This document shows positions 1 through 64,000 of a DNA stretch of 64,000 nt, piece after piece. Below the pieces are notes generated by a model that saw only the letters and a list, made by a program, of their open reading frames with translations, did no database searches and was not told the origin of the DNA. Within the stretch, counting starts at the first letter, position 1, and each line of letters begins with the position of its first letter. A program made the position numbers and the translations under genes. Origin of the DNA: Lysobacter panacisoli. Its GTDB lineage: Bacteria; Pseudomonadota; Gammaproteobacteria; Xanthomonadales; Xanthomonadaceae. The DNA lies in the NCBI RefSeq assembly GCF_009765165.1, contig NZ_VLNU01000001.1:2982247-3046246 (forward strand). Reading direction: 5' to 3'.

Positions 1-1111
1 AGACCTCCAGCGTCCTGCCGATCACGAGGCGTTCGTCGAAATGCCGGACGGCGCGTTCCCGCGCCTTCGCGCCCAGTCGCCGCACGAGGCCGCGGTCGTC
101 GTCGAGCTGCATGAGCAGCGCCGCCAGCGACGGCGCGTCGCGTGGCGGAACCTGCAGGCCATCGACGCCATGCGCGGTGACGACCTCGCGGCAGCCGGGG
201 AGGTCGGTGGTGACGATGCACAGGCCGCTCGCCGCGCCTTCGATCAGACAGCGCGGCACGCCTTCGCGGTAGTAGCTCGGCAGCGCCATCACGTCCACCG
301 TGCGCAGCAGCGACGGCATGTCGTCGACGTGGCCGAGCCACTCCACCAGTCCCTCGCGGTGCCACTGTTCGGCATCCTCGCGCGCGTACGAACTGGGATT
401 GCCCGGATCGGGCGTGCCAGCGAGGAGGAACTCGACCTTCCGTCCACGCGCCTGCAACATGCGCGCGGCTTCGACGTACTCGCCGATGCCTTTCTCGCGC
501 AGCAGGCGTGCCGCGAGCAGCACACGCAAGGGACGCTGTGCTTCGACGTCATCGCACGGCTGGAACCGTTCGGTGTCGACGCCGGAGCTGCGGATCACGC
601 GGATGCGATCGGGTGCGACGAGGCGCGAATCCGTGAGCGCGGCCGCATCGTCCGGGTTCTGCAGGATCACGCGCGAATGGCCGGCGCCAAGCGTGCCGCG
701 CATCAGCAGGCTGACGACGGGACGCAGGATGCGTGCCTTCATGCCATTGCTGGCGTACACGTAGCCCATGCCCGCGACGGCGTTGACCACCGCCGGAACG
801 CGCGCGAAGCGGGCGGCAAGCGCGCCGTATACCGCGCATTTCACCGTGAAGTTGTGGATCAGGTCGGGCGCTTCGCGACGCAGAAGCGCGGTGAGATGGC
901 GGATCGTGCCGGCCTCGCGCAGTGGATTGAGGCTGGCGCGGTCGAGCGGCAGCGTGATCCAGCGGATGCCGTGCTGGGCGAAGCGCTCACCGAACTCGCC
1001 TTCGGGCGAGATCATCAATACCTCGATCCCATGCGCCTGAAGGTGCTTCGCCGTGGAAAGACGGAAGTTGTAGAGGTACCAGTCGGTGTTCGCGAAAAAG
1101 GCAATGCGCAT
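1..1111 (-). CDS. Glycosyltransferase family 4 (partial, C-terminus outside window)
   Basis: GT-B fold sugar transferase, probably adding a residue to the lipid-linked repeat unit of the exopolysaccharide made by this locus. The frame is open from an ATG at 1111 to the window edge (370 codons, no stop). It starts MRIAFFANTDWYLYNFRLS, a typical GT4 N-terminal Rossmann strand with an FN(F)RL acceptor loop. Near residue 195 is RVLLAARLLREKGIGEYVEA, the start of the donor-binding domain, followed by LPSYYREGVPRCLIEGAASG, the conserved E-x7-E nucleotide-sugar region of GT4 enzymes. It lies downstream of the beta-helix genes, separated from them by a terminator, so it may have its own promoter. Donor and acceptor sugars cannot be told from sequence. 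Confidence 0.9.
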   Translation of the reverse strand, partial: MRIAFFANTDWYLYNFRLSTAKHLQAHGIEVLMISPEGEFGERFAQHGIRWITLPLDRASLNPLREAGTIRHLTALLRREAPDLIHNFTVKCAVYGALAARFARVPAVVNAVAGMGYVYASNGMKARILRPVVSLLMRGTLGAGHSRVILQNPDDAAALTDSRLVAPDRIRVIRSSGVDTERFQPCDDVEAQRPLRVLLAARLLREKGIGEYVEAARMLQARGRKVEFLLAGTPDPGNPSSYAREDAEQWHREGLVEWLGHVDDMPSLLRTVDVMALPSYYREGVPRCLIEGAASGLCIVTTDLPGCREVVTAHGVDGLQVPPRDAPSLAALLMQLDDDRGLVRRLGAKARERAVRHFDERLVIGRTLEV

Positions 1112-1352
1112 CGGCGTGGCTTGCCGCGCGTCGCGTGATGAAGCGGGCGATGCGAGCGGCGTTTCGTCCGGATCGGGAGGTCGTCCGGATCATAGCCAGT
1201 GCGTTCGCACGGCCTCTCCACGTTCTGCTCATCTTTCCATCGGCACGTGAACGAGCGCGCGTCGAGCGGTTTCGATCGACACACTTGCACGCTGCGTCAC
1301 GGATTCATCCACGCGCATACACGCCGAATCGACATAGCACAACGCAAGCACG

Positions 1353-1380
1353 AAAACGGCCGGGCATGTGCCCGGCCGTT
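1353..1380 (-). terminator. Intrinsic terminator after the first beta-helix gene
   Basis: A perfect 11-bp inverted repeat (1355-1365 with 1370-1380, 4-base loop) is followed on the minus strand by four T residues (1353-1356). It lies about 40 bp past the stop of the gene ending at 1419 and separates that gene from the glycosyltransferase. The rest of 1112-1418 shows no gene. Confidence 0.85.
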
Positions 1381-1418
1381 CCGTTCGCCTGCGACACGTG
1401 CCCGCGAGGGCGCGTCCG

Positions 1419-2624
1419 TTATTTCGCGTACTGGTTGCTGGTGACGCGGATGTCGGTGCTGTCCGCCGTCTTCTGGATGTGCGCGCCGTTGCCGTTGTTG
1501 CCACCGACCAGGCCGGTCATCGTGACCAGAGGATTCTGCGCCGTGTTCACGCCATGCATGCGCGTGTGGTTGTTGCGGAACACGTTGCCGCTGGCCTGGT
1601 AGGACTTGGTCGCCGCGCTGAACATCACGCCGTAGAGGTAGTTGTGCTGGAAGCGGTTCTGCGCGATGTAGCCACCGGTCGGGGTCACCGTCAGGATGCC
1701 GTAGCCACCGTTGTATTCGATGGTGCAGCCCTTGACCGTCACGCCCTTGACGCGCTTGTAGGCAAGGATGCCGTTGCCCTTGTTGTTGCGGATCAGGCAG
1801 TTCTCGATGTGGACCGTTTCCGTCGTGCGCGAATCGCCCGAGTCGGGTTCGATGTCGATGCCGCACTGCGGGGCGATGCCGTTGGTGTCGCTGAACTCGC
1901 TGTCGTAGACCTTCACGTTGGTCGCGCAGCCGATGGTCAGGCCCTGGCGACGGTTGTTGGTCGAGACGATGTTGGTGATGATCACGTCGTTGCACGGGAT
2001 CGTCGGCGCGCCAGTCACCATCGCGCCGCCGATCGACAGACCGTCCCCCCAGCAGTTGGACAGGTGGATGTCACGCACCGTCACGCGCGAGGAGCCGCGG
2101 ATCATGATGCCGTGGCCCCATTCGCCGGTCGTGCCCAGGTGGGTGTCGCGATCGCCGATGATCTGGCCGCCGGAAATCTCCACGTCGCTGACCTTGTAGA
2201 CCATCAGCACGTAGGCGCGTTCGGCGTTGTTGCGCTTGGCGCGCAGGCGCGCGCCCGAGGCGAGCTGCAAGTGCATCTTGCTGCGCAGGCGCACGTTCAC
2301 GGTCGGGTCGAGGACGTAGTCGCCGGCCGGAACGGTGACGGTGCCGCCGGACGAGGGCAGGGCGTCGATCGCCGCCTGGAAGGCGGCTGTGTCGTCATTG
2401 CTGCCATTTCCGAGCGCGCCGTAGCTGCGAACGCTCACGCTGGCCGTGCCCCGTGCGCGTGCTGCGGGCGTGTAGGTCGAGGCGGTCGTCGCGCCGGTGG
2501 CGGCGAAGACCTTGCCGATGCCGGCGAAACCCAGCACGGGCGGAATGGATAGAAGCAGCGACTTGCGGATGAATTCGCGACGTTCAGGGGCGGTCGCAGA
2601 CGCCGTTGCGCGGGTGTCGTTCAC
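1419..2624 (-). CDS. Tat-exported right-handed beta-helix (pectate-lyase-like) protein, copy 1
   Basis: Exported parallel beta-helix protein, probably a lyase, hydrolase or epimerase acting on the polysaccharide of this locus. The GTG start gives an N-terminus with ERREFIRKS (R15-R16) followed by a hydrophobic stretch ending near KVFAA, a twin-arginine signal, so it is likely folded in the cytoplasm before export. [19 protein letters not shown] near residue 65 is the hallmark opening of Pectate_lyase_3/GH28-like helices. The repeated coil region follows, with EISGGQIIG and [14 protein letters not shown]. It is paralogous to the next upstream gene over most of its length. An 8-bp dyad (2637-2660) lies just upstream of the start. 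Substrate and catalytic residues cannot be assigned. Confidence 0.85.
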
Positions 2625-2636
2625 TATCGGTACCGG

Positions 2637-2660
2637 TGTGTTGGTGCCTTCGCCAACACA
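2637..2660 (-). promoter_or_regulatory. Inverted repeat upstream of beta-helix copy 1
   Basis: A perfect 8-bp dyad (TGTGTTGG / CCAACACA, 8-base spacer) lies 12 bp upstream of the GTG at 2624 and about 200 bp past the stop of the preceding gene. It could be an operator or a weak terminator/attenuator between the two paralogues; there is no T-run. Nothing else is evident in 2625-2858. Confidence 0.4.
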
Positions 2661-2858
2661 TGCGGCGAAGACCGGGAGGCGATCGTTCAGATCATCACGC
2701 CACGATCATGTTCGTGACTTGCCGTGCACCTTATCGGAACGAAGATGAATTTCATCCCGCAATCCGCATATCTGTGGACGCGTCCGAAGAATGCGCGACG
2801 GCTTGTTCAGCCTGCCGCGCATTCAAGTTCATGAAGCGGGGTCGGACGCTGCGCTGCG

Positions 2859-3938
2859 TCAGTCGAAGTAGCGATTGCTCTTGTCGACGCGGATCGACAC
2901 TGTCGATTCGCCGATGGAGACGTGGCGCTTGCCCTTGCGCGTGGCGCCGTCCGGCGTGCGACCGCGTGGACCGTTGTCGTTGAACTCGTTCCTGGCGATG
3001 GTCAGCCCGCGCGTTCCCGGACGCACGCCGACACCGCCGAGTCCGTTCAGGCGGATGCGGTTGCCCTCGATCACGCAATCGCTGGCGCCAAGGGTGAGGA
3101 TGCCGTGGCCGCGGTTGGATTCGATGGTGCAGTCGCGGACCACCGCATTGGACACGCGCTTGTAGAGCTGGATTCCCGCGCCGCGATTCCCGTGCACGGT
3201 GCAGCGCTCGATCCGAACGTCGTCGGCGATGTCGCCCGCATCGGGCTCGATGTCGATGCCGCAGCCGGGCAGGGTGCCGCCGGTGTCGGCGAAAGTGGAG
3301 TCGAACACCCGCACGCGCCGCGAGCGGCCGATGGTCAGGCCCTGGCGACGGTTGCCCACGCATTGCACGCGTTCGATCACGACATCGCGACTGGGTGCGA
3401 TGGCGCCACCGGAGTCGTTCGCGCCGCCGATGGAGATGCCGTCGCCCCAGCAGTGCGAGATGTGGATGTCGTGCACGCTCACGCCGGTGGAACCGCGGAT
3501 CATGACGCCGTGGCCCCACTCTCCGGTCGTACCCTTGTGAGCGGCGCGTTCGCCGATGATGCGCCCGCCCGAGATCTCGACCTGTTCGACGCGATGCGCG
3601 TTGAGCACGTACGCACGCTCGGCCGCGTTCGGCTTGGCCAACAGTCGCGCGCCCGAAGCGAGCGCCAGGTGCATGCGGCTGCGCAGGCGCACGCCGACGA
3701 CGGCGTCGATCAGGTAGTCGCCGGCCGGAACCTGCACCGTGCCGCCCGCATCGGGCAGCGCGTCGATGGCCTGCTGGAATGCGCGCGTGTCGTCAGTCTT
3801 GCCGTCACCGCGCGCGCCGTGTGCGCGCACTTCGATGGCCGTTCCGCCGCGCTGGCGCGCCTGTGCGAGCGCGAGCGACGGCCACGCCGCTGCGAGCAGC
3901 ATCGCTGTCGCGAATCGCCTTCGGCTGTGGTCAGGCAT
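2859..3938 (-). CDS. Tat-exported right-handed beta-helix (pectate-lyase-like) protein, copy 2
   Basis: Second exported beta-helix protein, 359 aa, paralogous to the one at 1419-2624 (compare [20 protein letters not shown] with its counterpart there). The start is placed at the ATG at 3938: the frame is open farther upstream, but MPDHSRRRFATAMLLAAAW gives a compact twin-arginine signal (SRRRFA) with a cleavage region near LALAQA. That ATG also overlaps the TGA of the upstream asparagine-synthase-like gene by 8 bases, indicating translational coupling. The Pectate_lyase_3 opening is EVRAHGARGDGKTDDTRAF. Likely acts on the exported polysaccharide; enzyme class not assignable. Confidence 0.85.
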   Translation of the reverse strand: MPDHSRRRFATAMLLAAAWPSLALAQARQRGGTAIEVRAHGARGDGKTDDTRAFQQAIDALPDAGGTVQVPAGDYLIDAVVGVRLRSRMHLALASGARLLAKPNAAERAYVLNAHRVEQVEISGGRIIGERAAHKGTTGEWGHGVMIRGSTGVSVHDIHISHCWGDGISIGGANDSGGAIAPSRDVVIERVQCVGNRRQGLTIGRSRRVRVFDSTFADTGGTLPGCGIDIEPDAGDIADDVRIERCTVHGNRGAGIQLYKRVSNAVVRDCTIESNRGHGILTLGASDCVIEGNRIRLNGLGGVGVRPGTRGLTIARNEFNDNGPRGRTPDGATRKGKRHVSIGESTVSIRVDKSNRYFD

Positions 3939-5367
3939 AGGCGCGCAGCGGTTCGGCGACGTTCCCATGCTGGGTCGTCGCATTGCTGTCGAGCCACGGC
4001 AGGACGATCGCGAGCAGATAGAAGCGCGAGGCGTGGTACTTGTTGTCCAGACGCGAACGATTGCGGTCGAGCCATCCGACCGCACCCGGCAGGAAATCGC
4101 GCGAGCGTTCCGCGAAATCGCGGACGCGGTCGAAGCGGGTTCGCGCCAGGCCGCGCACGTCGAAACGGAAGCTGCCCTTGCTGCGAACGTAGGGCAGGTC
4201 GTCGAAGCGGCTGGCGATGTGCTCGCGGATCAGCAGCTTGTTGAGCTTGGTGATCGGGTCGACCTTCTGGTAGCGCGGCACTTCGCGATGGATCCACTCG
4301 CGCAGGTCGAGATCGCAGAACGGATAGGCTGCCTTCAGCGACAATGCCGCTGTGGTGTACAGGCCCTTGGCGAACGCACCCGCGGAGCCGGCGATCGACG
4401 TCGACATGTCGCGCCATTCCCACGGGCTGGTGGCTGAACCGATCTCGTCCTTGAACAGTTCCAGCCGCTGGCGCGACGCCTGTGCGATCTCGCGGCCGAA
4501 CAGCTCGTCCACTTCGTCGTCGCCGAAGCGCGAGCCGGGGAAGACACGTTCGATCGGGTTCATGCGCAGCGTGCTGAGCAGGTAGCAGAGCTTGAAGCTG
4601 CGATCGACGCCCGGCAGTTCGGACAGTCGACCCGGTAGCGGCAGGTCGCGCGAGAGCCGACGGATCCAGTGCTGGCTGCGGCTCATCGGCGTGCCGAAGT
4701 AGCTGTCCGCGCCGAGTCCATCGATCACGCCGTCGCCGCCGTGGCCCGCGATCTCGGTGCCCAGGTCCACGCATGACAGCAAGGCGAAATCCGCGGTGAG
4801 CAGCGGCATGCGATCGACCACGGCGAGGTAGCGGTCGTACGCGCGCGCGGGATCGCACACCAGCGATTCGTGGCGCAGGCCGAGCGTGCGTGCCACGTGC
4901 GTAGCGGATGCGACCTCGTCTTCCTCGGTGCCGCCGAGATAGGTGATGCAGGTCGTGTCCGGGCGCGCATCGGCGATGGCGATGGCAAGCGTGGTCGAAT
5001 CCTTGCCGCCACTCTGCAGCAGCCACGGCGAGCGCATGTCGTGGCAACTGCGCTCGATCGCCTGACACAGCAGGCGGTGATAGCCGGCCACCCAGTCCTG
5101 TTCGGATCTCGGATGCTCGGGGACTTCGCCCGCGTTTCGGAACTTGAAGTGGAAGTGCGGCGCGGTGTGCATGTCGTCGTGCGGGCAGAAGCCGAACGTG
5201 ACGAGGCGGACACCCTCGTAGATCGAGTACGGCGGATACACGAAGGCGTTGCGCAACAGGTCCGCGACCGACACCGGATCGACCGGCGGGCGTGGCCCAC
5301 CGTTGCGCATCAGCCGCGAGAAGTCCGGCGTGCCGTAGTAAGGGGACATGGTGATCTGTGCGCGCAT
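3931..5367 (-). CDS. Asparagine-synthase-like amidotransferase lacking the glutaminase domain
   Basis: PP-loop ATP pyrophosphatase of the asparagine synthase B family, 478 aa. The ATP loop is LLQSGGKDST at residues 116-125, followed by YLGGTEEDE and a helical domain like that of AsnB. The N-terminal Ntn-type glutaminase domain (Cys-2) of AsnB is absent; residues 1-100 look unrelated. The ATG at 5367 lies 4 bp after the tyrosine-kinase stop, with GGTGA as a possible ribosome-binding site; an alternative ATG is at 5349. In a polysaccharide operon such proteins are plausible amidating enzymes for uronic acids (compare WbpS-like proteins), with ammonia or an external glutaminase as nitrogen source. 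That role is inference; peptide modification is the alternative. Confidence 0.8.
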   Translation of the reverse strand: MRAQITMSPYYGTPDFSRLMRNGGPRPPVDPVSVADLLRNAFVYPPYSIYEGVRLVTFGFCPHDDMHTAPHFHFKFRNAGEVPEHPRSEQDWVAGYHRLLCQAIERSCHDMRSPWLLQSGGKDSTTLAIAIADARPDTTCITYLGGTEEDEVASATHVARTLGLRHESLVCDPARAYDRYLAVVDRMPLLTADFALLSCVDLGTEIAGHGGDGVIDGLGADSYFGTPMSRSQHWIRRLSRDLPLPGRLSELPGVDRSFKLCYLLSTLRMNPIERVFPGSRFGDDEVDELFGREIAQASRQRLELFKDEIGSATSPWEWRDMSTSIAGSAGAFAKGLYTTAALSLKAAYPFCDLDLREWIHREVPRYQKVDPITKLNKLLIREHIASRFDDLPYVRSKGSFRFDVRGLARTRFDRVRDFAERSRDFLPGAVGWLDRNRSRLDNKYHASRFYLLAIVLPWLDSNATTQHGNVAEPLRAYA

Positions 5368-5371
5368 GGGA

Positions 5372-7636
5372 TCACCGTGCCGGGGCCGGATCACGCACCG
5401 GCTGGTAGTCGTAATAGGTGTACGCGTACTGGCCAGAGCCACGCTTCTGCACCGCGTTGAAGATCGCGCCGCGCACTTCCACGCCGTTCTGCTCGAGGCG
5501 TTGCTTCGCAAGCGCGATCTCGCGCTGCTGGTTGAGGCCCCAGCGCACGACCATCAGGCAGGTGCCGATGTGGTGGCCGATCACCGCCGCGTCGGTCACC
5601 GCCAGCACCGGCGGCGTATCGATCACCACGATGTCGTACTTCGGGGCGAGGCTGTCCAGCAGCGCGGTGAATCGCGGATGCATCAGCAGCTCGGACGGAT
5701 TCGGCGGCACCGCGCCGCGCGAGATGAACGACAGGTTGTCGGTGCCCGGCACCGTGCGCACCGCCGTCGTGGCATCGATCTGGCCCGAGATCAGCTCGGA
5801 CAGGCCATTCTCCGAACGAGTGCCCAGTGCCTGGTGCAGCGTGCCGCGACGCATGTCCGCGTCGATCAGCAGCACCCGCTGGCCAGCCTGCGCGATGGTC
5901 ACCGCGAGGTTCGCGCAGACGAAGGTCTTGCCGACACCCGGACTCGGCGCAGCGATCATCAGGATGTTGTTCTTCATCTCGAAACGGGCGAAGTGCAGGC
6001 TCGTGCGCAAGGTGCGCAGCGCCTCCATCGCAAGGTCGGACGGCGAGCGGAAGGCGAGCAGGCGTTGCTTGCCGTCGCGGCGGCGCTGGCCCGGCTGCGC
6101 CGCGATCTGCTTGCCCTTGGCGCTGAAGGGAATCGACGCATACACCGGCAGGCCGAGCAGTTCGATGTCCACCGGATCCTCGACGCCGCGGCGGAACATC
6201 TGCCGGGTCAGGACGAAAGCGACCATCAGCATCGCGCCGAGCAGCGTGCCACCGGCGATGACCAGCAGCGGCTTCGGCCACGACGGGCTGTCCATGTTGA
6301 CGTCGGCCGGGTCGATCACCCGCGCGTTGCCGACCGCGCTGGCGGCGGCGATGTTGAGCTGCTGCGCCTGGTCGAGCAGGTTCGCGTACGTCTGGTTGAT
6401 CACCTCGACATCGCGGTTCAGGCGGAACAGACCCTGCTGGGTATCGGGCAGGTTGCCGATGCGTCCGGAGATCTGGTTCTTCTTCGCTTCGAACTGGCCG
6501 ATCTGGCGCATCAGAGACTGATACACCGGATGCTCTGGCGTGTACTTGCTGGCGATGTCGGCGCGCTGCACCTGCAACTGCTGGATGCTCGTTTCCAGCG
6601 CAACGCTCTGGTCGAGCAGCGCCTTGTTCTGCATGCCGACATCCATCGTCTGGGTGCGCGACTGGAACTCGTTGAGGCGCTGCTGCGCGTCGGCGAGTTC
6701 ACGGCGCACCTTGGGCAGCTGTTCGGTCACGAACTGCAGGCGCTTGGCCGCTTCGGCCGAATTGCGCGCGACGTTCTGGCGCACGTAGGCCTGGGTGAGC
6801 TGGTCGAGCACCTGCTTGGCGCGCAGCGGGTCGGCGTTCGCGTAGGTCAACGCGATGATGCCGGAGTTGCGACCCTGCTCGGTGACCGTGATGTCGTTCT
6901 TCAGCTCCGACATGATCGCCATCGAGTTCAGCCGCTTCACGTCGAAACGCGTGCCGGGATTGGCGACCAGGCGTTCGACTTCGAGCGTGATGCCGCGGCC
7001 GTTGCTCGCGACCTGCCCGACGCGACCTTCGAGCAGCGTGTTGCCTTCCGGATCGAGTAGTTGGTAGCGGCCGCGCTCACCGGCGACGAGCTGCAGGTTG
7101 ATGCCGGTGAGCTGTTCGGGAAGATCGAAGCGACCGATGCCGATCTGCTCGCCGCCCCAACCGTAGCTGGCAAGACCGAGGAACGGCGGCGCGAGATCGC
7201 CCGCGTCCAACCGCTGCTGCGCGCGCGCGACCATGTCGCCGATCACCGGCATGCGCACCGGGCGTGCGACGGTGTCGAGGTCGAGGCGTTCGATCGCTTC
7301 ACCAAGCACGCGACGCGAGGTCAACAGCTGCGTTTCGGTCGCGGCAGGTGCGTCGACAATGGGCGGCGCCGGCGTGTTCTCGTGGTTCGACAGACCCGGC
7401 ACGGTCGGCGGGCGCGCTTCCACCTGCACGACGGCGTTGGCCTCGTACTTGGGGGTCACCAGCAGCACGTACACCGTGGCGGCGACGAAGAACGCGAGCG
7501 TGCCGACGAGGATCGCCCACTTGTTGTCGTTGAGCGTGGAGACGAGGGTCGGGATGTCTATGTCGTCATCACGGACCGCGGTCGCGGCAGGCGCGGTGTA
7601 GGCGGGGTCCGCCCGGGAAATCACGTGAGTGCTCAT
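5372..7636 (-). CDS. Wzc-type polysaccharide co-polymerase / tyrosine autokinase
   Basis: Inner-membrane tyrosine kinase controlling chain length and export of exopolysaccharide, 754 aa. A Wzz domain begins after a first membrane segment (about 40-60), a long coiled periplasmic part spans about 280-420, and a GNVR-type region precedes the second membrane segment (about 457-477). The cytoplasmic kinase has Walker A APSPGVGKT (563-571), Walker A' LLIDAD (589-594) and Walker B VVIDTPP (670-676). The C-terminus carries the expected tyrosine cluster (Y737, Y739, Y741, Y742, Y744), the autophosphorylation tail. Its cognate phosphatase is probably the gene at 10451-10885. Confidence 0.95.
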   Translation of the reverse strand: MSTHVISRADPAYTAPAATAVRDDDIDIPTLVSTLNDNKWAILVGTLAFFVAATVYVLLVTPKYEANAVVQVEARPPTVPGLSNHENTPAPPIVDAPAATETQLLTSRRVLGEAIERLDLDTVARPVRMPVIGDMVARAQQRLDAGDLAPPFLGLASYGWGGEQIGIGRFDLPEQLTGINLQLVAGERGRYQLLDPEGNTLLEGRVGQVASNGRGITLEVERLVANPGTRFDVKRLNSMAIMSELKNDITVTEQGRNSGIIALTYANADPLRAKQVLDQLTQAYVRQNVARNSAEAAKRLQFVTEQLPKVRRELADAQQRLNEFQSRTQTMDVGMQNKALLDQSVALETSIQQLQVQRADIASKYTPEHPVYQSLMRQIGQFEAKKNQISGRIGNLPDTQQGLFRLNRDVEVINQTYANLLDQAQQLNIAAASAVGNARVIDPADVNMDSPSWPKPLLVIAGGTLLGAMLMVAFVLTRQMFRRGVEDPVDIELLGLPVYASIPFSAKGKQIAAQPGQRRRDGKQRLLAFRSPSDLAMEALRTLRTSLHFARFEMKNNILMIAAPSPGVGKTFVCANLAVTIAQAGQRVLLIDADMRRGTLHQALGTRSENGLSELISGQIDATTAVRTVPGTDNLSFISRGAVPPNPSELLMHPRFTALLDSLAPKYDIVVIDTPPVLAVTDAAVIGHHIGTCLMVVRWGLNQQREIALAKQRLEQNGVEVRGAIFNAVQKRGSGQYAYTYYDYQPVRDPAPAR

Positions 7637-7763
7637 GGTTCGTCACCGTAGGGAGTGGGCAGGACAGGCGGGAGCGCACACAGGGACGTCGCGCTCCGCA
7701 TGGTTCGCAGCCAGGACCGGACGGTCGTCGGCAGGTAACGCAACGGTCTCGCGCACGCACGGG

Positions 7764-10178
7764 TCATGTGACCTCCCAGGCGTGTCGCGTTCCGGACTGG
7801 TTTGGCGAACCTGCGTCGCGCGACGGAGTCGTGGATGCATGGGCTGCGGAACGCAGGCCCGCCAAGGCATCGGCGACGCGATTGGACGCGTCGCCCGTTT
7901 GGTTGGAAGCGCCCGTCTGCGCGGAAGCGAACGGTGCGCGATTGGGTCGCCCCGCTTCAAGCAGGCGCTGCACGTCGACGGCGATCTCGTCCGCGTTTCC
8001 GCCGAGCAGGTGCACGGTCGGGCGCACGCCTTCGGGCAGGTGCAGCGGTTCCATCGCCAGCAGCGGGACGTCCATCGCGCAGGCTTCGCTGTAGAAGTGC
8101 GGCGCGATGTACGCCAGATGCGCGCGGCCGAGCAGGAACACGCCCGCGAGATAGTCCGGGGCGTCGATGCGGTGCAGGTTCGGTGTCGGTAGGCCATTGA
8201 CGGCAGTCGCGACGCAGACCACGTCGAGGTCCGGTCGCTGCGCGGCGACCTCGCATGCGGCGACCATCAGCGAGTCGGCGTGCACGTCTTCTTCGTCGCG
8301 CGGCATGACAAGCAGCAGCGGCTGTCCGTCGCGCAGGAAGGCGAAGCGTTCGGCGAAATCGCGGCCGAGGTCGCTGTCCGGGTGCAGGTCCTGCAGTGCG
8401 GAATGGAGCGTGTCGAGCGCCGCGCCGCCAGTGACGATGACGCGATTGGCGGGCACGCCCTCGGCGACGAGCTGGCGACCGGTCGACTGGTCGGGCGCGA
8501 CGTGCAGCGATGCGAGCGCGCGCGCGATGCGCCGGCCCGGATCGTCGGCGGATGTCGGCGCACCCGCACTCTGTCCACCGTCCACGCACACCACCGGGAC
8601 CTGGTGGTAGTGCGCGGCGAGCGTCGCGGCCAGCGTGGCCGGCGCATCGCCCGGCACCACCACCAGGTCCGGCTGCACCCGGGTCATCACATCCTTCATG
8701 CCGCCGAGCGCGCTGGAGGTGACCTGCACGGGATCCTCGCTCGCCGCGGGTACCGCCAGATGCACGTCGGCCGAGAGGTCGAACAGATGCAGCACCTGCG
8801 GCGTGTCCTGTTCCGCATCGACCGACACGCACACCGTGGTCTCGAAACGTTCGTCGCGTACGAGTCGCTGTGCGAGCGGCGCCATCTGCACCGCGTCCGG
8901 CGAATCGGGCAGCACGCACAATGCACGTACAAGCGTCGCCGGCTCACCGTCCGCGGCAGGTGCGGCGTCGATCAGCGATGCGGCCGAGGGCAGGGCGATG
9001 CCGGCGCGCGTGGGCATGTCGTAGTAGCGATCGTCGTCCTCGTCATCGAATCGTGCGAGCCCGGCAAGGAAGGAGATGCCGTGGTTCGTCGTGAGCGGAG
9101 CCGGTGGCGGCGTCGGCACTGGTCTGGCTTCACGCGTCGGCCAGCGCCCGCGCATGCGCATCAGCGCCTTCGGCACCCACCACACGTGCAGGGCGAGCAC
9201 CAGCACGAACGCGGCCAGGCCCAGCGACTGCGGCACGTTGCGCAACGCGAAGCCGAGCAGCAACAGCAATCCGGCGATGCCGACCATGCTGGCCAGCACG
9301 ATGCGCGGCGGCATGCCGGTGTCGCACAGCAGATGGTGCAGGTGCTGGCGATCGGCGCGGAACGGCGAGCCGCCGGAGCGGATGCGGCGGTACATCACCG
9401 CCAGCGTGTCCATCACCGGCAGCGCGACGCACCAGAGCACGTCCGGCGGCGACATGCGGCCGACGTTCGGATGGCTCATGTAGACCAGCGCCCACGCCAT
9501 CAGGAAGCCGATCAGTGTGCTGCCGGCGTCGCCCATGAACACCTTGCGTCCATCCGGCCAGCCCATGTTGACGAACAGATAGGGCACCAGCGCCGCGAAC
9601 AGAACCTGCAACATCAGCAGCACGCCCGGTGCGGACCAGGGCGCCTGGTTGAACATGCCGATCGCGACGATGCACACCATCGCCATCGACGCCGCGAGGC
9701 CGTCGATGCCATCCATCATGTTGAACGCGTTGATCAGGCCGATCACCGCCACGATCGTGAACGGGATGCCGAACAGGCCAAGATCGATGTGGCGCGTGCC
9801 GATGATCTCGCCCAGGTCGCTGACGTAGAAGCCGGACATGAAGATCACGAGGCCGCAGGCGCCGGCTTCGATCAGCAGGCGCGAGGTCACGCTGAGGTCG
9901 CTGGCGTCGTCGAGCGCACCGGCGGCGACAATCAGCACGCTGCCCGCGAGCAGGCTGGTGACGAAGCCGTCGAAGTAGCCCAGGTAGCTCAGGCCGACGA
10001 GCGTGCCGAGGAAGAAGCACAGCCCGCCGATCAGCGGGATGCTCCCGCGATGGCGCTTGCGCGCGTCGGGCCGGTCCACCAGTCCGATCTTCCTCGCCCA
10101 CGGGCGCATCGAGAAGATCGCGAATAGCGTCACGGCCAACGCGATTGCGCTGGCAGCTACCAGCTTGGGGTCCGTCAT
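7764..10178 (-). CDS. WecA-type undecaprenyl-phosphate sugar-1-phosphate transferase fused to a degenerate UDP-GlcNAc 2-epimerase-like domain
   Basis: Bifunctional-looking membrane protein, 804 aa. Residues 1-340 are a complete polyprenyl-phosphate HexNAc-1-phosphate transferase with about 11 membrane segments: DD at 90-91, NAFNMMDGIDGL at 150-161, MGDAGS at 215-220 and HLHHLL at 279-284. This part would start repeat-unit synthesis on undecaprenyl phosphate. After an acidic linker (345-415), residues 416-742 follow WecB-type UDP-GlcNAc 2-epimerases (AVQMAPL, PDLVVVPGDAPATLAA, NRVIVTGGAALDTL, then a C-terminal VPLLAM segment). Most catalytic positions are altered: no GTRPE loop, HVEAGL became CVDGGQ, GHRRES became MPRDEE, and SGG-QEE is missing. 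The ATG at 10178 has GAGGTG upstream. The second domain is probably non-catalytic or regulatory (inference). Confidence 0.88.
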   Translation of the reverse strand: MTDPKLVAASAIALAVTLFAIFSMRPWARKIGLVDRPDARKRHRGSIPLIGGLCFFLGTLVGLSYLGYFDGFVTSLLAGSVLIVAAGALDDASDLSVTSRLLIEAGACGLVIFMSGFYVSDLGEIIGTRHIDLGLFGIPFTIVAVIGLINAFNMMDGIDGLAASMAMVCIVAIGMFNQAPWSAPGVLLMLQVLFAALVPYLFVNMGWPDGRKVFMGDAGSTLIGFLMAWALVYMSHPNVGRMSPPDVLWCVALPVMDTLAVMYRRIRSGGSPFRADRQHLHHLLCDTGMPPRIVLASMVGIAGLLLLLGFALRNVPQSLGLAAFVLVLALHVWWVPKALMRMRGRWPTREARPVPTPPPAPLTTNHGISFLAGLARFDDEDDDRYYDMPTRAGIALPSAASLIDAAPAADGEPATLVRALCVLPDSPDAVQMAPLAQRLVRDERFETTVCVSVDAEQDTPQVLHLFDLSADVHLAVPAASEDPVQVTSSALGGMKDVMTRVQPDLVVVPGDAPATLAATLAAHYHQVPVVCVDGGQSAGAPTSADDPGRRIARALASLHVAPDQSTGRQLVAEGVPANRVIVTGGAALDTLHSALQDLHPDSDLGRDFAERFAFLRDGQPLLLVMPRDEEDVHADSLMVAACEVAAQRPDLDVVCVATAVNGLPTPNLHRIDAPDYLAGVFLLGRAHLAYIAPHFYSEACAMDVPLLAMEPLHLPEGVRPTVHLLGGNADEIAVDVQRLLEAGRPNRAPFASAQTGASNQTGDASNRVADALAGLRSAAHASTTPSRDAGSPNQSGTRHAWEVT

Positions 10179-10450
10179 GCACGCACCTCGGATCAGAACG
10201 TGGGGTGTTGGATTCCGTGTGCGTGTGCACTTACGACCACCAACTGCTTCGGCATGAAGGCATCGCGTTTCATGTTCCTGTTTCGATGCCATGCCTCCGT
10301 GCGCGAACGAATCTATGGAGCGCGACTTGATGAAGAGATGAAAATGAGCAGGTTCACCGCAGTGAACTTCATCATCGCGATAGGTTGTGTTCAGATGAAT
10401 GAATCAATTCACTGCTCGAGCACAACGCTGAAGCGAATGGAATGTGCGTG
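10179..10450. promoter_or_regulatory. AT-rich intergenic region with dyads upstream of the polysaccharide operon
   Basis: No gene is seen. The stretch is visibly poorer in G+C than its surroundings and contains dyads: GTTCAC-N4-GTGAAC at 10352-10367 and TGAAT-CA-ATTCA at 10400-10411. It lies between the phosphatase stop and the WecA-fusion start on the same strand. A promoter and operator for the operon are likely here, but no confident -35/-10 pair was found. Confidence 0.45.
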
Positions 10451-10885
10451 TCACAGTTTCGTTTGCCATTCGCTGTTACATGTATCGAGCGAGTCGTATG
10501 TCGCATCGAAGCAGGAAATGTCGCGACCGTAAGGGTCGTCGATATCTTCGCCACCGTTCCAGTGCGAGAACATCAGCACGCGACCGCGCAGCACTGGGCA
10601 CGACGCGAGCGTCGCGGCGACCTGTCGCTGCTCCATCGCGAGCACGAGGTCGAAGCGCTGCAACAGTTCGCGCGTGGCCTGTCGGCCGATGTGCGCGGCC
10701 GCGCTCAAGCCGTGTTCGAGCAGTACCTGTTGTGCTTTCGGATCGACGGGCGAGCCCTGCATTGCGGCGAGCCCGGCGGATTCGACGACGATGTCGTCGC
10801 GACCCAGGCGGTGGCGCAGCATGGTTTCGGCCATCGGACTGCGGCAGATGTTGCCCTTGCAGATGATGAGCAGGCGAAATGTCAT
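10451..10885 (-). CDS. Low-molecular-weight protein-tyrosine phosphatase (Wzb-like)
   Basis: Cytoplasmic arsenate-reductase-fold phosphatase, 144 aa, expected to dephosphorylate the tyrosine-rich tail of the Wzc-type kinase encoded downstream and so drive the phosphorylation cycle needed for polymer export. The catalytic loop C9-KGNIC-R15 followed by SP fits CX5R(S/T), and DDPYG at 116-120 supplies the general acid (D117). Length matches the family. It is first in the minus-strand polysaccharide locus, with a 272-bp AT-rich gap before the WecA fusion, so it may be transcribed with or apart from it. The last ~15 residues (LDTCNSEWQTKL) do not resemble the usual C-terminal helix. Confidence 0.92.
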   Translation of the reverse strand: MTFRLLIICKGNICRSPMAETMLRHRLGRDDIVVESAGLAAMQGSPVDPKAQQVLLEHGLSAAAHIGRQATRELLQRFDLVLAMEQRQVAATLASCPVLRGRVLMFSHWNGGEDIDDPYGRDISCFDATYDSLDTCNSEWQTKL

Positions 10886-10960
10886 CGTTTCACGCTAGCA
10901 GATGACATGCGATGGGCTACGAACCCGAAGTTCACGCGTGTAGTCGCAAGGGTTCGACGT

Positions 10961-11827
10961 TCAGCCGGGCTCGTTCGGCAACGTCTGGCGTACGCGCGCG
11001 AATCCACTCCACGGCTCACGGCGCAGCAACCGCGCGCGGCGCAAGGCCTTGCGCAGATCGAATGCCGCTGGCTCGCGCACGCGGCCAAGATCGTCCCAGC
11101 TCAGCGGCATCGCCACGGGCGCGCCGGGTCGTGCGCGCAGCGACCAGCCGGTGACGCTGGTCGCGCCGCGCGCGTTACGCAGCCAGTCGATGAAGATGTG
11201 GCCCTCACGCGCCGACTTGCTCGCGGTGGCGACGAATCGCTCGGGCGATTTCGCCACCAGCGACTCGGCGAACGCATCGCTGAATGCTTTCACCTGCGTC
11301 CAGTCCGGGCCGCGCCTGATCGGCACCACCACGTGCAATCCCTTGCCGCCAGACAGTCGCAACCAGCTGCGTAGTCCGCGCGCGGCGAGTTCGTCGCGCA
11401 CCTGGCGCGCCGCGGCCTTCACTTCGTTCCAAGCGATGTCCGGTGCGGGGTCCAGGTCGAACACCAGCCGATCCGGGCTTTCGACATCATCGATGCGCGC
11501 GCCCCATACGTGGAACTCGAGCGTGTTCATCTGCACCAGTTCGAGCACGCCCTCGATGTCCTCGACGTAGAGGTAATCGCCTTCGCCTTCGAGTTCGCGC
11601 AGGCGGATCGCGTGGACGTGTTCGCCCAGCGAATCCGCGTGGTGTTTCTGGAAGAAGCAGTGGCCGTCGGCGCCATCCGGGCAGCGCACCAGCGAGAGTG
11701 GGCGCTGGACGAGTTCGGGCAACAGCCATCGCGCGACGGCGCGGTAATAGTCGGCCACTTCGCCCTTGGTGATGCCCGCGCCGGCGAACACGACGCGGTC
11801 GGGACTGGTCAGCCGGGGCGTCGTCAT
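10961..11827 (-). CDS. Stand-alone LigD-type primase-polymerase (NHEJ polymerase domain)
   Basis: Archaeo-eukaryotic primase-superfamily polymerase that fills or extends ends during non-homologous end joining, 288 aa, equivalent to the Pol domain of LigD without ligase or phosphoesterase domains. LSLVRCPDG and CFFQKHH (57-63) are signature segments; FDLDPAPD holds the metal-binding D124 and D126; SGGKGLHVVVP (159-169) is the nucleotide-binding loop; AMPLSWDDL is the usual late motif. It lies 27 bp downstream of ku on the same strand, so the two are probably co-transcribed. The window has a second Pol domain in the full-length LigD at 16183-18741. Product is often annotated as LigD. Confidence 0.92.
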   Translation of the reverse strand: MTTPRLTSPDRVVFAGAGITKGEVADYYRAVARWLLPELVQRPLSLVRCPDGADGHCFFQKHHADSLGEHVHAIRLRELEGEGDYLYVEDIEGVLELVQMNTLEFHVWGARIDDVESPDRLVFDLDPAPDIAWNEVKAAARQVRDELAARGLRSWLRLSGGKGLHVVVPIRRGPDWTQVKAFSDAFAESLVAKSPERFVATASKSAREGHIFIDWLRNARGATSVTGWSLRARPGAPVAMPLSWDDLGRVREPAAFDLRKALRRARLLRREPWSGFARVRQTLPNEPG

Positions 11828-11854
11828 GCGTCGGCGCGGCGATGATCGTGCGGA

Positions 11855-12751
11855 TCAGGCCGACTTGCGTCCGGTGCGTTTGCGCGCGGTCGTCGTGGTC
11901 GTCTTCTTCGCGGGTGCCTTCTTGGCGGCCTTCTTGGCCGGCGGAGGCTTGCCTCCCTTCTTCTCCAGGCTGCGCTTGAGCAGGTCGGCGAAGTCGATGA
12001 CGTTGGTCGCGGCGTTTTCCGGCAACGATTCCTCGGCAGCCGGCTTGCGCACCACATGCTTGGACTTGACCCGATCCTCGATCACCTTCGTCAGGCGGTC
12101 GCGGAAATCGTCCTTGTAGTCCGCCGGATTCCATTCCGAGCTCATCGACTCGATCAGCTGCTTGGCCATGTCGACTTCGCGCGCGGTGATCTTCCACTTC
12201 TCCATGCCGCCTTCGGGCAGCTTGTATTCCTCCGGATCGACCAGCTCCTGGGCGAAGCGCAGGATCAGCAGCAGCAGCGCGTCGTCGCGCGCGACGACCG
12301 CGGCGAGGTATTCGCGCGTGCGGATGACGACGCGGCCGACGCCGGCCTGGCCGGTGCGCTTGAGCACTTCACGCAACAGCACGTAGCCCTTCTCGGCCTT
12401 CTTGCCCGGTTCGAGCACGTAGGGTTTCTCGAAGTATTCCGGCCCGATCGACTCCAGCGGCACGAAGGTGTCGATGTCGACCGTTTCCTTGTGGTCGGGC
12501 GAGGCGGCGGCGATGTCCGACTCCTCCAGTACGACGTAGCTGCCCTTGTCGTACTCGAACGCCTTGACGATTTCCTTCCACGGCACTTCCTCGCCGGTCT
12601 CGGCGTTGACGCGCTCGTAGCGGATCGGGGCGTTGTTGCGACTGTCGAGCATGCGGAACGACAGATCGACGCGACGCTCGCCGGTCATCAGCTTGATGGG
12701 GATGTTGAGCAGACCGAACGACAGCGTTCCGGTCCAGATGGGGCGGGCCAT
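11855..12751 (-). CDS. ku: Ku, DNA end-binding protein of bacterial NHEJ
   Basis: Homodimeric ring protein that binds double-strand break ends and recruits LigD. The 298-aa protein begins MARPIWTGTLSFGLLNIPIK, diagnostic for bacterial Ku, and keeps ...RYERVNAETGEEVPWKEIVKA and the EEYKLPEG region of the core. The last ~45 residues are a Lys/Ala/Thr-rich tail (PPAKKAAKKAPAKK...), typical of Ku proteins with an extra non-specific DNA-binding tail. The ATG at 12751 is followed downstream by the stand-alone polymerase gene with a 27-bp gap. Confidence 0.97.
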   Translation of the reverse strand: MARPIWTGTLSFGLLNIPIKLMTGERRVDLSFRMLDSRNNAPIRYERVNAETGEEVPWKEIVKAFEYDKGSYVVLEESDIAAASPDHKETVDIDTFVPLESIGPEYFEKPYVLEPGKKAEKGYVLLREVLKRTGQAGVGRVVIRTREYLAAVVARDDALLLLILRFAQELVDPEEYKLPEGGMEKWKITAREVDMAKQLIESMSSEWNPADYKDDFRDRLTKVIEDRVKSKHVVRKPAAEESLPENAATNVIDFADLLKRSLEKKGGKPPPAKKAAKKAPAKKTTTTTARKRTGRKSA

Positions 12752-12824
12752 GAGACACCTCTCCCGGCTGCGATTCTCGGGGCGGGGACAGGAACTTTCC
12801 GGCGAGGCGCGTTGGCGGGCGGTG

Positions 12825-12853
12825 AAAACAGCCGCCCCGGCGTGGCCGGGGCG
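12825..12853 (-). terminator. Intrinsic terminator of the small membrane-protein gene
   Basis: A 9-bp perfect stem (12833-12841 with 12845-12853, 3-base loop) is followed on the minus strand by a TTTT run (complement of 12825-12828). It lies 28 bp past the stop at 12881 and separates that gene from ku. Confidence 0.8.
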
Positions 12854-12880
12854 TGAATGCGGGGGGCGATGGCGGGGCGG

Positions 12881-13402
12881 TCAGGCCAGGCCGGCGCCCG
12901 GCGTGGCGGCCCTGCGGACGCCGCGCATGCGCCACAGCTGCCAGATGGCTCCGATCAGATAGGCCACGAAGGCGGTACCGATCGGGCCGAACAGGCGCGG
13001 GTCTTCCGGGTTGGCCGCGTACGGCGCACCCAGCGGGATGCGGGTCAGGGTTTCGACCGACGCCGGGATGAAGTGGAAGAACAGCGCGGTCAGGTTGGAC
13101 AGCACCGCCACATAGCCAGAGAAGCGGCCGAAGGCGTTGCGGCGGTCGGCGAGCCACGCCAGCGCCAGCACGCCCAGCGTGATCAGGCTCAGCACGTGCG
13201 GCACGCCGAATCCGCCGTGGCGGAAGATGAAGAGGCCGGTGAAGGCCGCGCCGACGGTGAACCAGAAGAAGGTCGTACCGGCCGTGGTGTCCAGGCGGAT
13301 TTGGCGATGGCGGAACAGTGCGACGAAGCCGGCGAAGAATCCGACCAGTGCGATCAGCGTGTGCAGCGCACCGAAAGCGGTGATGTTCAGCAGTTCGAGC
13401 AT
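12881..13402 (-). CDS. Small integral membrane protein of unknown function
   Basis: I do not recognise this 173-aa protein securely. It has four or five hydrophobic segments (about 5-28, 42-62, 68-85, 95-115 and 140-160), with charged loops containing FRHRQIRLDT and DRRNAFGRFSG. There is no signal peptide, lipobox or obvious cofactor motif. It is monocistronic: a terminator hairpin follows it, and the wrbA hairpin lies upstream. The layout resembles small DUF2306-like or heme-free membrane proteins, but this is only a visual impression. Confidence 0.7.
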   Translation of the reverse strand: MLELLNITAFGALHTLIALVGFFAGFVALFRHRQIRLDTTAGTTFFWFTVGAAFTGLFIFRHGGFGVPHVLSLITLGVLALAWLADRRNAFGRFSGYVAVLSNLTALFFHFIPASVETLTRIPLGAPYAANPEDPRLFGPIGTAFVAYLIGAIWQLWRMRGVRRAATPGAGLA

Positions 13403-13550
13403 GGCGTCACCTCGTGAGGAATGCGGGACGGTTCAGATCTCCGGAACACGGAACACGAACAATCCATCGCACTCCCCGGGACCGCACCTCCAAGGATGCA
13501 GTGGCCGGAGGCGGCGGTGATCGCCACCGATCGGATCGATGGCCCACCGG

Positions 13551-13584
13551 TCGCGGGCCGGCGTCGCGTGGACGCCGGCCGCGA
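13551..13584 (-). terminator. Strong hairpin after wrbA
   Basis: A 14-bp stem with one bulged G (13551-13565 with 13571-13584, 5-base loop) lies immediately downstream of the wrbA stop at 13591. There is no T-run, so it may be a mixed or Rho-assisted terminator or an mRNA-stabilising structure. No other feature is seen in 13403-13590. Confidence 0.6.
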
Positions 13585-13590
13585 TGGCGA

Positions 13591-14190
13591 TCAGCCGTGC
13601 AGGCGGATCGCGGTCTCGGCGACGACGCGGCCCTGGTAGCGGGCACCGTCGAGTTCGTTCTGGGTCGGCTGGCGCGAACCGTCGCCGCCGGCGATGGTGG
13701 TCGAGCCGTACGGCGAACCGCCGGTGACTTCGTCCAGGCGCATCTGGCCGGCGTGGCCATAGTCCAGGCCGACCACGACCATGCCGAAATGCAGCATGTT
13801 GGTGATGATCGAGAACAGCGTGGTTTCCTGGCCGCCGTGCTGCGTGGCGGTGGAAGCGAAGGCCGAGCCGACCTTGCCATGCAGCGCACCGCGCGCCCAC
13901 AGGCCGCCGGCCTGATCGAGGAAGTTGGCCATCTGCGAGGACATGCGGCCGAAGCGCGTGCCGGTGCCGATGACGATGGCGTCGTAGTTGGGGAGATCGT
14001 CGATGGTCGCGATCGGCGCGGCCTGGTCGAGCTTGTAGTGCGAGCGGCGTGCGACGTCTTCCGGTACCAGTTCCGGCACGCGCTTGATGTCGACCTGCGC
14101 ACCGGCGCCTCGCGCGCCTTCGGCGATCGCCTGCGCCATCGTTTCGACGTGCCCATAGGCGGAGTAGTACAGGACCAGGATCTTGGCCAT
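13591..14190 (-). CDS. wrbA: NAD(P)H:quinone oxidoreductase, WrbA type
   Basis: Flavodoxin-like tetrameric FMN enzyme that reduces quinones by two electrons, protecting against redox cycling. The start is set at the ATG at 14190, giving [20 protein letters not shown], the usual FMN phosphate-binding N-terminus; 199 aa is the normal family length. Other conserved stretches are [33 protein letters not shown] and [19 protein letters not shown]. The frame stays open for 53 more codons upstream into a repetitive element, which is not credible coding sequence. Confidence 0.96.
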
Positions 14191-14291
14191 CGGTGTTCCT
14201 CGATGCAGTTGGGGATGGATGTCCGCCCCTCGTCGCCACGATGCGGGGCGTGAGGGGAGGTGGATTGGATGGGGTTGCTGTTGTGCTTGCG

Positions 14292-14405
14292 CTTTCCCTC
14301 TCCCCTTGCGGCGACCGCAGGGAGTGCAGAGCTGAGAGGGACAGGCCACCGCAGGTGGCCAGGGAGAGGGGTAGGGTGCGCACTACGCGCGTACCCCTCT
14401 TCCGG
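14292..14405. repeat. Long palindromic intergenic repeat, copy A
   Basis: GC-rich interspersed repeat related to the one at 43476-43602. Shared blocks are CCCTCTCCCCTTGCG, GAGAGGGACAGGCC, GGCCAGGGAGAGGGGTAGG and CTACGCGCG followed by CCCCTCTTCCG. It is internally self-complementary (CCCTCTCCCC against GGGAGAGGGG) and would fold into a large hairpin. It sits in the 14191-14419 gap upstream of wrbA. Confidence 0.85.
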
Positions 14406-14419
14406 CGCTTGAGCAAAAC

Positions 14420-15121
14420 TTACGGCGCGCTGTCGACCAGCACGACCTCGGCGTCTTCGATCGCCTTGACCGTGATCGCACCTTCGTTGCGGATCGCTGC
14501 GCCGTCGCGCGCTTCGAGGCGCACGCCGTTCACTTCGATCGCACCCTTGGCCGGCACGAGGTAGCCGTAGCGATCGCCGCCGAAGTCGTACTGCGCCGAT
14601 TCGCCCGCGGCGAGGTTCAGGCCCAGCACGCGCGCGTTGGCGCGGATCGGCAGGGCGTCTTCGTCACCGGCGATGCCGCTGGCGAGGGTGACGAAGCGCC
14701 CGGAGCGGTCGCCCTTCGGGAAGGGCTTGCTGCCCCAGGTCGGAGCGCCGCCGCGCGCATCGGGGATGATCCAGATCTGGAAGATGCGCGTGGTGATCGG
14801 CTCCAGGTTGTATTCGGCGTGCTGGATGCCGGTGCCGGCGCTCATCACCTGAACGTCGCCGGCCTCGGTGCGGCCACGGTTGCCCAGGTTGTCCTGGTGC
14901 GTGATCGCGCCGTCGCGGACGTAGGTGATGATTTCCATGTCCGAATGCGGGTGCGGCGGAAAGCCGGTGTTGGCGGCGATCGTGTCGTCGTTCCACACGC
15001 GCAGGGCGCCCCAGCCCATGCGGGCCTGGTCGTGGTAGCTGGCGAACGAGAAGTGGTGCTTGGCATCGAGCCAACCGTGGTTGGCTCCGCCGAGGGAGTT
15101 GAACGGGCGACGCTCGATCAT
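14420..15121 (-). CDS. Pirin family protein (YhhW-like quercetin dioxygenase homologue)
   Basis: Bicupin metalloprotein, 233 aa. The start at ATG 15121 gives MIERRPFNSLGGANHGWLDA, the characteristic pirin opening. The metal site is visible as HPHSDMEIITYV followed by MSAGTGIQHAEYN (three His and one Glu). Some bacterial pirins have quercetin 2,3-dioxygenase activity while others are redox sensors, so the physiological substrate is uncertain. It is transcribed divergently from a LysR regulator across a 125-bp region, the standard arrangement for a LysR-controlled target. Confidence 0.93.
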   Translation of the reverse strand: MIERRPFNSLGGANHGWLDAKHHFSFASYHDQARMGWGALRVWNDDTIAANTGFPPHPHSDMEIITYVRDGAITHQDNLGNRGRTEAGDVQVMSAGTGIQHAEYNLEPITTRIFQIWIIPDARGGAPTWGSKPFPKGDRSGRFVTLASGIAGDEDALPIRANARVLGLNLAAGESAQYDFGGDRYGYLVPAKGAIEVNGVRLEARDGAAIRNEGAITVKAIEDAEVVLVDSAP

Positions 15122-15181
15122 GGCCTTGCTCCGGAAGTGGTGGAGGAGTGGCGCCAAGATAGGCGTCCCCGGTAGTCTTGA

Positions 15182-15215
15182 GAATGGAACGAATCGAATA
15201 TGATCGTTTCCATTC
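15182..15215. promoter_or_regulatory. Putative LysR operator between pirin and LysR genes
   Basis: An 8-bp perfect inverted repeat (GAATGGAA at 15182-15189 and TTCCATTC at 15208-15215) with an 18-bp AT-richer centre lies in the divergent gap 15122-15246. It is a candidate binding site for the LysR protein encoded at 15247, controlling both genes. Confidence 0.55.
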
Positions 15216-15246
15216 CTTGCATGATCACGACGGAGCCACAGCGACC

Positions 15247-16164
15247 ATGAAACTGCCCGACCTGGAAGCCTGGGCGATCTTCGCCAAGGTCGCCGAAACC
15301 GGCTCGTTCGCGCGCGCCGCGGGCGAGCTGGGCCTGTCTCAAGCGACCGTGTCCAAGGCCATCACGCGTCTGGAAACGCGGCTGAAGACGGTGTTGTTCC
15401 ATCGCACGTCGCGGCGCATGTCGCTGACCGAAAGCGGGCGCGGCGCGCTGGAACGCGCCAGCCGCATCCTCGCCGAGGGCGAGGCGGTGGAGGCCGAGGT
15501 CACCGCGCAGGCGGCCAGCCCGCGTGGACAGGTGCGCATGGCGGTGCCGATGTCGTTCGGCATCGAACACCTCGCGCCGGTATTGCCGGATTTCATGGCG
15601 CGCCACCCCGACGTGTCGCTGGAGATCGATTTCGACGACGGCATGGTCGATCTGGTCGGTGGCGGTTTCGATCTCGCGCTGCGCATTTCGGCGCTGGCCG
15701 ATTCGAGCCTGCTCGCGCGCCGCCTGTGCGGCGTGCGCGTGCTGCTGGTGGGGGCGCCCGAGTACCTGGAACGCAATGGCCGCCCGCGCCATCCGCGCGA
15801 ACTCGCTTCGCACAACGCGCTGTTCTACACGCTGTCGCGCTTCGGCAGTGCGTGGCGATTCCACCATCGCCGCCACGGCGATTTCTCGATCAGCGTGCCG
15901 GCGCCACTGCGCGTCAACAACGCCGAGGCGCTCAATCCGGCGCTGTTGGCTGGGCTCGGGTTGGCCCTGCAGCCGGAGTTCCTGATCTGGCGCGAGCTCA
16001 AGGCGGGCAAGCTGGAAATCGTGATGCCGGACTGGTCGCCGCCGCCGATCGCGCTGCACGTGGTCACACCGCCCGGACGCGTGCGCCCGGTGCGCGTGCA
16101 GGTGTTGATCGAACATCTGGTGAAGAAGTTCGAGAAGGCGCCGTGGGCAGAGCGCGAGGGCTGA
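15247..16164 (+). CDS. LysR-family transcriptional regulator
   Basis: 305-aa regulator. The N-terminal winged helix-turn-helix (about 1-60) includes [20 protein letters not shown] and [11 protein letters not shown]; the C-terminal periplasmic-binding-like effector domain begins about residue 90 ([20 protein letters not shown]). The effector domain belongs to the large group regulating quinone- or aldehyde-responsive genes. ATG 15247 was preferred to the upstream in-frame TTG because MKLPDLEAW is the family N-terminus. It probably controls the divergent pirin gene and itself through the palindrome at 15182-15215. It ends 18 bp from the convergent ligD. Confidence 0.95.
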
Positions 16165-16182
16165 TGGTCGCGCGTCTTCGTT

Positions 16183-18741
16183 TCATTCCGCACCGGCGAA
16201 GCTCGCCAGGTTCTGCCTGAGTTTTGTCATGCCGGCCCACGGATCCTTGCGCCGTCGCTTCAGGCGCTCGGGAACATCCGCGAGGGTGAAGGCGTCGCCG
16301 CGCTTGAGCGCGCCCAGTTCGTTCCACGCCAGAGGCATCGCCACCGGAGCGCCCGGACGTGCGCGCAACGAGTATGAGGCCACGGCGGTCGCACCCCGGC
16401 CGTTGCGCAGGTAGTCGACGTAGATGCGCTTGTTGCGCAGCCGCTTGCTCGCGACCGAGAGGAAGCGATCGGGCTCGGACTGCGCCATCACTTCCGCGAA
16501 GCTCTGCGCGAACCGCTTGACCAGTGTCCACTCGTCTACAGGGGCCAACGGCACCACCACATGCAGGCCCTTGCCGCCGGTGGTGCGCAGGAAGGATTCC
16601 AGTCCGATCTCGTCCAGTCGTCGGCGCACGTCGAGCGCGGCGCGCTTCACTTCCGCGAACGGAACATCGGGGCCGGGATCGAGATCGAACACCACGCGGT
16701 CGGCGCGATCGGGATCGTCCGCGTGCGCACCCCAAGGGTGGAATTCCAGTGCGTTGAACTGCACCAGTTCCATCAGCGCGGCGGCATCGTCGACGACGAG
16801 GTAGTTGGCATTGTTGCCGGTCTCTTCCTTCAGCCGAACGAAGCGCACCAGCTCCATGCCGGGCGTGTGGTGTTTTTGAAAGAAGCACGCGTTGGCGGTG
16901 CCGGATGGACAGCGGATGATCGACAGCGGCCGTCCGGCGATTTCCGGCAGCAGGTGGTCCATCACCGCGGTGTAGTAGTTGGCGACGTCGAGCTTGGTGT
17001 AGCCGTCGTCGGGATAGAGCACCTTGGTAGGGCTGCTGAGTTTCGGCGGCGTGCGCGCGATTGGCTTGTTCAATCGGGGCGCCGTCTTCTTCGTCGCCTT
17101 GCCGCGCGTCGTGGCCGCATTCGCCTTCGTCGCGCCGCGCGATCCGCTGTCGCTGTCGCGCAGGTCATCGACCGATTTATCGTCGCGCACCGCCTTCAGC
17201 GACGGCTGGCGCAGCAGTCCCTGTCCGCCGACGCCGCGGAAGTTCACCTCGACCACGAAGCGCGGATCGAACCACTGCGCGCTGCGCAGGTCGGTGTCGT
17301 TCTCCGGCACGAACACGGTCGGTTCCTTGCGGCCGGCGCGACCGATGCGGCGGGTGAGTTGCTTCAACAGTTCGTCGGAAAAGCCACTGCCGACGCGGCC
17401 GACATAGCGCCAGCCGTGCTCTCGGTCGGGCGTGGCGAGCAGCAGCGAACCGAAGCCGCTGCGACTGCCCTTGGGCGCGGTATACCCGACGACGGCGTAT
17501 TCGTCGCCGTGCAGCGCCTTGGTCTTGCGCCAGTCGTCGCCGCGGCCGGGATGGTAAGGACGGTCCGCGCGCTTGGAGATGATGCCTTCGAAATCCTGCT
17601 GGCTGGCCAGCGCGAATGCCTCCTCGCCGTCGCCGACCGCGTGCGAGCTGTATGACAGATGGCGCGTGCCGTCGCCGAGCACGTCCTGCAGCAGCGCCTT
17701 GCGTTCGACGAGTGGCGCGTCGGCGATGTCGATGCCGTCGATGTGGAGCAGGTCGAAGAGCGCATAAGAGAGCGAGCCCATCTTCTCGCCCGACAGCGTG
17801 GCCTGCAGCAGGTTGAAATCCGCGCGCTTGCCGGTGCCGGCGATCAGCTCGCCGTCGAGTGCCGCCGATTGCAGGCCGAGGGCTTCGATCGCGGCGGTGA
17901 TCTCCGGCACCTTGGCGGTCCAGTCCAGCGCGTTGCGCGACCACAGCCGCGCCTTGCCCTTCGCGACCGTCGCGACGATGCGGTAGCCGTCCCACTTGAT
18001 CTCGTGCAGCCACTGTTCGCCCTGCGGTGGCGCATCGCCCAGGCGCGCAAGCTGCGGCGCGAAGAACTCCGTCGGCGCGGCGGCCTTGCGCGCGCCAGGC
18101 AGCTTTGCCGCACGTTTCGCCCAGTCGCGCTTCTTCGTTCCGGCCAGCACGGGCACGCCGGTGCGCGACTTGCGCACGGCCTTGCCGCGACCGGCGCGTT
18201 TCGCGTCTTCTTCTGGAGGCGGCGTGACATCGGCGAGTAGGTCGTCGGCCTCCAGCGTGCCGGCATATTCGTCGCGATCCTTGAACAGCAGCCACTGCGG
18301 CTGGCGCGCGGCCTTGCCCGAGCGCACCAGGTGCCAGCCGCCCTTGAGCTTGTCGCCGAACAGTTCGAAATGCAGGTGGCCCTTGGCGAGTTGCGCTTCG
18401 GGATCGTGTTCGGTCGACCAGACGCCGTGGTCGAACTGCGCGACGTGGCCACCGCCGTAATGGCCCTTCGGGATTTCGCCTTCGAAGCCCGCGTAATCGA
18501 CCGGATGGTCCTCGACTTCCACCGCCATGCGCTTGACCGTCGGGTCGTAGCTCGGACCTTTCGGCACCGCCCAGCTCTTGAGCGCGTCGCCGATTTGCAG
18601 ACGGAAGTCGTAATGGCGACGGCTGGCGTGATGCAGCTGCACGATGAAGATCGCGCGCTTGCCCTGCGGCAGGCGCTTGCCGGGCTCCGGTTCGCGGGTG
18701 CCGGAAAATTGACGCTTGCGGCGGTATTCGGCGAGGCTCAT
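16183..18741 (-). CDS. ligD: Multidomain NHEJ DNA ligase LigD (phosphoesterase-ligase-polymerase)
   Basis: ATP-dependent ligase for Ku-mediated end joining, 852 aa. The order is 3'-phosphoesterase (about 30-175; LHHASRRHYDFRL and EGEIPKGHYGGG), ATP ligase (about 225-535; nucleotidyl-lysine K249 in EIKWDGYR, then OB fold with FVVEVNFRGV), and primase-like polymerase (about 570-850; FDLDPGPD metal site, TTGGKGLHVVVP). This is the Pseudomonas-type order PE-Lig-Pol. A basic linker rich in Arg/Lys/Ala precedes the Pol domain. Start at ATG 18741 because MSLAEYRRKRQFSGT is the family N-terminus; the frame is open upstream. ku and the extra Pol gene lie 3.4 kb downstream on the same strand. Confidence 0.97.
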   Translation of the reverse strand: MSLAEYRRKRQFSGTREPEPGKRLPQGKRAIFIVQLHHASRRHYDFRLQIGDALKSWAVPKGPSYDPTVKRMAVEVEDHPVDYAGFEGEIPKGHYGGGHVAQFDHGVWSTEHDPEAQLAKGHLHFELFGDKLKGGWHLVRSGKAARQPQWLLFKDRDEYAGTLEADDLLADVTPPPEEDAKRAGRGKAVRKSRTGVPVLAGTKKRDWAKRAAKLPGARKAAAPTEFFAPQLARLGDAPPQGEQWLHEIKWDGYRIVATVAKGKARLWSRNALDWTAKVPEITAAIEALGLQSAALDGELIAGTGKRADFNLLQATLSGEKMGSLSYALFDLLHIDGIDIADAPLVERKALLQDVLGDGTRHLSYSSHAVGDGEEAFALASQQDFEGIISKRADRPYHPGRGDDWRKTKALHGDEYAVVGYTAPKGSRSGFGSLLLATPDREHGWRYVGRVGSGFSDELLKQLTRRIGRAGRKEPTVFVPENDTDLRSAQWFDPRFVVEVNFRGVGGQGLLRQPSLKAVRDDKSVDDLRDSDSGSRGATKANAATTRGKATKKTAPRLNKPIARTPPKLSSPTKVLYPDDGYTKLDVANYYTAVMDHLLPEIAGRPLSIIRCPSGTANACFFQKHHTPGMELVRFVRLKEETGNNANYLVVDDAAALMELVQFNALEFHPWGAHADDPDRADRVVFDLDPGPDVPFAEVKRAALDVRRRLDEIGLESFLRTTGGKGLHVVVPLAPVDEWTLVKRFAQSFAEVMAQSEPDRFLSVASKRLRNKRIYVDYLRNGRGATAVASYSLRARPGAPVAMPLAWNELGALKRGDAFTLADVPERLKRRRKDPWAGMTKLRQNLASFAGAE

Positions 18742-18902
18742 TGGCACGACGCGCGGAGCAGGGGGCTCCACCATCCGACGGAGGCGGTGGACGCGATGCG
18801 AAAGCCGCGACGGCGATAGCACTCTACGCGCGTGTCACACGATTGGCCTGCCCGGATGGCGTAACGCATGCCATCATTCGACCCTCGCAAGGGGGAATGC
18901 GC

Positions 18903-19532
18903 ATGTACAGCCTGTACTACTCGCCGGGGGCGGCGAGCCTGGTCGTCCATTGGTTGCTAATCGAACTCGGCGTGCCGCACGAACTGCGCCTGGTCGATAC
19001 GCAGGCGAAGCAGCAGAAGAGCGCCGAGTACCTCGCGCTCAATCCCAATGGCGTCGTGCCGACGCTGATCGACGGCGGCACGCCGCTGTACGAAGCCGCC
19101 GCACTGGTGCTGCACCTGGCCGACCGCCATGCCGATGCCGGTTTCGCACCGCAGCCCGGCGACGCACAGCGCGGCGCCTACCTGCAGTGGATGTTGAACC
19201 TCGCCAACACGCTGCAGTCGCCGCTGCGACTGTGGTGGTATCCGCAGGACATCGACGAATCGCTCGCGGACGCCGTCCGCGACGGCGCGCGTCGCAAGAT
19301 CGAAGCGACGTGGGATCGCCTCGACGCACATCTCGCCGCGAACGGGCCGTACCTGCTCGGCGAACGCCTGAGCGCGGCCGACTTCTACCTGGCCATGCTG
19401 ATGCGCTGGACCCGCAGCATGCCGCGTCCGGGCCATGAGTGGCCGCACCTGGCGGCGCTCGCGCAGCGCATGAAGGCGCGACCGTCGTTCCGCACCCTGT
19501 ACGAACGCGAGGGATTGACCGAATGGGCATGA
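18903..19532 (+). CDS. Glutathione S-transferase family protein
   Basis: 209-aa soluble GST-fold protein. The thioredoxin-like N-domain has YYSPGAASLVVHW (about residues 4-16) and NPNGVVPTLIDGG with the cis-proline, followed by YEAAALVLHLADRH; the helical C-domain ends with LGERLSAADFYLAML, the usual N-capping box. ATG 18903 was chosen over 18897 because GGGGGA at 18891-18896 is then correctly spaced. It is divergent from ligD and overlaps the following lipoprotein gene, so those two are probably co-expressed. Substrate unknown. Confidence 0.92.
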   Translation: MYSLYYSPGAASLVVHWLLIELGVPHELRLVDTQAKQQKSAEYLALNPNGVVPTLIDGGTPLYEAAALVLHLADRHADAGFAPQPGDAQRGAYLQWMLNLANTLQSPLRLWWYPQDIDESLADAVRDGARRKIEATWDRLDAHLAANGPYLLGERLSAADFYLAMLMRWTRSMPRPGHEWPHLAALAQRMKARPSFRTLYEREGLTEWA

Positions 19533-20311
19533 CCGCATCCCGCTGGCGCATTGCCGTTCCGTGCCTGCTTGGCCTGCTGCTGGTCGCGGGCTGTAAGGAA
19601 GTGCAGGACATCCGCGAAGAGATGGGCTGGAGCAAGCAGCGCGAAGCTCCGCCGCCGCCGCCGGTGGTCACGCTGGAAACGCACTGGCTTCCGTCCGACA
19701 GCGTCGTCGACGGACAGTCGCAGGCGCAGTGGGTCGTGCGCTGGTGGCAGTGGGCCGGACGTTTCGGCGACGAGGCGCCGTACGCGGACCAGGACGGCAG
19801 CCGCTGCGCGATGCACCAGGACGGGGCGGTGTGGTTCCTGGCCGGTACCACCGGTCGCGGCGATGCCGTGCGCAACTGCACGATCCCGGCCGGTCGCCAC
19901 GTCTTCGTCCCGCTCATCACCTGGGCGATCGACGGTGGGGATGCGGGCGGCGGGATGTCCTGCGAAGAAAAGCAGGCCGCGAGCGCGCGCCTGGCCGATC
20001 ACGTGAACACGGGCCTGGTGCTGATCGATGGTCGTCCCGTGGGCCAGCTGCAGCGCATGCGCGTGGCCGCCGGCGACTGCTTCGCGCGGTCGCCCGACCT
20101 GCCGGCGTCGTCGAGCGACGGCTACTGGCTGATGCTCAAGCCGTTGCCGCCGGGGCCGCACCAGCTCGCCATTACCGCCGCATACAAGGAAGGGCCGCGC
20201 AGCATGATGCAGAACTTCCGTTACGAGCTCGACGTGCAGGGCGATCCGGACGTCTCCGACGGTGACGAGATGGTGCTCGACGACGCTGCCGAGACGGCCG
20301 CGACACCGTGA
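19523..20311 (+). CDS. Lipoprotein of unknown function
   Basis: 262-aa predicted lipoprotein. MGMTASRWRIAVPCLLGLLL is a signal peptide leading to VAG-C24, a lipobox; a Pro run (REAPPPPPVV) follows. The mature part contains WWQWAGRF, a DGSRCAMHQDGAVWFLAGT stretch and IPAGRHVFVPLITW, with conserved-looking cysteines (RCAM, NCTI, MSCEE, GDCFA) that could form disulfides in the periplasm. I do not recognise the family function. ATG 19523 has GAGGGA 8 bp upstream; ATG 19529 forms an ATGA overlap with the GST stop and is the alternative. Coupled to the GST gene. Confidence 0.8.
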   Translation: MGMTASRWRIAVPCLLGLLLVAGCKEVQDIREEMGWSKQREAPPPPPVVTLETHWLPSDSVVDGQSQAQWVVRWWQWAGRFGDEAPYADQDGSRCAMHQDGAVWFLAGTTGRGDAVRNCTIPAGRHVFVPLITWAIDGGDAGGGMSCEEKQAASARLADHVNTGLVLIDGRPVGQLQRMRVAAGDCFARSPDLPASSSDGYWLMLKPLPPGPHQLAITAAYKEGPRSMMQNFRYELDVQGDPDVSDGDEMVLDDAAETAATP

Positions 20312-20317
20312 ACACGC

Positions 20318-20347
20318 CGGGCGGCGGGCGCGACGCGCCGCCGCCCG
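20318..20347 (+). terminator. Hairpin after the lipoprotein gene
   Basis: A GC-only 9-bp stem (20318-20326 with 20339-20347) lies just after the stop at 20311. No T-run. The rest of 20312-20494 shows no gene; a promoter for the POT transporter is expected there but not identifiable. Confidence 0.5.
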
Positions 20348-20494
20348 CGACGGCGCCAACCGCGGAATCAAGCACTTCGCTTGCCGGCATCGCCTTGCTA
20401 CTCTCCGGGCACGGCGGAGGCAGGCCACGGCCCCTTCGCTGATTTTTTGCCCACAGGACGGATTCCGGGCGATCACCAGCACAGGCAGGACCGG

Positions 20495-22090
20495 ATGACG
20501 ATTTCCGCAAGCGCAGCAGCCACCGATACCCGGGCGCCACTTCCGCGCCAGATTCCCTACATCATCGGCAACGAGGCCTGCGAGCGCTTCAGTTTCTACG
20601 GGATGCGCAACATCCTGGTGCAGTTCCTGGCCAGCAGCGCGATGCTCGCCTACCTGCCCGAGGCCGAGCGCCAGGGCATGGCCAAGGAGGTGTTCCACAC
20701 CTTCGTGATCGGCGTGTATTTCTTCCCGCTGCTGGGCGGCTGGCTGGCCGACCGGTTCTTCGGCAAGTACAAGACCGTCATGTGGTTCTCGCTGATCTAC
20801 TGCGCGGGCCACGCGTGCCTGGCGATGTTCGAGAACAATCGCAGCGGCTTCTATACGGGGCTGTTCCTGATCGCGCTGGGATCGGGCGGCATCAAACCGC
20901 TGGTGGTGTCCTTCGTCGGCGACCAGTTCGACCAGTCGAACAAGCACCGCGCGCGCAGCGTCTTCGACGCGTTCTACTGGATCATCAATTTCGGCAGCTT
21001 CTTCGCTTCGCTGCTGATGCCGATCTTCCTGCGCAGCTACGGGCCGGCGATCGCATTCGGCATCCCCGGCGCGCTGATGTTCGTCGCCACCTTCATCTTC
21101 TGGCTGGGCCGCAAGCAGTACGTGAACGTGCCGCCGACCGCGGCCGATCCGAATTCGTTCCTGCACGTGGCGCGTACCGCGCTGCTGGCGCAGGCGCCGG
21201 GGCAGGGACGTCCGGGGCTGGTGGTGGCGGCGATCGGTGGCGTGCTCGCGCTGGGCGCGCTGCTGCTGATCCCGCAGCTGGGTTTCGTGATCTGCGCGTG
21301 CCTCGCGCTGGGCCTGGTCATCGCCTTCGGCGGCATGGGCACCTCGATGCAGCTGGATCGGGCGCGCGGCCGCCATCCGGATGCGTCGGTCGATGGCGTG
21401 CGCGCGGTGCTGCGCATCCTGATCGTGTTCGCGCTGACCACGCCGTTCTGGTCGCTGTTCGACCAGAAGGCGTCGACGTGGGTGCTACAGGGCAACAACA
21501 TGGTCATGCCGCACGACGCGTGGTGGTGGCCGAGCTGGCTGGTCAAGGACGCCGCGCAGATGCAGGCGCTGAACCCGGCGCTGGTGATGCTGATCATCCC
21601 GTTCAACAACCTGGTGCTGTACCCGGCGCTGGCGCGCATGGGCTTCAATCCGACGCCGCTGCGGCGCATGGGCGCGGGCATCGCGTTCTCGGGCGTGGCG
21701 TGGATCTTCGCCGGCCTGCTGCAGCTGTGGATGGACGGCGGCGATCCGGTCTCGCTGGCGTGGCAGATGCTGCCGTACGCGCTGCTGACCTTCGGCGAGG
21801 TGCTGGTGTCGGCGACCGCGCTGGAATTCGCCTACAGCCAGGCGCCGCAGGCGATGAAGGGCGTGATCATGGCGTTCTGGTACCTGGCCAGCACGTTCGG
21901 CAACCTGTGGGTGCTGCTGACCAACGCCGGCGTGCGCAACGAGACGGTGACCTCGCATATCGGCGCGACCGGCCTGAGCGAGAACGCCTTCCTGATGTTC
22001 TTCTTCGCCGGCTTCGCGTTCCTCGCGGCGGTGGCGTTCGCGCTGTACGCGCGACGCTATCCGATGCAGGACAACTACCGCACCGCGTGA
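20495..22090 (+). CDS. Proton-dependent oligopeptide transporter (POT/PTR family)
   Basis: Inner-membrane H+/di- or tripeptide symporter, 531 aa with about 14 membrane segments. Diagnostic motifs are NEACERFSFYGMRNILVQFL in helix 1 (the ExxERF proton-coupling motif), GGWLADRFFGKYK between helices 2 and 3, and GSGGIKPLVVSFVGDQF (PTR signature). Start at ATG 20495, preceded by AGGA; the longer frame upstream has no transporter-like sequence. A rhomboid protease gene follows 19 bp downstream, probably in the same transcript. Confidence 0.95.
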   Translation: MTISASAAATDTRAPLPRQIPYIIGNEACERFSFYGMRNILVQFLASSAMLAYLPEAERQGMAKEVFHTFVIGVYFFPLLGGWLADRFFGKYKTVMWFSLIYCAGHACLAMFENNRSGFYTGLFLIALGSGGIKPLVVSFVGDQFDQSNKHRARSVFDAFYWIINFGSFFASLLMPIFLRSYGPAIAFGIPGALMFVATFIFWLGRKQYVNVPPTAADPNSFLHVARTALLAQAPGQGRPGLVVAAIGGVLALGALLLIPQLGFVICACLALGLVIAFGGMGTSMQLDRARGRHPDASVDGVRAVLRILIVFALTTPFWSLFDQKASTWVLQGNNMVMPHDAWWWPSWLVKDAAQMQALNPALVMLIIPFNNLVLYPALARMGFNPTPLRRMGAGIAFSGVAWIFAGLLQLWMDGGDPVSLAWQMLPYALLTFGEVLVSATALEFAYSQAPQAMKGVIMAFWYLASTFGNLWVLLTNAGVRNETVTSHIGATGLSENAFLMFFFAGFAFLAAVAFALYARRYPMQDNYRTA

Positions 22091-22109
22091 TGCGCAGGGG
22101 ATCCGAGCG

Positions 22110-22715
22110 ATGCTGACCTTCCTGCTGATCGGCGTGACCGTGCTGGTGTCTTGGCTGGCGTTCGAGCGGCCGCGCCTGCTCGACCGCCTGATCCTGTGGC
22201 CGCCGGCGATCGACCGGAAGAAGCAGTACGACCGGCTGGTGACCCACGGCTTCATCCACGCCGACTGGACCCACCTGCTGTTCAACATGATCACGCTGTA
22301 CTTCTTCGGTCGGCAGATCGAAGCCGTGATGGCGAAGCTGATCGGTCCGGTGGGATTCGTGCTGTTCTACCTGTCGGCGATAGTGATCGCGATCCTGCCG
22401 ACCTACCTGCGCCACCGGCACGATCCGCACTACCGCAGCCTGGGGGCATCGGGCGCGGTGTCGGCGGTGCTGTTCGCCTACATCCTGCTGGCGCCGTGGA
22501 CGCTGATCTTCGTGTTCTTCCTGCCGATGCCCGCCATCCTGTACGCGGTGATGTACGTGGGGTATTCGTTCTGGATGGACAAGCGTGGCGGCGACAACAT
22601 CAACCACAGCGCGCACCTGTCGGGTGCGGCCTACGGCGTGCTGTTCATGCTGCTGATGGAACCGCGCATCGGCGCGGTGTTCCTGCAACGACTGATGAGT
22701 CCGTCGTTCGGGTGA
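22110..22715 (+). CDS. Rhomboid family intramembrane serine protease
   Basis: 201-aa six-helix membrane protease. HGFIHADWTHLLFNM (46-60) is the conserved HxxxH-type helix-2 motif. The nucleophile is S114 in LGASGAVSA (GxSG), and H169 in NHSAHLSG is the catalytic base. It cleaves transmembrane substrates within the inner membrane; the substrate is unknown. It follows the POT gene closely and is convergent with a small minus-strand gene across a shared hairpin at 22722-22740. Confidence 0.93.
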   Translation: MLTFLLIGVTVLVSWLAFERPRLLDRLILWPPAIDRKKQYDRLVTHGFIHADWTHLLFNMITLYFFGRQIEAVMAKLIGPVGFVLFYLSAIVIAILPTYLRHRHDPHYRSLGASGAVSAVLFAYILLAPWTLIFVFFLPMPAILYAVMYVGYSFWMDKRGGDNINHSAHLSGAAYGVLFMLLMEPRIGAVFLQRLMSPSFG

Positions 22716-22721
22716 CGCAGG

Positions 22722-22740
22722 GCGGGGCGCGAAGCCCCGC
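22722..22740. terminator. Bidirectional hairpin between convergent genes
   Basis: GCGGGGC (22722-22728) pairs with GCCCCGC (22734-22740) around a GCGAA loop, immediately after the rhomboid stop and before the end of the convergent small gene at 22750. No T-run on either strand. Confidence 0.6.
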
Positions 22741-22749
22741 GTTCGTGCG

Positions 22750-22935
22750 TCAGGCGGCGCGCAGGCCGGCTTCGGCGGTGGCTTCGCCGTAGGCCTGGAT
22801 CAGGCGGTTGTAGACCTCGGCGTCGATCTGGGCGGTCTCGATCGAGTCCTGCTTGCCGTTGCGCGCCAGTTCGTACAGGCGCGACATCAGCTGGTCGTCG
22901 CTGACGTGGTCGAGGGTCAGGTGATGCACGTTCAT
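22750..22935 (-). CDS. Small conserved-looking hypothetical protein (61 aa)
   Basis: 61-aa acidic protein, MNVHHLTLDHVSDDQLMSRL followed by YELARNGKQDSIETAQIDAE, ending AGLRAA. There is no membrane segment or known motif; predicted all-helical. It is credible as a gene because a GGAG motif lies about 11 bp upstream of ATG 22935, the codon use matches the neighbours, and it ends cleanly before a shared terminator. Function unknown. The 22936-23153 stretch upstream holds no other gene. Confidence 0.7.
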   Translation of the reverse strand: MNVHHLTLDHVSDDQLMSRLYELARNGKQDSIETAQIDAEVYNRLIQAYGEATAEAGLRAA

Positions 22936-23153
22936 GGGATGTGCTCCGTAAGCGTGAAATCCGGTAATTGATCACGCAGATTCCGTGCCATACGTCGCGA
23001 CGGGCTTCCGGCTGGAGCAGGGTGACGCGACCGGTCACACCTGGTCGCTGCGGGTTGGGTCGACTGACGCGACGGGTCGCCCGGTCCGATCACTTGGCAT
23101 GAATGTCGCGCGTGTTATCCCGACCTCACCCCCGATTGCCCAGGAGTCCAGGC

Positions 23154-23876
23154 ATGGCGATGAGGAAGGCCGGCAAGACCACCGCCCGCAAGTCCACCGC
23201 GAAGAAGGCCGCGGCCCGCAAGACCGCGAAGAAGGCCGTGAAGAAGGCCGCCAAGAAGTCGGCCCGCAAGGCACCGGCGAAGAAGGTGGCGAAGAAGACC
23301 GCGAGCAAGGCCGCGAAGAAGACCACGGCTCGCAAGGTCGCGGCGAAGAAGGCCACGAAGAAGACCACGGCGCGCAAGACCGCCGCGAAGAAAGCGACCC
23401 GCAAGGTCGCGAAGAAGGCCGTCGCCAAGAAGGCGGTGAAGAAGGTCGTGCGCAAGGCCGCGTCGAAGAAGGCCGTTCGCAAGACCGCGAAGAAGACCAC
23501 CGCCCGCACCGGAACCGCCCGCAAGACCGCGGCGAAGCGGACCGCATCCAAGGCCACCGCGCGCAAGGCGACGGGTCGCAAGACGACGACTGCCGCCCGC
23601 AAGCGCACTCGCACCGCGAAGCCCAGGATCACCCCCGAGCAGGCCCTGGCCAACACGCTCGAACTGCTCGCCGCCAAGCACGAGCGCGACCATCAGCCGC
23701 AACCGTGGCAGCAGCTCGATCCGCAGCAGACCCACGCGCCCAAGCCGGGCTTCCAGTCCGACAGCGCCTCGGCGAAGGCCAACGAGCTGCACGCGGCCGA
23801 AACCCGGATGCAGGCCATCCAGGGCCACATGGGCAGCCAGGACCGGCGCAACCAGGGCAAGCGCGATGCGCGCTGA
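23154..23876 (+). CDS. Histone H1-like Lys/Ala-rich DNA-binding protein (AlgP/HC1-like)
   Basis: 240-aa strongly basic protein. Residues 1-155 are low-complexity tandem variations on KKAAARKTAKKA and KKTTARK; the C-terminal part (about 160-240) is different, with PRITPEQALANTLELLAAKH and a Gln/His-rich tail. Such tails coat DNA non-specifically, as in Pseudomonas AlgP and chlamydial HC1. AGGAG at 23142-23146 is well placed for ATG 23154. The repetitive GC-rich codons create several long false frames on both strands here. The Lys tail of Ku in this window has similar composition. Confidence 0.88.
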   Translation: MAMRKAGKTTARKSTAKKAAARKTAKKAVKKAAKKSARKAPAKKVAKKTASKAAKKTTARKVAAKKATKKTTARKTAAKKATRKVAKKAVAKKAVKKVVRKAASKKAVRKTAKKTTARTGTARKTAAKRTASKATARKATGRKTTTAARKRTRTAKPRITPEQALANTLELLAAKHERDHQPQPWQQLDPQQTHAPKPGFQSDSASAKANELHAAETRMQAIQGHMGSQDRRNQGKRDAR

Positions 23877-23911
23877 GCGATGATGGCCACTCCTCCCGCA
23901 CAGGCCCGCGC

Positions 23912-24190
23912 ATGACCACGCACAACATCCAGCACGACGCCGCGACGGGCGTCTTCAGCACCACGGTCGACGGCGAGATGGCCGTGCTCGAGTACCACCG
24001 CGAAGGCGAGCACATGGTCATCGTCCACACCGGCGTGCCCGACGCGATCGGCGGTCGCGGCATCGCCGGCGAGCTGGTCCGGGCCGCGTTCGAGTACGCC
24101 CGCTCCCAGGGCTGGCACGTCCGCCCCAAGTGCGCCTACGCGGCCGGTTGGGTGGAGCGTCATCCCGAGTACAACCAGCTGCTCGGCTGA
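23912..24190 (+). CDS. GNAT-like N-acetyltransferase domain protein (YidJ/GNAT2 type)
   Basis: 92-aa single-domain protein of the short GNAT-related family. The acetyl-CoA pyrophosphate loop is visible as GVPDAIGGRGIAGELVRAAF, followed by ARSQGWHVRPKCAYAAGWVE with the family Cys and the ending HPEYNQLL. The N-terminal strand pattern (GVFSTTVDGEMAVLEYHREG) fits the same family. The substrate is unknown. The start at ATG 23912 is the only in-frame one that gives the family length. It follows the histone-like gene after 35 bp. Confidence 0.88.
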   Translation: MTTHNIQHDAATGVFSTTVDGEMAVLEYHREGEHMVIVHTGVPDAIGGRGIAGELVRAAFEYARSQGWHVRPKCAYAAGWVERHPEYNQLLG

Positions 24191-24196
24191 CCCCAC

Positions 24197-24254
24197 GGAG
24201 GTGGCTTCCTGCGCGGCAGGCGCCCGCAGACAGTCCGCGCAGGATGCCGCCTCC
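24197..24254. terminator. Long imperfect hairpin before rluF
   Basis: About 20 bp at 24197-24216 pair with 24235-24254 with two mismatched spots and an 18-base loop, directly after the stop at 24190. It is the probable terminator of the acetyltransferase gene; no T-run. Confidence 0.5.
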
Positions 24255-24350
24255 ACCCCCGCGCGACACCGGAATGCTGCGCGCGGGCCGCAGGTGTGAC
24301 AGCATTCGCGCCCCATCCCCCGAACCGCGGCGCCTCCGGCGCCGGCCCGC

Positions 24351-25064
24351 ATGCGCCTGAACAAGCACATCAGCGACACCGGCTTCTGCTCGCGACGCGA
24401 GGCCGACCGCCTCATCGCCGAAGGCCGGGTCACGGTCAACGGCCTGCGCGCCCGCGTCGGCGCCGAACTGGGCGAGGGCGACCAGGTACTGGTCGACGGC
24501 CAGCCGCTGAAGGTCCGCACCGCCGCCAAGGGCAAGCGCCAGCACGTCTACATCGCGCTCAACAAGCCGGTCGGCGTCACCAGCACGACCGAGTCGGGCG
24601 TGAAGGACAACATCGTCGACTTCGTCGGCCACGAGCGCCGCATCTTCCCGATCGGCCGCCTCGACAAGGATTCCGAAGGGTTGATCCTGCTCACCAGCAA
24701 CGGCGACATCGTCAACGAGATCCTGCGCGCCGAGAACAAGCTGGAAAAGGAATACCTGGTCGCGGTCAACCACGCCGTCACCGACGAATTCCTGCGCGGG
24801 ATGGCGCGTGGCGTGCCGGTGCACGGGCAGATGACGCTGCCGTGCCGGACCGGCCGGCTGGGCAAGTTCGGTTTCCGCATCGTGCTGGTGCAGGGCCTGA
24901 ACCGGCAGATCCGCCTGATGGCCGCGCACTTCGGCCTGCGGGTGAAGCAGCTGCTGCGCGTGCGCATCGGCAACGTCAAGCTCGGCCACCTCAAGCCGGG
25001 CCAGTGGCGCAACCTGACCGACGCCGAACTGCAGGGACTGTTGCCCCAACGCGACCAGTGGTGA
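24351..25064 (+). CDS. rluF: 23S rRNA pseudouridine synthase RluF
   Basis: 237-aa RsuA-family enzyme making pseudouridine in 23S rRNA (position 2604 in E. coli). An N-terminal S4 RNA-binding domain (MRLNKHISDTGFCSRREADR) precedes the catalytic domain with IALNKPVGVTSTTESG, catalytic Asp in FPIGRLDKDSEG, and LVQGLNRQIRLMAAHFG. The sequence pattern DNIVDFVGHERRIFPIG separates RluF from RluB and RluE. The ATG is embedded directly in the family N-terminus. Confidence 0.94.
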   Translation: MRLNKHISDTGFCSRREADRLIAEGRVTVNGLRARVGAELGEGDQVLVDGQPLKVRTAAKGKRQHVYIALNKPVGVTSTTESGVKDNIVDFVGHERRIFPIGRLDKDSEGLILLTSNGDIVNEILRAENKLEKEYLVAVNHAVTDEFLRGMARGVPVHGQMTLPCRTGRLGKFGFRIVLVQGLNRQIRLMAAHFGLRVKQLLRVRIGNVKLGHLKPGQWRNLTDAELQGLLPQRDQW

Positions 25065-25144
25065 GGACGCCTGAGTGGTGAAAAGGCTGTGATTCGGGCA
25101 TCACGCCCGCGTCGCTAACCTTTCGCCATGACAAGGGATTGCCC

Positions 25145-26005
25145 ATGAAGCGACTGTTCTGGCTGTGTGCGTTGGCGGTGGCATTGGCGGCCTGCCAGCG
25201 AGAATCTCCCGCCCCGCCGTCAACCACGACTCCAGGCGCCGCTCCGCAGACCGCACCGGCCGCGCCGGACGCCACCGTACCCGCGACGCGACTGGACGAC
25301 GTCTCCGAATCGACCGCGGACTACATCATCGGCATCAGCTATCAGGTCTCCACCGCGCGCTATCCGGGACTCGCGGCGGAACTGAAGCGTTACGCCGACA
25401 ACGCTCGCGCGGAACTGATCGAAGCGGCGAAGGCGCGTGCCCAGCCGGGCGGCGCGACCAGCGCGCCGTACGACCTCTCGCTCACCTTCACCGACGTCAT
25501 GGAAACGCCATCGGTGGTCGCAGTGGCAGCCGACGGCAGCAGCTACACCGGCGGCGCGCACGGAGCACCGCTGATCGCGCGCTTCGTCTGGCTGCCGCAG
25601 ACTGGGCGCCTGTTGACCTCGCGCGAGCTGGTGCCCGGCGCCGACGGCTGGAAGGTGATTTCCGACTACGTGCGCGAGCAGTTGCACGCCGCGCTGTCGC
25701 AACGCGTCGATGCCGACGCGCTGCCGCCGGAGGAACGCGAGGAGGTGGTCAAGAACGCCTCGCGCATGATCGACGACGGCACCCAGCCGGATCCGGCCGA
25801 CTTCGCCCTGTTCGAACCGATGGCCGCGCCGGACGGGCGCCTGGCCGGGCTGCGTTTCGTGTTCGCGCCGTATCAGGTTGGACCGTACTCGGACGGCACC
25901 CAGACCGTCGAAGTGCCCGCCGAGGTGCTGCTGCCGCACATCGCCCCCGAATTCAGGACGCTGTTTGCCGCCCCCGCCCTGAACAGCGCTGACGCTTCGC
26001 GCTAG
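25145..26005 (+). CDS. DUF3298-type lipoprotein
   Basis: 286-aa lipoprotein. MKRLFWLCALAVALAAC is a signal peptide with lipobox LAAC; a Pro/Ala/Thr linker (about 20-50) precedes a globular domain. SLTFTDVMETPSVVAVAADG and SSYTGGAHGAP followed by WLPQTGRLLTSRELVPG match DUF3298/RsiV-like domains (with DUF4163 preceding), which occur in cell-surface sensing or peptidoglycan-related proteins. Start at ATG 25145 with AAGGGA upstream; a TTG two codons earlier is possible. Function unknown. Confidence 0.85.
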   Translation: MKRLFWLCALAVALAACQRESPAPPSTTTPGAAPQTAPAAPDATVPATRLDDVSESTADYIIGISYQVSTARYPGLAAELKRYADNARAELIEAAKARAQPGGATSAPYDLSLTFTDVMETPSVVAVAADGSSYTGGAHGAPLIARFVWLPQTGRLLTSRELVPGADGWKVISDYVREQLHAALSQRVDADALPPEEREEVVKNASRMIDDGTQPDPADFALFEPMAAPDGRLAGLRFVFAPYQVGPYSDGTQTVEVPAEVLLPHIAPEFRTLFAAPALNSADASR

Positions 26006-26083
26006 CATCAAGGTTCATCCTGTCCGCACGACGCGGACGCCGGTCTGGAGCCGGCATCGTTCGTCCACAGCCGCGGGGTCGCC

Positions 26084-27211
26084 ATGTCCGCATTGCGCAG
26101 TCGGGTCGAGCAGTTGTTGTCGTTGGCCGATATCCGCGTCGGCGGGGATCGGCCCTGGGACGTGCAGGTCGGCGACGAGCGCTTCTACGCGCGCGTGCTG
26201 GGGCAGGGGTCGCTCGGACTGGGCGAGTCCTACATGGACGGCTGGTGGCGCGCGCCGTCGCTCGACGAGTTCCTCTACCACGTGCTCGCCGCCGACCTCG
26301 ACCAGAAAGTGCGCGGCGTAGGCGTGGCGATCGACGCGCTTTGGGCGCGCCTGCGCAACCTGCAGAGCCGCGGACGCAGCTTCCAGATAGGTGAGCGCCA
26401 TTACGACCTCGGCAACGATCTCTACCGCGCCATGCTCGGGCAACGCCTCGTGTACAGCTGCGCCTACTGGCGCGATCGTTTCGGCCGCGCGCTGGACGAC
26501 CTGGACGCGGCGCAGGAAGCCAAGCTCGACCTGGTCTGCCGCAAGCTCGGCCTGCAGCCCGGCATGCGCGTGCTCGACATCGGCTGCGGTTGGGGCGAAG
26601 CGCTGAAGTTCGCCGCGGAACGCTACGGCGTGAGCGGCGTCGGCGTGACCGTCTCGCGCGAGCAGGCCGCCTACGCACGCGAGCTGTGCGCGCACTTGCC
26701 GATCGAGATCCGCCTGCAGGATTACCGCGAACTCGACGAACCGTTCGACCGCTCGTTCTCGCTGGGCATGTTCGAGCACGTCGGCGTGAAGAACTACCGT
26801 ACCTACTTCGAAGTCGCGCGCCGCTGCCTGGACGACGACGGCATGTTCCTGCTGCACACCATCGGCACCAACCGTTCGGTGCACCACACCGATCCGTGGA
26901 TCGCCAAGTACATCTTCCCCAACTCGATGCTGCCCTCGGCCGCGCAGATCACCGACGCGAGCGAGGGCCTGTTCGTGATGGAGGACTGGCATAACTTCGG
27001 CACCGATTACGACCGCACGCTGCAGGCGTGGCGCTCCAACGTCGAACGCGCGTGGCCGGACCTCGATGAGCGCTACGACGAACGCTTCCGCCGCATGTGG
27101 CGTTTCTACCTCGCTGGTTCGATGGCGGCGTTCCGCAGCCGCCATGCGCAGCTGTGGCAGGTCGTGCTGTCGCGCAATGGCGTGCCGGGCGGGTACGTGG
27201 CGCCGAGGTGA
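26084..27211 (+). CDS. cfa: Cyclopropane-fatty-acyl-phospholipid synthase
   Basis: 375-aa SAM-dependent enzyme that methylenates cis double bonds of membrane phospholipid acyl chains, typically at stationary phase or under acid stress. The N-terminal lipid-binding region ends with LGLGESYMDGWW. The SAM site is VLDIGCGWGEALKFAAERYG, followed by GVTVSREQAAYARE; the conserved SLGMFEHVGVKNY and the HNFGTDYDRTLQAW segments are intact. It is followed by an inverted-repeat element at 27245-27344. Confidence 0.96.
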   Translation: MSALRSRVEQLLSLADIRVGGDRPWDVQVGDERFYARVLGQGSLGLGESYMDGWWRAPSLDEFLYHVLAADLDQKVRGVGVAIDALWARLRNLQSRGRSFQIGERHYDLGNDLYRAMLGQRLVYSCAYWRDRFGRALDDLDAAQEAKLDLVCRKLGLQPGMRVLDIGCGWGEALKFAAERYGVSGVGVTVSREQAAYARELCAHLPIEIRLQDYRELDEPFDRSFSLGMFEHVGVKNYRTYFEVARRCLDDDGMFLLHTIGTNRSVHHTDPWIAKYIFPNSMLPSAAQITDASEGLFVMEDWHNFGTDYDRTLQAWRSNVERAWPDLDERYDERFRRMWRFYLAGSMAAFRSRHAQLWQVVLSRNGVPGGYVAPR

Positions 27212-27244
27212 GGTCTCCCGTCAACTGCGAGAGGGTTATGGCTC

Positions 27245-27344
27245 GTCATTCCCGCGAAGGCGGGAATCCAGCTTTAGGCATCGATCCCGACTTCCGGACG
27301 GTGTGATTCGCGCACAGTTGGATTCCCGCCTTCGCGGGAATGAC
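27245..27344. repeat. Palindromic repeat element, copy 1 (inverted pair)
   Basis: Two perfect 26-bp inverted arms (27245-27270 and 27319-27344; core CCCGCGAAGGCGGG, itself a hairpin) flank 48 bp. The inner 48 bp shares CTTCCGGA-N2-G-N-GTGA-N2-CGC with the inner part of the copy at 36836-36940, so the whole ~100-bp unit is a repeat family, not only the arms. It fills the gap between cfa and the convergent DUF2461 gene and may serve as a transcription stop. Confidence 0.9.
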
Positions 27345-27393
27345 AGCCTGGGCAACGATGCCATTGCATCACTTTAGCGGGAGCGACCTGGCC

Positions 27394-28080
27394 TCAGAAC
27401 TCCAGGTCCAGCGCCGCGCACAGGTAGTCGGTGAAACGCGCCAGTCCCTGCAGGTCGGTTTCCAGTGTCTTGAGAAGGCGCGGGCCGGTCATCGTGGCGT
27501 CCTCGATCGCGCGGTAGGCGACGAAGTTCTTGCGCTTGAGGTCGTCGGCGAACTCGAAATCGTCCGGGAAGCCGCGCGGCATGCGCGTGAGCACTTCGCT
27601 GTCGTCCAGGTCGAAGCGGCGACGGAACTTGGCGTCGTGCGCGGCGGCTTTCCAGCTGCCGGGGTTGTCTAGGATGAAGTGGCGCACGCGACGCAGCGTG
27701 TCAGGCTCCGGATGCCACAGGCCCGTACCGAAGAAGCAGTTGCCGGGCTGGATCTGCACGTAGAACGACGGTGCCTCGACCTGACGTCCGCGCTCATGGA
27801 ACAACCGCGCACCCTGCCAGGTCTTGTACGGCGTCTTGTCGTTGGCGAAGCGCGTGTCGCGCTGGATGCGGAACAGCGATCCGCCGACGGTCTTGGGCTC
27901 GGCGCGGTAATGCGCGCTCACGCCGGCCAGCACTGGCTGCAGATCGGTGAGCAGGCGCTGGAACGGTTCGCGCACGTTCGCGTCGTAGTCGGCCTTGTGC
28001 GCCTGGAACCACTCGCGTTCGTTGTGGCGCGCGATGCCGCGCAGGAACTTGAAGCTTGCGTCGCTGAAATAGGTGGGCAT
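27394..28080 (-). CDS. DUF2461 domain protein
   Basis: 228-aa cytosolic protein matching the DUF2461/TIGR02453 family: FKFLRGIARHNEREWFQAHK at the N-terminus, SLFRIQRDTRFANDKTPYKT, and GLWHPEPDTLRRVR are family signatures. Biochemical function is unknown. It lies 27 bp downstream of sbcB on the same strand and is the last gene of the long minus-strand run. Confidence 0.92.
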   Translation of the reverse strand: MPTYFSDASFKFLRGIARHNEREWFQAHKADYDANVREPFQRLLTDLQPVLAGVSAHYRAEPKTVGGSLFRIQRDTRFANDKTPYKTWQGARLFHERGRQVEAPSFYVQIQPGNCFFGTGLWHPEPDTLRRVRHFILDNPGSWKAAAHDAKFRRRFDLDDSEVLTRMPRGFPDDFEFADDLKRKNFVAYRAIEDATMTGPRLLKTLETDLQGLARFTDYLCAALDLEF

Positions 28081-28107
28081 GGGGATTCTTCGTCGGTTTC
28101 GTATCGC

Positions 28108-29550
28108 TTACGCGAGGCTCGCCGCGATCTCGCGGCCCCAGGCGTCCAGGCGGTCGAGCAATACCTGCTTGCCAGTGTCGTCCGCGTGCACGACGCGCAG
28201 CGCCGCGATTTCCTCGGCGTAACGCGCGAAGCTGTACTCCGACACGCCGGATTCGGAACACAGGCGCCAGCGGCGGTAGTCGTTCCAGCGCGTCCATTCG
28301 TCGTTGGACAGCGTCTGCGGCCAGTTGCGCGCGCGGTAGCGGAACAGCATCTCCGGCAGTCGCACGTCGCGGAATGGGAAATCGGCCAGCCCCAGCGCTT
28401 CCGGCGGCGTCGTGCGCACCTGCGGGAACAGGCGCTTGTCGCCGTCGCCGATGAAGCCGTCGTACAGCGACGCATCGACATCGGTCGGCGTGCGCACGCG
28501 CTGCGCGGAGAACACCTGTCGCACCTTCTCCACCAGCGACGGACCCGCTTCGCGGATGCGCGCGGCACGCGATTCGGCCAGCACCGGATCGATACGCAGC
28601 CGCTCGAAATCCGGGGCACGCAGATGATCCCAGCTGACCAGCGCGGGGCAGCGATTGGTATGGACTTCCTTCAGCGCCACGCGCGATTCGCCTTCCGGCA
28701 GGTCCGCGGCACGCACGTACAGGCGCTCGGCGATCTCGTCGGCATCGAGGCGGAGCAGGGCATCCGGATCCTGGTCGAGATCGAACACGATCACACGGCT
28801 GTCGATGCGCGGATGCCGCGCGACCGGCACGACCGCGGCGGACGACATCCTGCTCGCAGGAAAGCGTTGCGAGACATGAAGCACCGGCGTCATCGCGACC
28901 ACGTCGAGCAGACTGGCGGCATAGCGCTTGTCGCGCAGGCGCATCGCGTAATCCCAGAACCGCGGCTGCGCGGTCTTGAGTCGCCGCGCCAGTCCGATCA
29001 ATGCGCGCACGTCGGACAGCGCCTCGTGCGCGTCGCCGATACGCACGTCGTTGGCGAGGGCCAGATGTTCGAGCTTGAACGAGGTCGCACCGTCCTCGCG
29101 CTTGGGCCAGACCAGTCCGTCGGGACGCAGCGCATGCGCGAGCCGCAGCACGTCGAGCAGGTCCCAGCGCGAGTTGCCGCCGCGCCATTCGCGTTCGTAG
29201 GCGTCGTGGAAGTTGCGGAACAGGCCGTAGCGCACGAATTCGTCGTCGAAGCGCAGCGAGTTGTAGCCGAGCGAGCAGGTCTCCGGGCGCGACATCTCCT
29301 CGAAGATCAGCGAGAACGCCGCTGCTTCCGGCATGCCTTCGGCCAGCGCGTGCTGCGGCGTGATGCCGGTGACCATCGTCGCGCCCGGTGAGGGCAGCAG
29401 ATCGTCGGCCGGGCGCACGAACACGCTGATGGGCTCGTCGATCTGCTCCAGGTCCGCATCGGTACGGATCGCCGCGAACTGCGCGATGCGCGAGGTGCGC
29501 GGGTCCGCGCCGAAGGTTTCCAGGTCGTAGAAGAGGAAACTCGCTGGCAT
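28108..29550 (-). CDS. sbcB: Exodeoxyribonuclease I
   Basis: 3'-5' single-strand DNA exonuclease of recombination and mismatch repair, 480 aa. DEDDh exonuclease fold: FLFYDLETFGADPR (ExoI motif, Asp/Glu), GYNSLRFDDEFVRYGL (motif II) and IGDAHEALSDVRA (motif III). The SH3-like and helical C-terminal domains follow, with LPEMLFRYRARNWP near the end. Start at ATG 29550, which overlaps the kmo stop as TGATG; the GTG one codon upstream is less likely. Translational coupling to a catabolic gene is unusual for this repair enzyme. Confidence 0.96.
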   Translation of the reverse strand: MPASFLFYDLETFGADPRTSRIAQFAAIRTDADLEQIDEPISVFVRPADDLLPSPGATMVTGITPQHALAEGMPEAAAFSLIFEEMSRPETCSLGYNSLRFDDEFVRYGLFRNFHDAYEREWRGGNSRWDLLDVLRLAHALRPDGLVWPKREDGATSFKLEHLALANDVRIGDAHEALSDVRALIGLARRLKTAQPRFWDYAMRLRDKRYAASLLDVVAMTPVLHVSQRFPASRMSSAAVVPVARHPRIDSRVIVFDLDQDPDALLRLDADEIAERLYVRAADLPEGESRVALKEVHTNRCPALVSWDHLRAPDFERLRIDPVLAESRAARIREAGPSLVEKVRQVFSAQRVRTPTDVDASLYDGFIGDGDKRLFPQVRTTPPEALGLADFPFRDVRLPEMLFRYRARNWPQTLSNDEWTRWNDYRRWRLCSESGVSEYSFARYAEEIAALRVVHADDTGKQVLLDRLDAWGREIAASLA

Positions 29551-30917
29551 CACGCGTCCACGGAAAGCGGCGACAGGCGCGCGTGCACGGCTGCGTCGAC
29601 CGCGTGCCAGTCGAGCGTGTCCAGCGAATGGTGCCCGCGGGTCAGTTCGATCAGCAACTCGCGCTGCTGGCGGCCGCGTTCGTAGGCGGTGGCGTAGGGA
29701 ACGCGCTGGAACGTCACCATCGAATAGCGCGGCACGAAGTGCGCCGGATGGCGCTCGGCCAGCTTGCGTTCGAGCGCGCGCTGCAGCAGGTAGTCGTCGT
29801 CGTCGACGCGGTCGCGCATCTCCAGGTAGTTCTCCAGCGCCATCGCCTGGATCGCGCGCGCGTTGGGCAGGCGTTCGGCCTGGAACGCGGCGTAAGCGGA
29901 GGCGAGATCCGGTTGTGCGTCGAGGTGTTCGGCCAGCGCAACGCAGTCCTCGAACGCGCAGTTCATGCCCTGGCCGTGGAAGGGCACCATCGCATGCGCA
30001 GCGTCACCAACCAGCACCGCGCGATCGTCGAAGTGCCAGCGATCGAGGTACAGCGTGGCGAGCAGGCCGGTCGGGTTCTGCTCGAAGTCGCGTTCGAGGT
30101 CCGGGATCAGCGGCAGAGCGTCGGCGAAGTCACGCTCGAACAGCGCGCGCGCATCGGCACCGTTGCGGATGGTGGCGAAACTCGGATTGCCTTCGTTGGG
30201 CAGGAACAGCGTGACCGTGAAGGTGCGCTCGTCGTTGGGCAGGGCGATGCACATGTAGCGGCCGCGCGGCCAGATGTGCAGCGCGTTGGGCTCGATCGGG
30301 AAGCTGCCGTCGGCGGCCGGCGGGATTTCCAGCTCCTTGTACGAGTGGCCGAGCAGTTCGGTGCGCTCGCCCAGATCCGTGCGCTTGGTCATCGCAGCAC
30401 GCAACGACGAGCCCGCGCCATCCGCGCCGACCAGCGATTCGAACGCCACCTGGTGCGCGCTGCCGTCGCGCGGATCGGTGAAGGTGGCGATGCGTGCATC
30501 GAAATCCACATCGCGCAGCCCGCGATCGAAATGCAGGCGCACGCCGGCGCGCTCGGCGATGTCGAGCAGGACGACGTTGAGTTCGCCGCGGTGCACCGAC
30601 CAGATCACCTCGCTGTCGTCGCGGCCATAGCGCTGCAGGTCGGTGCGGCCGTCGAGGAAGTGCACCATGCGTCCGCGCATCATCACCGCATGGCGCATCA
30701 CCGATTCGTCCGCGCCGGCCAGGCGCAGCGCATGGCGTCCGCGTTCGGCCAGCGCGAGATTGATCGAGCGCCCGCCGCCATAGCCCTGCACTCGCGGATC
30801 GCCGCGCTTCTCGTACACGTCCACGCGCCAGCCGCGCTGCACCAGCAGCGTGGCGAGCACCGCGCCCGCGAGGCCGGCGCCGATGATCGTGATGTGGCGG
30901 TTGTGAGGTTCTGTCAC
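29550..30917 (-). CDS. kmo: Kynurenine 3-monooxygenase
   Basis: FAD/NADPH hydroxylase converting L-kynurenine to 3-hydroxykynurenine, 455 aa. ITIIGAGLAGAVLATLLVQRG is the FAD dinucleotide site, then GYGGGRSINLALAERGRHAL (KMO-specific), and VLVGDAAHAMVPFHGQGMNC the second FAD motif. The frame is open upstream to 30959, but the extra residues (MDPRLRGDD...) are translated repeat DNA, so GTG 30917 (VTEPHNRHIT) is taken as start. A GIY-YIG gene within a repeat pair separates it from kynureninase upstream. Confidence 0.95.
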   Translation of the reverse strand: MTEPHNRHITIIGAGLAGAVLATLLVQRGWRVDVYEKRGDPRVQGYGGGRSINLALAERGRHALRLAGADESVMRHAVMMRGRMVHFLDGRTDLQRYGRDDSEVIWSVHRGELNVVLLDIAERAGVRLHFDRGLRDVDFDARIATFTDPRDGSAHQVAFESLVGADGAGSSLRAAMTKRTDLGERTELLGHSYKELEIPPAADGSFPIEPNALHIWPRGRYMCIALPNDERTFTVTLFLPNEGNPSFATIRNGADARALFERDFADALPLIPDLERDFEQNPTGLLATLYLDRWHFDDRAVLVGDAAHAMVPFHGQGMNCAFEDCVALAEHLDAQPDLASAYAAFQAERLPNARAIQAMALENYLEMRDRVDDDDYLLQRALERKLAERHPAHFVPRYSMVTFQRVPYATAYERGRQQRELLIELTRGHHSLDTLDWHAVDAAVHARLSPLSVDA

Positions 30918-30962
30918 GTTCGATTTCCCGATGTCATCCCCGCGAAGGCGGGGATCCATTTT

Positions 30963-31259
30963 TCAGATCGAGGCAAGCCCGGGCCAGAGATCGCTCCACT
31001 CCGGGTTCTGCTCGGCGATCAGACGAATCTTCCATGCCCGATTCCACTTCTTCTGTTGCTTCTCACGCTGGATCGCTGCCGCCATGTCGTCCCACAGTTC
31101 ATACCAGACCAGCCGGGCGACGTCATGGCGTCGGGTGAAGCCGTCGACGAGGTGCTCCCGGTGCTGCCACGTCCTGCCGATCAGATTGCTCGTTACACCG
31201 ACGTAGATCGTGCCATTCGGTCTGCTCGACAGCATGTAGACCGCCGGTTGCTTCTCCAT
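30963..31259 (-). CDS. Small GIY-YIG nuclease family protein
   Basis: 98-aa single-domain nuclease (COG2827-like). Catalytic residues are all present: Y8 (AVY), Y19-V-G21, R29, H33, metal ligand E66 in IQREKQQKKW, and N85. There is no DNA-binding extension. Start at ATG 31259 with GGAAGG upstream; the frame is open farther into the flanking repeat. The gene fills a unit bounded by inverted palindromic repeats between kynureninase and kmo. Function of such small GIY-YIG proteins is unknown; a role in repeat movement or repair is a hypothesis. Confidence 0.9.
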   Translation of the reverse strand: MEKQPAVYMLSSRPNGTIYVGVTSNLIGRTWQHREHLVDGFTRRHDVARLVWYELWDDMAAAIQREKQQKKWNRAWKIRLIAEQNPEWSDLWPGLASI

Positions 31260-31293
31260 GATCCTTCCGTGATGCGCCTGATCCTTGGATAGT

Positions 31294-31309
31294 GCCGCCG
31301 TTCGGCGGC
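31294..31309. terminator. Small GC hairpin downstream of kynU
   Basis: GCCGCCG-TT-CGGCGGC (31294-31309) forms a tight 7-bp hairpin about 40 bp past the kynU stop and just inside the repeat-bounded unit. It has no T-run, so it may only weaken read-through into kmo. Confidence 0.4.
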
Positions 31310-31346
31310 CCAAGAGACCCCGCCTTCGCGGGAATGACAGCTGGCC

Positions 31347-32633
31347 TCAGCCGTCCCGCCATGCCTCCACCCCGCGCACGAACCGCAGTACGTCGGCGTG
31401 GGTGTTGTAGAGCGGAGCGGGGGAGATGCGGATTACGTCCGGTTCGCGCCAGTCGCCGAGCACGCCGTTCGCGGCGAGATGGTCGAACAGGGCGCGGCCG
31501 GCGTCGCGACCGGTCAGGTCGCGGCCGCCGATCACGCGCAGCGACAGCTGGCAGCCGCGCTGTTGCGGGTCGTTCGGCGTGACCACCTGCAGCGTGCCGG
31601 CGAGGCGTTGCTGGATCAGCGCTTCCAGGTAACCCGTCAGGCGTAGCGATTTCGCGCGCAATGCGGGCATGCCGGCGCGGTCGAAGAGTTCCAGCGAGGC
31701 GCGCAGCGGCGCCATGCCGAGGATCGGCGGATTGCTGAGCTGCCAGCCGTCGGCGCCGGGCGTGGGCACGAACTGCGGGCCCATGCGGAAACGCGTGGAC
31801 TGATCGTGGCCCCACCAGCCGGCGAAGCGCGGGAGATCGCCGTGCGCGTGGCGCTCGTGCACGAAGCAGCCGGCGACGGCGCCGGGGCCGCTGTTGAGGT
31901 ACTTGTAATGGCACCACACGGCGAAATCGACGCCGCTGTCGTGCAGTGCGAGTTCGAGGTTGCCGACTGCGTGCGCAAGGTCGACGCCGCACATCGCGCC
32001 CTGCGCGTGAGCGGCGTGTGCGATGCGCGCGAGATCGAACGCCTGGCCGGTGCGGTACTGCACGCCCGGCCACAGCACCAGCGCCAGGCGTGGGCCGTGC
32101 TCGGCGATGGCGCGTTCGATCGCGTCCATCGACGTGGTGCCGTCGGGTCGGTCGGGCTGCAGTTCGATGAGGTCGGTGGCCGGATCGAAGCCGTGGAATC
32201 CGATCTGCGACGCGACCGCATAACGATCCGACGGAAACGCGCCGGCTTCGATCAGGATCGCCGGACGCTCGCGGGTGGGACGGTAGAAACTGACCATCAT
32301 CAGGTGCAGATTCACCGTCAGCGTGTTCATCGCCACGACTTCGAGCGGTTTGGCGCCGACCAGTCGCGCCAGCGATTCGCGCACGAGTTCGTGGTACGGC
32401 ATCCACTGCGCCTGGCCGGTGAAGTGGCCTTCGACCGCTTCCTCCGCCCACTTGTCGAGCACTTCCTCCACGTGCGCACGCGCGCCGCGCGGTTGCAGGC
32501 CGAGGGAATTGCCGACGAAATAAGCCTGCTCGCGACCGTCGTGGCGGGGAATCAGGAATTGCGCGCGCAGTTCGCGCAGCGGGTCGGCATCGTCGAGGGC
32601 GCGTGCGTGTTCGTCGGAATACAGGTCGGTCAT
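31347..32633 (-). CDS. kynU: Kynureninase
   Basis: PLP enzyme cleaving 3-hydroxykynurenine (or kynurenine) to 3-hydroxyanthranilate plus alanine, 428 aa. FVGNSLGLQPRGARAHVEE is the family N-terminus, DLAHAVGNLEL the PLP-binding Asp segment, and WCHYKYLNSGPGAVAGCFVH carries the Schiff-base lysine. RFAGWWGHD follows. Start at ATG 32633. It lies 33 bp downstream of the ACMS decarboxylase gene in the catabolic operon. Confidence 0.96.
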   Translation of the reverse strand: MTDLYSDEHARALDDADPLRELRAQFLIPRHDGREQAYFVGNSLGLQPRGARAHVEEVLDKWAEEAVEGHFTGQAQWMPYHELVRESLARLVGAKPLEVVAMNTLTVNLHLMMVSFYRPTRERPAILIEAGAFPSDRYAVASQIGFHGFDPATDLIELQPDRPDGTTSMDAIERAIAEHGPRLALVLWPGVQYRTGQAFDLARIAHAAHAQGAMCGVDLAHAVGNLELALHDSGVDFAVWCHYKYLNSGPGAVAGCFVHERHAHGDLPRFAGWWGHDQSTRFRMGPQFVPTPGADGWQLSNPPILGMAPLRASLELFDRAGMPALRAKSLRLTGYLEALIQQRLAGTLQVVTPNDPQQRGCQLSLRVIGGRDLTGRDAGRALFDHLAANGVLGDWREPDVIRISPAPLYNTHADVLRFVRGVEAWRDG

Positions 32634-32666
32634 CGGATCGATCGGGTGCGTCTGGCGTGGAATGGG

Positions 32667-33677
32667 TCAGGCGAATCGCGACAGCGGCAGGCCCAGCCAT
32701 TCCAGCGCGGTGCCGTGGTAGAGACGCTTCTGTTCGGTTTCGGAAAGGTTCAAGGCGGCGATGCCGGCGCCGGGTTCCTGCTCGCCGAGCGGGAAGGGGT
32801 AGTCGGTGCCGAGCATCACCCGGTCGACGCCGCAGGTGTCGAGCAGATAGCGCAGTGCGCGCGGATCGGCCACCCACGAGTCGAAGAACAGCTGGTCCAG
32901 GTACTCGCGCGGATTGCGGGGATTGTCGGTAGCGACCAGGTCCGGGCGCATGTTGAAACCGTGCTCGATGCGGCCGATGGTGTACGGGAAACTGCCGCCG
33001 CCGTGCGCCATGCACACCTTCAGGTTCGGCACGCGTTCCAGCACGCCGCCGAAGATCAGGCAGCACGCTGCGCGCGACTGTTCGGCCGGCATGCCGACCA
33101 GCCACGGCAGCCAGTACTTCGGCATCGTCGCCGCGCCCATCATGTCCCACGGATGCACGAGGATCGCCGCGCCGAGTTCGCCCGCGGCCTGGAAGAAATC
33201 GAACAGCTCCGGCGCGTCGAGGTTCCAGTCGTTGATGTGGCTGCCGATCTGCACGCCCTGCAGGCCCAGCTGGTCCATGCAGCGTTCCAGTTCCTGGATC
33301 GCCAGTCGCGGCGATTGCAGCGGCACGGTGCCGATGCCGGCGTAGTGGCGCGGGTAGTCGCGGCACGTCTCGGCCATGTGCTCGTTGAGCGCCTGGTGCA
33401 GTTCGAGCGCGTGGTGCGGCTTGGCCCAGTAGCTGAACATCACCGGCACGGTGCTGATGACCTGCACCTGCACGCCGAAGCGCGCGTAGTCGTCGATGCG
33501 CTCCTGCGCGTCCCATGTCTTCGACCAGATCTCGCGGAAGAACTTGCCGTCCTTGTAGATGCGATGGCGGCCGTCCTCGGTGTGGTGGATCACCGGGAAA
33601 CGGTCGTCGCCGTACTTGCGCGCCAGGTTGGGCCAGTCGCGCGGCATGTAATGGGCGTGGGTGTCGATCTTCAGCAT
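32667..33677 (-). CDS. nbaD: 2-Amino-3-carboxymuconate-6-semialdehyde decarboxylase (ACMSD)
   Basis: Zn amidohydrolase-superfamily decarboxylase turning ACMS into 2-aminomuconate semialdehyde plus CO2, which diverts the pathway from quinolinate/NAD to catabolism. 336 aa. H7 and H9 of IDTHAHYMP start the metal site; HPWDMMG, CMAHGGGSFPY (metal/catalytic His) and MLGTDYPFPLGE (catalytic Asp) follow. The start at ATG 33677 is fixed by the metal-site position; a longer open frame upstream overlaps the dioxygenase gene out of frame. It begins 12 bp after that gene. Confidence 0.95.
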   Translation of the reverse strand: MLKIDTHAHYMPRDWPNLARKYGDDRFPVIHHTEDGRHRIYKDGKFFREIWSKTWDAQERIDDYARFGVQVQVISTVPVMFSYWAKPHHALELHQALNEHMAETCRDYPRHYAGIGTVPLQSPRLAIQELERCMDQLGLQGVQIGSHINDWNLDAPELFDFFQAAGELGAAILVHPWDMMGAATMPKYWLPWLVGMPAEQSRAACCLIFGGVLERVPNLKVCMAHGGGSFPYTIGRIEHGFNMRPDLVATDNPRNPREYLDQLFFDSWVADPRALRYLLDTCGVDRVMLGTDYPFPLGEQEPGAGIAALNLSETEQKRLYHGTALEWLGLPLSRFA

Positions 33678-33688
33678 CGTCGCGGCGC

Positions 33689-34219
33689 TCAGGTGTCCGG
33701 CATCACATACTTGGACGGCGCGGAATTCAGGTGTCCGCACTGGGTGCAGGTGCGGTTTTCGCGCGAGGAATAGAAGCGGTCGAACACCGGCGGGAAATCG
33801 GTCTCGATGTTCTTGAGGATGAAGAACTCCTCGTACAGCTTGTGGTTGCACTGCTCGCAGAACCACAACAGGCCGTCCTTCTCGTCGGGCAGGCGACGGC
33901 GTTCGATCACCAGTCCGATGGAGTCGGGCATGCGCTGCGGCGAGTGCGGCACGCGCGGCGGCAGCAGGAAGATCTCGCCGGCCTTGATCGGGATATCGCG
34001 CACTTTCCCGTCTTCCTGGATGCGCAGCACCATCTCGCCTTCGAGCTGGTAGAACCACTCCGCGCCTTCGTCCCAGTGATAGTCGGTGCGCTGGTTGGGG
34101 CCGCCGACCACCATCACGATGAAGTCGCCGACGTAGATCACCTTGTTGCCGACCGGCGGCTTGAGCAGGTGGCGGTGTTCCTCGATCCAGGCCTGCAGAT
34201 TGAGCGGGGCGGGCAGCAT
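33689..34219 (-). CDS. nbaC: 3-Hydroxyanthranilate 3,4-dioxygenase
   Basis: Cupin Fe(II) ring-cleaving dioxygenase forming ACMS, 176 aa. The catalytic Fe site is H48 and E54 ([11 protein letters not shown]) with H92 (VPHSP). The second, rubredoxin-like metal site of bacterial enzymes is C121/C124 and C158/C161. Start at ATG 34219 gives the family N-terminus [20 protein letters not shown]. It sits between the deaminase (2-bp gap) and the decarboxylase, and with them forms the ring-cleavage core of the operon. Confidence 0.96.
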
Positions 34220-34221
34220 GC

Positions 34222-34659
34222 TTACTCCGTCGTTCCGCCGCGCAGCGCGGCGATGCATTTGAGTTCGATCGCGATCGGCGTCGGCAGCGCGGTGATGCCC
34301 AGCGTCGTGCGGCACGGCGCGCGGTCGATGTCGGGGAAAAACTCGGCCCAGACCGCGTTGTAGACCTTGAAATCGCGCGCCATGTCGGTGAGGTAGACGG
34401 TGACGTCCACCAGATCCTCCCAGCGCGCGCCGCTGGCTTCGAGCACCGTGCGCACGTTGGCGAACACCGAGCGCGTCTGCGCTTCGATGTCGTAGCTGAT
34501 GAGGCGTCCGTCGGCGTCGTGCACGTTGCCGACGATGGCGTTGCTGGCCGGATCGCGCGGGCCGATTCCGGACAGGAACAGCAGTTCGCCGACGCGGCGC
34601 GCGTGCGGATACTGGCCGACGGGACGCGGTGCGGCGCTGGCGCGGACGACGTCGCTCAT
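34222..34659 (-). CDS. nbaF: RidA-family 2-aminomuconate deaminase
   Basis: 145-aa trimeric YjgF/RidA-fold protein. [22 protein letters not shown] and [22 protein letters not shown] are family signatures; the conserved arginine of the imine-binding site lies in PCRTT. In kynurenine catabolic clusters this family member hydrolyses 2-aminomuconate to 4-oxalocrotonate and ammonia, and its position supports that, though a generic enamine deaminase cannot be excluded. The ATG overlaps the carbonic anhydrase stop (ATGA), so the two are translationally coupled. Confidence 0.88.
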
Positions 34660-35327
34660 CGCGGCGAATCCCCGCCGTAGCCGTTGACCCGTGCGAGCGC
34701 GGCACGGTACAGCCCGTCGAGCTGGTCGTGCGCGCTGACGTCGATGCCCATGTCGTGCACCAGGCCGTTGCGCAGGCTGTAGACCCAGCCGTGCACGGTC
34801 AGCTCCTGGCCACGCGTCCAGGCGTCGCGGACGATGGTGGTCAGGCACACGTTCTGCACCTGTTCGATGACGTTGAGTTCGCACAGCCGGTCGTGGCGTT
34901 CGCCGTTCTGCGCGTGCGCGAGGCAGCCGTCGTGCTTCTCGGCGACGTCGGACACATGGCGCAACCAGTTGTCGGCCAATCCCACGCGTGTGCCATGCAG
35001 CGCTGCGTGCACGCCGCCGCAGCCGTAATGGCCGACGACGAGGATGTGCTTGACCTTGAGCACGTCCACCGCGAACTGAATCACCGACAGGCAGTTGAGG
35101 TCGGTGTGCACCACGACATTGGCGATGTTGCGGTGGACGAAGACTTCGCCCGGCGCCATGTCGATGACCTGGTTGGCGGGCACGCGCGAATCCGAACAGC
35201 CGATCCACAGATACTCGGGTGCCTGCTGCTTCGACAGGCGCTGGAAGAACTCCGGATCCTCGCGGTTGATCCGTTCGGACCACTCGCGGTTGTTCTTCAG
35301 CAGATCGGTCAGGGGTCCGGTGGTCAT
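34656..35327 (-). CDS. can: Beta-class carbonic anhydrase
   Basis: Zn enzyme interconverting CO2 and bicarbonate, 223 aa, Can-like. Zn ligands and the activating pair are C44-D46-R48 ([13 protein letters not shown]), H100 and C103 (VVGHYGCGG). Start at ATG 35327, 4 bp after the aldehyde dehydrogenase stop. It is wedged inside the kynurenine operon and its last bases overlap the RidA gene start. A plausible job is trapping or disposing of CO2 released by the decarboxylase two genes downstream, but it may be the cell's main housekeeping enzyme. Confidence 0.96.
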
Positions 35328-35331
35328 CGAT

Positions 35332-36756
35332 TCATTCCAAGTGCAGTCCGACGTTCTTCGCGTCGGTGAAGAAACGCATCGCCTCGAATCCGCCTTCGCG
35401 GCCGAGGCCCGAAGCGCCGGCGCCGCCGAAGGGCGTGCGCAGGTCGCGTTGCAGCCAGGTGTTGATCCAGACCATGCCGGCGTGCAGTTGCGCGGCGAAG
35501 CGGTGCGCGCGGCGCAGGTCGCGCGTCCACACCGTGGCGGCCAGTCCGTAATCGCCGGCGTTGGCCAGCGACAGTGCGTGGGTGTCGTCATCGAACGGTT
35601 GCAGCGTCGCGACCGGTCCGAAGATTTCCTCGCGGTTGCTCATGCACTCGGGGCCGAGGCCTTCGATCAGCGTCGGTTCGACGAACCAGCCCGGACGGTC
35701 GAGCGCGTTGCCGCCGCACAGCACCTTGCCGCCTTCCTCGCGTGCGCGGGCCAGCGCGGCCATCACCTTGTCGAAGTGCGCCTGCGAGACGAGCGGGCCG
35801 AGCTGGTTGTCCTCGTCGATGGGATCGCCCACGCGCAGCTGTTGCGCGCGTTCGACCAGCGCATCGCGGAATTCGTTGTAGATGCGGCGTTCGACCAGAA
35901 GGCGCGAACCGCACAGACAGATCTGGCCGGAGTTCTGGAAGACCGAGCGCACCAGCGTGTCGAGGTGGTCGCGCCAGTCGCTGTCGGCGAACACCAGCGT
36001 CGGGTTCTTGCCGCCCAGTTCCAGCGAGATCTTCTTCAGCAGCGGCGCGCCGAGCCCGGCGATGCGGCGACCGACCGCGGTGCTTCCGGTGAACGACACC
36101 GCCTTGACGCGCGGATCGAGCACCAGCGGTTCGCCGACATCCGGGCCGAGACCGTGCACGATGTTGAGCACGCCACGCGGGAATCCGATCTTCGCGGCGA
36201 GCTCGCCCAGCATCGTCGCCGTCGCCGGCGTGACTTCGGACGGTTTGGCCACCACCGTGTTGCCGGCGGCCAGTGCCGGCGCGATCTTCCAGGTGAACAG
36301 GTACAGAGGCAGGTTCCACGGCGAGATCGTGGCCACCACGCCCAGCGGCTGGCGCAGCGTGTAGTTGAGGCCGGCCTGTCCGTGGTGCGACTCGCTCGCG
36401 AACTGCGTGGCCGCATGCGCGAAGAAACGCAGGTTGCTGATCGCGCGCGGGATCTCAACTTCGCGCGCGAGCTTGATCGGCTTGCCGCCATCGCGCGATT
36501 CGGCGTGGGCGAAATCGTCGAGCTTGGCTTCGAGCGCGTCGGCGAGTTTTTCCAGCCAGCGCGCGCGCTCGGAATTCGGCAGCGCGGACCAGGCGGGGAA
36601 GGCTTCCTGCGCGGCGGCGATGGCGGCGTCGACATCGGCCGCATCGCCGAGCGGCACTTCGGCGAAGGGCTTGCCGTTCGCCGGATCGAAGACCTCGCCC
36701 CAGCGGCCCGAAGCGGGGTCGCGTGGTTCACCGGCGATGAAGTGGCGAAGGCGCAT
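35332..36756 (-). CDS. nbaE: 2-Aminomuconate (2-hydroxymuconate) semialdehyde dehydrogenase
   Basis: NAD-dependent ALDH-superfamily enzyme oxidising 2-aminomuconate 6-semialdehyde to 2-aminomuconate, 474 aa. ISPWNLPLYLFTWKIAPALA is the substrate-proximal motif of the hydroxymuconic-semialdehyde subgroup, SLELGGKNPTLVF carries the catalytic Glu, and NSGQICLCGSRLLV the nucleophilic Cys; FGGAGASGLGREGG is the family C-terminus. It is separated from the upstream SDR gene by a repeat element and from carbonic anhydrase by 4 bp. Substrate assigned from context. Confidence 0.93.
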   Translation of the reverse strand: MRLRHFIAGEPRDPASGRWGEVFDPANGKPFAEVPLGDAADVDAAIAAAQEAFPAWSALPNSERARWLEKLADALEAKLDDFAHAESRDGGKPIKLAREVEIPRAISNLRFFAHAATQFASESHHGQAGLNYTLRQPLGVVATISPWNLPLYLFTWKIAPALAAGNTVVAKPSEVTPATATMLGELAAKIGFPRGVLNIVHGLGPDVGEPLVLDPRVKAVSFTGSTAVGRRIAGLGAPLLKKISLELGGKNPTLVFADSDWRDHLDTLVRSVFQNSGQICLCGSRLLVERRIYNEFRDALVERAQQLRVGDPIDEDNQLGPLVSQAHFDKVMAALARAREEGGKVLCGGNALDRPGWFVEPTLIEGLGPECMSNREEIFGPVATLQPFDDDTHALSLANAGDYGLAATVWTRDLRRAHRFAAQLHAGMVWINTWLQRDLRTPFGGAGASGLGREGGFEAMRFFTDAKNVGLHLE

Positions 36757-36835
36757 GGACCTAGCTTAACAGTGCGGATGTGCCGTGCTGGTGGGTATGG
36801 TGCGGGGCGTCGGTCTTGTTTGTCCGTGCCCCATT

Positions 36836-36940
36836 GCCGTCATTCCCGCGCAGGCGGGAATCCAGCTTCCAGAGCTAGCACGCCTTCCGGAGAGCGTGAC
36901 ACGCCGCGCCGTGGATTCCCGCCTGCGCGGGAATGACGGC
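36836..36940. repeat. Palindromic repeat element, copy 2 (inverted pair)
   Basis: Perfect 29-bp inverted arms (36836-36864 and 36912-36940; core CCCGCGCAGGCGGG) flank 47 bp that resemble the inside of the copy at 27245-27344 (shared CTTCCGGA, GTGA, CGC blocks). It occupies the gap between the SDR gene and the semialdehyde dehydrogenase and may split the transcript. Confidence 0.9.
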
Positions 36941-36957
36941 TACAAGACTCGCGTGGC

Positions 36958-37743
36958 TCAGAGCGAGCGCGTCCGGCCGCCATCCACGGGCAGGTTCACG
37001 CCGGTGATGTACGACGCCGCCGGCGAGCACAGGAACGCGATCGCCGCGGCGGTTTCCTGCGGGCGCGCGAAGCGGCGCATCGGGATTTCCGAGACCATCT
37101 TCTCGAACACCTCCTCGCGGCTGCGGCCGGTCTTGGCCGCGGTGTTGTCGATGATCTGCTCGATGCGCGGCGTTTCGGTGGAGCCCGGCAGCACGTTGTT
37201 GACGGTGATGCCGCGCGGCGCGAGTTCCGTCGCCAGCGTCTTGGCCCAGCTCGCCACCGCCCAGCGCGTGGTGTTGGACACGCCCAGTCCCTGCAGCGGT
37301 TCCTTCACCGATGTCGAAATGACGTTGACGATGCGGCCGTAGCCGTCGCGCTCCATCCCCGGCACCACCGTCTCGGCGAGCACGTGGTTGGCGATGAGGT
37401 GCTGGCGGTAGGCGGCTTCGAATGCGGCGATTTCCGCGCCACGCACCGTGCCGGGCGGCGGACCACCGCTGTTGTTGACGAGGATGTGCACGGGCGAGGC
37501 GTTCACCAGCGCCTGCACTTTCGCGCGCAGCGCGTCGGTGTCGGCGCTGTCGGCGGCGATCCAGCCGTGCGCCTGTCCGCGGTCGTTGGGCAGCGATGCG
37601 GCGAGTTCGCGCAGGCGTTCCTCGCGACGCGCGAGCAGGGTGACGTTCGCGCCGAGTCCGGCCAGGGCCTGCGCGGTCGCCAGGCCGATGCCCTGGCTCG
37701 CGCCGCAGACCAGTGCGTGTTTTCCGGTGAGGTCCAGGTCCAC
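36958..37743 (-). CDS. Short-chain dehydrogenase/reductase with atypical active site
   Basis: 261-aa Rossmann oxidoreductase. NAD(P)-binding VCGASQGIGLATA (12-24), VNNSGGPPPG and the structural NVISTS are normal, but the catalytic YxxxK is replaced by S-NTT-R in GVSNTTRWAVASWAKTLATE. This is a recognisable SDR subgroup, so loss of canonical reductase chemistry, not sequence decay, is likely. GTG start at 37743, 1 bp after the PaiB stop. It is at the head of the kynurenine cluster; whether it acts in the pathway is unknown. Confidence 0.85.
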   Translation of the reverse strand: MDLDLTGKHALVCGASQGIGLATAQALAGLGANVTLLARREERLRELAASLPNDRGQAHGWIAADSADTDALRAKVQALVNASPVHILVNNSGGPPPGTVRGAEIAAFEAAYRQHLIANHVLAETVVPGMERDGYGRIVNVISTSVKEPLQGLGVSNTTRWAVASWAKTLATELAPRGITVNNVLPGSTETPRIEQIIDNTAAKTGRSREEVFEKMVSEIPMRRFARPQETAAAIAFLCSPAASYITGVNLPVDGGRTRSL

Positions 37744-37744
37744 G

Positions 37745-38392
37745 TTAGTCTCCCTTGGATTGTGCGGTCGAATGTCCGGTCATGCGTTCGCGCATCAGCG
37801 CCGCGATTTCGCGGCTGGCCTCGCGCGGATTACCTTCCAGCTGCGCCGCGACCGCTTCGCGGTTGGGCATCGGATGGTTCTGGCTGAGCTTGAACTTCAG
37901 CGTCACCGACTCCGCCACGAAGCGGAAGCCGATGATGCCGCGCAGCTGGTTGCGATGGTCGTCGCGTTCGAACTCGAAGCGCCAGTCGCCGCCGACGGTG
38001 GCTTCGTGGTCGACGCTGAGGCCGTCCACTACCTGCGCGAGCGAGGCTTCGTCATCGAAGGTCGTCAGCGTGCCGCGCAGGTGCGCGACCGCGTAGTTCC
38101 ACGTCGGCACGCGCGCGGCTTCTTCCTTGTCGGGATACCAGCCCGGCGACACGTACGCGTGCGGCCCGTGGAAGATCGCCAGTGCAGCGCCTGCGTGCTT
38201 CGCCTGCGGATTGGGTCGGGCCCAGTGGCCGATCAGTTCGACGCGGTCGCCGTCGCGGCGGTACAGCACCGGCAAGTGCGTGACGGTGGGCTCGCCGTCG
38301 CGCACGGTGATCAACGTGATGAAGCGGTCGCGCTGCGCCAAACGATCCAGCGCGTCCAGGTCCGTTTCGGCGAAGGCACGCGGGAGATACAT
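37745..38392 (-). CDS. PaiB-type FMN-binding negative regulator
   Basis: 215-aa split-barrel protein of the PaiB family. MYLPRAFAETDLDALDRLAQ is the family N-terminus (start ATG 38392), HWARPNPQAKH and VSPGWYPDKEEAARVPTWNY the hallmark flavin/heme-pocket segments, and GIIGFRFVAESVTLKFKLSQ-N the C-terminal signature. In Bacillus PaiB affects sporulation and degradative enzymes; in proteobacteria its role is unclear. It abuts the SDR gene (1-bp gap). Confidence 0.92.
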   Translation of the reverse strand: MYLPRAFAETDLDALDRLAQRDRFITLITVRDGEPTVTHLPVLYRRDGDRVELIGHWARPNPQAKHAGAALAIFHGPHAYVSPGWYPDKEEAARVPTWNYAVAHLRGTLTTFDDEASLAQVVDGLSVDHEATVGGDWRFEFERDDHRNQLRGIIGFRFVAESVTLKFKLSQNHPMPNREAVAAQLEGNPREASREIAALMRERMTGHSTAQSKGD

Positions 38393-38405
38393 GGCGGGCG
38401 TTCCG

Positions 38406-38717
38406 TCAGTGATGCGAAGGCAGTTGCTGGACCATCTGCGGGCGCAGCTGCTCGATGTCCTCGCCACTGGGCGGGACGAGTTCTTCGAGGGCGAAGCCAC
38501 GATCCTGCGCGTCGTCCTCGTCGAGGCCATCGAGCGCGACGAACTCCGCATCCATCAAAGCGGCGCGAGCGGTGTCTTCGCTGTCGTAGGGCTGGCTCAC
38601 GCCGTCGCTGTCCAGCACTTCGGCGGTGCCGGCATCGAGCACGCGCAGGCGCGCCCAGACCACGGTGCGACCGAGCGTGGCGATCCACCACTCGTCGTGG
38701 GTGTGTTGTTCGTTCAT
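38406..38717 (-). CDS. Acidic hypothetical protein (103 aa)
   Basis: 103-aa acidic protein, MNEQHTHDEWWIATLGRTVV at the N-terminus, rich in Asp/Glu after residue 50 (LDGLDEDDAQDRGFALEELV), ending QQLPSHH. No recognisable domain. Credible because its ATG overlaps the stop of the upstream membrane-protein gene (ATGA) and it is followed 13 bp later by PaiB. Function unknown. Confidence 0.75.
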   Translation of the reverse strand: MNEQHTHDEWWIATLGRTVVWARLRVLDAGTAEVLDSDGVSQPYDSEDTARAALMDAEFVALDGLDEDDAQDRGFALEELVPPSGEDIEQLRPQMVQQLPSHH

Positions 38718-39019
38718 CCGATCACCAGCGCAAGCAGCCAGAGCAGTGCGGCGCACACGAGTCCGGAAATGATGGTCAACAGCGAGATGCGCGCCGGCGT
38801 GGCCAGGCCGTTGAGGTTGCGGTCGTCGGCCGCGAGGTAGCCACGTCGCAGCAGCCAACCCCAGGCCGATGGCTTCGCGAACGCGCCTTCGCCCAGCTGC
38901 GCCTGCAGCTGCGGATGACGGTCGCGGATATGCACCAGCGACAGCGGCCAGAAGATCACGAACGCGCAGAAGCCGGCGATGGCGATGGCGACGAAGAGCA
39001 GGGAGAAGAACAGGATCAT
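38714..39019 (-). CDS. Small two-helix membrane protein (101 aa)
   Basis: 101-aa protein with two hydrophobic segments: MILFFSLLFVAIAIAGFCAF (1-20, extending to ~27) and a C-terminal one from about 75. Between them is a basic stretch HIRDRHPQLQAQLGEGAFAK. Unknown function; overlap with the next gene (ATGA) indicates they are expressed together. The upstream frame is open but overlaps the asnS hairpin, so ATG 39019 is preferred. Confidence 0.75.
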   Translation of the reverse strand: MILFFSLLFVAIAIAGFCAFVIFWPLSLVHIRDRHPQLQAQLGEGAFAKPSAWGWLLRRGYLAADDRNLNGLATPARISLLTIISGLVCAALLWLLALVIG

Positions 39020-39034
39020 GGGATGCCGTGGCAG

Positions 39035-39068
39035 GCGATCCGCGATCGGAGTGCCGATCGCGGATCGC
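39035..39068 (-). terminator. Perfect 15-bp hairpin after asnS
   Basis: GCGATCCGCGATCGG (39035-39049) is exactly complementary to 39054-39068 around an AGTG loop, immediately after the asnS stop at 39075. No T-run follows on the minus strand, so it may terminate with help or protect the mRNA 3' end. Confidence 0.7.
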
Positions 39069-39074
39069 GGTTCA

Positions 39075-40475
<1,401 letters not shown>

Positions 40476-40548
40476 GCCTTGAATCCTTGCCTGTTCGGGC
40501 CAATAAGGGGAAAGGCCGGAGTTTACCGAACGCCCGGCATCGCGTCGC

Positions 40549-40554
40549 TATAAT
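40549..40554 (+). promoter_or_regulatory. -10 box (TATAAT) for the IscA-like gene
   Basis: A consensus TATAAT lies 39 bp upstream of ATG 40594 in the divergent gap shared with asnS. No good -35 is seen at 17 bp; the nearest (TTTACC, 40522-40527) is too far at 21 bp. Confidence 0.5.
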
Positions 40555-40593
40555 CGTCCGCAGCAACCCGTTGATGCATCACCGGAGTCGTCC

Positions 40594-40932
40594 ATGTCCG
40601 TCACCCTCGCTCCCGCCGCTCTCGAACGCGTCCAGCGCTATCTCGTCGAGTCCCCCGACGCGATCGGCCTGCGCTTCGGCGTGTCCCGGACGGGCTGCTC
40701 CGGCTGGCAGTACAAGGCCGACCTGACCCGCGAGCAGCACGACGGCGACACCGTGTTCGAGCAGGAAGGCGTGCGCATCTACGTCGACGCGCTGAGCCTG
40801 CCGCTGGTGGACGGCACCCAGATCGACCTGGTCAAGCAGCGCCTGGGCGAGCAGTTCCTGTTCCGCAACCCCAATGTCACGGCGGAATGCGGTTGCGGCG
40901 AGTCGTTCACGACGAAGGCCGACGCGGCCTGA
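40594..40932 (+). CDS. IscA/SufA-type iron-sulfur cluster assembly protein
   Basis: 112-aa A-type carrier for Fe-S cluster delivery. The three ligand cysteines are present: RTGCSGWQYK and the C-terminal ECGCGESF. The strand pattern LRFGVSRTGCSG fits IscA/SufA, with the specific member (IscA, SufA or ErpA) not resolvable. It is monocistronic with a TATAAT upstream; fumarase (a 4Fe-4S enzyme) and SDH in this window are potential clients. Confidence 0.92.
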   Translation: MSVTLAPAALERVQRYLVESPDAIGLRFGVSRTGCSGWQYKADLTREQHDGDTVFEQEGVRIYVDALSLPLVDGTQIDLVKQRLGEQFLFRNPNVTAECGCGESFTTKADAA

Positions 40933-40965
40933 CATCGCGTCCCGCCGCCACGCGCGGCGCGACGC

Positions 40966-41835
40966 TCATTGCGCGATCCCAAGCTTGTCCGGATTGCGCA
41001 GGGTGAACAGCTCGACGATGCGTTCGCCATCGCTGACGGCCACCGTCGCGGACGTCAGCACGCCATTGGTGTAGCCGAGCACCGCGGCCTCGCCGTTGAT
41101 CGTTCCCATCCGCCAGTCCGAATAACCGTTGCGACGCGCAACCGCCCAGTAGAGCCGGGCGATGCGATCCGCGCCCAGCAGCGGACGGATCACCGCGCGC
41201 GCCTTGCCGCCGCCGTCGGCGACCAGTCGCGCATCCGCGTCCAGCAGGCCGACGATGGCCCTGCGATCGCCCTGTCGTGCGGCATGCATGAAGCGTTCGA
41301 GCAATTCCCGATGCCGTTCCGGTTCGACCGCGAAGCGCGGGCGTCCGGCCAGCAGGCGTTCGCGCGCGCGATGCACCATCTGCCGGCAGTTGGCCTCGCT
41401 GCGGTCGAGCAGAGCGGCGATCTGGTCGTAGTCGTAGTCGAAGGCTTCCTTGAGCAGGAACGCGGCGCGTTCCTCCGGCCCGAGGCGCTCGAGCACGGCG
41501 AGGAAGGCCAGCGACACCTGCTGGAACAGGTCGGTCCGGTGCTCCGGGCCGGGCGCGTCGTCCACGCTGAGGGGCTCGGGCAGCCACGGGCCGGGGTAGG
41601 CGAGGCGCTCGTGGCGGGCTGCGCGCAGCCGATCGATGCCCAGCCGGGTGGCGGCCGTCACGAGCCAGGCCTCGGCATCGCGGATCGCGTCGCGGTCGGT
41701 CTGGTGCCACCGCAGCCAGGCGTCCTGGACCAGGTCCTCGGCCTCGCTGCGGGTGCCGAGCATCCGGTAGGCGAGGGCGAACAGGCGGGGGCGATGGGCT
41801 TCGAAGACGGTATCGGGGGCGGTCGTGGCGTTCAT
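40966..41835 (-). CDS. ECF41-type RNA polymerase sigma factor with C-terminal SnoaL-like domain
   Basis: 289-aa SigJ-like ECF sigma factor. Region 2 is FALAYRMLGTRSEAEDLVQD and region 4 AAFLLKEAFDYDYDQIAALL, followed by a fused NTF2/SnoaL domain (about 170-285). ECF41 signature motifs are WLPEPL between regions 2 and 4, DGGGKARA in the extension and NPDKL near the C-terminus; the extension works as an in-cis regulator instead of an anti-sigma factor. The usual neighbouring COE/carboxymuconolactone-decarboxylase-type gene is not adjacent. Confidence 0.92.
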   Translation of the reverse strand: MNATTAPDTVFEAHRPRLFALAYRMLGTRSEAEDLVQDAWLRWHQTDRDAIRDAEAWLVTAATRLGIDRLRAARHERLAYPGPWLPEPLSVDDAPGPEHRTDLFQQVSLAFLAVLERLGPEERAAFLLKEAFDYDYDQIAALLDRSEANCRQMVHRARERLLAGRPRFAVEPERHRELLERFMHAARQGDRRAIVGLLDADARLVADGGGKARAVIRPLLGADRIARLYWAVARRNGYSDWRMGTINGEAAVLGYTNGVLTSATVAVSDGERIVELFTLRNPDKLGIAQ

Positions 41836-41896
41836 GCGGCCAGGACGGAACGGGGTGTCGCATTGTGACAGTCGGGGCCGGACGGGCGGATTGGCC

Positions 41897-41902
41897 TAAA
41901 AT
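41897..41902 (+). promoter_or_regulatory. Candidate -10 (TAAAAT) for fumarase
   Basis: TAAAAT lies 44 bp upstream of ATG 41947 in the divergent gap with the sigma-factor gene. No convincing -35 is visible. Confidence 0.35.
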
Positions 41903-41946
41903 GCAGGGCTCCATCCGCGACCCACCGGCAGCCGATCCCCGCAGTC

Positions 41947-43464
41947 ATGACCGTCATCAAGCAGGAAGACTTCATCCAGAGCGTCGCCGACGCGCTCCAG
42001 TACATCAGCTACTACCACCCGGTCGACTACATCCAGAGCCTTGCCGCCGCCTACGAGCGCGAGGAATCGCCGGCCGCGAAGGATGCGATCGCGCAGATCC
42101 TGATCAACTCGCGCATGTGCGCCGAGGGCCATCGTCCGATCTGCCAGGACACCGGCATCGTCACCGTGTTCCTCGAAATCGGCATGAACGTGCGCTGGGA
42201 CGACGCCACGATGGGCGTGGAGGACATGGTCCACGAGGGCGTGCGCCGCGCGTACAACCATCCGGACAACAAGCTGCGCGCTTCGGTGCTGGCCGACCCG
42301 GCCGGCAAGCGCACCAACACGAAGGACAACACGCCGGGCGTGGTCAACGTGAAGGTCGTGCCGGGCGACACGGTCGACGTGATCGTCGCCGCAAAGGGCG
42401 GCGGTTCGGAAGCGAAGTCGAAGTTCGCCATGCTCAACCCGTCCGACTCGATCGTCGACTGGGTGCTCAAGACCGTGCCGACGATGGGCGCCGGCTGGTG
42501 CCCGCCGGGCATGCTCGGCATCGGCATCGGTGGCACCGCCGAGAAGGCGATGCTTCTTGCGAAGGAAGCGCTGATGGAGCCCATCGACATCACCGATCTG
42601 CAGCAGCGTGGTGCGTCCAACCGTGCCGAAGAGCTGCGCCTGGAGCTGTACGAGAAAGTCAACGCGCTGGGTATCGGCGCGCAGGGTCTGGGTGGCCTGA
42701 CCACGGTGCTCGACATCAAGGTCAAGGACTACCCGACCCATGCCGCCAACCTGCCGGTGGCGCTGATTCCGAACTGCGCGGCGACGCGCCACGCGCATTT
42801 CACCCTCGACGGCAGCGGCCCGGTGATGCTGGATCCGCCGTCGCTGGCCGACTGGCCTGAGCTGACCTACGACGCTTCGAAGGGCCGTCGCGTCAATCTC
42901 GATACGCTGACGAAGGAAGACGTCGCCAGCTGGAAGCCGGGCGAGGTGCTGCTGCTCAACGGCAAGCTGCTGACCGGTCGCGACGCCGCGCACAAGCGCA
43001 TGGTCGACATGCTCAACAAGGGCGAGCCGCTGCCGGTCGATCTGAAGGGTCGTTTCATCTACTACGTCGGCCCGGTCGATCCGGTGCGCGACGAGGTCGT
43101 CGGCCCGGCCGGTCCGACCACGGCCACGCGCATGGACAAGTTCACCGAGCAGGTGCTCGCGCAGACCGGTCTGATGGGCATGGTCGGCAAGGCCGAGCGC
43201 GGCCCGACCGCGATCGACGCCATCCGCAAGCACCAGTCGGCCTACCTGATGGCCGTCGGCGGCGCCGCTTACCTGGTGTCGAAGGCGATCAAGGCGGCGA
43301 AGGTCGTCGGGTTCGCGGACCTGGGCATGGAAGCCATCTACGAGTTCGAAGTGCAGGACATGCCGGTGACGGTCGCGGTCGATTCCACCGGCGAGTCGGT
43401 GCACAAGACCGGCCCGCGCGAGTGGCAGGCACGGATCGGCAAGATTCCGGTCGTCGTCGAGTAA
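41947..43464 (+). CDS. Class I fumarate hydratase (4Fe-4S)
   Basis: 505-aa iron-sulfur fumarase interconverting fumarate and malate in the TCA cycle, of the FumA/FumB type. The three cluster cysteines are seen in HRPICQDTG, GAGWCPPG and IPNCAATRH; the N-terminal alpha and C-terminal beta domains (VDPVRDEVVGPAGPTTATRM) are on one chain. Ends IGKIPVVVE. Oxygen-sensitive cluster enzyme; an IscA-like carrier gene is nearby. A long repeat follows. Confidence 0.96.
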   Translation: MTVIKQEDFIQSVADALQYISYYHPVDYIQSLAAAYEREESPAAKDAIAQILINSRMCAEGHRPICQDTGIVTVFLEIGMNVRWDDATMGVEDMVHEGVRRAYNHPDNKLRASVLADPAGKRTNTKDNTPGVVNVKVVPGDTVDVIVAAKGGGSEAKSKFAMLNPSDSIVDWVLKTVPTMGAGWCPPGMLGIGIGGTAEKAMLLAKEALMEPIDITDLQQRGASNRAEELRLELYEKVNALGIGAQGLGGLTTVLDIKVKDYPTHAANLPVALIPNCAATRHAHFTLDGSGPVMLDPPSLADWPELTYDASKGRRVNLDTLTKEDVASWKPGEVLLLNGKLLTGRDAAHKRMVDMLNKGEPLPVDLKGRFIYYVGPVDPVRDEVVGPAGPTTATRMDKFTEQVLAQTGLMGMVGKAERGPTAIDAIRKHQSAYLMAVGGAAYLVSKAIKAAKVVGFADLGMEAIYEFEVQDMPVTVAVDSTGESVHKTGPREWQARIGKIPVVVE

Positions 43465-43475
43465 GGCGCTTGAGT

Positions 43476-43602
43476 CCCTCTCCCCTTGCGGGAGAGGGAC
43501 AGGCCGCCGAAGGCGGCCAGGGAGAGGGGTAGGCGTGCGCGCTACGCGCGCTCCCCTCTTCCGCCCTTCGGGCACCTTCTCCCGCAAGGGGAGAAGGGAA
43601 AG
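43476..43602. repeat. Long palindromic intergenic repeat, copy B
   Basis: Related to the repeat at 14292-14405 (shared CCCTCTCCCCTTGCG, GAGAGGGACAGGCC and GGCCAGGGAGAGGGGTAGG blocks). This copy ends with CTTCTCCCGCAAGGGGAGAAG, which folds back on the beginning, so the whole unit is a long imperfect palindrome. It fills the gap between convergent fumarase and patatin genes. Confidence 0.85.
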
Positions 43603-43639
43603 CGTTTAGCCCTTTCCGTGCGCAGGAGAGGGGCGCGAC

Positions 43640-44596
43640 CTACAGCTTCGCCACCAGCGCAGCCAGCTTGTTGCGCGTGTCGGCCTGCAGCAGATAGCTG
43701 CGCGCCATCGATTCCAGCGCGGCGATGTTCGTCGCGCTGACGTCGTCCAGGTCGTCCAGACCGGTCAGCAACTCGGCCTGCAGGCGGAAATACCCATCGC
43801 CGACCAGATGCTGCGCGATGTAGTCGACCGCATCGGTGTTGCCGTCGAACAGCACGTCGATGATAGGGATGGCCCATTCCACCGCGCCCCATTCCTGCGC
43901 GGATTTCAGGTCGATCGGACGGCTGCGTTCGCCCGTGCCGACCGACAGCACGACCAGGTTCTGCGCGCTGTCCACGCGCGCGTCCTTGCGCAGCGCTTCG
44001 GCGATGGCGCAGGCGGTCGGATTGTTGGCGACCACGCCGCCGTCGATCATCGAGCGCGCGCGCCCTTCGACTTTCATCGGATGCGCCGGGAAGTATGTCG
44101 GTGCGGCGGATGAGGCGCGGCACACTTCCCACATCGGCAGGTGGGCGTGCTCGGGCTTGAAGCTCTTGAACACCACCGGCGTGCGCGACAGCGTGTCGTA
44201 GCTGGTGACCAGCAGCGGTTTCCTTGCCTGCCCCAGCGTGGTGTCGCCGAACACTTTCTTCAGCACCTTCTCGAGCCCCTTCGCGTCGTAGCGCGGAGCG
44301 GACACGCCCTGGGTGAACAGTCGCGTCGCGCGCGACCACAGGCGATCTGCCATACCGGGGAAGATCATGTCGCGGTTCTGGCGGTAGAGATCGGCCAGCT
44401 TCGCCGGCGACAGGCCCATCGCCAGCCCGCAGGCGACGATGGCTCCGGTGGAACTGCCGGCGAGCAGGTCGAAGTGCTTCAGCAGCCCCGGCTTGCCGGC
44501 CTGGGCGAGTGCGTCCTCGACGCCTTCCAGCCACAGACAGCTGACCAGGCCGCGGATGCCTCCGCCGTCGAGTGAAAGGATGCGGCGCATCTTCAT
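43640..44596 (-). CDS. Patatin-like phospholipase
   Basis: 318-aa Ser-Asp dyad lipid acyl hydrolase. RILSLDGGGIRG (oxyanion hole), S49 in AGSSTGA (GxSxG) and D185 in MIDGGVVANN form the patatin active site. No signal peptide, so cytoplasmic or secreted by another route. Start at ATG 44596, preceded by AGGGAGA. It resembles the CapV class of patatins in length and motifs, but no CD-NTase or other CBASS gene is adjacent. The OMPLA gene lies just upstream on the same strand. Confidence 0.93.
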   Translation of the reverse strand: MKMRRILSLDGGGIRGLVSCLWLEGVEDALAQAGKPGLLKHFDLLAGSSTGAIVACGLAMGLSPAKLADLYRQNRDMIFPGMADRLWSRATRLFTQGVSAPRYDAKGLEKVLKKVFGDTTLGQARKPLLVTSYDTLSRTPVVFKSFKPEHAHLPMWEVCRASSAAPTYFPAHPMKVEGRARSMIDGGVVANNPTACAIAEALRKDARVDSAQNLVVLSVGTGERSRPIDLKSAQEWGAVEWAIPIIDVLFDGNTDAVDYIAQHLVGDGYFRLQAELLTGLDDLDDVSATNIAALESMARSYLLQADTRNKLAALVAKL

Positions 44597-44686
44597 CAAC
44601 GCGTCTCCCTGCATGCAGTCTCCACGGATGGACGACCGCCATGATCCATCACGGGGATCGCACAGGCTGCGATCCAGCGCACGCCG

Positions 44687-44703
44687 CATCGCAGCGTGCG
44701 ATG
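44687..44703 (-). terminator. Hairpin downstream of pldA
   Basis: CATCGCA (44687-44693) and TGCGATG (44697-44703) form a 7-bp stem with a 3-base loop, 14 bp past the pldA stop. A second short dyad overlaps the stop. No T-run. Confidence 0.4.
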
Positions 44704-44716
44704 AGCCGATGCCGGC

Positions 44717-45895
44717 TCAGTACCACTCGAGCAGCGAGATGCCCAGGCCGATGTAGGTCGCGCGGTGGTTGTAGTCGATCAGGCTCTCGCCGTAGCCATC
44801 GAACACCTGCAAGTGGCCGCGCAGGCTGTTGTGGATCGGGAAACCCCAGTCGAACTGCAGCGCACCGTGCGAACGATCGCCGCCGCGCAGCGAATGCCGG
44901 CCCATGACCGAGATCTGGTGGTCGCCGTGGACCCAGACCAGCGTGGCGTCGGCGCGACCGACGTAATCCTCGATGTCGGCATTGTTGTCGTCGCTGTCGC
45001 TCTCCGGCACGCGCCACCACGGACGCACCGTCAGCGCCCAGTTCTCGCGGTCCAGCCCGATGATGCCGACCACGCGGTTCCAGCTGCGCGAGAGCGGGTC
45101 GGCGCGGCCGTTGGACTGGTGGTTGATGCCGATGCCGGCGAGGCGTCCGTTCCAGCCACCGAGGTGGTAGTTGTTGCGGAAGGTGAGCATCACCTCCGGC
45201 TCGTAGTTGGTCTCGCGGAACGGACGCGAGGTCTCCGGGCTGTAGACCTGCCAGCGCGAACTCTGGGTGTAGGCGAGCCACAGGTCGCCGTTGTCGCCGA
45301 AGATGTTCTCCCACGCCTTGGTCTTGAAGCTGAGCTGGAACTTGGCTTCCAGTGCATCGACCGGAATGGGCTCGGGCACGGTGTTGTTGGGGTTGGGCGA
45401 GTTGGGCGTCTCGTTCGGATTGCTGCTCCAGAACGCGGGCAGCAGGTATACCGGCTTGTAGGCGCGGAAGTTGAAGATGCCGAGCTTGGAGTCCTTGGCC
45501 AGTTCCCAGCGGCTGTCGAGCAGCGAGCCCTTGCCGGCGTTGGCGATGGCGGTCGTCAGCGGGTCCTCGTGCGGGTACAGGTCGCCACCGGATCCGACCG
45601 GCGGCGGCTCCGGCGTGGCCGCCGTTTCGGGTGCCACTTCGTCGGCCAGCTCGAGGTTCTTCTGGATGGCCTTGGCTTCCTTGGCGGCGATGTCCGCGCC
45701 ACGGGTGTCGCGTGCGCCACGTCGTAGCGCCGCGTCGTAGCAGGCCAGGCGGTCGGCATCGACGGTGATCGAGACGCAGGCCTCGGGCGTGGCCGGTGTC
45801 GGCGGCGCCTGCGCGATGGCCGGCAACGGTGCGGCGGCGATCAACAGGGCAAGTGGTGTATGGCGGAGGCGTTCGTATCGGATGACGGCCGGCAT
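44717..45895 (-). CDS. pldA: Outer-membrane phospholipase A (OMPLA)
   Basis: 392-aa beta-barrel phospholipase A1. Signal peptide MPAVIRYERLRHTPLALLIA...AIAQA. The catalytic triad matches E. coli OMPLA spacing exactly: H259 and S261 in GINHQSNG, then N273 in SWNR 12 residues later. A long N-terminal extension (about 30-125, Ala/Glu/Pro-rich, with the pattern EACVSITVDADRLACYDAAL) precedes the 12-strand barrel; the C-terminus IGLGISLLEWY ends in an aromatic. It removes surface phospholipids when outer-membrane asymmetry is lost. Confidence 0.94.
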   Translation of the reverse strand: MPAVIRYERLRHTPLALLIAAAPLPAIAQAPPTPATPEACVSITVDADRLACYDAALRRGARDTRGADIAAKEAKAIQKNLELADEVAPETAATPEPPPVGSGGDLYPHEDPLTTAIANAGKGSLLDSRWELAKDSKLGIFNFRAYKPVYLLPAFWSSNPNETPNSPNPNNTVPEPIPVDALEAKFQLSFKTKAWENIFGDNGDLWLAYTQSSRWQVYSPETSRPFRETNYEPEVMLTFRNNYHLGGWNGRLAGIGINHQSNGRADPLSRSWNRVVGIIGLDRENWALTVRPWWRVPESDSDDNNADIEDYVGRADATLVWVHGDHQISVMGRHSLRGGDRSHGALQFDWGFPIHNSLRGHLQVFDGYGESLIDYNHRATYIGLGISLLEWY

Positions 45896-45972
45896 GCGTG
45901 ACTCGTGGGGGAAAAGTGCGCGGGTCGAAGTGTGGCATCGCGCCGCAACGAAGGGATGAACCGCGTTGGCGA

Positions 45973-46458
45973 TCAGACGATCCAGGCGATCGCGAACAGG
46001 CCGAGCATGGCGAAGGCGAGTCCGAGTTTGAGCACGATCCCGAAGACGATGCCCAGCCACGTGCCGAAGCCGACATGCGTGGCCTTGCGCAGCTCCCGGC
46101 CGTGGATGAGTTCGCCGCCGAGCGCGCCGACGAACGGTCCGGCGAACACGCCGATCGGTCCGAAGAACAGACCGGCCAGTGTGCCGACCAGGGCCCCGGC
46201 GACGGCGAGTCTGCTCGCACCCACGCGCTTGGCGCCGAGCGCGGTGGCCATGACGTCCACGCCCAGCGACAGCACGGTCAAAAGGCCAAGGAAAACCAGG
46301 GGCACCCAGCCCACCTGCTGGAAATCCCCGGCCCATGCGGCCAGCAACATGCCGATGAAAACCAGGGGCAGTCCGGGCAGTGCGGGCAGGACGGTTCCGG
46401 CGATTCCGACCAGGATCAGGACCCCGGCCAGGACGTAGTAAAGCGCCTGCAAATCCAT
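45973..46458 (-). CDS. DUF456 family membrane protein
   Basis: 161-aa protein with about four or five glycine-rich membrane segments; [20 protein letters not shown] and [20 protein letters not shown] are the DUF456 repeats, separated by [15 protein letters not shown]. Start at ATG 46458. Function unknown. It is separate from pldA (77-bp gap) and divergent from the cold-shock gene. Confidence 0.9.
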
Positions 46459-46676
46459 GCGTTTATACCCCTTTGGGACGGACACTTTGCCCGGATTGCA
46501 TTTTCACCCAGCGCGGGGTACCGTGCGGGCGCTGTGTTTGCCAGGGTCACCGTGAATCGTGGCCCGATGCGGTTGATCATCGATCCGCTACATCGTTGCA
46601 CCTCGCTTCCTCCTTGCAACCAGCACGCGGCACCGTCGCGTTTTCAACCAGCAACGTTCCAAGGAGTGAGTCAACA

Positions 46677-46886
46677 ATGTCGAACCGTGAAACCGGTACC
46701 GTCAAGTGGTTCAACGATGCCAAGGGCTTCGGCTTCATCAGCCGTGAGAATGGCGAGGACGTGTTTGTGCATTTCCGTGCGATCCAGACGCAGGGCTTCA
46801 AGAGCCTGAAGGAAGGCCAGAAGGTTACCTTCACGGTCGTCCAGGGTCAGAAGGGTCTGCAGGCCGACGCCGTCCAGCCGCTCTGA
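46677..46886 (+). CDS. Cold-shock protein (CspA family)
   Basis: 69-aa OB-fold RNA/ssDNA chaperone. RNP1-like [11 protein letters not shown] and RNP2-like DVFVHFRAI are intact. AAGGAG at 46661-46666 precedes ATG 46677. The roughly 200 bp upstream contain no gene and may include a long 5' leader, as is common in csp genes, with the start near the CAACAATG context. A terminator follows at 46933-46960. Confidence 0.97.
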
Positions 46887-46932
46887 TCCATCGCCCTGCG
46901 ATCGCGCGCCCAGCGCGCGATCCGGCAACAGG

Positions 46933-46960
46933 AAACCCGGCGAAATGCCGGGTTTTTTGT
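46933..46960 (+). terminator. Intrinsic terminator of the cold-shock gene
   Basis: AAACCCGGC (46933-46941) pairs with GCCGGGTTT (46947-46955) around GAAAT, followed by more T residues. A textbook Rho-independent terminator 47 bp after the stop. Confidence 0.92.
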
Positions 46961-47001
46961 TTTCAGGGATTATCCGGCGAAGTAATCGGGATAACTCATC
47001 C

Positions 47002-47037
47002 AAACAAAACGGCCCGCTTGTGCGGGCCGTTTTGTTT
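47002..47037. terminator. Bidirectional intrinsic terminator
   Basis: A perfect 16-bp stem (47002-47017 with 47022-47037, TTGT loop) with A-rich and T-rich ends can stop transcription in both directions. It serves the minus-strand lipoprotein gene ending at 47063 and backs up the cold-shock terminator. Confidence 0.92.
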
Positions 47038-47062
47038 ACTGCATGCTGGGTGCTGGAAATCA

Positions 47063-47539
47063 TTACTGCGCCCAGGCGCGACCGTTGTAGACGCGTACGT
47101 AGGAACCCTCGCGGATGCCGTCGAGTTCCTTCTGCGTCACGACCGAGGTGCGTCCGTCGTTCATGCGCACGTAGACATTGAACTGCGTGCTGTTGGTGTT
47201 CTTCTGGATGGCGTTGCCGGCCACGGCGCCGCCCACCGCGCCAGCCGCGGCGGCGACGTTCTGGTTGCCCTTGCTGCCGCCGGTGTGGGCCGAGATTTCG
47301 TGGCCCGCGACCGCGCCGACGATACCGCCGAGGATCGCGCCGGTAGCGCTGGGTGCGCTGCTGCCGGCGGCGACCTGTTCAATGCGCGTAACGGTGCCGC
47401 AGTCGTAGCAGTTCGCCGTACTGCCGCCATAGCTCGGCGCGGGTGCGCTGCTGTAGCCCGGCGACGACGTGGCGCAGCCGGCCAGCGCGATGGTGCAGGC
47501 CGCGGCGACACCGAGCAGGCGGAGGTTGGAGATGTTCAT
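47063..47539 (-). CDS. Glycine-zipper outer-membrane lipoprotein (SlyB-like)
   Basis: 158-aa lipoprotein. MNISNLRLLGVAAACTIALA leads to lipobox ALAGC. A CYDC pair, then a glycine-zipper 2TM region GAILGGIVGAVAGHEISAHTGG and AAAAGAVGGAVAGNAIQ, then a C-terminal FNVYVRMNDGRTSVVTQ beta-domain. SlyB/PcpY-type organisation; such proteins respond to envelope stress and help stabilise outer-membrane proteins. Start at ATG 47539. Confidence 0.92.
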   Translation of the reverse strand: MNISNLRLLGVAAACTIALAGCATSSPGYSSAPAPSYGGSTANCYDCGTVTRIEQVAAGSSAPSATGAILGGIVGAVAGHEISAHTGGSKGNQNVAAAAGAVGGAVAGNAIQKNTNSTQFNVYVRMNDGRTSVVTQKELDGIREGSYVRVYNGRAWAQ

Positions 47540-47632
47540 GCGCGAACTCCAGTGTGGGAGGAAATGGCGCGGCTTTGCGTCCGTCGCCATGCGCTCACGC
47601 TAGACGTCCCCGGGTGAACCGGTCATCAACAT

Positions 47633-47655
47633 CCGGGCCGCGCAGGGCGGCCCGG
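47633..47655. terminator. Hairpin between two minus-strand genes
   Basis: CCGGGCCG (47633-47640) pairs with CGGCCCGG (47648-47655), 30 bp past the stop of the cytochrome gene at 47686. No T-run. Confidence 0.5.
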
Positions 47656-47685
47656 GGTGCATCGTTCAGCAGTGTCGCGACGATG

Positions 47686-48123
47686 TCAGCGGAAGTCCTG
47701 GTGGCAGGCCTTGCAGGCCTCGCCGATGCTGGACGCTGTGGTGCCCAGGCTCGCGCAAGTGAGCGGCGGACTGGCGATGGCCGCGTCGAGGCGCTGGCGC
47801 ATCAGGCTGGCGTGCTCGGTGAAACGCTTGTCGTCGGCGAGATCCGGGAACGCCGGTTCCAGGTCGTCCGCCATCGTGCGCAGCGCCTTGAGGTTGGGCA
47901 GGGTGTCGGTGGCCGCGCAGCGGTTCTGCTCGACCTTCGACTTGAGCTGGCCCAGATGCCACTCCTGCACGTGCATCACGCCTTCGTGGAAGTGATCCTT
48001 GCGCGCCTGGATCGCGCGCACCGCCATCACCGTGGCGATCGCGCCGATCACCAGTCCGATCAGGAACACGAACAGGTACCTGCGCGCACTGCTTCCACGC
48101 GAACTGCTGGGCTGGGTACTCAT
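47686..48123 (-). CDS. Membrane-anchored cytochrome c'-like monoheme protein
   Basis: 145-aa protein with one N-terminal membrane anchor (RYLFVFLIGLVIGAIATVMA, about 15-35) and a helical periplasmic domain ending in EACKACHQDFR, a C-terminal CxxCH heme-binding site as in c'-type four-helix cytochromes. Two further cysteines (NRCAAT, LTCASL) could form a disulfide. Start at ATG 48123. Role unknown; could be a redox or gas-binding protein. Divergent from tcdA. Confidence 0.85.
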   Translation of the reverse strand: MSTQPSSSRGSSARRYLFVFLIGLVIGAIATVMAVRAIQARKDHFHEGVMHVQEWHLGQLKSKVEQNRCAATDTLPNLKALRTMADDLEPAFPDLADDKRFTEHASLMRQRLDAAIASPPLTCASLGTTASSIGEACKACHQDFR

Positions 48124-48194
48124 GCCTGGCCTCCGTCCAAGAATGCGCAGCACGATAGCATGCGTCCCGCAGGGCTACGTCGCGGCGCAGCGAA

Positions 48195-48200
48195 TACAAT
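48195..48200 (+). promoter_or_regulatory. -10 box (TACAAT) immediately upstream of tcdA
   Basis: TACAAT ends 6 bp before the ATG at 48207, so transcription from it would start on or next to the start codon, giving a leaderless mRNA. No ribosome-binding site is visible in front of this ATG. Confidence 0.5.
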
Positions 48201-48206
48201 GTCTGC

Positions 48207-49028
48207 ATGACGACTGCAGATTCCCTCGATCCCTCGTGGCTGGAACGCTTCGCCGGAGTGGACCGCCTGTACGGCAACGGTACCGTCGCGCGCATGGCCG
48301 CGTGCCGCGTAGCCGTGATCGGCATGGGCGGCGTCGGTTCGTGGGTGGCCGAAGCGTTGGCCCGTACCGGCATCGGCCACCTGACCCTGATCGATGCCGA
48401 CGACCTGTGCGTGTCCAACACGAACCGGCAACTGCCGGCGCTGGCGGGCCAGTACGGACGCGTGAAAGTGGAAGCGATGGCCGAGCGCTGCCGTGCGATC
48501 AACCCGCAGATCACGGTCGAGGCCATCGCCAGTTTCGTCACGCCGACGAACCTGGAGGAAATGCTCGATCGCGGCTTCGACCTGGTCATCGATGCCTGCG
48601 ACAGCTTCCGCACCAAGGTGGTCATGGCCGCGTGGTGCCGGCGCCGCAAGCTGCCGCTGATCGTGGTCGGTTCCGCCGGCGGCCGCACCGATCCGACACT
48701 GGTGCGCGTGCGCGACCTGTCGCGCACCGAGCACGATGCGATGCTCGCGCTGGTGCGCAAGAAGCTGCGCAGCGAATTCAACTTCCCCAAGAATTCCGAT
48801 CGCTACTTCGGCATCTCGGCGATCTACTCGCTGGAGAACGTGAAGTACCCGCAACCCGACGGCACGGTCTGCGGCATCCGTCCGCAAGTGTCCGGCGATG
48901 CCGCGCTGAAGCTGGACTGCGGCGCGGGCTTGGGCGCGGCCACGCACATTACCGGGACGTTCGCGTTCGTCGCGGTCGGACGCGCGCTGGAACTGCTGCG
49001 CAAGCCGCGCGCGGCCAAGGCCGACTGA
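48207..49028 (+). CDS. tcdA: tRNA threonylcarbamoyladenosine dehydratase (TcdA)
   Basis: 273-aa E1-like enzyme that cyclises t6A37 to ct6A in tRNAs using ATP. VAVIGMGGVGSWVAEALART is the ThiF-type ATP-binding motif, DADDLCVSNTNRQLPALAGQ the catalytic Arg/Asp region, and VIDACDSFRTKV and GSAGGRTDPTLV are TcdA-specific. The start at ATG 48207 may be leaderless (see 48195-48200). Confidence 0.95.
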   Translation: MTTADSLDPSWLERFAGVDRLYGNGTVARMAACRVAVIGMGGVGSWVAEALARTGIGHLTLIDADDLCVSNTNRQLPALAGQYGRVKVEAMAERCRAINPQITVEAIASFVTPTNLEEMLDRGFDLVIDACDSFRTKVVMAAWCRRRKLPLIVVGSAGGRTDPTLVRVRDLSRTEHDAMLALVRKKLRSEFNFPKNSDRYFGISAIYSLENVKYPQPDGTVCGIRPQVSGDAALKLDCGAGLGAATHITGTFAFVAVGRALELLRKPRAAKAD

Positions 49029-49031
49029 TGC

Positions 49032-49796
49032 TCACGCGTCGAGACGGAACAGGCGTCGCGCGTTGTCCGTCGTCGCCTTGGCGATGTCGTCTTCGGATTC
49101 GTTGCGCAGCTGCGCGATGATGCGCAGCACTTCGGCCAGTCGTTCCGGCTCGTTGCGTTGCCCTCGGATGCCCGCGTCGGGCTGGTCGGGCGAATCGGTT
49201 TCCAGCAGCAGGTGTTCGAGCGGCATCGAAGCGACGAGGCGGCGCAGGCGCTGCGCGCGATCGTAGGTGACCGGGCCGCCGAGGCCGATCATGAAACCTT
49301 CGCGCCACAGTTGCCGTGCCTGTTCCTCGCTGCCTGAAAAGCTGTGGACCACGCCGCGCAGCGAACCGGTACGGCGGATCGACGCGATCACCGCATCCAC
49401 CGCGCGCCGTGCGTGCACGATCACCGGCAGGCCGAACTCGCGCGCGAGCTGCAGCTGGCCTTCGAAGAAGAACTGCTGGCGTTCGTGGTCGAGCCCTTCG
49501 ACGAAGTAGTCCAGCCCGCATTCGCCGACCGCCACCGGCTTCTCGCGCTCGATCCATTCGCGCAACTGCATCAGGTGTTCGTCGCGATGCGCATCGAGGT
49601 ACATCGGGTGCAGACCGTAGGCCGCATGCAACCCTTCGCCGTTCGCGCAGATGTCGCGCAGCTTCGGCCAGCCCGCCGCGTCGACTGCCGGCACGATCTG
49701 TTGGTGCACGCCGGCCGCGCGGGCACGCGCGACGACGGCATCGCGATCGCGATCGAACTCGCCCGCGTCGAGGTGGCAGTGGCTGTCGACCAGCAT
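49032..49796 (-). CDS. TatD-family metal-dependent hydrolase (YjjV-like)
   Basis: 254-aa TIM-barrel metallohydrolase. LVDSHCHLD (metal His pair), PVAVGECGLDYF, PVIVHARRAVDAVIA, GVVHSFSGSEEQ and LLETDSPDQP (metal Asp) are in the TatD order. DNase or D-aminoacyl-tRNA deacylase-type activity is known in the family; this member is unassigned. Start at ATG 49796, just after the stop of the small upstream gene; the TTG at 49802 would overlap that stop. Confidence 0.92.
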   Translation of the reverse strand: MLVDSHCHLDAGEFDRDRDAVVARARAAGVHQQIVPAVDAAGWPKLRDICANGEGLHAAYGLHPMYLDAHRDEHLMQLREWIEREKPVAVGECGLDYFVEGLDHERQQFFFEGQLQLAREFGLPVIVHARRAVDAVIASIRRTGSLRGVVHSFSGSEEQARQLWREGFMIGLGGPVTYDRAQRLRRLVASMPLEHLLLETDSPDQPDAGIRGQRNEPERLAEVLRIIAQLRNESEDDIAKATTDNARRLFRLDA

Positions 49797-49798
49797 GC

Positions 49799-50014
49799 TC
49801 AACGCGGTGGCGGCGCGAGCGGCGGCGTGTCCTTTCGCTTCTTCCAGCTCGCCAGCAGCAGCGTGCCCAGGCCGAGCAGCAGTTCATCGGCCAGCGGCAC
49901 GAGGTCCGGTACCACCAGGTCGATCAGGAACAACGCGGCGGTCACCACGAACAGACGGGGGAAGCTCAATCTGCCCAGGAACGCGAGCAGAGGGGCGGTG
50001 AGTGGGTTGGGCAT
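49799..50014 (-). CDS. Small membrane protein (71 aa)
   Basis: 71-aa protein, MPNPLTAPLLAFLGRLSFPR, then a hydrophobic stretch (RLFVVTAALFLIDLVV) and a second (LLLGLGTLLLASW), ending KKRKDTPPLAPPPR. Two predicted membrane segments with a short loop. It looks like a Xanthomonadaceae small-membrane family (possibly DUF6116), but I cannot confirm. It overlaps the TatD gene region, so they are probably co-transcribed. Confidence 0.7.
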   Translation of the reverse strand: MPNPLTAPLLAFLGRLSFPRLFVVTAALFLIDLVVPDLVPLADELLLGLGTLLLASWKKRKDTPPLAPPPR

Positions 50015-50177
50015 GGCAGATACAGTTTGACGGCGGTCTCATTGACGCTATCACGGCTGCTGAACAGGTTCACAGCCGGGACGGCTTGGTGTTAAAAAAT
50101 CGGCGGCCGTTCAGGTTTCCAATGCTCGAATGTCGCCATCCACCAACCGCGGGTAGCCCCCGCCGCAGAGGCCTGAA

Positions 50178-50987
50178 ATGAACAAGAACATGCTCGCCGT
50201 AGCCCTGGCTTCGCTGCTCGTCGGCGGTGTCGCCGTGGCCGCATTCAACAGCTTCAAGAGCAACGACAACGCGCAGACCTCGCTGTCGGGCGAGCAGGGT
50301 GCGACGGGCCAGGGTGGCGATGTCGCCGCCGATGGCGCGATCCAGTCGGGCAAGGTCGAGTACGCCGACGTGGTCAACGTCAAGCCGATCGCCGAGAAGG
50401 AAAAGCAGTACGCGACCGTGATCGGGTCCGACGCGATCCGCGAGACCAGCACCGCCTCCACGCCGCGCGAAGTGTGCGAGGACGTGGTCGTGCAGGAACG
50501 CGCGCCGGAGCGCGACGGCAACGTCGGCGGTACGGTCGCAGGCGCCGTGATCGGCGGCCTGCTGGGCAACCAGGTCGGCGGCGGCAACGGCAAGAAGGCC
50601 GCGACCGTCGGTGGCGCGGTGGCCGGTGGCTTCATCGGCAACCAGATCGACAAGCGCCATGTCGGCGGCAAGGTCACCAACCGCACCGAGCGTCAGTGCC
50701 ACACCACCACCTCGACCTCGCAGTCGAGCAAGGTCGTCGGCTACAACGTGACCTATCGCAATCCGGACGGCACCACCGGCACGATGCGCACCGACAGCAA
50801 GCCGGGCAGCCGCATTTTCCTGGGCGAAGAGGACAAGGTCACCGGTTACGACGTGACCTACCGCTACGACGGCCAGGAGCAGACCATCCGCATGGACGAG
50901 CGTCCGGTCGCCAACCGCCTGCCTGTCATCGACGGCCAGGTCGTGACCCAGACCGCCTCGGCCGCCACGGACAGCACCCGCGGCTGA
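50178..50987 (+). CDS. Glycine-zipper 2TM domain envelope protein
   Basis: 269-aa exported protein with a single N-terminal anchor or signal (MNKNMLAVALASLLVGGVAV), a variable Gly/Asp-rich linker, a glycine zipper GTVAGAVIGGLLGNQVGGGN followed by AATVGGAVAGGFIGNQIDKR, and a C-terminal YxVTYR-type beta-region duplicated as YNVTYRNPDG and YDVTYRYDGQ. Same domain class as 47063-47539 but not a lipoprotein. Function in envelope stress is inferred. A strong terminator follows. The gap 50015-50177 holds no gene. Confidence 0.88.
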   Translation: MNKNMLAVALASLLVGGVAVAAFNSFKSNDNAQTSLSGEQGATGQGGDVAADGAIQSGKVEYADVVNVKPIAEKEKQYATVIGSDAIRETSTASTPREVCEDVVVQERAPERDGNVGGTVAGAVIGGLLGNQVGGGNGKKAATVGGAVAGGFIGNQIDKRHVGGKVTNRTERQCHTTTSTSQSSKVVGYNVTYRNPDGTTGTMRTDSKPGSRIFLGEEDKVTGYDVTYRYDGQEQTIRMDERPVANRLPVIDGQVVTQTASAATDSTRG

Positions 50988-51011
50988 TCCCCGGCGACAC
51001 GCAGCACCCCG

Positions 51012-51046
51012 AACGGGGCCGGAGTGATCCGGCCCCGTTTCTTTTT
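51012..51046 (+). terminator. Intrinsic terminator after the glycine-zipper gene
   Basis: AACGGGGCCGG (51012-51022) pairs with CCGGCCCCGTT (51029-51039), followed by a T-rich tail to 51046, 25 bp after the stop. Confidence 0.92.
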
Positions 51047-51131
51047 CGGCGCCCTCGTGTTTCGCGGCGTACGCGCCCGGATGGCGCGCTGCAAGCGTTT
51101 TCGCGGCCTTACCCCGGCTGCGCACGCCCCG

Positions 51132-51137
51132 TACAAT
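51132..51137 (+). promoter_or_regulatory. Candidate -10 (TACAAT) for glutaryl-CoA dehydrogenase
   Basis: TACAAT lies 28 bp upstream of ATG 51166. A weak -35 (CTTACC at 51108-51113, 18-bp spacing) is possible. Confidence 0.4.
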
Positions 51138-51165
51138 GAGCCTCTTTCCCCTAGTCGAGTGCGCC

Positions 51166-52329
51166 ATGTCCCTGCATCCGTACGACCTCTACGACGTCCG
51201 CTCCCTGCTCAGCGAAGAGGAGCGTGCCGTACAGGACACGGTGGCCAGGTTCACCAACGAGCGCGTGCTGCCGATCATCGGCGACGCGTTCGACCAGGGC
51301 CGTTTCCCGAAGGAACTGGTCGGTGAGATCGCCGAGCTGGGCCTGCTGGGCTCCTCGCTGCCGGAGAAGTACGGCTGTGCCGGCCTTAACGCGGTCAGCT
51401 ACGGCCTGATCTGCCAGGAACTCGAGCGCGGCGACAGCGGCATCCGCAGCTTCGTCAGCGTGCAGTCCTCGCTGTGCATGTATCCGATCTACGCCTACGG
51501 CAGCGAAGAGCAGCGCCAGCGCTGGCTGCCGGACATGGCCGCGGGCAAGGTCATCGGCTGCTTCGGTCTGACCGAGCCGCACGGTGGTTCCGATCCGGCG
51601 AACATGAAGACCAACGCGCGCCGCGACGGCGGCGACTGGATCCTCAATGGCTCCAAGATGTGGATCACCAACGGCAACGTAGCCGACATCGCCATCGTCT
51701 GGGCGCAGACCGACGAGGGCATCCAGGGCTTCGTCGTCGAGAAGGGCATGCCGGGCTTCGCGGCGCAGGAAATCAAGCACAAGATGAGCCTGCGCGCATC
51801 GGTGACCAGCTCGCTGTTCTTCGACAACGTGCGCGTGCCCGATGCCAACCGCCTGCCGAACGTGAAGGGCCTCAAGGGCCCGCTGGGCTGCCTCACGCAG
51901 GCGCGTTACGGCATCACCTGGGGTCCGATCGGCGCGGCCATCGCCTGCCTGGACGAGGCGCTGAACTACTCGAAGGAACGCATCCTGTTCGACCGCCCGG
52001 TGGCGGCGACGCAGAGCGCGCAGATCAAGCTCGCCGAGATGGCGCGACGCATCACCCTGGCGCAGCTGCTCGTGCTGCAGCTGGGCCGCCTCAAGGATGC
52101 GGGCAAGATGCAGCCGCAGCAGGTCTCGCTGGCGAAGTGGAACAACTGCCGCATGGCCATCGACATCGCGCGCGAATGCCGCGACTTGCTCGGCGGCGCC
52201 GGTATCACCACCGAGCACTCCGCGATCCGTCACGCGCTCAACCTGGAATCGGTGATCACGTACGAAGGCACCGAGACCGTGCACCAGCTGGTGATCGGCC
52301 GCGAACTCACCGGCATCAGCGCGTTCTGA
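51166..52329 (+). CDS. gcdH: Glutaryl-CoA dehydrogenase
   Basis: 387-aa FAD acyl-CoA dehydrogenase that oxidises and decarboxylates glutaryl-CoA to crotonyl-CoA, used in lysine and tryptophan breakdown. YDLYDVRSLLSEEERAVQDT is the GcdH N-terminus (start ATG 51166 preferred over 51136), CFGLTEPHGGSDPANMKT the FAD/substrate motif, ARYGITWGPIGAA is GcdH-specific, and catalytic Glu lies in TYEGTETVHQLVIGRELTG. It could receive carbon from the kynurenine pathway of this window through 2-oxoadipate, though lysine is the more general source. Confidence 0.94.
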   Translation: MSLHPYDLYDVRSLLSEEERAVQDTVARFTNERVLPIIGDAFDQGRFPKELVGEIAELGLLGSSLPEKYGCAGLNAVSYGLICQELERGDSGIRSFVSVQSSLCMYPIYAYGSEEQRQRWLPDMAAGKVIGCFGLTEPHGGSDPANMKTNARRDGGDWILNGSKMWITNGNVADIAIVWAQTDEGIQGFVVEKGMPGFAAQEIKHKMSLRASVTSSLFFDNVRVPDANRLPNVKGLKGPLGCLTQARYGITWGPIGAAIACLDEALNYSKERILFDRPVAATQSAQIKLAEMARRITLAQLLVLQLGRLKDAGKMQPQQVSLAKWNNCRMAIDIARECRDLLGGAGITTEHSAIRHALNLESVITYEGTETVHQLVIGRELTGISAF

Positions 52330-52342
52330 TCCGGGGCCGGCG

Positions 52343-52912
52343 ATGCAGCTCGGTCCCACGCTCGATACGCCGCGCCTGATCCTGCGCCCGCCGCAGGCGG
52401 AGGATTTCGAGGCTTGGGCGGCGTTCAAGGCCGATGAGGAAGCGGTGCGCCATATCGGTGGCGTCGAGCCGCGCGCGGTCGCGTGGCGCAGCTTCGCGGC
52501 GATGATCGGCGTGTGGCACCTCAAGGGCTTCGCGATGTTCTCGGTGATCGAGAAGGCGAGTGGCGAATGGATCGGCCGCGTCGGTCCGTGGCAGCCGGAA
52601 GGCTGGCCGGGCACCGAGGTGGGCTGGAGCATCGTGCGCGACCGCTGGGGCCGTGGTTATGGACCCGAAGCGGCGGTCGCGACGATCGACTGGGCGTTCG
52701 ACACGCTGGGCTGGAGCGAAGTGATCCACACCATCGCCCCGGAGAACGCGAACTCGAAGGCGGTCGCCGCCAAACTCGGTTCGCGCCTGCTGCGCATGGG
52801 CCGTCTGCCGGCGCCGTACGACACGAAGGACATCGAAATCTGGGGCCAGTCGCGGGAGCAATGGCTCGCGCGACGGGCACGCGACATGGATGCAAGACAG
52901 GAGCGCGCATGA
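52343..52912 (+). CDS. GNAT-family N-acetyltransferase (RimJ-like)
   Basis: 189-aa GNAT acetyltransferase. LDTPRLILRPPQAEDFEAWA is the RimJ/RimL-type start, EVGWSIVRDRWGRGYGPEAA is motif A (acetyl-CoA pyrophosphate loop), and HTIAPENANSKAVAAKLGS motif B. Substrate unknown. Starts 13 bp after gcdH; its TGA overlaps the ATG of the next GST gene. Confidence 0.92.
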   Translation: MQLGPTLDTPRLILRPPQAEDFEAWAAFKADEEAVRHIGGVEPRAVAWRSFAAMIGVWHLKGFAMFSVIEKASGEWIGRVGPWQPEGWPGTEVGWSIVRDRWGRGYGPEAAVATIDWAFDTLGWSEVIHTIAPENANSKAVAAKLGSRLLRMGRLPAPYDTKDIEIWGQSREQWLARRARDMDARQERA

Positions 52913-53550
52913 TCACCGTCTATGGTTATTCCTGTTCCGGCAATTGCCACAAGCTGCGCCTGCTGCTCACGCAACTGAAGCGCGAGTTCAAGTGGGTCGA
53001 GATCGACAGCACGGTCGGTGAGACCCGCACGCCGGAGTACCTGGCCAAGAATCCGAACGGCAAGGTGCCGTTGATCGAACTCGAAGACCGTCGCGTGATG
53101 ACCGAGTCGAACGCGATCCTGTGCTGGCTCGCCGAAGGCACGCCGTTCTGGGCCGGCGATTCGTGGCAACGCGCGCAGGTACTGAGCTGGCTGTTCTTCG
53201 AGCAGTACAGCCACGAGCCCTACATCGCCGTGGCGCGTTCCATCCGGGGCTGGACGCCGCTGGATTCGCCGCGCCGCGCGTCGCTGCCGCAACTGCGCGA
53301 ACGCGGCAACCAGGCGCTGGCGGTAATGGAGGAGCACCTCAAGGACAACCCGTGGTTCAGCGGCGACGCCTATGGCATCGGCGACATCGCGCTGTTCGCC
53401 TATACCAGCGTCGCCGACGAAGGCGGCTTCGATCTCTCCGCATATCCGGGCGTGCATGCCTGGCTGGAACGCGTGCGGCAGACGCCGGATTTCGTCGCCA
53501 TGCCGCCGCCGCCGGTCGAGGCCGCCTCGCGCCTCGCGCTGCCGGATTGA
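52909..53550 (+). CDS. Glutathione S-transferase family protein
   Basis: 213-aa GST. YGYSCSGNCHKLRLLLTQLK begins the thioredoxin domain, NPNGKVPLIELEDRRVMTES holds the cis-proline and the GSH Glu/Ser pair, and GIGDIALFAYTSVADEGGFD is the C-terminal capping box. The ATG overlaps the GNAT stop (ATGA). Probably co-transcribed with gcdH and the acetyltransferase. Substrate unknown; second GST of the window. Confidence 0.93.
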   Translation: MITVYGYSCSGNCHKLRLLLTQLKREFKWVEIDSTVGETRTPEYLAKNPNGKVPLIELEDRRVMTESNAILCWLAEGTPFWAGDSWQRAQVLSWLFFEQYSHEPYIAVARSIRGWTPLDSPRRASLPQLRERGNQALAVMEEHLKDNPWFSGDAYGIGDIALFAYTSVADEGGFDLSAYPGVHAWLERVRQTPDFVAMPPPPVEAASRLALPD

Positions 53551-53617
53551 CGACGCACCCATCGACTCACACCGATCGGGCCTCGCGCCCGACGACAGAC
53601 CGGAACAGAACCCCCGC

Positions 53618-55915
53618 ATGTCCGTGATCCCCAATCCGATTCCCGCGCGCATGAAAGGCCTCAACCGGGCCGAGATCTGCGACGTCAACTTCAGCGAATT
53701 CGTGAAGGCCTGGAACGGCCGCGCCGATGCGCGTCCCGCACCGGGCGATGCGATCCTCGACGGCAGCGCGCTCGATGCGCGCGGTTTCCGTGAGTTGTTC
53801 GAATCGCAGCTGATCAGCCGCCATCTCGATCTGATGGCGCGCGTGCTGCGCGTGCAGAACAAGGTCTTCTACACCATCGGTTCCAGCGGCCACGAAGGCA
53901 ACGCGATGGTCGCGCGCCTGACGCGCCACACCGATCCGGCGTTCCTGCATTACCGCTCCGGCGGTTTCATGGCCGAACGCTTCCGCAAGCTGCCGGCGAC
54001 CGCGGGCAAGAAGCTGGATCCGATCATGGATTCGGCGCTGAGCTTCGCCGCGAGCAAGGACGACCCGGCATCGGGCGGACGCCACAAGGTGTGGGGCAGC
54101 AAGCCGTTGTGGGTGCTGCCGCAGACGTCGACCATCGCCTCGCACCTGCCCAAGGCGCTGGGCACGGCTGTCGCGATCGAGGCGGGCAAGCGCCTCGGCC
54201 ATGCGCTGCCGATCCCCGACGACAGCATCGCGATCTGCTCCTTCGGCGACGCGTCGGCCAACCACGCCACCGCGCAGACCGCGTTCAATGCAGCGGCCTG
54301 GACCGCTTACCAGAAGCTGCCCGCGCCGGTGCTGTTCGTGTGCGAGGACAACGGCATCGGCATCTCGGTGAAGACGCCGGGCGGCTGGATCGGCAACCGC
54401 TTCCGCAACATGGACGGGCTGGATTACTTCGCCGCCGACGGTCTCGATCTCGCGTCCGGTTATGCCGACGTGCAGCGCGCGGTCGAGCACTGCCGCAACA
54501 CGCGCCGGCCGACGTTCCTGCACCTCAAGACCACCCGCATCATGGGTCACGCCGGCACCGACTTCGAGATCGAATGGCGTTCGATCGAGGAACTGTGCGC
54601 GGTGGAAGCGACCGATCCGCTGCTGCGCTCGGCCGCGATCGCGCTGGAATCGGGGCTGATGTCGAAGGACGAAGTGCTCGAGCTGTACGAAGCGACGCGG
54701 AAGAAGTGCTTCGCCGCGGCGGAGGAAGCCGACCGTCGTCCCAAGCTCGACAAGCTCGCCGACGTGATCGCACCGCTGGCGCCGTACACGCCGGACAAGG
54801 TGCAGGCCGAAGCGCGCCGCGCCGATTTCGCGCAGAAGCGACTGGACGTGTTCGGTGGCGAGGCGAAGCTGCCGGAGAACCAGCCGCCGCGCCACCTCGC
54901 GATCCAGATCAACAACGCGCTTCACGACCTGTTCGCCAAGTATCCCGAGACGCTGTTGTTCGGTGAGGACGTGGCGCAGAAGGGCGGCGTGTACACCGTG
55001 ACCAAGGGCCTGCAGAAGGCATTCGGTCCGCGCCGCGTGTTCAACACACTGCTCGACGAGACGATGATCCTGGGCATGGCACAGGGCTTCGCCAACGTCG
55101 GCCTGCTGCCCATTCCCGAAATCCAGTACCTGGCGTATTTCCACAACGCCTGCGACCAGATCCGCGGCGAAGCGGCCAGCCTGCAGTTCTTCAGCAACAA
55201 CCAGTACGCGAACCCGATGGTCGTGCGCATCGCCGGCCTGGGCTACCAGCGCGGTTTCGGCGGCCACTTCCACAACGACAACTCGATCACCGCGTTGCGC
55301 GACATCCCGGGGCTGGTGGTCGGTTGCCCGTCGCGCGGCGACGATGCTGCGACGATGCTGCGCACGCTCACCGCGCTGGCGAAGGTCGACGGCCGCGTCA
55401 GCGTGTTCCTCGAGCCGATCGCGCTGTACATGACCAAGGATCTGTACGAGCCCGGCGACGGCCAGTGGCTGACGACGTATCCGAAGCCCGACGAAGCGAT
55501 GGTGCTGGGCGAAGGCCGCGTCTACGGCGAAGGCAACGACGATCTGGTGATCTTCACCTACGGCAATGGCGTGCCGATGAGCCTGCGTGCCGCGCGTGCC
55601 ATCGAGAAGAAGCACGGCTGGAAGGCGCGCGTGGTCGATCTGCGCTGGCTGGTGCCGCTCAACGAGGACTACATCCGCGAGCAGGCCCGCACCGCCAAGC
55701 GCCTGCTGATCGTCGACGAAGGTCGCCACAGCGCCGGTGTGGGCGAGGGCGTGCTCACCGCGATCGCGGAAGGCGGGCTTTTCAAGGGCACGCACGGCGC
55801 GCGTCCGTTCCAGCGCGTGGTCGGCGTCGATACGTACACGCCGCTCGCTGGCGCGGCGTTCCTGGTCATTCCGTCCGACGACGACATCGTCGCGGCGGCC
55901 GACCGCCTGGCCTGA
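53618..55915 (+). CDS. Branched-chain 2-oxo acid dehydrogenase E1, fused alpha and beta subunits
   Basis: 765-aa ThDP enzyme. Residues about 1-400 are E1-alpha (CSFGDASANHATAQTAFNAA, FVCEDNGIGISVKTPGGWIG) and about 425-765 are E1-beta (LLFGEDVAQKGGVYTVTKGL, FNTLLDETMILGMAQGFANV, then the EGxxSAGVGEGV type ending). Normally two polypeptides (BkdA1/BkdA2), here one chain. Oxidatively decarboxylates 2-oxo acids from Val/Leu/Ile for branched fatty acids. E2 and E3 are not adjacent in this window. Start at ATG 53618. Confidence 0.92.
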   Translation: MSVIPNPIPARMKGLNRAEICDVNFSEFVKAWNGRADARPAPGDAILDGSALDARGFRELFESQLISRHLDLMARVLRVQNKVFYTIGSSGHEGNAMVARLTRHTDPAFLHYRSGGFMAERFRKLPATAGKKLDPIMDSALSFAASKDDPASGGRHKVWGSKPLWVLPQTSTIASHLPKALGTAVAIEAGKRLGHALPIPDDSIAICSFGDASANHATAQTAFNAAAWTAYQKLPAPVLFVCEDNGIGISVKTPGGWIGNRFRNMDGLDYFAADGLDLASGYADVQRAVEHCRNTRRPTFLHLKTTRIMGHAGTDFEIEWRSIEELCAVEATDPLLRSAAIALESGLMSKDEVLELYEATRKKCFAAAEEADRRPKLDKLADVIAPLAPYTPDKVQAEARRADFAQKRLDVFGGEAKLPENQPPRHLAIQINNALHDLFAKYPETLLFGEDVAQKGGVYTVTKGLQKAFGPRRVFNTLLDETMILGMAQGFANVGLLPIPEIQYLAYFHNACDQIRGEAASLQFFSNNQYANPMVVRIAGLGYQRGFGGHFHNDNSITALRDIPGLVVGCPSRGDDAATMLRTLTALAKVDGRVSVFLEPIALYMTKDLYEPGDGQWLTTYPKPDEAMVLGEGRVYGEGNDDLVIFTYGNGVPMSLRAARAIEKKHGWKARVVDLRWLVPLNEDYIREQARTAKRLLIVDEGRHSAGVGEGVLTAIAEGGLFKGTHGARPFQRVVGVDTYTPLAGAAFLVIPSDDDIVAAADRLA

Positions 55916-55923
55916 CCCCGGCA

Positions 55924-55943
55924 GGCGCGCCCTTCAGCGCGCC
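55924..55943. terminator. Shared hairpin between convergent E1 and ygfZ genes
   Basis: GGCGCGC (55924-55930) pairs with GCGCGCC (55937-55943) around CCTTCA; it overlaps the ygfZ stop (55934-55936) and lies 8 bp after the E1 stop, so it can serve both. Confidence 0.6.
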
Positions 55944-56806
55944 AGGCCGTCCAGCAGGGGGCGTTCGCGCGCTTCGCAGTCGCCGATGCGCAGCGCCGAT
56001 GCGTCGCGCTCCAGCGGCAGCACGGCGAGCGCGAGCGCCTTCACGCCTTCGACGCCCGACGCGATCACCTTGCCCAGCGCGACCGGCCCGGCGCTGACGT
56101 CGACGCCGGCCTCGACGGGTTGGTCGAGTTCCAGCAACGCGAGGCCGCGCTTGGCCTGACCGAGGAAATGCGTGCGCGCGACGATTTCCTGGCCCGGATA
56201 GCAGCCCTTCTTCACGCTGAATCCACGCAGCCGGTCGAGCGACAGCTGCTGCGGGGTCCAGTGTTCGACCTGCGAGGCGGGCAGGCGGGGCAGGCCGTGG
56301 AGGAGATCCTGCGCGTGCCAGCGCGCGGCGGCGTCGGCATCGGTGTGAAGAGACGTGGCGGCGCCGATGAGGAGCGTGCGCGGGCCGCCGTCGCCACTGA
56401 GGTCGAGTTCGATCGTCGAGGTCTCGTCGCCGTCAAAGTCAGCGCCGCGAGCGCGCGCAGGGGCGATGAACCGGCCGGAAACCTGCAGGTCCGTCCGTAC
56501 CTCCAGCGCGACCTTGGCGCGGAAGACGAAGCGCTGCAGCGCAGCGACCACCGCCAACGCGTCGGCGTCGGGCAGGAGCAGCCAGATCGTCTCATCGGAC
56601 AGCTTCAGCAAAGCGAACAGCGCGACCACACGGCCCTTGGGCGTCAGCCAGCCGCTCCATTGCCACTGGCCGGGCTCGATCAGGGCCACGTCGTTCATGA
56701 ACTGCGCCTGCGCAAAAGCCGCCGCATCGCGTCCTCGCAACGCGATCACACGGTGGCCGGGCAGGGCGAAAACCGCGTCCGGCGCGGTCTGCGGGTTGTC
56801 ATGCAT
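55934..56806 (-). CDS. ygfZ: Folate-binding Fe-S cluster maintenance protein YgfZ
   Basis: 290-aa GcvT-related protein that helps keep selected iron-sulfur enzymes active. The signature K-G-C-Y-x-G-Q-E is present in VKKGCYPGQEIVARTHFLGQ. It is divergent from the SDH block, which encodes a major Fe-S client, across a 30-bp gap. Confidence 0.94.
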   Translation of the reverse strand: MHDNPQTAPDAVFALPGHRVIALRGRDAAAFAQAQFMNDVALIEPGQWQWSGWLTPKGRVVALFALLKLSDETIWLLLPDADALAVVAALQRFVFRAKVALEVRTDLQVSGRFIAPARARGADFDGDETSTIELDLSGDGGPRTLLIGAATSLHTDADAAARWHAQDLLHGLPRLPASQVEHWTPQQLSLDRLRGFSVKKGCYPGQEIVARTHFLGQAKRGLALLELDQPVEAGVDVSAGPVALGKVIASGVEGVKALALAVLPLERDASALRIGDCEARERPLLDGLAR

Positions 56807-56836
56807 GGGGGGCGGGAATTAACATTCAGCGCCGTG

Positions 56837-57001
56837 ATGATAGGCCAAACCACTCCCGTCGCCGCCCCCGAGGCGCCCCAGACACCGGAGCCGCCGCCTT
56901 CCGCGGGCGACACCCAGGCGAAGGAGTTCGGCGGACGCGAAGGCCCTGACCCGACCCGTTACGGCGATTGGGAAAAGAACGGCCGCTGCATCGACTTCTG
57001 A
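56837..57001 (+). CDS. SdhAF4-like protein (DUF1674), succinate dehydrogenase assembly factor
   Basis: 54-aa protein: a Pro/Thr-rich N-terminus then FGGREGPDPTRYGDWEKNGR-CIDF, the DUF1674/SdhAF4 hallmark. In mitochondria and alphaproteobacteria SdhAF4 binds free flavinated SdhA and promotes SdhA-SdhB joining. Its place directly ahead of sdhC fits that role. Start at ATG 56837; GTG 56834 is an alternative. Confidence 0.88.
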   Translation: MIGQTTPVAAPEAPQTPEPPPSAGDTQAKEFGGREGPDPTRYGDWEKNGRCIDF

Positions 57002-57075
57002 CGCCTCATCGTCCCACGCTCCATCCGCCTTCCCGCCACGCGGCCCCGCCGCCCAGCCGAGAGACCGCCACGCTC

Positions 57076-57471
57076 ATGGCGCATCGCGAACGTCCCCTGT
57101 CACCGCATCTCCAGGTCTATCGCTGGCAGGTGCAGATGATGACCTCCATCATCCACCGCGCCACCGGCATCATCCTGGTCGTCGGCAGCCTCATCATCGC
57201 CTGGGGCCTGCTCGCGCTGGCCGCGGGTCCCGAAGCGTGGAACGGTTTCACCTCGTTCACCCGCTCGGCGTTCGGTTTCCTGATCCTGTTCGGCTGGAGC
57301 TGGGCCCTGTCGTTCCACCTGATCAACGGCATCCGCCATCTGGTCCAGGACGCGGGTTACGCCTACAAGATCGAAGCCTTCGTCCGTAACAGCTGGATCT
57401 CGATCTTCGGCAGCCTCGCGCTGACCGTGCTGATCTGGGTCGTGGCGATGATGCAGCGGGGTGGCGCATGA
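57076..57471 (+). CDS. sdhC: Succinate dehydrogenase cytochrome b556 subunit
   Basis: 131-aa three-helix membrane anchor for heme b and ubiquinone. RPLSPHLQVYRWQVQMMTS and IIHRATGI are the family N-terminus, and SFHLINGIRHLVQDAGYAYK carries the heme-ligating His. Start at ATG 57076. ATGA overlap with sdhD. Confidence 0.96.
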   Translation: MAHRERPLSPHLQVYRWQVQMMTSIIHRATGIILVVGSLIIAWGLLALAAGPEAWNGFTSFTRSAFGFLILFGWSWALSFHLINGIRHLVQDAGYAYKIEAFVRNSWISIFGSLALTVLIWVVAMMQRGGA

Positions 57472-57863
57472 GCCTGAACAAGCCCCGCCTGCGCAATCCG
57501 CTGAAGAACGCCCGCGGCCTCGGCTCGGCGAAGGACGGCACCGGTCATTTCATCTACCAGCGCATCACCGCGATCGCGCTGGTGTTCCTGTCGATCTACG
57601 TGGTCGGCCTGATCGTCTCGCTGATCGGCGACGACTACGCCAGCGTGCACGCGAGCGTCGCGCATCCGTGCAACGCGATCCTGCTGGTGGCCTTCAGCAT
57701 CGCGATGTTCTGGCACGCCAAGCTCGGCGTGCAGGTGATCATCGAAGACTACGTGCACACGCCGTTCTACGCGGCGACGCTGCACCTGCTGAACATTTTC
57801 GTCTGCGCTCTCGCGGCCATCGCCAGCGTGCTCGCCGTCGTCCGCATCGCGCTGGGAGCCTGA
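57468..57863 (+). CDS. sdhD: Succinate dehydrogenase membrane anchor subunit
   Basis: 131-aa second membrane anchor with three helices. GTGHFIYQRITAIALVFLSI starts helix 1 and FWHAKLGVQVIIEDYVHTPF contains the conserved His and the quinone-site Asp-Tyr. Overlaps the sdhC stop by 4 bases and is 3 bp from sdhA. Confidence 0.95.
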   Translation: MSLNKPRLRNPLKNARGLGSAKDGTGHFIYQRITAIALVFLSIYVVGLIVSLIGDDYASVHASVAHPCNAILLVAFSIAMFWHAKLGVQVIIEDYVHTPFYAATLHLLNIFVCALAAIASVLAVVRIALGA

Positions 57864-57866
57864 GCC

Positions 57867-59657
57867 GTGCCCGCTTACAAGATCCACGAACACACCTTCG
57901 ACATGGTGGTGGTCGGCGCCGGCGGCGCCGGCCTGCGCGCCACCTTCGGCCTGGCCCAGAAGGGCCTGAAGACGGCCTGCATCACCAAGGTCTTCCCGAC
58001 GCGTTCGCACACCGTGGCCGCGCAGGGCGGCGTCGCCGCGGCGCTGGCCAACATGGGCGAGGACGACTGGCGCTACCACTTCTTCGATACCGTCAAGGGT
58101 TCGGACTGGCTGGGCGACCAGGACGCGATCGAATACATGTGCCGTGAGGCCATCCCGGCCATCATCGAGCTGGAACACTACGGCGTTCCGTTCTCGCGCA
58201 CCGAGGACGGCAAGATCTACCAGCGTCCGTTCGGCGGCATGACCACGCGCTACGGCGAAGGTCCGCCGGCGCAGCGCACCTGCGCCGCGGCCGATCGCAC
58301 CGGCCACGCGATCCTGCACACGCTGTACCAGCAGTCGCTCGCGCACGACGCGCAGTTCTTCATCGAGTATTTCGCGCTCGACCTGATCATGGACGAGCAC
58401 GGCGCCTGCCGCGGCGTGCTCGCGCTCGACATGGCCGAGGGCACGCTGCACCTGTTCAAGGCGCAGGGCACGGTGCTGGCGACCGGCGGCTACGGCCGCG
58501 CGTACTTCTCCGCGACCTCCGCCCATACCTGCACCGGCGACGGCGGCGGCATGGTGCTGCGCGCCGGCCTGGCGATGCAGGACATGGAGTTCGTGCAGTT
58601 CCACCCGACCGGCATCTACGGCGCCGGCTGCCTCATCACCGAAGGCGTCCGCGGCGAAGGCGGCATCCTGCGCAACAGCAACGGCGAGCGCTTCATGGAG
58701 CGCTACGCGCCGAGCGTGAAGGACCTCGCCCCGCGCGACATGGTCAGCCGTGCGATGACGATGGAAATCCGCGAAGGCCGCGGCGTCGGCGAGCACAAGG
58801 ACCACATCCTGCTCGACCTGACGCACCTCGGTCCGGAAGTGATCCACGAGAAGCTGCCGGGCATCGCCGAGTCGGCGCGCATTTTCGCCAACGTGGACGT
58901 CGAGAAGCAGCCGATCCCGGTGATCCCGACCGTGCACTACAACATGGGCGGCATCCCGACCAACTACCACGGCGAAGTGGTGCAGCTGCGCAACGGCAAC
59001 CCGGACGAAGTCGTGCCGGGCCTGTATGCGATCGGCGAAGCCGCGTGCGTGTCCGTGCACGGCGCCAACCGCCTGGGTTCCAACTCGCTGCTCGACCTGG
59101 TCGTGTTCGGCCGCGCCGTCGCCAACCGCGCGGCGGATACGGTCAAGCCCGACGGCAAGCAGGCCAAGCTCGCCTCCGACGCCTGCGACCAGGCGCTGGC
59201 GCGACTGGACAAGCTGCGCAATGCCAACGGCGGCACGCCGACCGCGGTCATCCGCGACAAGATGCAGCGCACGATGCAGGCCGACGCCGCCGTGTTCCGC
59301 ACCGGCGAGACGCTGTCCGACGGCGTGAGGAAGATGCGCGAGATCCACGCGTCGTTCGCCGACGTGAAGGTCGCCGACCGCTCGCTGATCTGGAATTCCG
59401 ACCTGATCGAGACCTACGAGCTGTCGAACCTGCTCGGCCAGGCGCTCGCCACGATCGTCTCGGCGGAGAACCGCACCGAGTCGCGTGGCGCGCACGCCCG
59501 CGAGGACTTCCCGGACCGCGACGACGCCAACTGGCAGAAGCACACCCTGTGCTCGGTCAGCGACAGCGGCGAGACCGCCATCGACTACCGCCCGGTGCAC
59601 ATGTACACGTTGACCGACGACGTGTCCGTTGTGCCGCCGAAGAAGCGCGTCTACTGA
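57867..59657 (+). CDS. sdhA: Succinate dehydrogenase flavoprotein subunit
   Basis: 596-aa FAD subunit oxidising succinate to fumarate at complex [22 protein letters not shown] is the dinucleotide site, [11 protein letters not shown] holds the His that is covalently flavinated (by SdhE), and [20 protein letters not shown] and [20 protein letters not shown] are substrate/FAD motifs. GTG start. A long antisense frame (57363-59762) is not a gene. Confidence 0.98.
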
Positions 59658-59673
59658 CCGGAGCGAGCACACC

Positions 59674-60456
59674 GTGGCCGAATTCACCCTCCCGAAGAAC
59701 TCGCAGATCCAGAAGGGCCGGCACTGGCCGGCAGCGGGCGCCAAGCAACCGCGCACCTTCAAGGTCTACCGCTGGAACCCCGACGACGGCATGAACCCGC
59801 GCGTGGACACCTACGAGGTGGACCTCGCCGCGTGCGGTCCGATGGTTCTGGACGCGCTGATCAAGATCAAGAACGAGATCGACCCGACGCTGACGTTCCG
59901 TCGCTCGTGCCGCGAAGGCATCTGCGGTTCGTGCGCGATGAACATCGACGGCACCAACACGCTGGCCTGCACCAAGGCGATCAGCGACTGCGACAAGGGC
60001 GAAGTGCCGATCTACCCGCTGCCGCACATGCCGGTGGTGAAGGATCTGGTGCCGGACCTGACCCACTTCTACGCGCAGTACGCGTCGATCAAGCCGTGGC
60101 TGCGCACGCAGAGCCCGTCGCCGTCCGACCGCGAACGTCTGCAGTCGCCGGAAGACCGCAAGAAGCTCGACGGCCTGTACGAGTGCATCCTGTGCGCGTG
60201 CTGCTCGACCAGCTGCCCGAGCTACTGGTGGAACGGCGACCGCTACCTCGGTCCGGCGATCCTGCTGCAGGCCTACCGCTGGATCGTCGACTCGCGCGAC
60301 GAGGACACGGGTAGCCGCCTGGACGACCTCGAGGATCCGTTCAAGCTGTACCGCTGCCACACCATCATGAACTGCGCCCGCACCTGCCCGAAGGGCCTGA
60401 ACCCGGCGCAGGCGATCGGCGAGATCAAGAAGCTGATGCTGGCACGCCGCGCCTGA
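59674..60456 (+). CDS. sdhB: Succinate dehydrogenase iron-sulfur subunit
   Basis: 260-aa electron-transfer subunit. The three cluster sites are [16 protein letters not shown] (2Fe-2S), [13 protein letters not shown] (4Fe-4S) and [18 protein letters not shown] (3Fe-4S and 4Fe-4S). GTG start at 59674, 16 bp after sdhA. Followed by a hairpin-T terminator. Confidence 0.97.
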
Positions 60457-60484
60457 GTCGCGCGGTCGCGATGGACCACCGGAA

Positions 60485-60513
60485 GGGCGCACGCGAGTGC
60501 GCCCCTTCTTTTT
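60485..60513 (+). terminator. Intrinsic terminator after sdhB
   Basis: GGGCGCAC (60485-60492) pairs with GTGCGCCC (60497-60504) around GCGA, followed by CTTCTTTTT. It probably attenuates read-through into the MAPEG and sdhE genes. Confidence 0.9.
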
Positions 60514-60536
60514 CAGGGCGACTTTCCAGGAGCGAT

Positions 60537-60959
60537 ATGGACACCAAGCAGGTTTTCCTCCCCGCGCTGGCGATGGTCGCGCTGACGCTCGTGGTCTGGA
60601 TCCGGATGTACGTGGTCCGCATCGGCGAGATGCGGCGCGAGCGCATCCATCCGCAGTCGATCGCGACCTCCGCGCAGATCGCTCAGCGCCTGGCCGACAC
60701 GCGCGCTTCGGACAACTTCCGCAACCTGTTCGAACTGCCGGTGCTGTTCTACGCCGCGCTGGCCGCCGCGGCGCTGACCGGGCAGGCGACGACCGCGGTG
60801 CTGTCGCTGGCGTGGCTGTTCGTCGCGCTGCGCGTGCTGCACAGCCTGATCCAGTGCGGCTACAACAAGGTCATGCATCGCTTCTGGATCTACATCGCCG
60901 GCGCACTGGTGCTGTGGACGCTGTGGGGCGTGATCGCGACCGGATGGTGGACGCGATGA
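60537..60959 (+). CDS. MAPEG-family membrane protein
   Basis: 140-aa four-helix membrane protein. The family pattern is clear: [20 protein letters not shown] and [25 protein letters not shown] proteins are glutathione-related enzymes or orphan membrane proteins; activity unknown here. AGGAG precedes ATG 60537, and its TGA overlaps the sdhE ATG. Confidence 0.92.
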
Positions 60960-61210
60960 GCGAGGAAATCGAACGCGAGCTGCGTCGCCTGCGCTGGCGC
61001 TGCCGTCGCGGCATGCGCGAACTCGACCAGTTGTTCGAGCGTTATCTCGACCGTGCATGGCGGCAAGCTTCCGATGCCGAACACGCGGTTTTCCTACGTT
61101 TGCTCGAAATCGAAGACGATAAGCTCTGGCACTGGTTCATGGGGAACGACACTCCGACCGATGCCGAACTCGCTGCGCTCGTCGAACGCATCCGCGCCCT
61201 GCCGCCTTGA
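60956..61210 (+). CDS. sdhE: FAD assembly factor SdhE
   Basis: 84-aa helical protein that promotes covalent attachment of FAD to SdhA (E. coli SdhE/YgfY). [16 protein letters not shown] carries the conserved RGxxE motif. Start ATG overlaps the MAPEG stop (ATGA). Its own 3' end overlaps the likely ygfX start. Confidence 0.94.
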
Positions 61211-61610
61211 GTGGCGGCCGTCGCGCTGGCTGATCGTGGCGCTGTTCGCGCTCGGCATCCTCGCCGCGCTAGCCGTGTTGACCTGCGAGATGCCAATGCC
61301 CTGTGCGATACCGCTGGCGATCGGTGCGATCGGGCAGGGGATCTGGTCCGCGCGGCGAGAGGCGCGGCGTCCCCGATACTGGCTGGTCATCGCACCGACG
61401 GGCCAGGCCACGCTGGACGGACAGGCCCTCGCCGCCTGGAGCGTGCAATGGCGTGGGCCGCTGGCGTTCCTCCGCTACCGCGAGGCGAGCGGGCAGCGAG
61501 GACGCCTGTGCTGGTGGCCGGACACGCTGCCGTCCCCGGCGCGTCGTGAACTGCGGCTGGCCGTTCCGGTCCAAGGCGATGCGCGTTCACATGCTTCGAT
61601 GGCATCCTAG
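61161..61610 (+). CDS. ygfX: YgfX-like membrane protein (CptA homologue)
   Basis: 149-aa protein with two close N-terminal membrane segments ([20 protein letters not shown] about 21-40, then [15 protein letters not shown]) and a soluble part with [20 protein letters not shown], matching YgfX in layout and position after sdhE. ATG 61161 overlaps sdhE by 50 bases; a shorter start at the Leu-Glu-Trp site is not supported by a start codon. YgfX was described as an inhibitor partner of SdhE; in vivo role remains uncertain. Confidence 0.8.
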
Positions 61611-61616
61611 CCCGCT

Positions 61617-62861
61617 ATGTTCAAACCCATCCCCGTCGCCATCGGCCTGCGCTACCTGCGCGCCAAACGCCGAAATGGCTTCATCTCCTTCATTTCCCTG
61701 GCCTCCATCGCGGGCATCGCCCTCGGCGTGACCGCGCTGATCACCACGCTGGCGGTGATGAGCGGGTTCCAGCGCGAGATCCGCGACCGCATGCTGCAGA
61801 TGGCCGCCCACGCCACGGTCAGCGCTTACGGCGAGCCGTTGACCGACTGGCAACAGGCGGTCGACAAGGCGCTGACCGACAAGCGCGTTGCCGGCGCGGC
61901 GCCCTACATCGAGAAGGAAGCGCTGCTGTCCGGCGCGCGCAACCAGCCGGCGATGGTGCGCGGCGTGCTGCCCGACCAGGAGGGCCACGTCTCGGTGCTG
62001 GCCGACAAGATGGTCCTTGGCAAGCTCGACTCGCTTTCGCCCGGCAGCTTCAACATCGTGCTTGGCAAGGAGCTGGCGATGTGGCTGGGCGTCGGTGTCG
62101 GCGACAGCGTGGTGATGACCACCACCGACTTCCGCAGCACCCCGCTGGGCGCGGTGCCGCAGCTCAAGCGCTTCACTGTCACCGGCCTCTTCGAAGCCGG
62201 CTACAACGATTTCGACAAGGGCCTGGCCGTCACCAACATGCACGACATGCAGCGCCTGCTGCGCATGGGCGATGGCGTGACCGGCGTGCGCCTGCGCCTG
62301 CACGACATGGACCAGTCCTGGGACGTCGCACGCGATCTGGCGGTTTCGCTGGGCGGGCCGTTCCGGGTCAGCGACTGGACCAGCGAGAACGCCAACATGT
62401 TCCGCGCGCTGAAGATGGAAAAGACCATCATGGCGATCCTGCTGTCGCTGATCATCGCGATGGGCGCGTTCAACCTGGTCAGTTCGCAGGTCATGCTGGT
62501 GACCGACAAGCAGGCCGACATCGCGATCCTGCGCACGCTTGGCCTCACGCCACGTGGCGTGATGCAGGTGTTCGTCGTGCAGGGCACGCTGATCGGCATC
62601 ATCGGCACCGTGCTCGGTGTGATCGGCGGCATCGTGCTGACGCTCAACCTCGAACACATCCTCAAGGCGATCGAAGCCGTGCTCAGCGTGCAGCTGATGC
62701 CGGAGGACGTCTACTACATCACCGGCCTGCCGACCGACCTGCAACCCAGCGACGTGATCATCATCGCCGCCGTGGCACTGGCGATGGCGTTCATGGCCAC
62801 CATCTATCCCGCCTGGCGCGCCGCGCGTACGGCCCCGGCGGAGGCGCTGCGCTATGAGTGA
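61617..62861 (+). CDS. lolC: Lipoprotein-releasing system permease (LolC/LolE/LolF type)
   Basis: 414-aa inner-membrane ABC permease. [20 protein letters not shown] is the LolC/E N-terminus, followed by a large periplasmic domain (about 45-260) and three C-terminal helices; EIIRATGL-like [19 protein letters not shown] couples to the ATPase. Only one permease gene is present before lolD, so a homodimeric (LolF-like) transporter is likely; a second permease could be elsewhere. Confidence 0.93.
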
Positions 62862-63579
62862 GGCCGTGATGCAACCGCAGAAGCACCAGGGCGAAGCGCT
62901 CCGAGCCGAAGGCCTCGCCATGACCTACGCCGAGGGCAAGCTGCGCACGCCCGTGTTCGACGGCATCGACCTGTCGGTGCACTCGGGCGAGACGGTCGCC
63001 ATCCTCGGCGCGTCGGGCGCCGGCAAGAGCACACTGCTGCACCTGCTCGGCGGCCTCGACACGCCGACCGCGGGCGAGGTGTTCGTTGCCGGGCAGAAGA
63101 TGAGTTCGCTCTCGGACAGTGCGCGCGGCGCGCTGCGCAACAAGGCCCTGGGCTTCGTCTACCAGTTCCACCACCTGCTGCCCGAGTTCACCGCGCTGGA
63201 GAACGTGATGCTGCCGGTACTGCTGTCGGGCGCGCACGTACCCGACGCATTGAAGCGCGCCAAGGTGCTGCTTGAAGCCGTGGGCCTGGGGCATCGCCTC
63301 GAACACAAGCCCGGCGAGCTCTCCGGTGGCGAGCGCCAGCGTGCCGCCGTCGCGCGCGCGCTGGTCAATCGCCCGGCCTGCGTGCTCGGCGACGAGCCCA
63401 CCGGCAACCTCGACGAGAAGACCGCCAGCACCGTCTTCGAGCTGATGCTCGCGCTCAACCACGAACAGCAGACCAGCCTGGTGCTGGTGACGCACGATCG
63501 TCGCCTCGCGCGCCGCCTCGACCGCGTACTGGAGCTGCACGAAGGCAAACTGCGCCAGTTGCGACCCGACGAGGTCTGA
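62854..63579 (+). CDS. lolD: Lipoprotein-releasing system ATPase
   Basis: 241-aa ABC ATPase energising release of lipoproteins to LolA. Walker [11 protein letters not shown], signature LSGGERQR, and Walker [12 protein letters not shown] are intact. Its ATG lies 8 bp inside the lolC end, so the two are translationally coupled. Confidence 0.97.
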
Positions 63580-63581
63580 CG

Positions 63582-64000
63582 GTGCAACCAGCGGCACGGA
63601 CGCCGCTCCTCGGAATCCCCACAGCATTCGCGTTGCTGGCCGGCGTCTGCGTCTGCCTGTGGTCACCGTGGCTGGCACCGTGGCCGGTCTCGCTGGCGAT
63701 ACTGGCGATTGCATTGCTGTTGCTTGCTCGCGGCGTGATTCGCGCGAATCGCGCCGCGCTGGTCGTGGGCTGGCTGCTCGTCGGGATGGGCCTTGCCGGC
63801 CTGCACGCGGCCTATGCCTTGTCGCGGCAATTGCCGTCGTTCCCGTTGCGGAAAGACGCCGTGATCACCGGACGCATCGTCTCATTGCCGCAGCACGAGC
63901 CACGTCGTACGGCCTTCCTGTTTCGCGTTGACGACGATGCGCGCGATGCACGCCTGCGCGGACGCGAGCTACGGTTGGCGTGGTACGACGAGGAGGGTGC
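63582..64000 (+). CDS. comEC: ComEC/Rec2 family DNA-uptake channel (partial, C-terminus outside window)
   Basis: N-terminal 139 codons, open to the window end. Start is a GTG at 63582, 2 bp after the lolD stop. Three hydrophobic segments (TAFALLAGVCVCLW, VSLAILAIALLLLARG, VGWLLVGMGLAGLHA) then FPLRKDAVITGRIVSLPQHE, the DUF4131 domain that opens ComEC. Inner-membrane channel for single-stranded DNA in natural transformation; truncated here so completeness is unknown. Confidence 0.85.
   Translation, partial: MQPAARTPLLGIPTAFALLAGVCVCLWSPWLAPWPVSLAILAIALLLLARGVIRANRAALVVGWLLVGMGLAGLHAAYALSRQLPSFPLRKDAVITGRIVSLPQHEPRRTAFLFRVDDDARDARLRGRELRLAWYDEEG

Follow-up and report, generated by a model that had tools for sequence, protein, structure and literature searches.

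A WecA-type initiating transferase fused to a degenerate WecB-like domain in a polysaccharide cluster of Lysobacter

In Lysobacter panacisoli, a membrane transferase of the WecA type continues into a second domain that resembles the epimerase WecB. Is this tail still an epimerase, where does it come from and what may it do on an initiating transferase? The gene lies on the minus strand of the window, the whole stretch of 64,000 nucleotides that was analysed. It encodes 804 amino acids plus a stop codon and has no internal stop; the initial annotation was correct in its coordinates and its single chain. The Pfam scan of the protein gave only PF00953 and PF02350 over cut-off. Chance resemblance and a frameshift or sequencing artefact were ruled out by the E-values, the fold and 172 protein rows that share this architecture, obtained from two protein searches and translations. 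The gene is built as follows:

7764..10178, minus: fusion gene of 804 aa, WecA-type transferase, linker and degenerate WecB-like domain
9153..10178, minus: residues 1-342, WecA-type polytopic GlcNAc-1-P transferase with intact catalytic residues
8931..9152, minus: residues 343-416, linker, mostly disordered in the predicted model (pLDDT <50 over 352-402 and 404-410)
8427..8930, minus: residues 417-584, pseudo-epimerase N-lobe, which relatives retain
7908..8426, minus: residues 585-757, C-lobe, under relaxed constraint in the window's genus and missing from four lineages
7857..7907, minus: residues 758-774, terminal helix, kept even in forms without the C-lobe

The transferase half matches PF00953 with 100.2 bits (cut-off 27). 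The residues D90, D91, D156, D159 and H279, whose replacement impairs E. coli WecA (excerpt of PMC5222938), are all present in the window protein and in 209/209 aligned fusion rows. Score and residues point to a polyprenyl-phosphate GlcNAc-1-phosphate transferase, which bears out the earlier reading of an intact WecA-type half. The WecA half looks active. TIGR02380, the NCBI exception model for WecA of the enterobacterial common antigen (ECA), gave 268.4 bits (E 9e-80), short of the curated 326.05-bit cut-off. Judged by these profiles, the half is WecA-type, yet outside the ECA isoform model. The window genome has a further WecA-like transferase frame of 323 aa (L084, G000:C1:3466006-3466419), adjoining a TPR-protein frame (named by eye). 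Because of this frame, the fusion is perhaps not the sole initiating enzyme.

The WecB-like half scores 102.7 bits against PF02350 (cut-off 30.6), and its best sequence match in the PDB is 3dzc, the WecB of Vibrio cholerae (E 1.8e-40). Structure prediction and comparison gave a WecB-like fold for about residues 417-778. The initial annotation had proposed this fold and had named a lack of fold similarity as the finding that would overturn its idea; the predicted structure has the fold. Homology and the GT-B fold are shared with WecB; catalytic residues, the TIGR00236 score and allosteric residues are not. This NCBI equivalog model was matched with 113 bits (cut-off 210.15), and none of six active-site motifs of WecB occurs in the window protein. 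Residue roles were taken from PMC11464976 (excerpt) and transferred by alignment; R313 was added on the strength of the TERPE motif, outside the table of that paper. At E. coli WecB R10, K15, D95, E117 and E131, the window protein reads S, Q, D, D and D. At R135, H213, S290, E296 and R313, it has R, R, a proline or gap, E (E698 of the window protein) and a gap. Three of the ten positions are identical (D95, R135 and E296), E117 and E131 are changed from E to D, and R10, K15, H213, S290 and R313 are lost. The claim that the catalytic positions are mostly altered holds. The allosteric UDP-GlcNAc site described in the same excerpt, mapped to E. coli numbering by ourselves, is changed at 5/6 mapped positions (Q38 to D, H39 to A, Q65 to E, R214 to D and H246 to T); E41 to Q is within the normal range. 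On these residues, the window's WecB-like domain is almost certainly no epimerase, and sequence gives good support to the core idea that the initiating transferase carries a dead epimerase.

A first protein search found 286 relatives among 7996 scored candidates. All of the best 120 have both Pfam domains; those with names belong to Lysobacter, Luteimonas and Pseudoxanthomonas. A second search with an intact fusion as query yielded 1333 relatives; some of the best 120 are solo WecB or other fusions. The clade's fusion is encoded in 37/197 family genomes, intact in 7 and degenerate or short in 30. With these genomes and at least 120 relatives with both domains, the proposed architecture search showed that the WecA-WecB fusion is spread within the family.

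The ten epimerase residues were scored over 209 fusion rows, which combine the 172 protein rows with 37 genome frames and so count some genes twice. All ten residues are present in 27 rows and at most seven in the other 182, with a clear gap between. The classes are 27 intact, 157 full-length degenerate (P0170 wrongly included) and 25 short rows, the latter with the cut records G024 and P0018 and, wrongly included, the cut intact fusion P0139. Eleven protein rows lacking the motif used for splitting, among them the real fusion P0017, stand outside these counts. Statements on short forms refer to 10 dereplicated rows. Each of the six active-site motifs is found in 27/27 intact rows; in the other 182, the only carriers are P0139 and P0170. 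The latter stems from a 2-kb contig. Its WecA half groups with E. coli, its WecB N-lobe residues are missing from the alignment and its C-lobe residues are intact; it is probably an odd or chimeric record.

In the 157 degenerate rows, R10 is kept by 0, R313 by 4, H213 by 12 (still His, including three genomes of the window's genus), K15 by 20, E131 by 27, S290 by 66, E117 by 84, D95 by 101, E296 by 138 and R135 by 151. The mostly kept E296 and R135, together with D95 and the occasional H213, hint at residual ligand binding. The C-lobe is missing from four lineages. These losses spare the terminal helix; the chain is not simply ended early. The N-lobe is present in 30/30 degenerate-or-short genomes of 11 genera, with the G024 copy partly cut by a contig end. 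A C-terminal AGSP-like tail was rejected as a general feature (25/157 degenerate, 14/25 short and 0/27 intact rows).

Intact fusions (P0121-P0138, P0140; L049-L053, L055, L057) include named members of Lysobacter, such as L. enzymogenes, and Luteimonas aquatica. They share with the window the architecture, the clade and a cluster with Wzc and a tyrosine phosphatase. The sister clade with a fully intact WecB half in the same fusion is new in comparison with the initial annotation. Given this clade, the dead domain of the window is most likely descended from a bifunctional WecA-WecB enzyme. In the WecB-domain tree, the stem branch is 0.69 and the end branches are long. P0170, P0139, P0158 and P0141 were left out before trees, and L145 was omitted once and later restored; the first WecA and WecB trees still contained some rows later left out. 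Of ten family solo WecA stretches taken for the tree, six were usable. P0141 (748 aa) is a second intact WecA-WecB fusion that sits on a very long branch outside the clade and is apparently independent. Precomputed Pfam annotations of P0159 and P0178 show other WecB fusions (UDP-sugar dehydrogenase domains with Epimerase_2; Wzz with Epimerase_2). Some of the long frames with WecB matches were checked for other, unrelated fusions.

The window's fusion is part of a polysaccharide cluster with all genes on the minus strand. The order is tyrosine phosphatase, fusion, Wzc kinase, asparagine-synthase-like protein, two beta-helix proteins, glycosyltransferase, Wzx, pyruvyl transferase, EpsG-type protein, DUF218 and a Wza-like protein (the last by eye). 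The neighbours are:

10451..10885, minus: low-molecular-weight tyrosine phosphatase (Wzb-like), upstream of the fusion; PF01451 113.7 bits
5372..7636, minus: tyrosine autokinase / chain-length protein of the Wzc type, immediately downstream of the fusion; WZC_N, GNVR and Wzz domains
3931..5451, minus: asparagine-synthase-like protein; PF00733 51.6 bits
1419..4085, minus: two right-handed beta-helix proteins of the polysaccharide cluster; PF13229 and synteny
1..1111, minus: cluster glycosyltransferase, truncated by the start of the window; further cluster genes continue leftward

The Wzc-type protein exceeds the TIGR01007 cut-off and scores 674.8 bits against PRK11519, below cut-off. In the asparagine-synthase-like protein, PF00733 alone is over cut-off and the glutaminase domain was not matched; the protein may possibly catalyse an amide-forming step on the polymer. 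Its gene (E <= 1e-60) occurs in 30/197 genomes, the same 30 that have a degenerate or short fusion, and in 0/7 with an intact one. Several relatives have second copies. Among 29 degenerate or short relatives with examined surroundings, wzc is directly downstream in 28, all but G024, which lies at a contig end. The phosphatase was located upstream in 27, with no match for G020 and G099. The query GT2, a rough stretch interrupted by three stops, was left out of this comparison. The shared gene order and the co-occurring asparagine-synthase-like gene make this one conserved cluster type, in which every genome keeps the N-lobe. The gene order is compatible with a tethering of the fusion to Wzc. 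Genes for a LigD-type polymerase, Ku and a large LigD-like ligase (10961-12751 and 16183-18822, minus; named by eye) adjoin the cluster. A Lys/Ala-rich low-complexity protein at 23103-23876 (plus) resembles, by eye, histone-H1-like/AlgP-type repeats.

The intact fusions differ from the window not only in their ten intact epimerase residues. WecC is encoded directly downstream on the same strand in 7/7 genomes (PRK11064 over cut-off in three tested), and wzc and the phosphatase are both upstream in 5/5 examined, with wzc not downstream as in the window. A WecC of at least 53% identity was found in 5/30 degenerate or short genomes, and all five also encode a separate WecB over the TIGR00236 cut-off. 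Such a WecB is present in 10/30 and absent from 20; G099 has a further match below cut-off. The window genome was searched for wecC and another wecB, and neither was found. A second PF02350 place in this genome (26 bits, below cut-off) was rejected as an epimerase; by eye, it is a GT-B, CDP-glycerol-transferase-like protein. This distribution suggests that the chemistry once served by the epimerase seems lost or supplied elsewhere.

Constraint was measured as pairwise dN/dS (NG86, crude for GC-rich genes and with some pairs being one strain under two handles). In the window's genus, the values for WecA are 0.01-0.22 and those for the N-lobe 0.05-0.25, compared with 0.20-0.62 in the C-lobe and 0.17-0.55 in the linker. 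The WecB half of intact fusions is under stronger constraint than the WecA half (0.03-0.25 vs 0.10-0.54). The lobe order is reversed in genus g40 (C-lobe 0.10-0.18, N-lobe 0.18-0.46), and its more conserved C-lobe argues against one universal role of the N-lobe. The loops lining the active site, in segments picked by ourselves, are the most conserved in working enzymes (0.32 bits) and the most variable in degenerate ones (2.50); the rest changes from 1.06 to 1.79 bits.

These observations can be arranged into an evolutionary course. The WecA-WecB enzyme would have arisen once in the clade by gene fusion inside an ECA-like gene set, as the single clade and the intact sister clade beside wecC suggest, and may have made UDP-ManNAc beside the membrane. 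On one branch, the ManNAc/ManNAcA pathway would have been lost from the cluster, in line with the window genome without wecC and another wecB. The epimerase active site would then have decayed in the ancestor of one clade, which the tree supports; single residues were maybe lost at different times. The domain would have been kept as a non-catalytic accessory part of the transferase that initiates synthesis in a Wzx/Wzy exopolysaccharide cluster (N-lobe in 30/30 genomes, dN/dS below 1). The retained unit of N-lobe and terminal helix may dimerise WecA or dock cytosolic partners such as the Wzc kinase and the phosphatase. We regard the whole course, from single fusion over pathway loss and decay to retention for dimerisation or docking, as slightly favoured. 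Against it, the ten catalytic positions are no more variable than other formerly conserved sites (median 1.54 vs 2.17 bits, p 0.76), and adding the allosteric positions revealed no excess variability (p 0.39).

For the window's own domain, our analysis gives dimerisation or docking an even chance. In human GNE, the N domain forms the dimer via helices 3-5, and this dimer is described as resembling the one of the non-hydrolysing enzyme (excerpt of PMC4793188); by this likeness, N-lobe and terminal helix may serve WecA as a dimerisation or docking unit. For another initiating transferase, activation by a response regulator contacting its DUF has been proposed, partly from models (excerpt of PMC12802240), and in S. 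aureus, the initiating transferase is stimulated by the capsule kinase (excerpt of PMC6441080). Dimers of MraY-type transferases reportedly form without accessory domains (excerpt of PMC10942596), so a tail is not generally required for dimerisation.

The initial annotation proposed UDP-HexNAc sensing or tethering to Wzc-type machinery. In the sensor reading, the GT-B cleft of full-length forms would still take up UDP or a UDP-sugar and give feedback on WecA, as in WbaP, whose cytosolic DUF makes most dimer contacts, is reported to bind uridine nucleotides and is proposed to sense them and modulate the transferase (excerpt of PMC10942596). With the retained fold and the mostly kept E296 and R135, full-length forms may have residual nucleotide binding. 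The near or complete loss of R10, R313 and H213, the mostly altered allosteric positions, the relaxed C-lobe in the window's genus and its absence from four lineages weaken the idea. We consider it unlikely, and sensing can hardly be the shared function of short forms.

A decaying relic, tolerated, at most stabilising the chain and being lost, would agree with the relaxed C-lobe and linker, repeated C-lobe losses, the 0.69 stem and the long end branches. It is quite unlikely in view of the N-lobe, which is found in all 30 genomes of 11 genera (G024 cut by the contig end) and is constrained in the window's genus, and of losses that spare the terminal helix rather than shortening the chain from its end.

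The C-lobe is the donor-binding lobe in GT-B enzymes. Its absence from four lineages and the high variability of formerly conserved loops in both lobes make it very improbable that the GT-B domain is now a glycosyltransferase or other sugar-nucleotide enzyme acting on the product of WecA. Such a function could draw on the fold, a weak PF13439 glycosyltransferase match (18.6 bits, cut-off 28.5) and the acidic trio D511/D533/D545 (E. coli D95, E117 and E131), which reads Asp-Asp-Asp in the window as well as in several short forms lacking the C-lobe. A working or slow epimerase in a simple bifunctional enzyme, for which the intact fusions (27/209 rows), D95 and the aspartates at E117 and E131 might speak, is ruled out for the window for practical purposes by its five changed residues, the missing wecC and P. 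alvei MnaA E135A, the equivalent of E131, which alone abolished measurable kinetics (excerpt of PMC11464976).

The accessory role in dimerisation or docking has a precedent in the WbaP-type large monotopic phosphoglycosyl transferases, which likewise combine an initiating transferase with a non-catalytic cytosolic domain. Transferase superfamily and domain are unrelated to those of the fusion, and the monotopic core and PF13727 were not found in its Pfam scan. The precedent is one of function, not kinship. Polytopic enzymes are listed as 'PGT only' in a table of PMC10942596 (excerpt); the fusion suggests that polytopic initiating transferases can also bear an accessory cytosolic domain. Tentatively, a metabolic enzyme whose pathway was lost may have been domesticated as a non-catalytic module that controls the first membrane step in exopolysaccharide synthesis, and may have been pared repeatedly to a half-epimerase of N-lobe and terminal helix, which would hold the polytopic transferase as a dimer or link it to the Wzc kinase machinery. 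This would be a second, independent invention of the WbaP DUF role.

In E. coli, WecA and the active enzyme WecB are separate proteins of the ECA operon, in the order wecA-wzzE-wecB-wecC. The WecA half of the fusion keeps the checked residues, and the WecB half shares fold and descent. Human GNE is also a fusion with an epimerase domain dimerising via its N domain (excerpt of PMC4793188); it differs in being hydrolysing, active and fused to another partner. Within open-licence papers, the literature search found neither a WecA-WecB fusion nor a pseudo-epimerase on an initiating transferase, in agreement with the initial annotation, which knew of no described fusion. Solo genes and intact, degenerate and trimmed fusions form a series for how an enzyme may turn into a scaffold, and living relatives represent its stages. 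Several public records name degenerate proteins 'UDP-N-acetylglucosamine 2-epimerase', which would wrongly imply UDP-ManNAc synthesis. The TIGR00236 cut-off is even exceeded by two degenerate fusions, G002 and G074.
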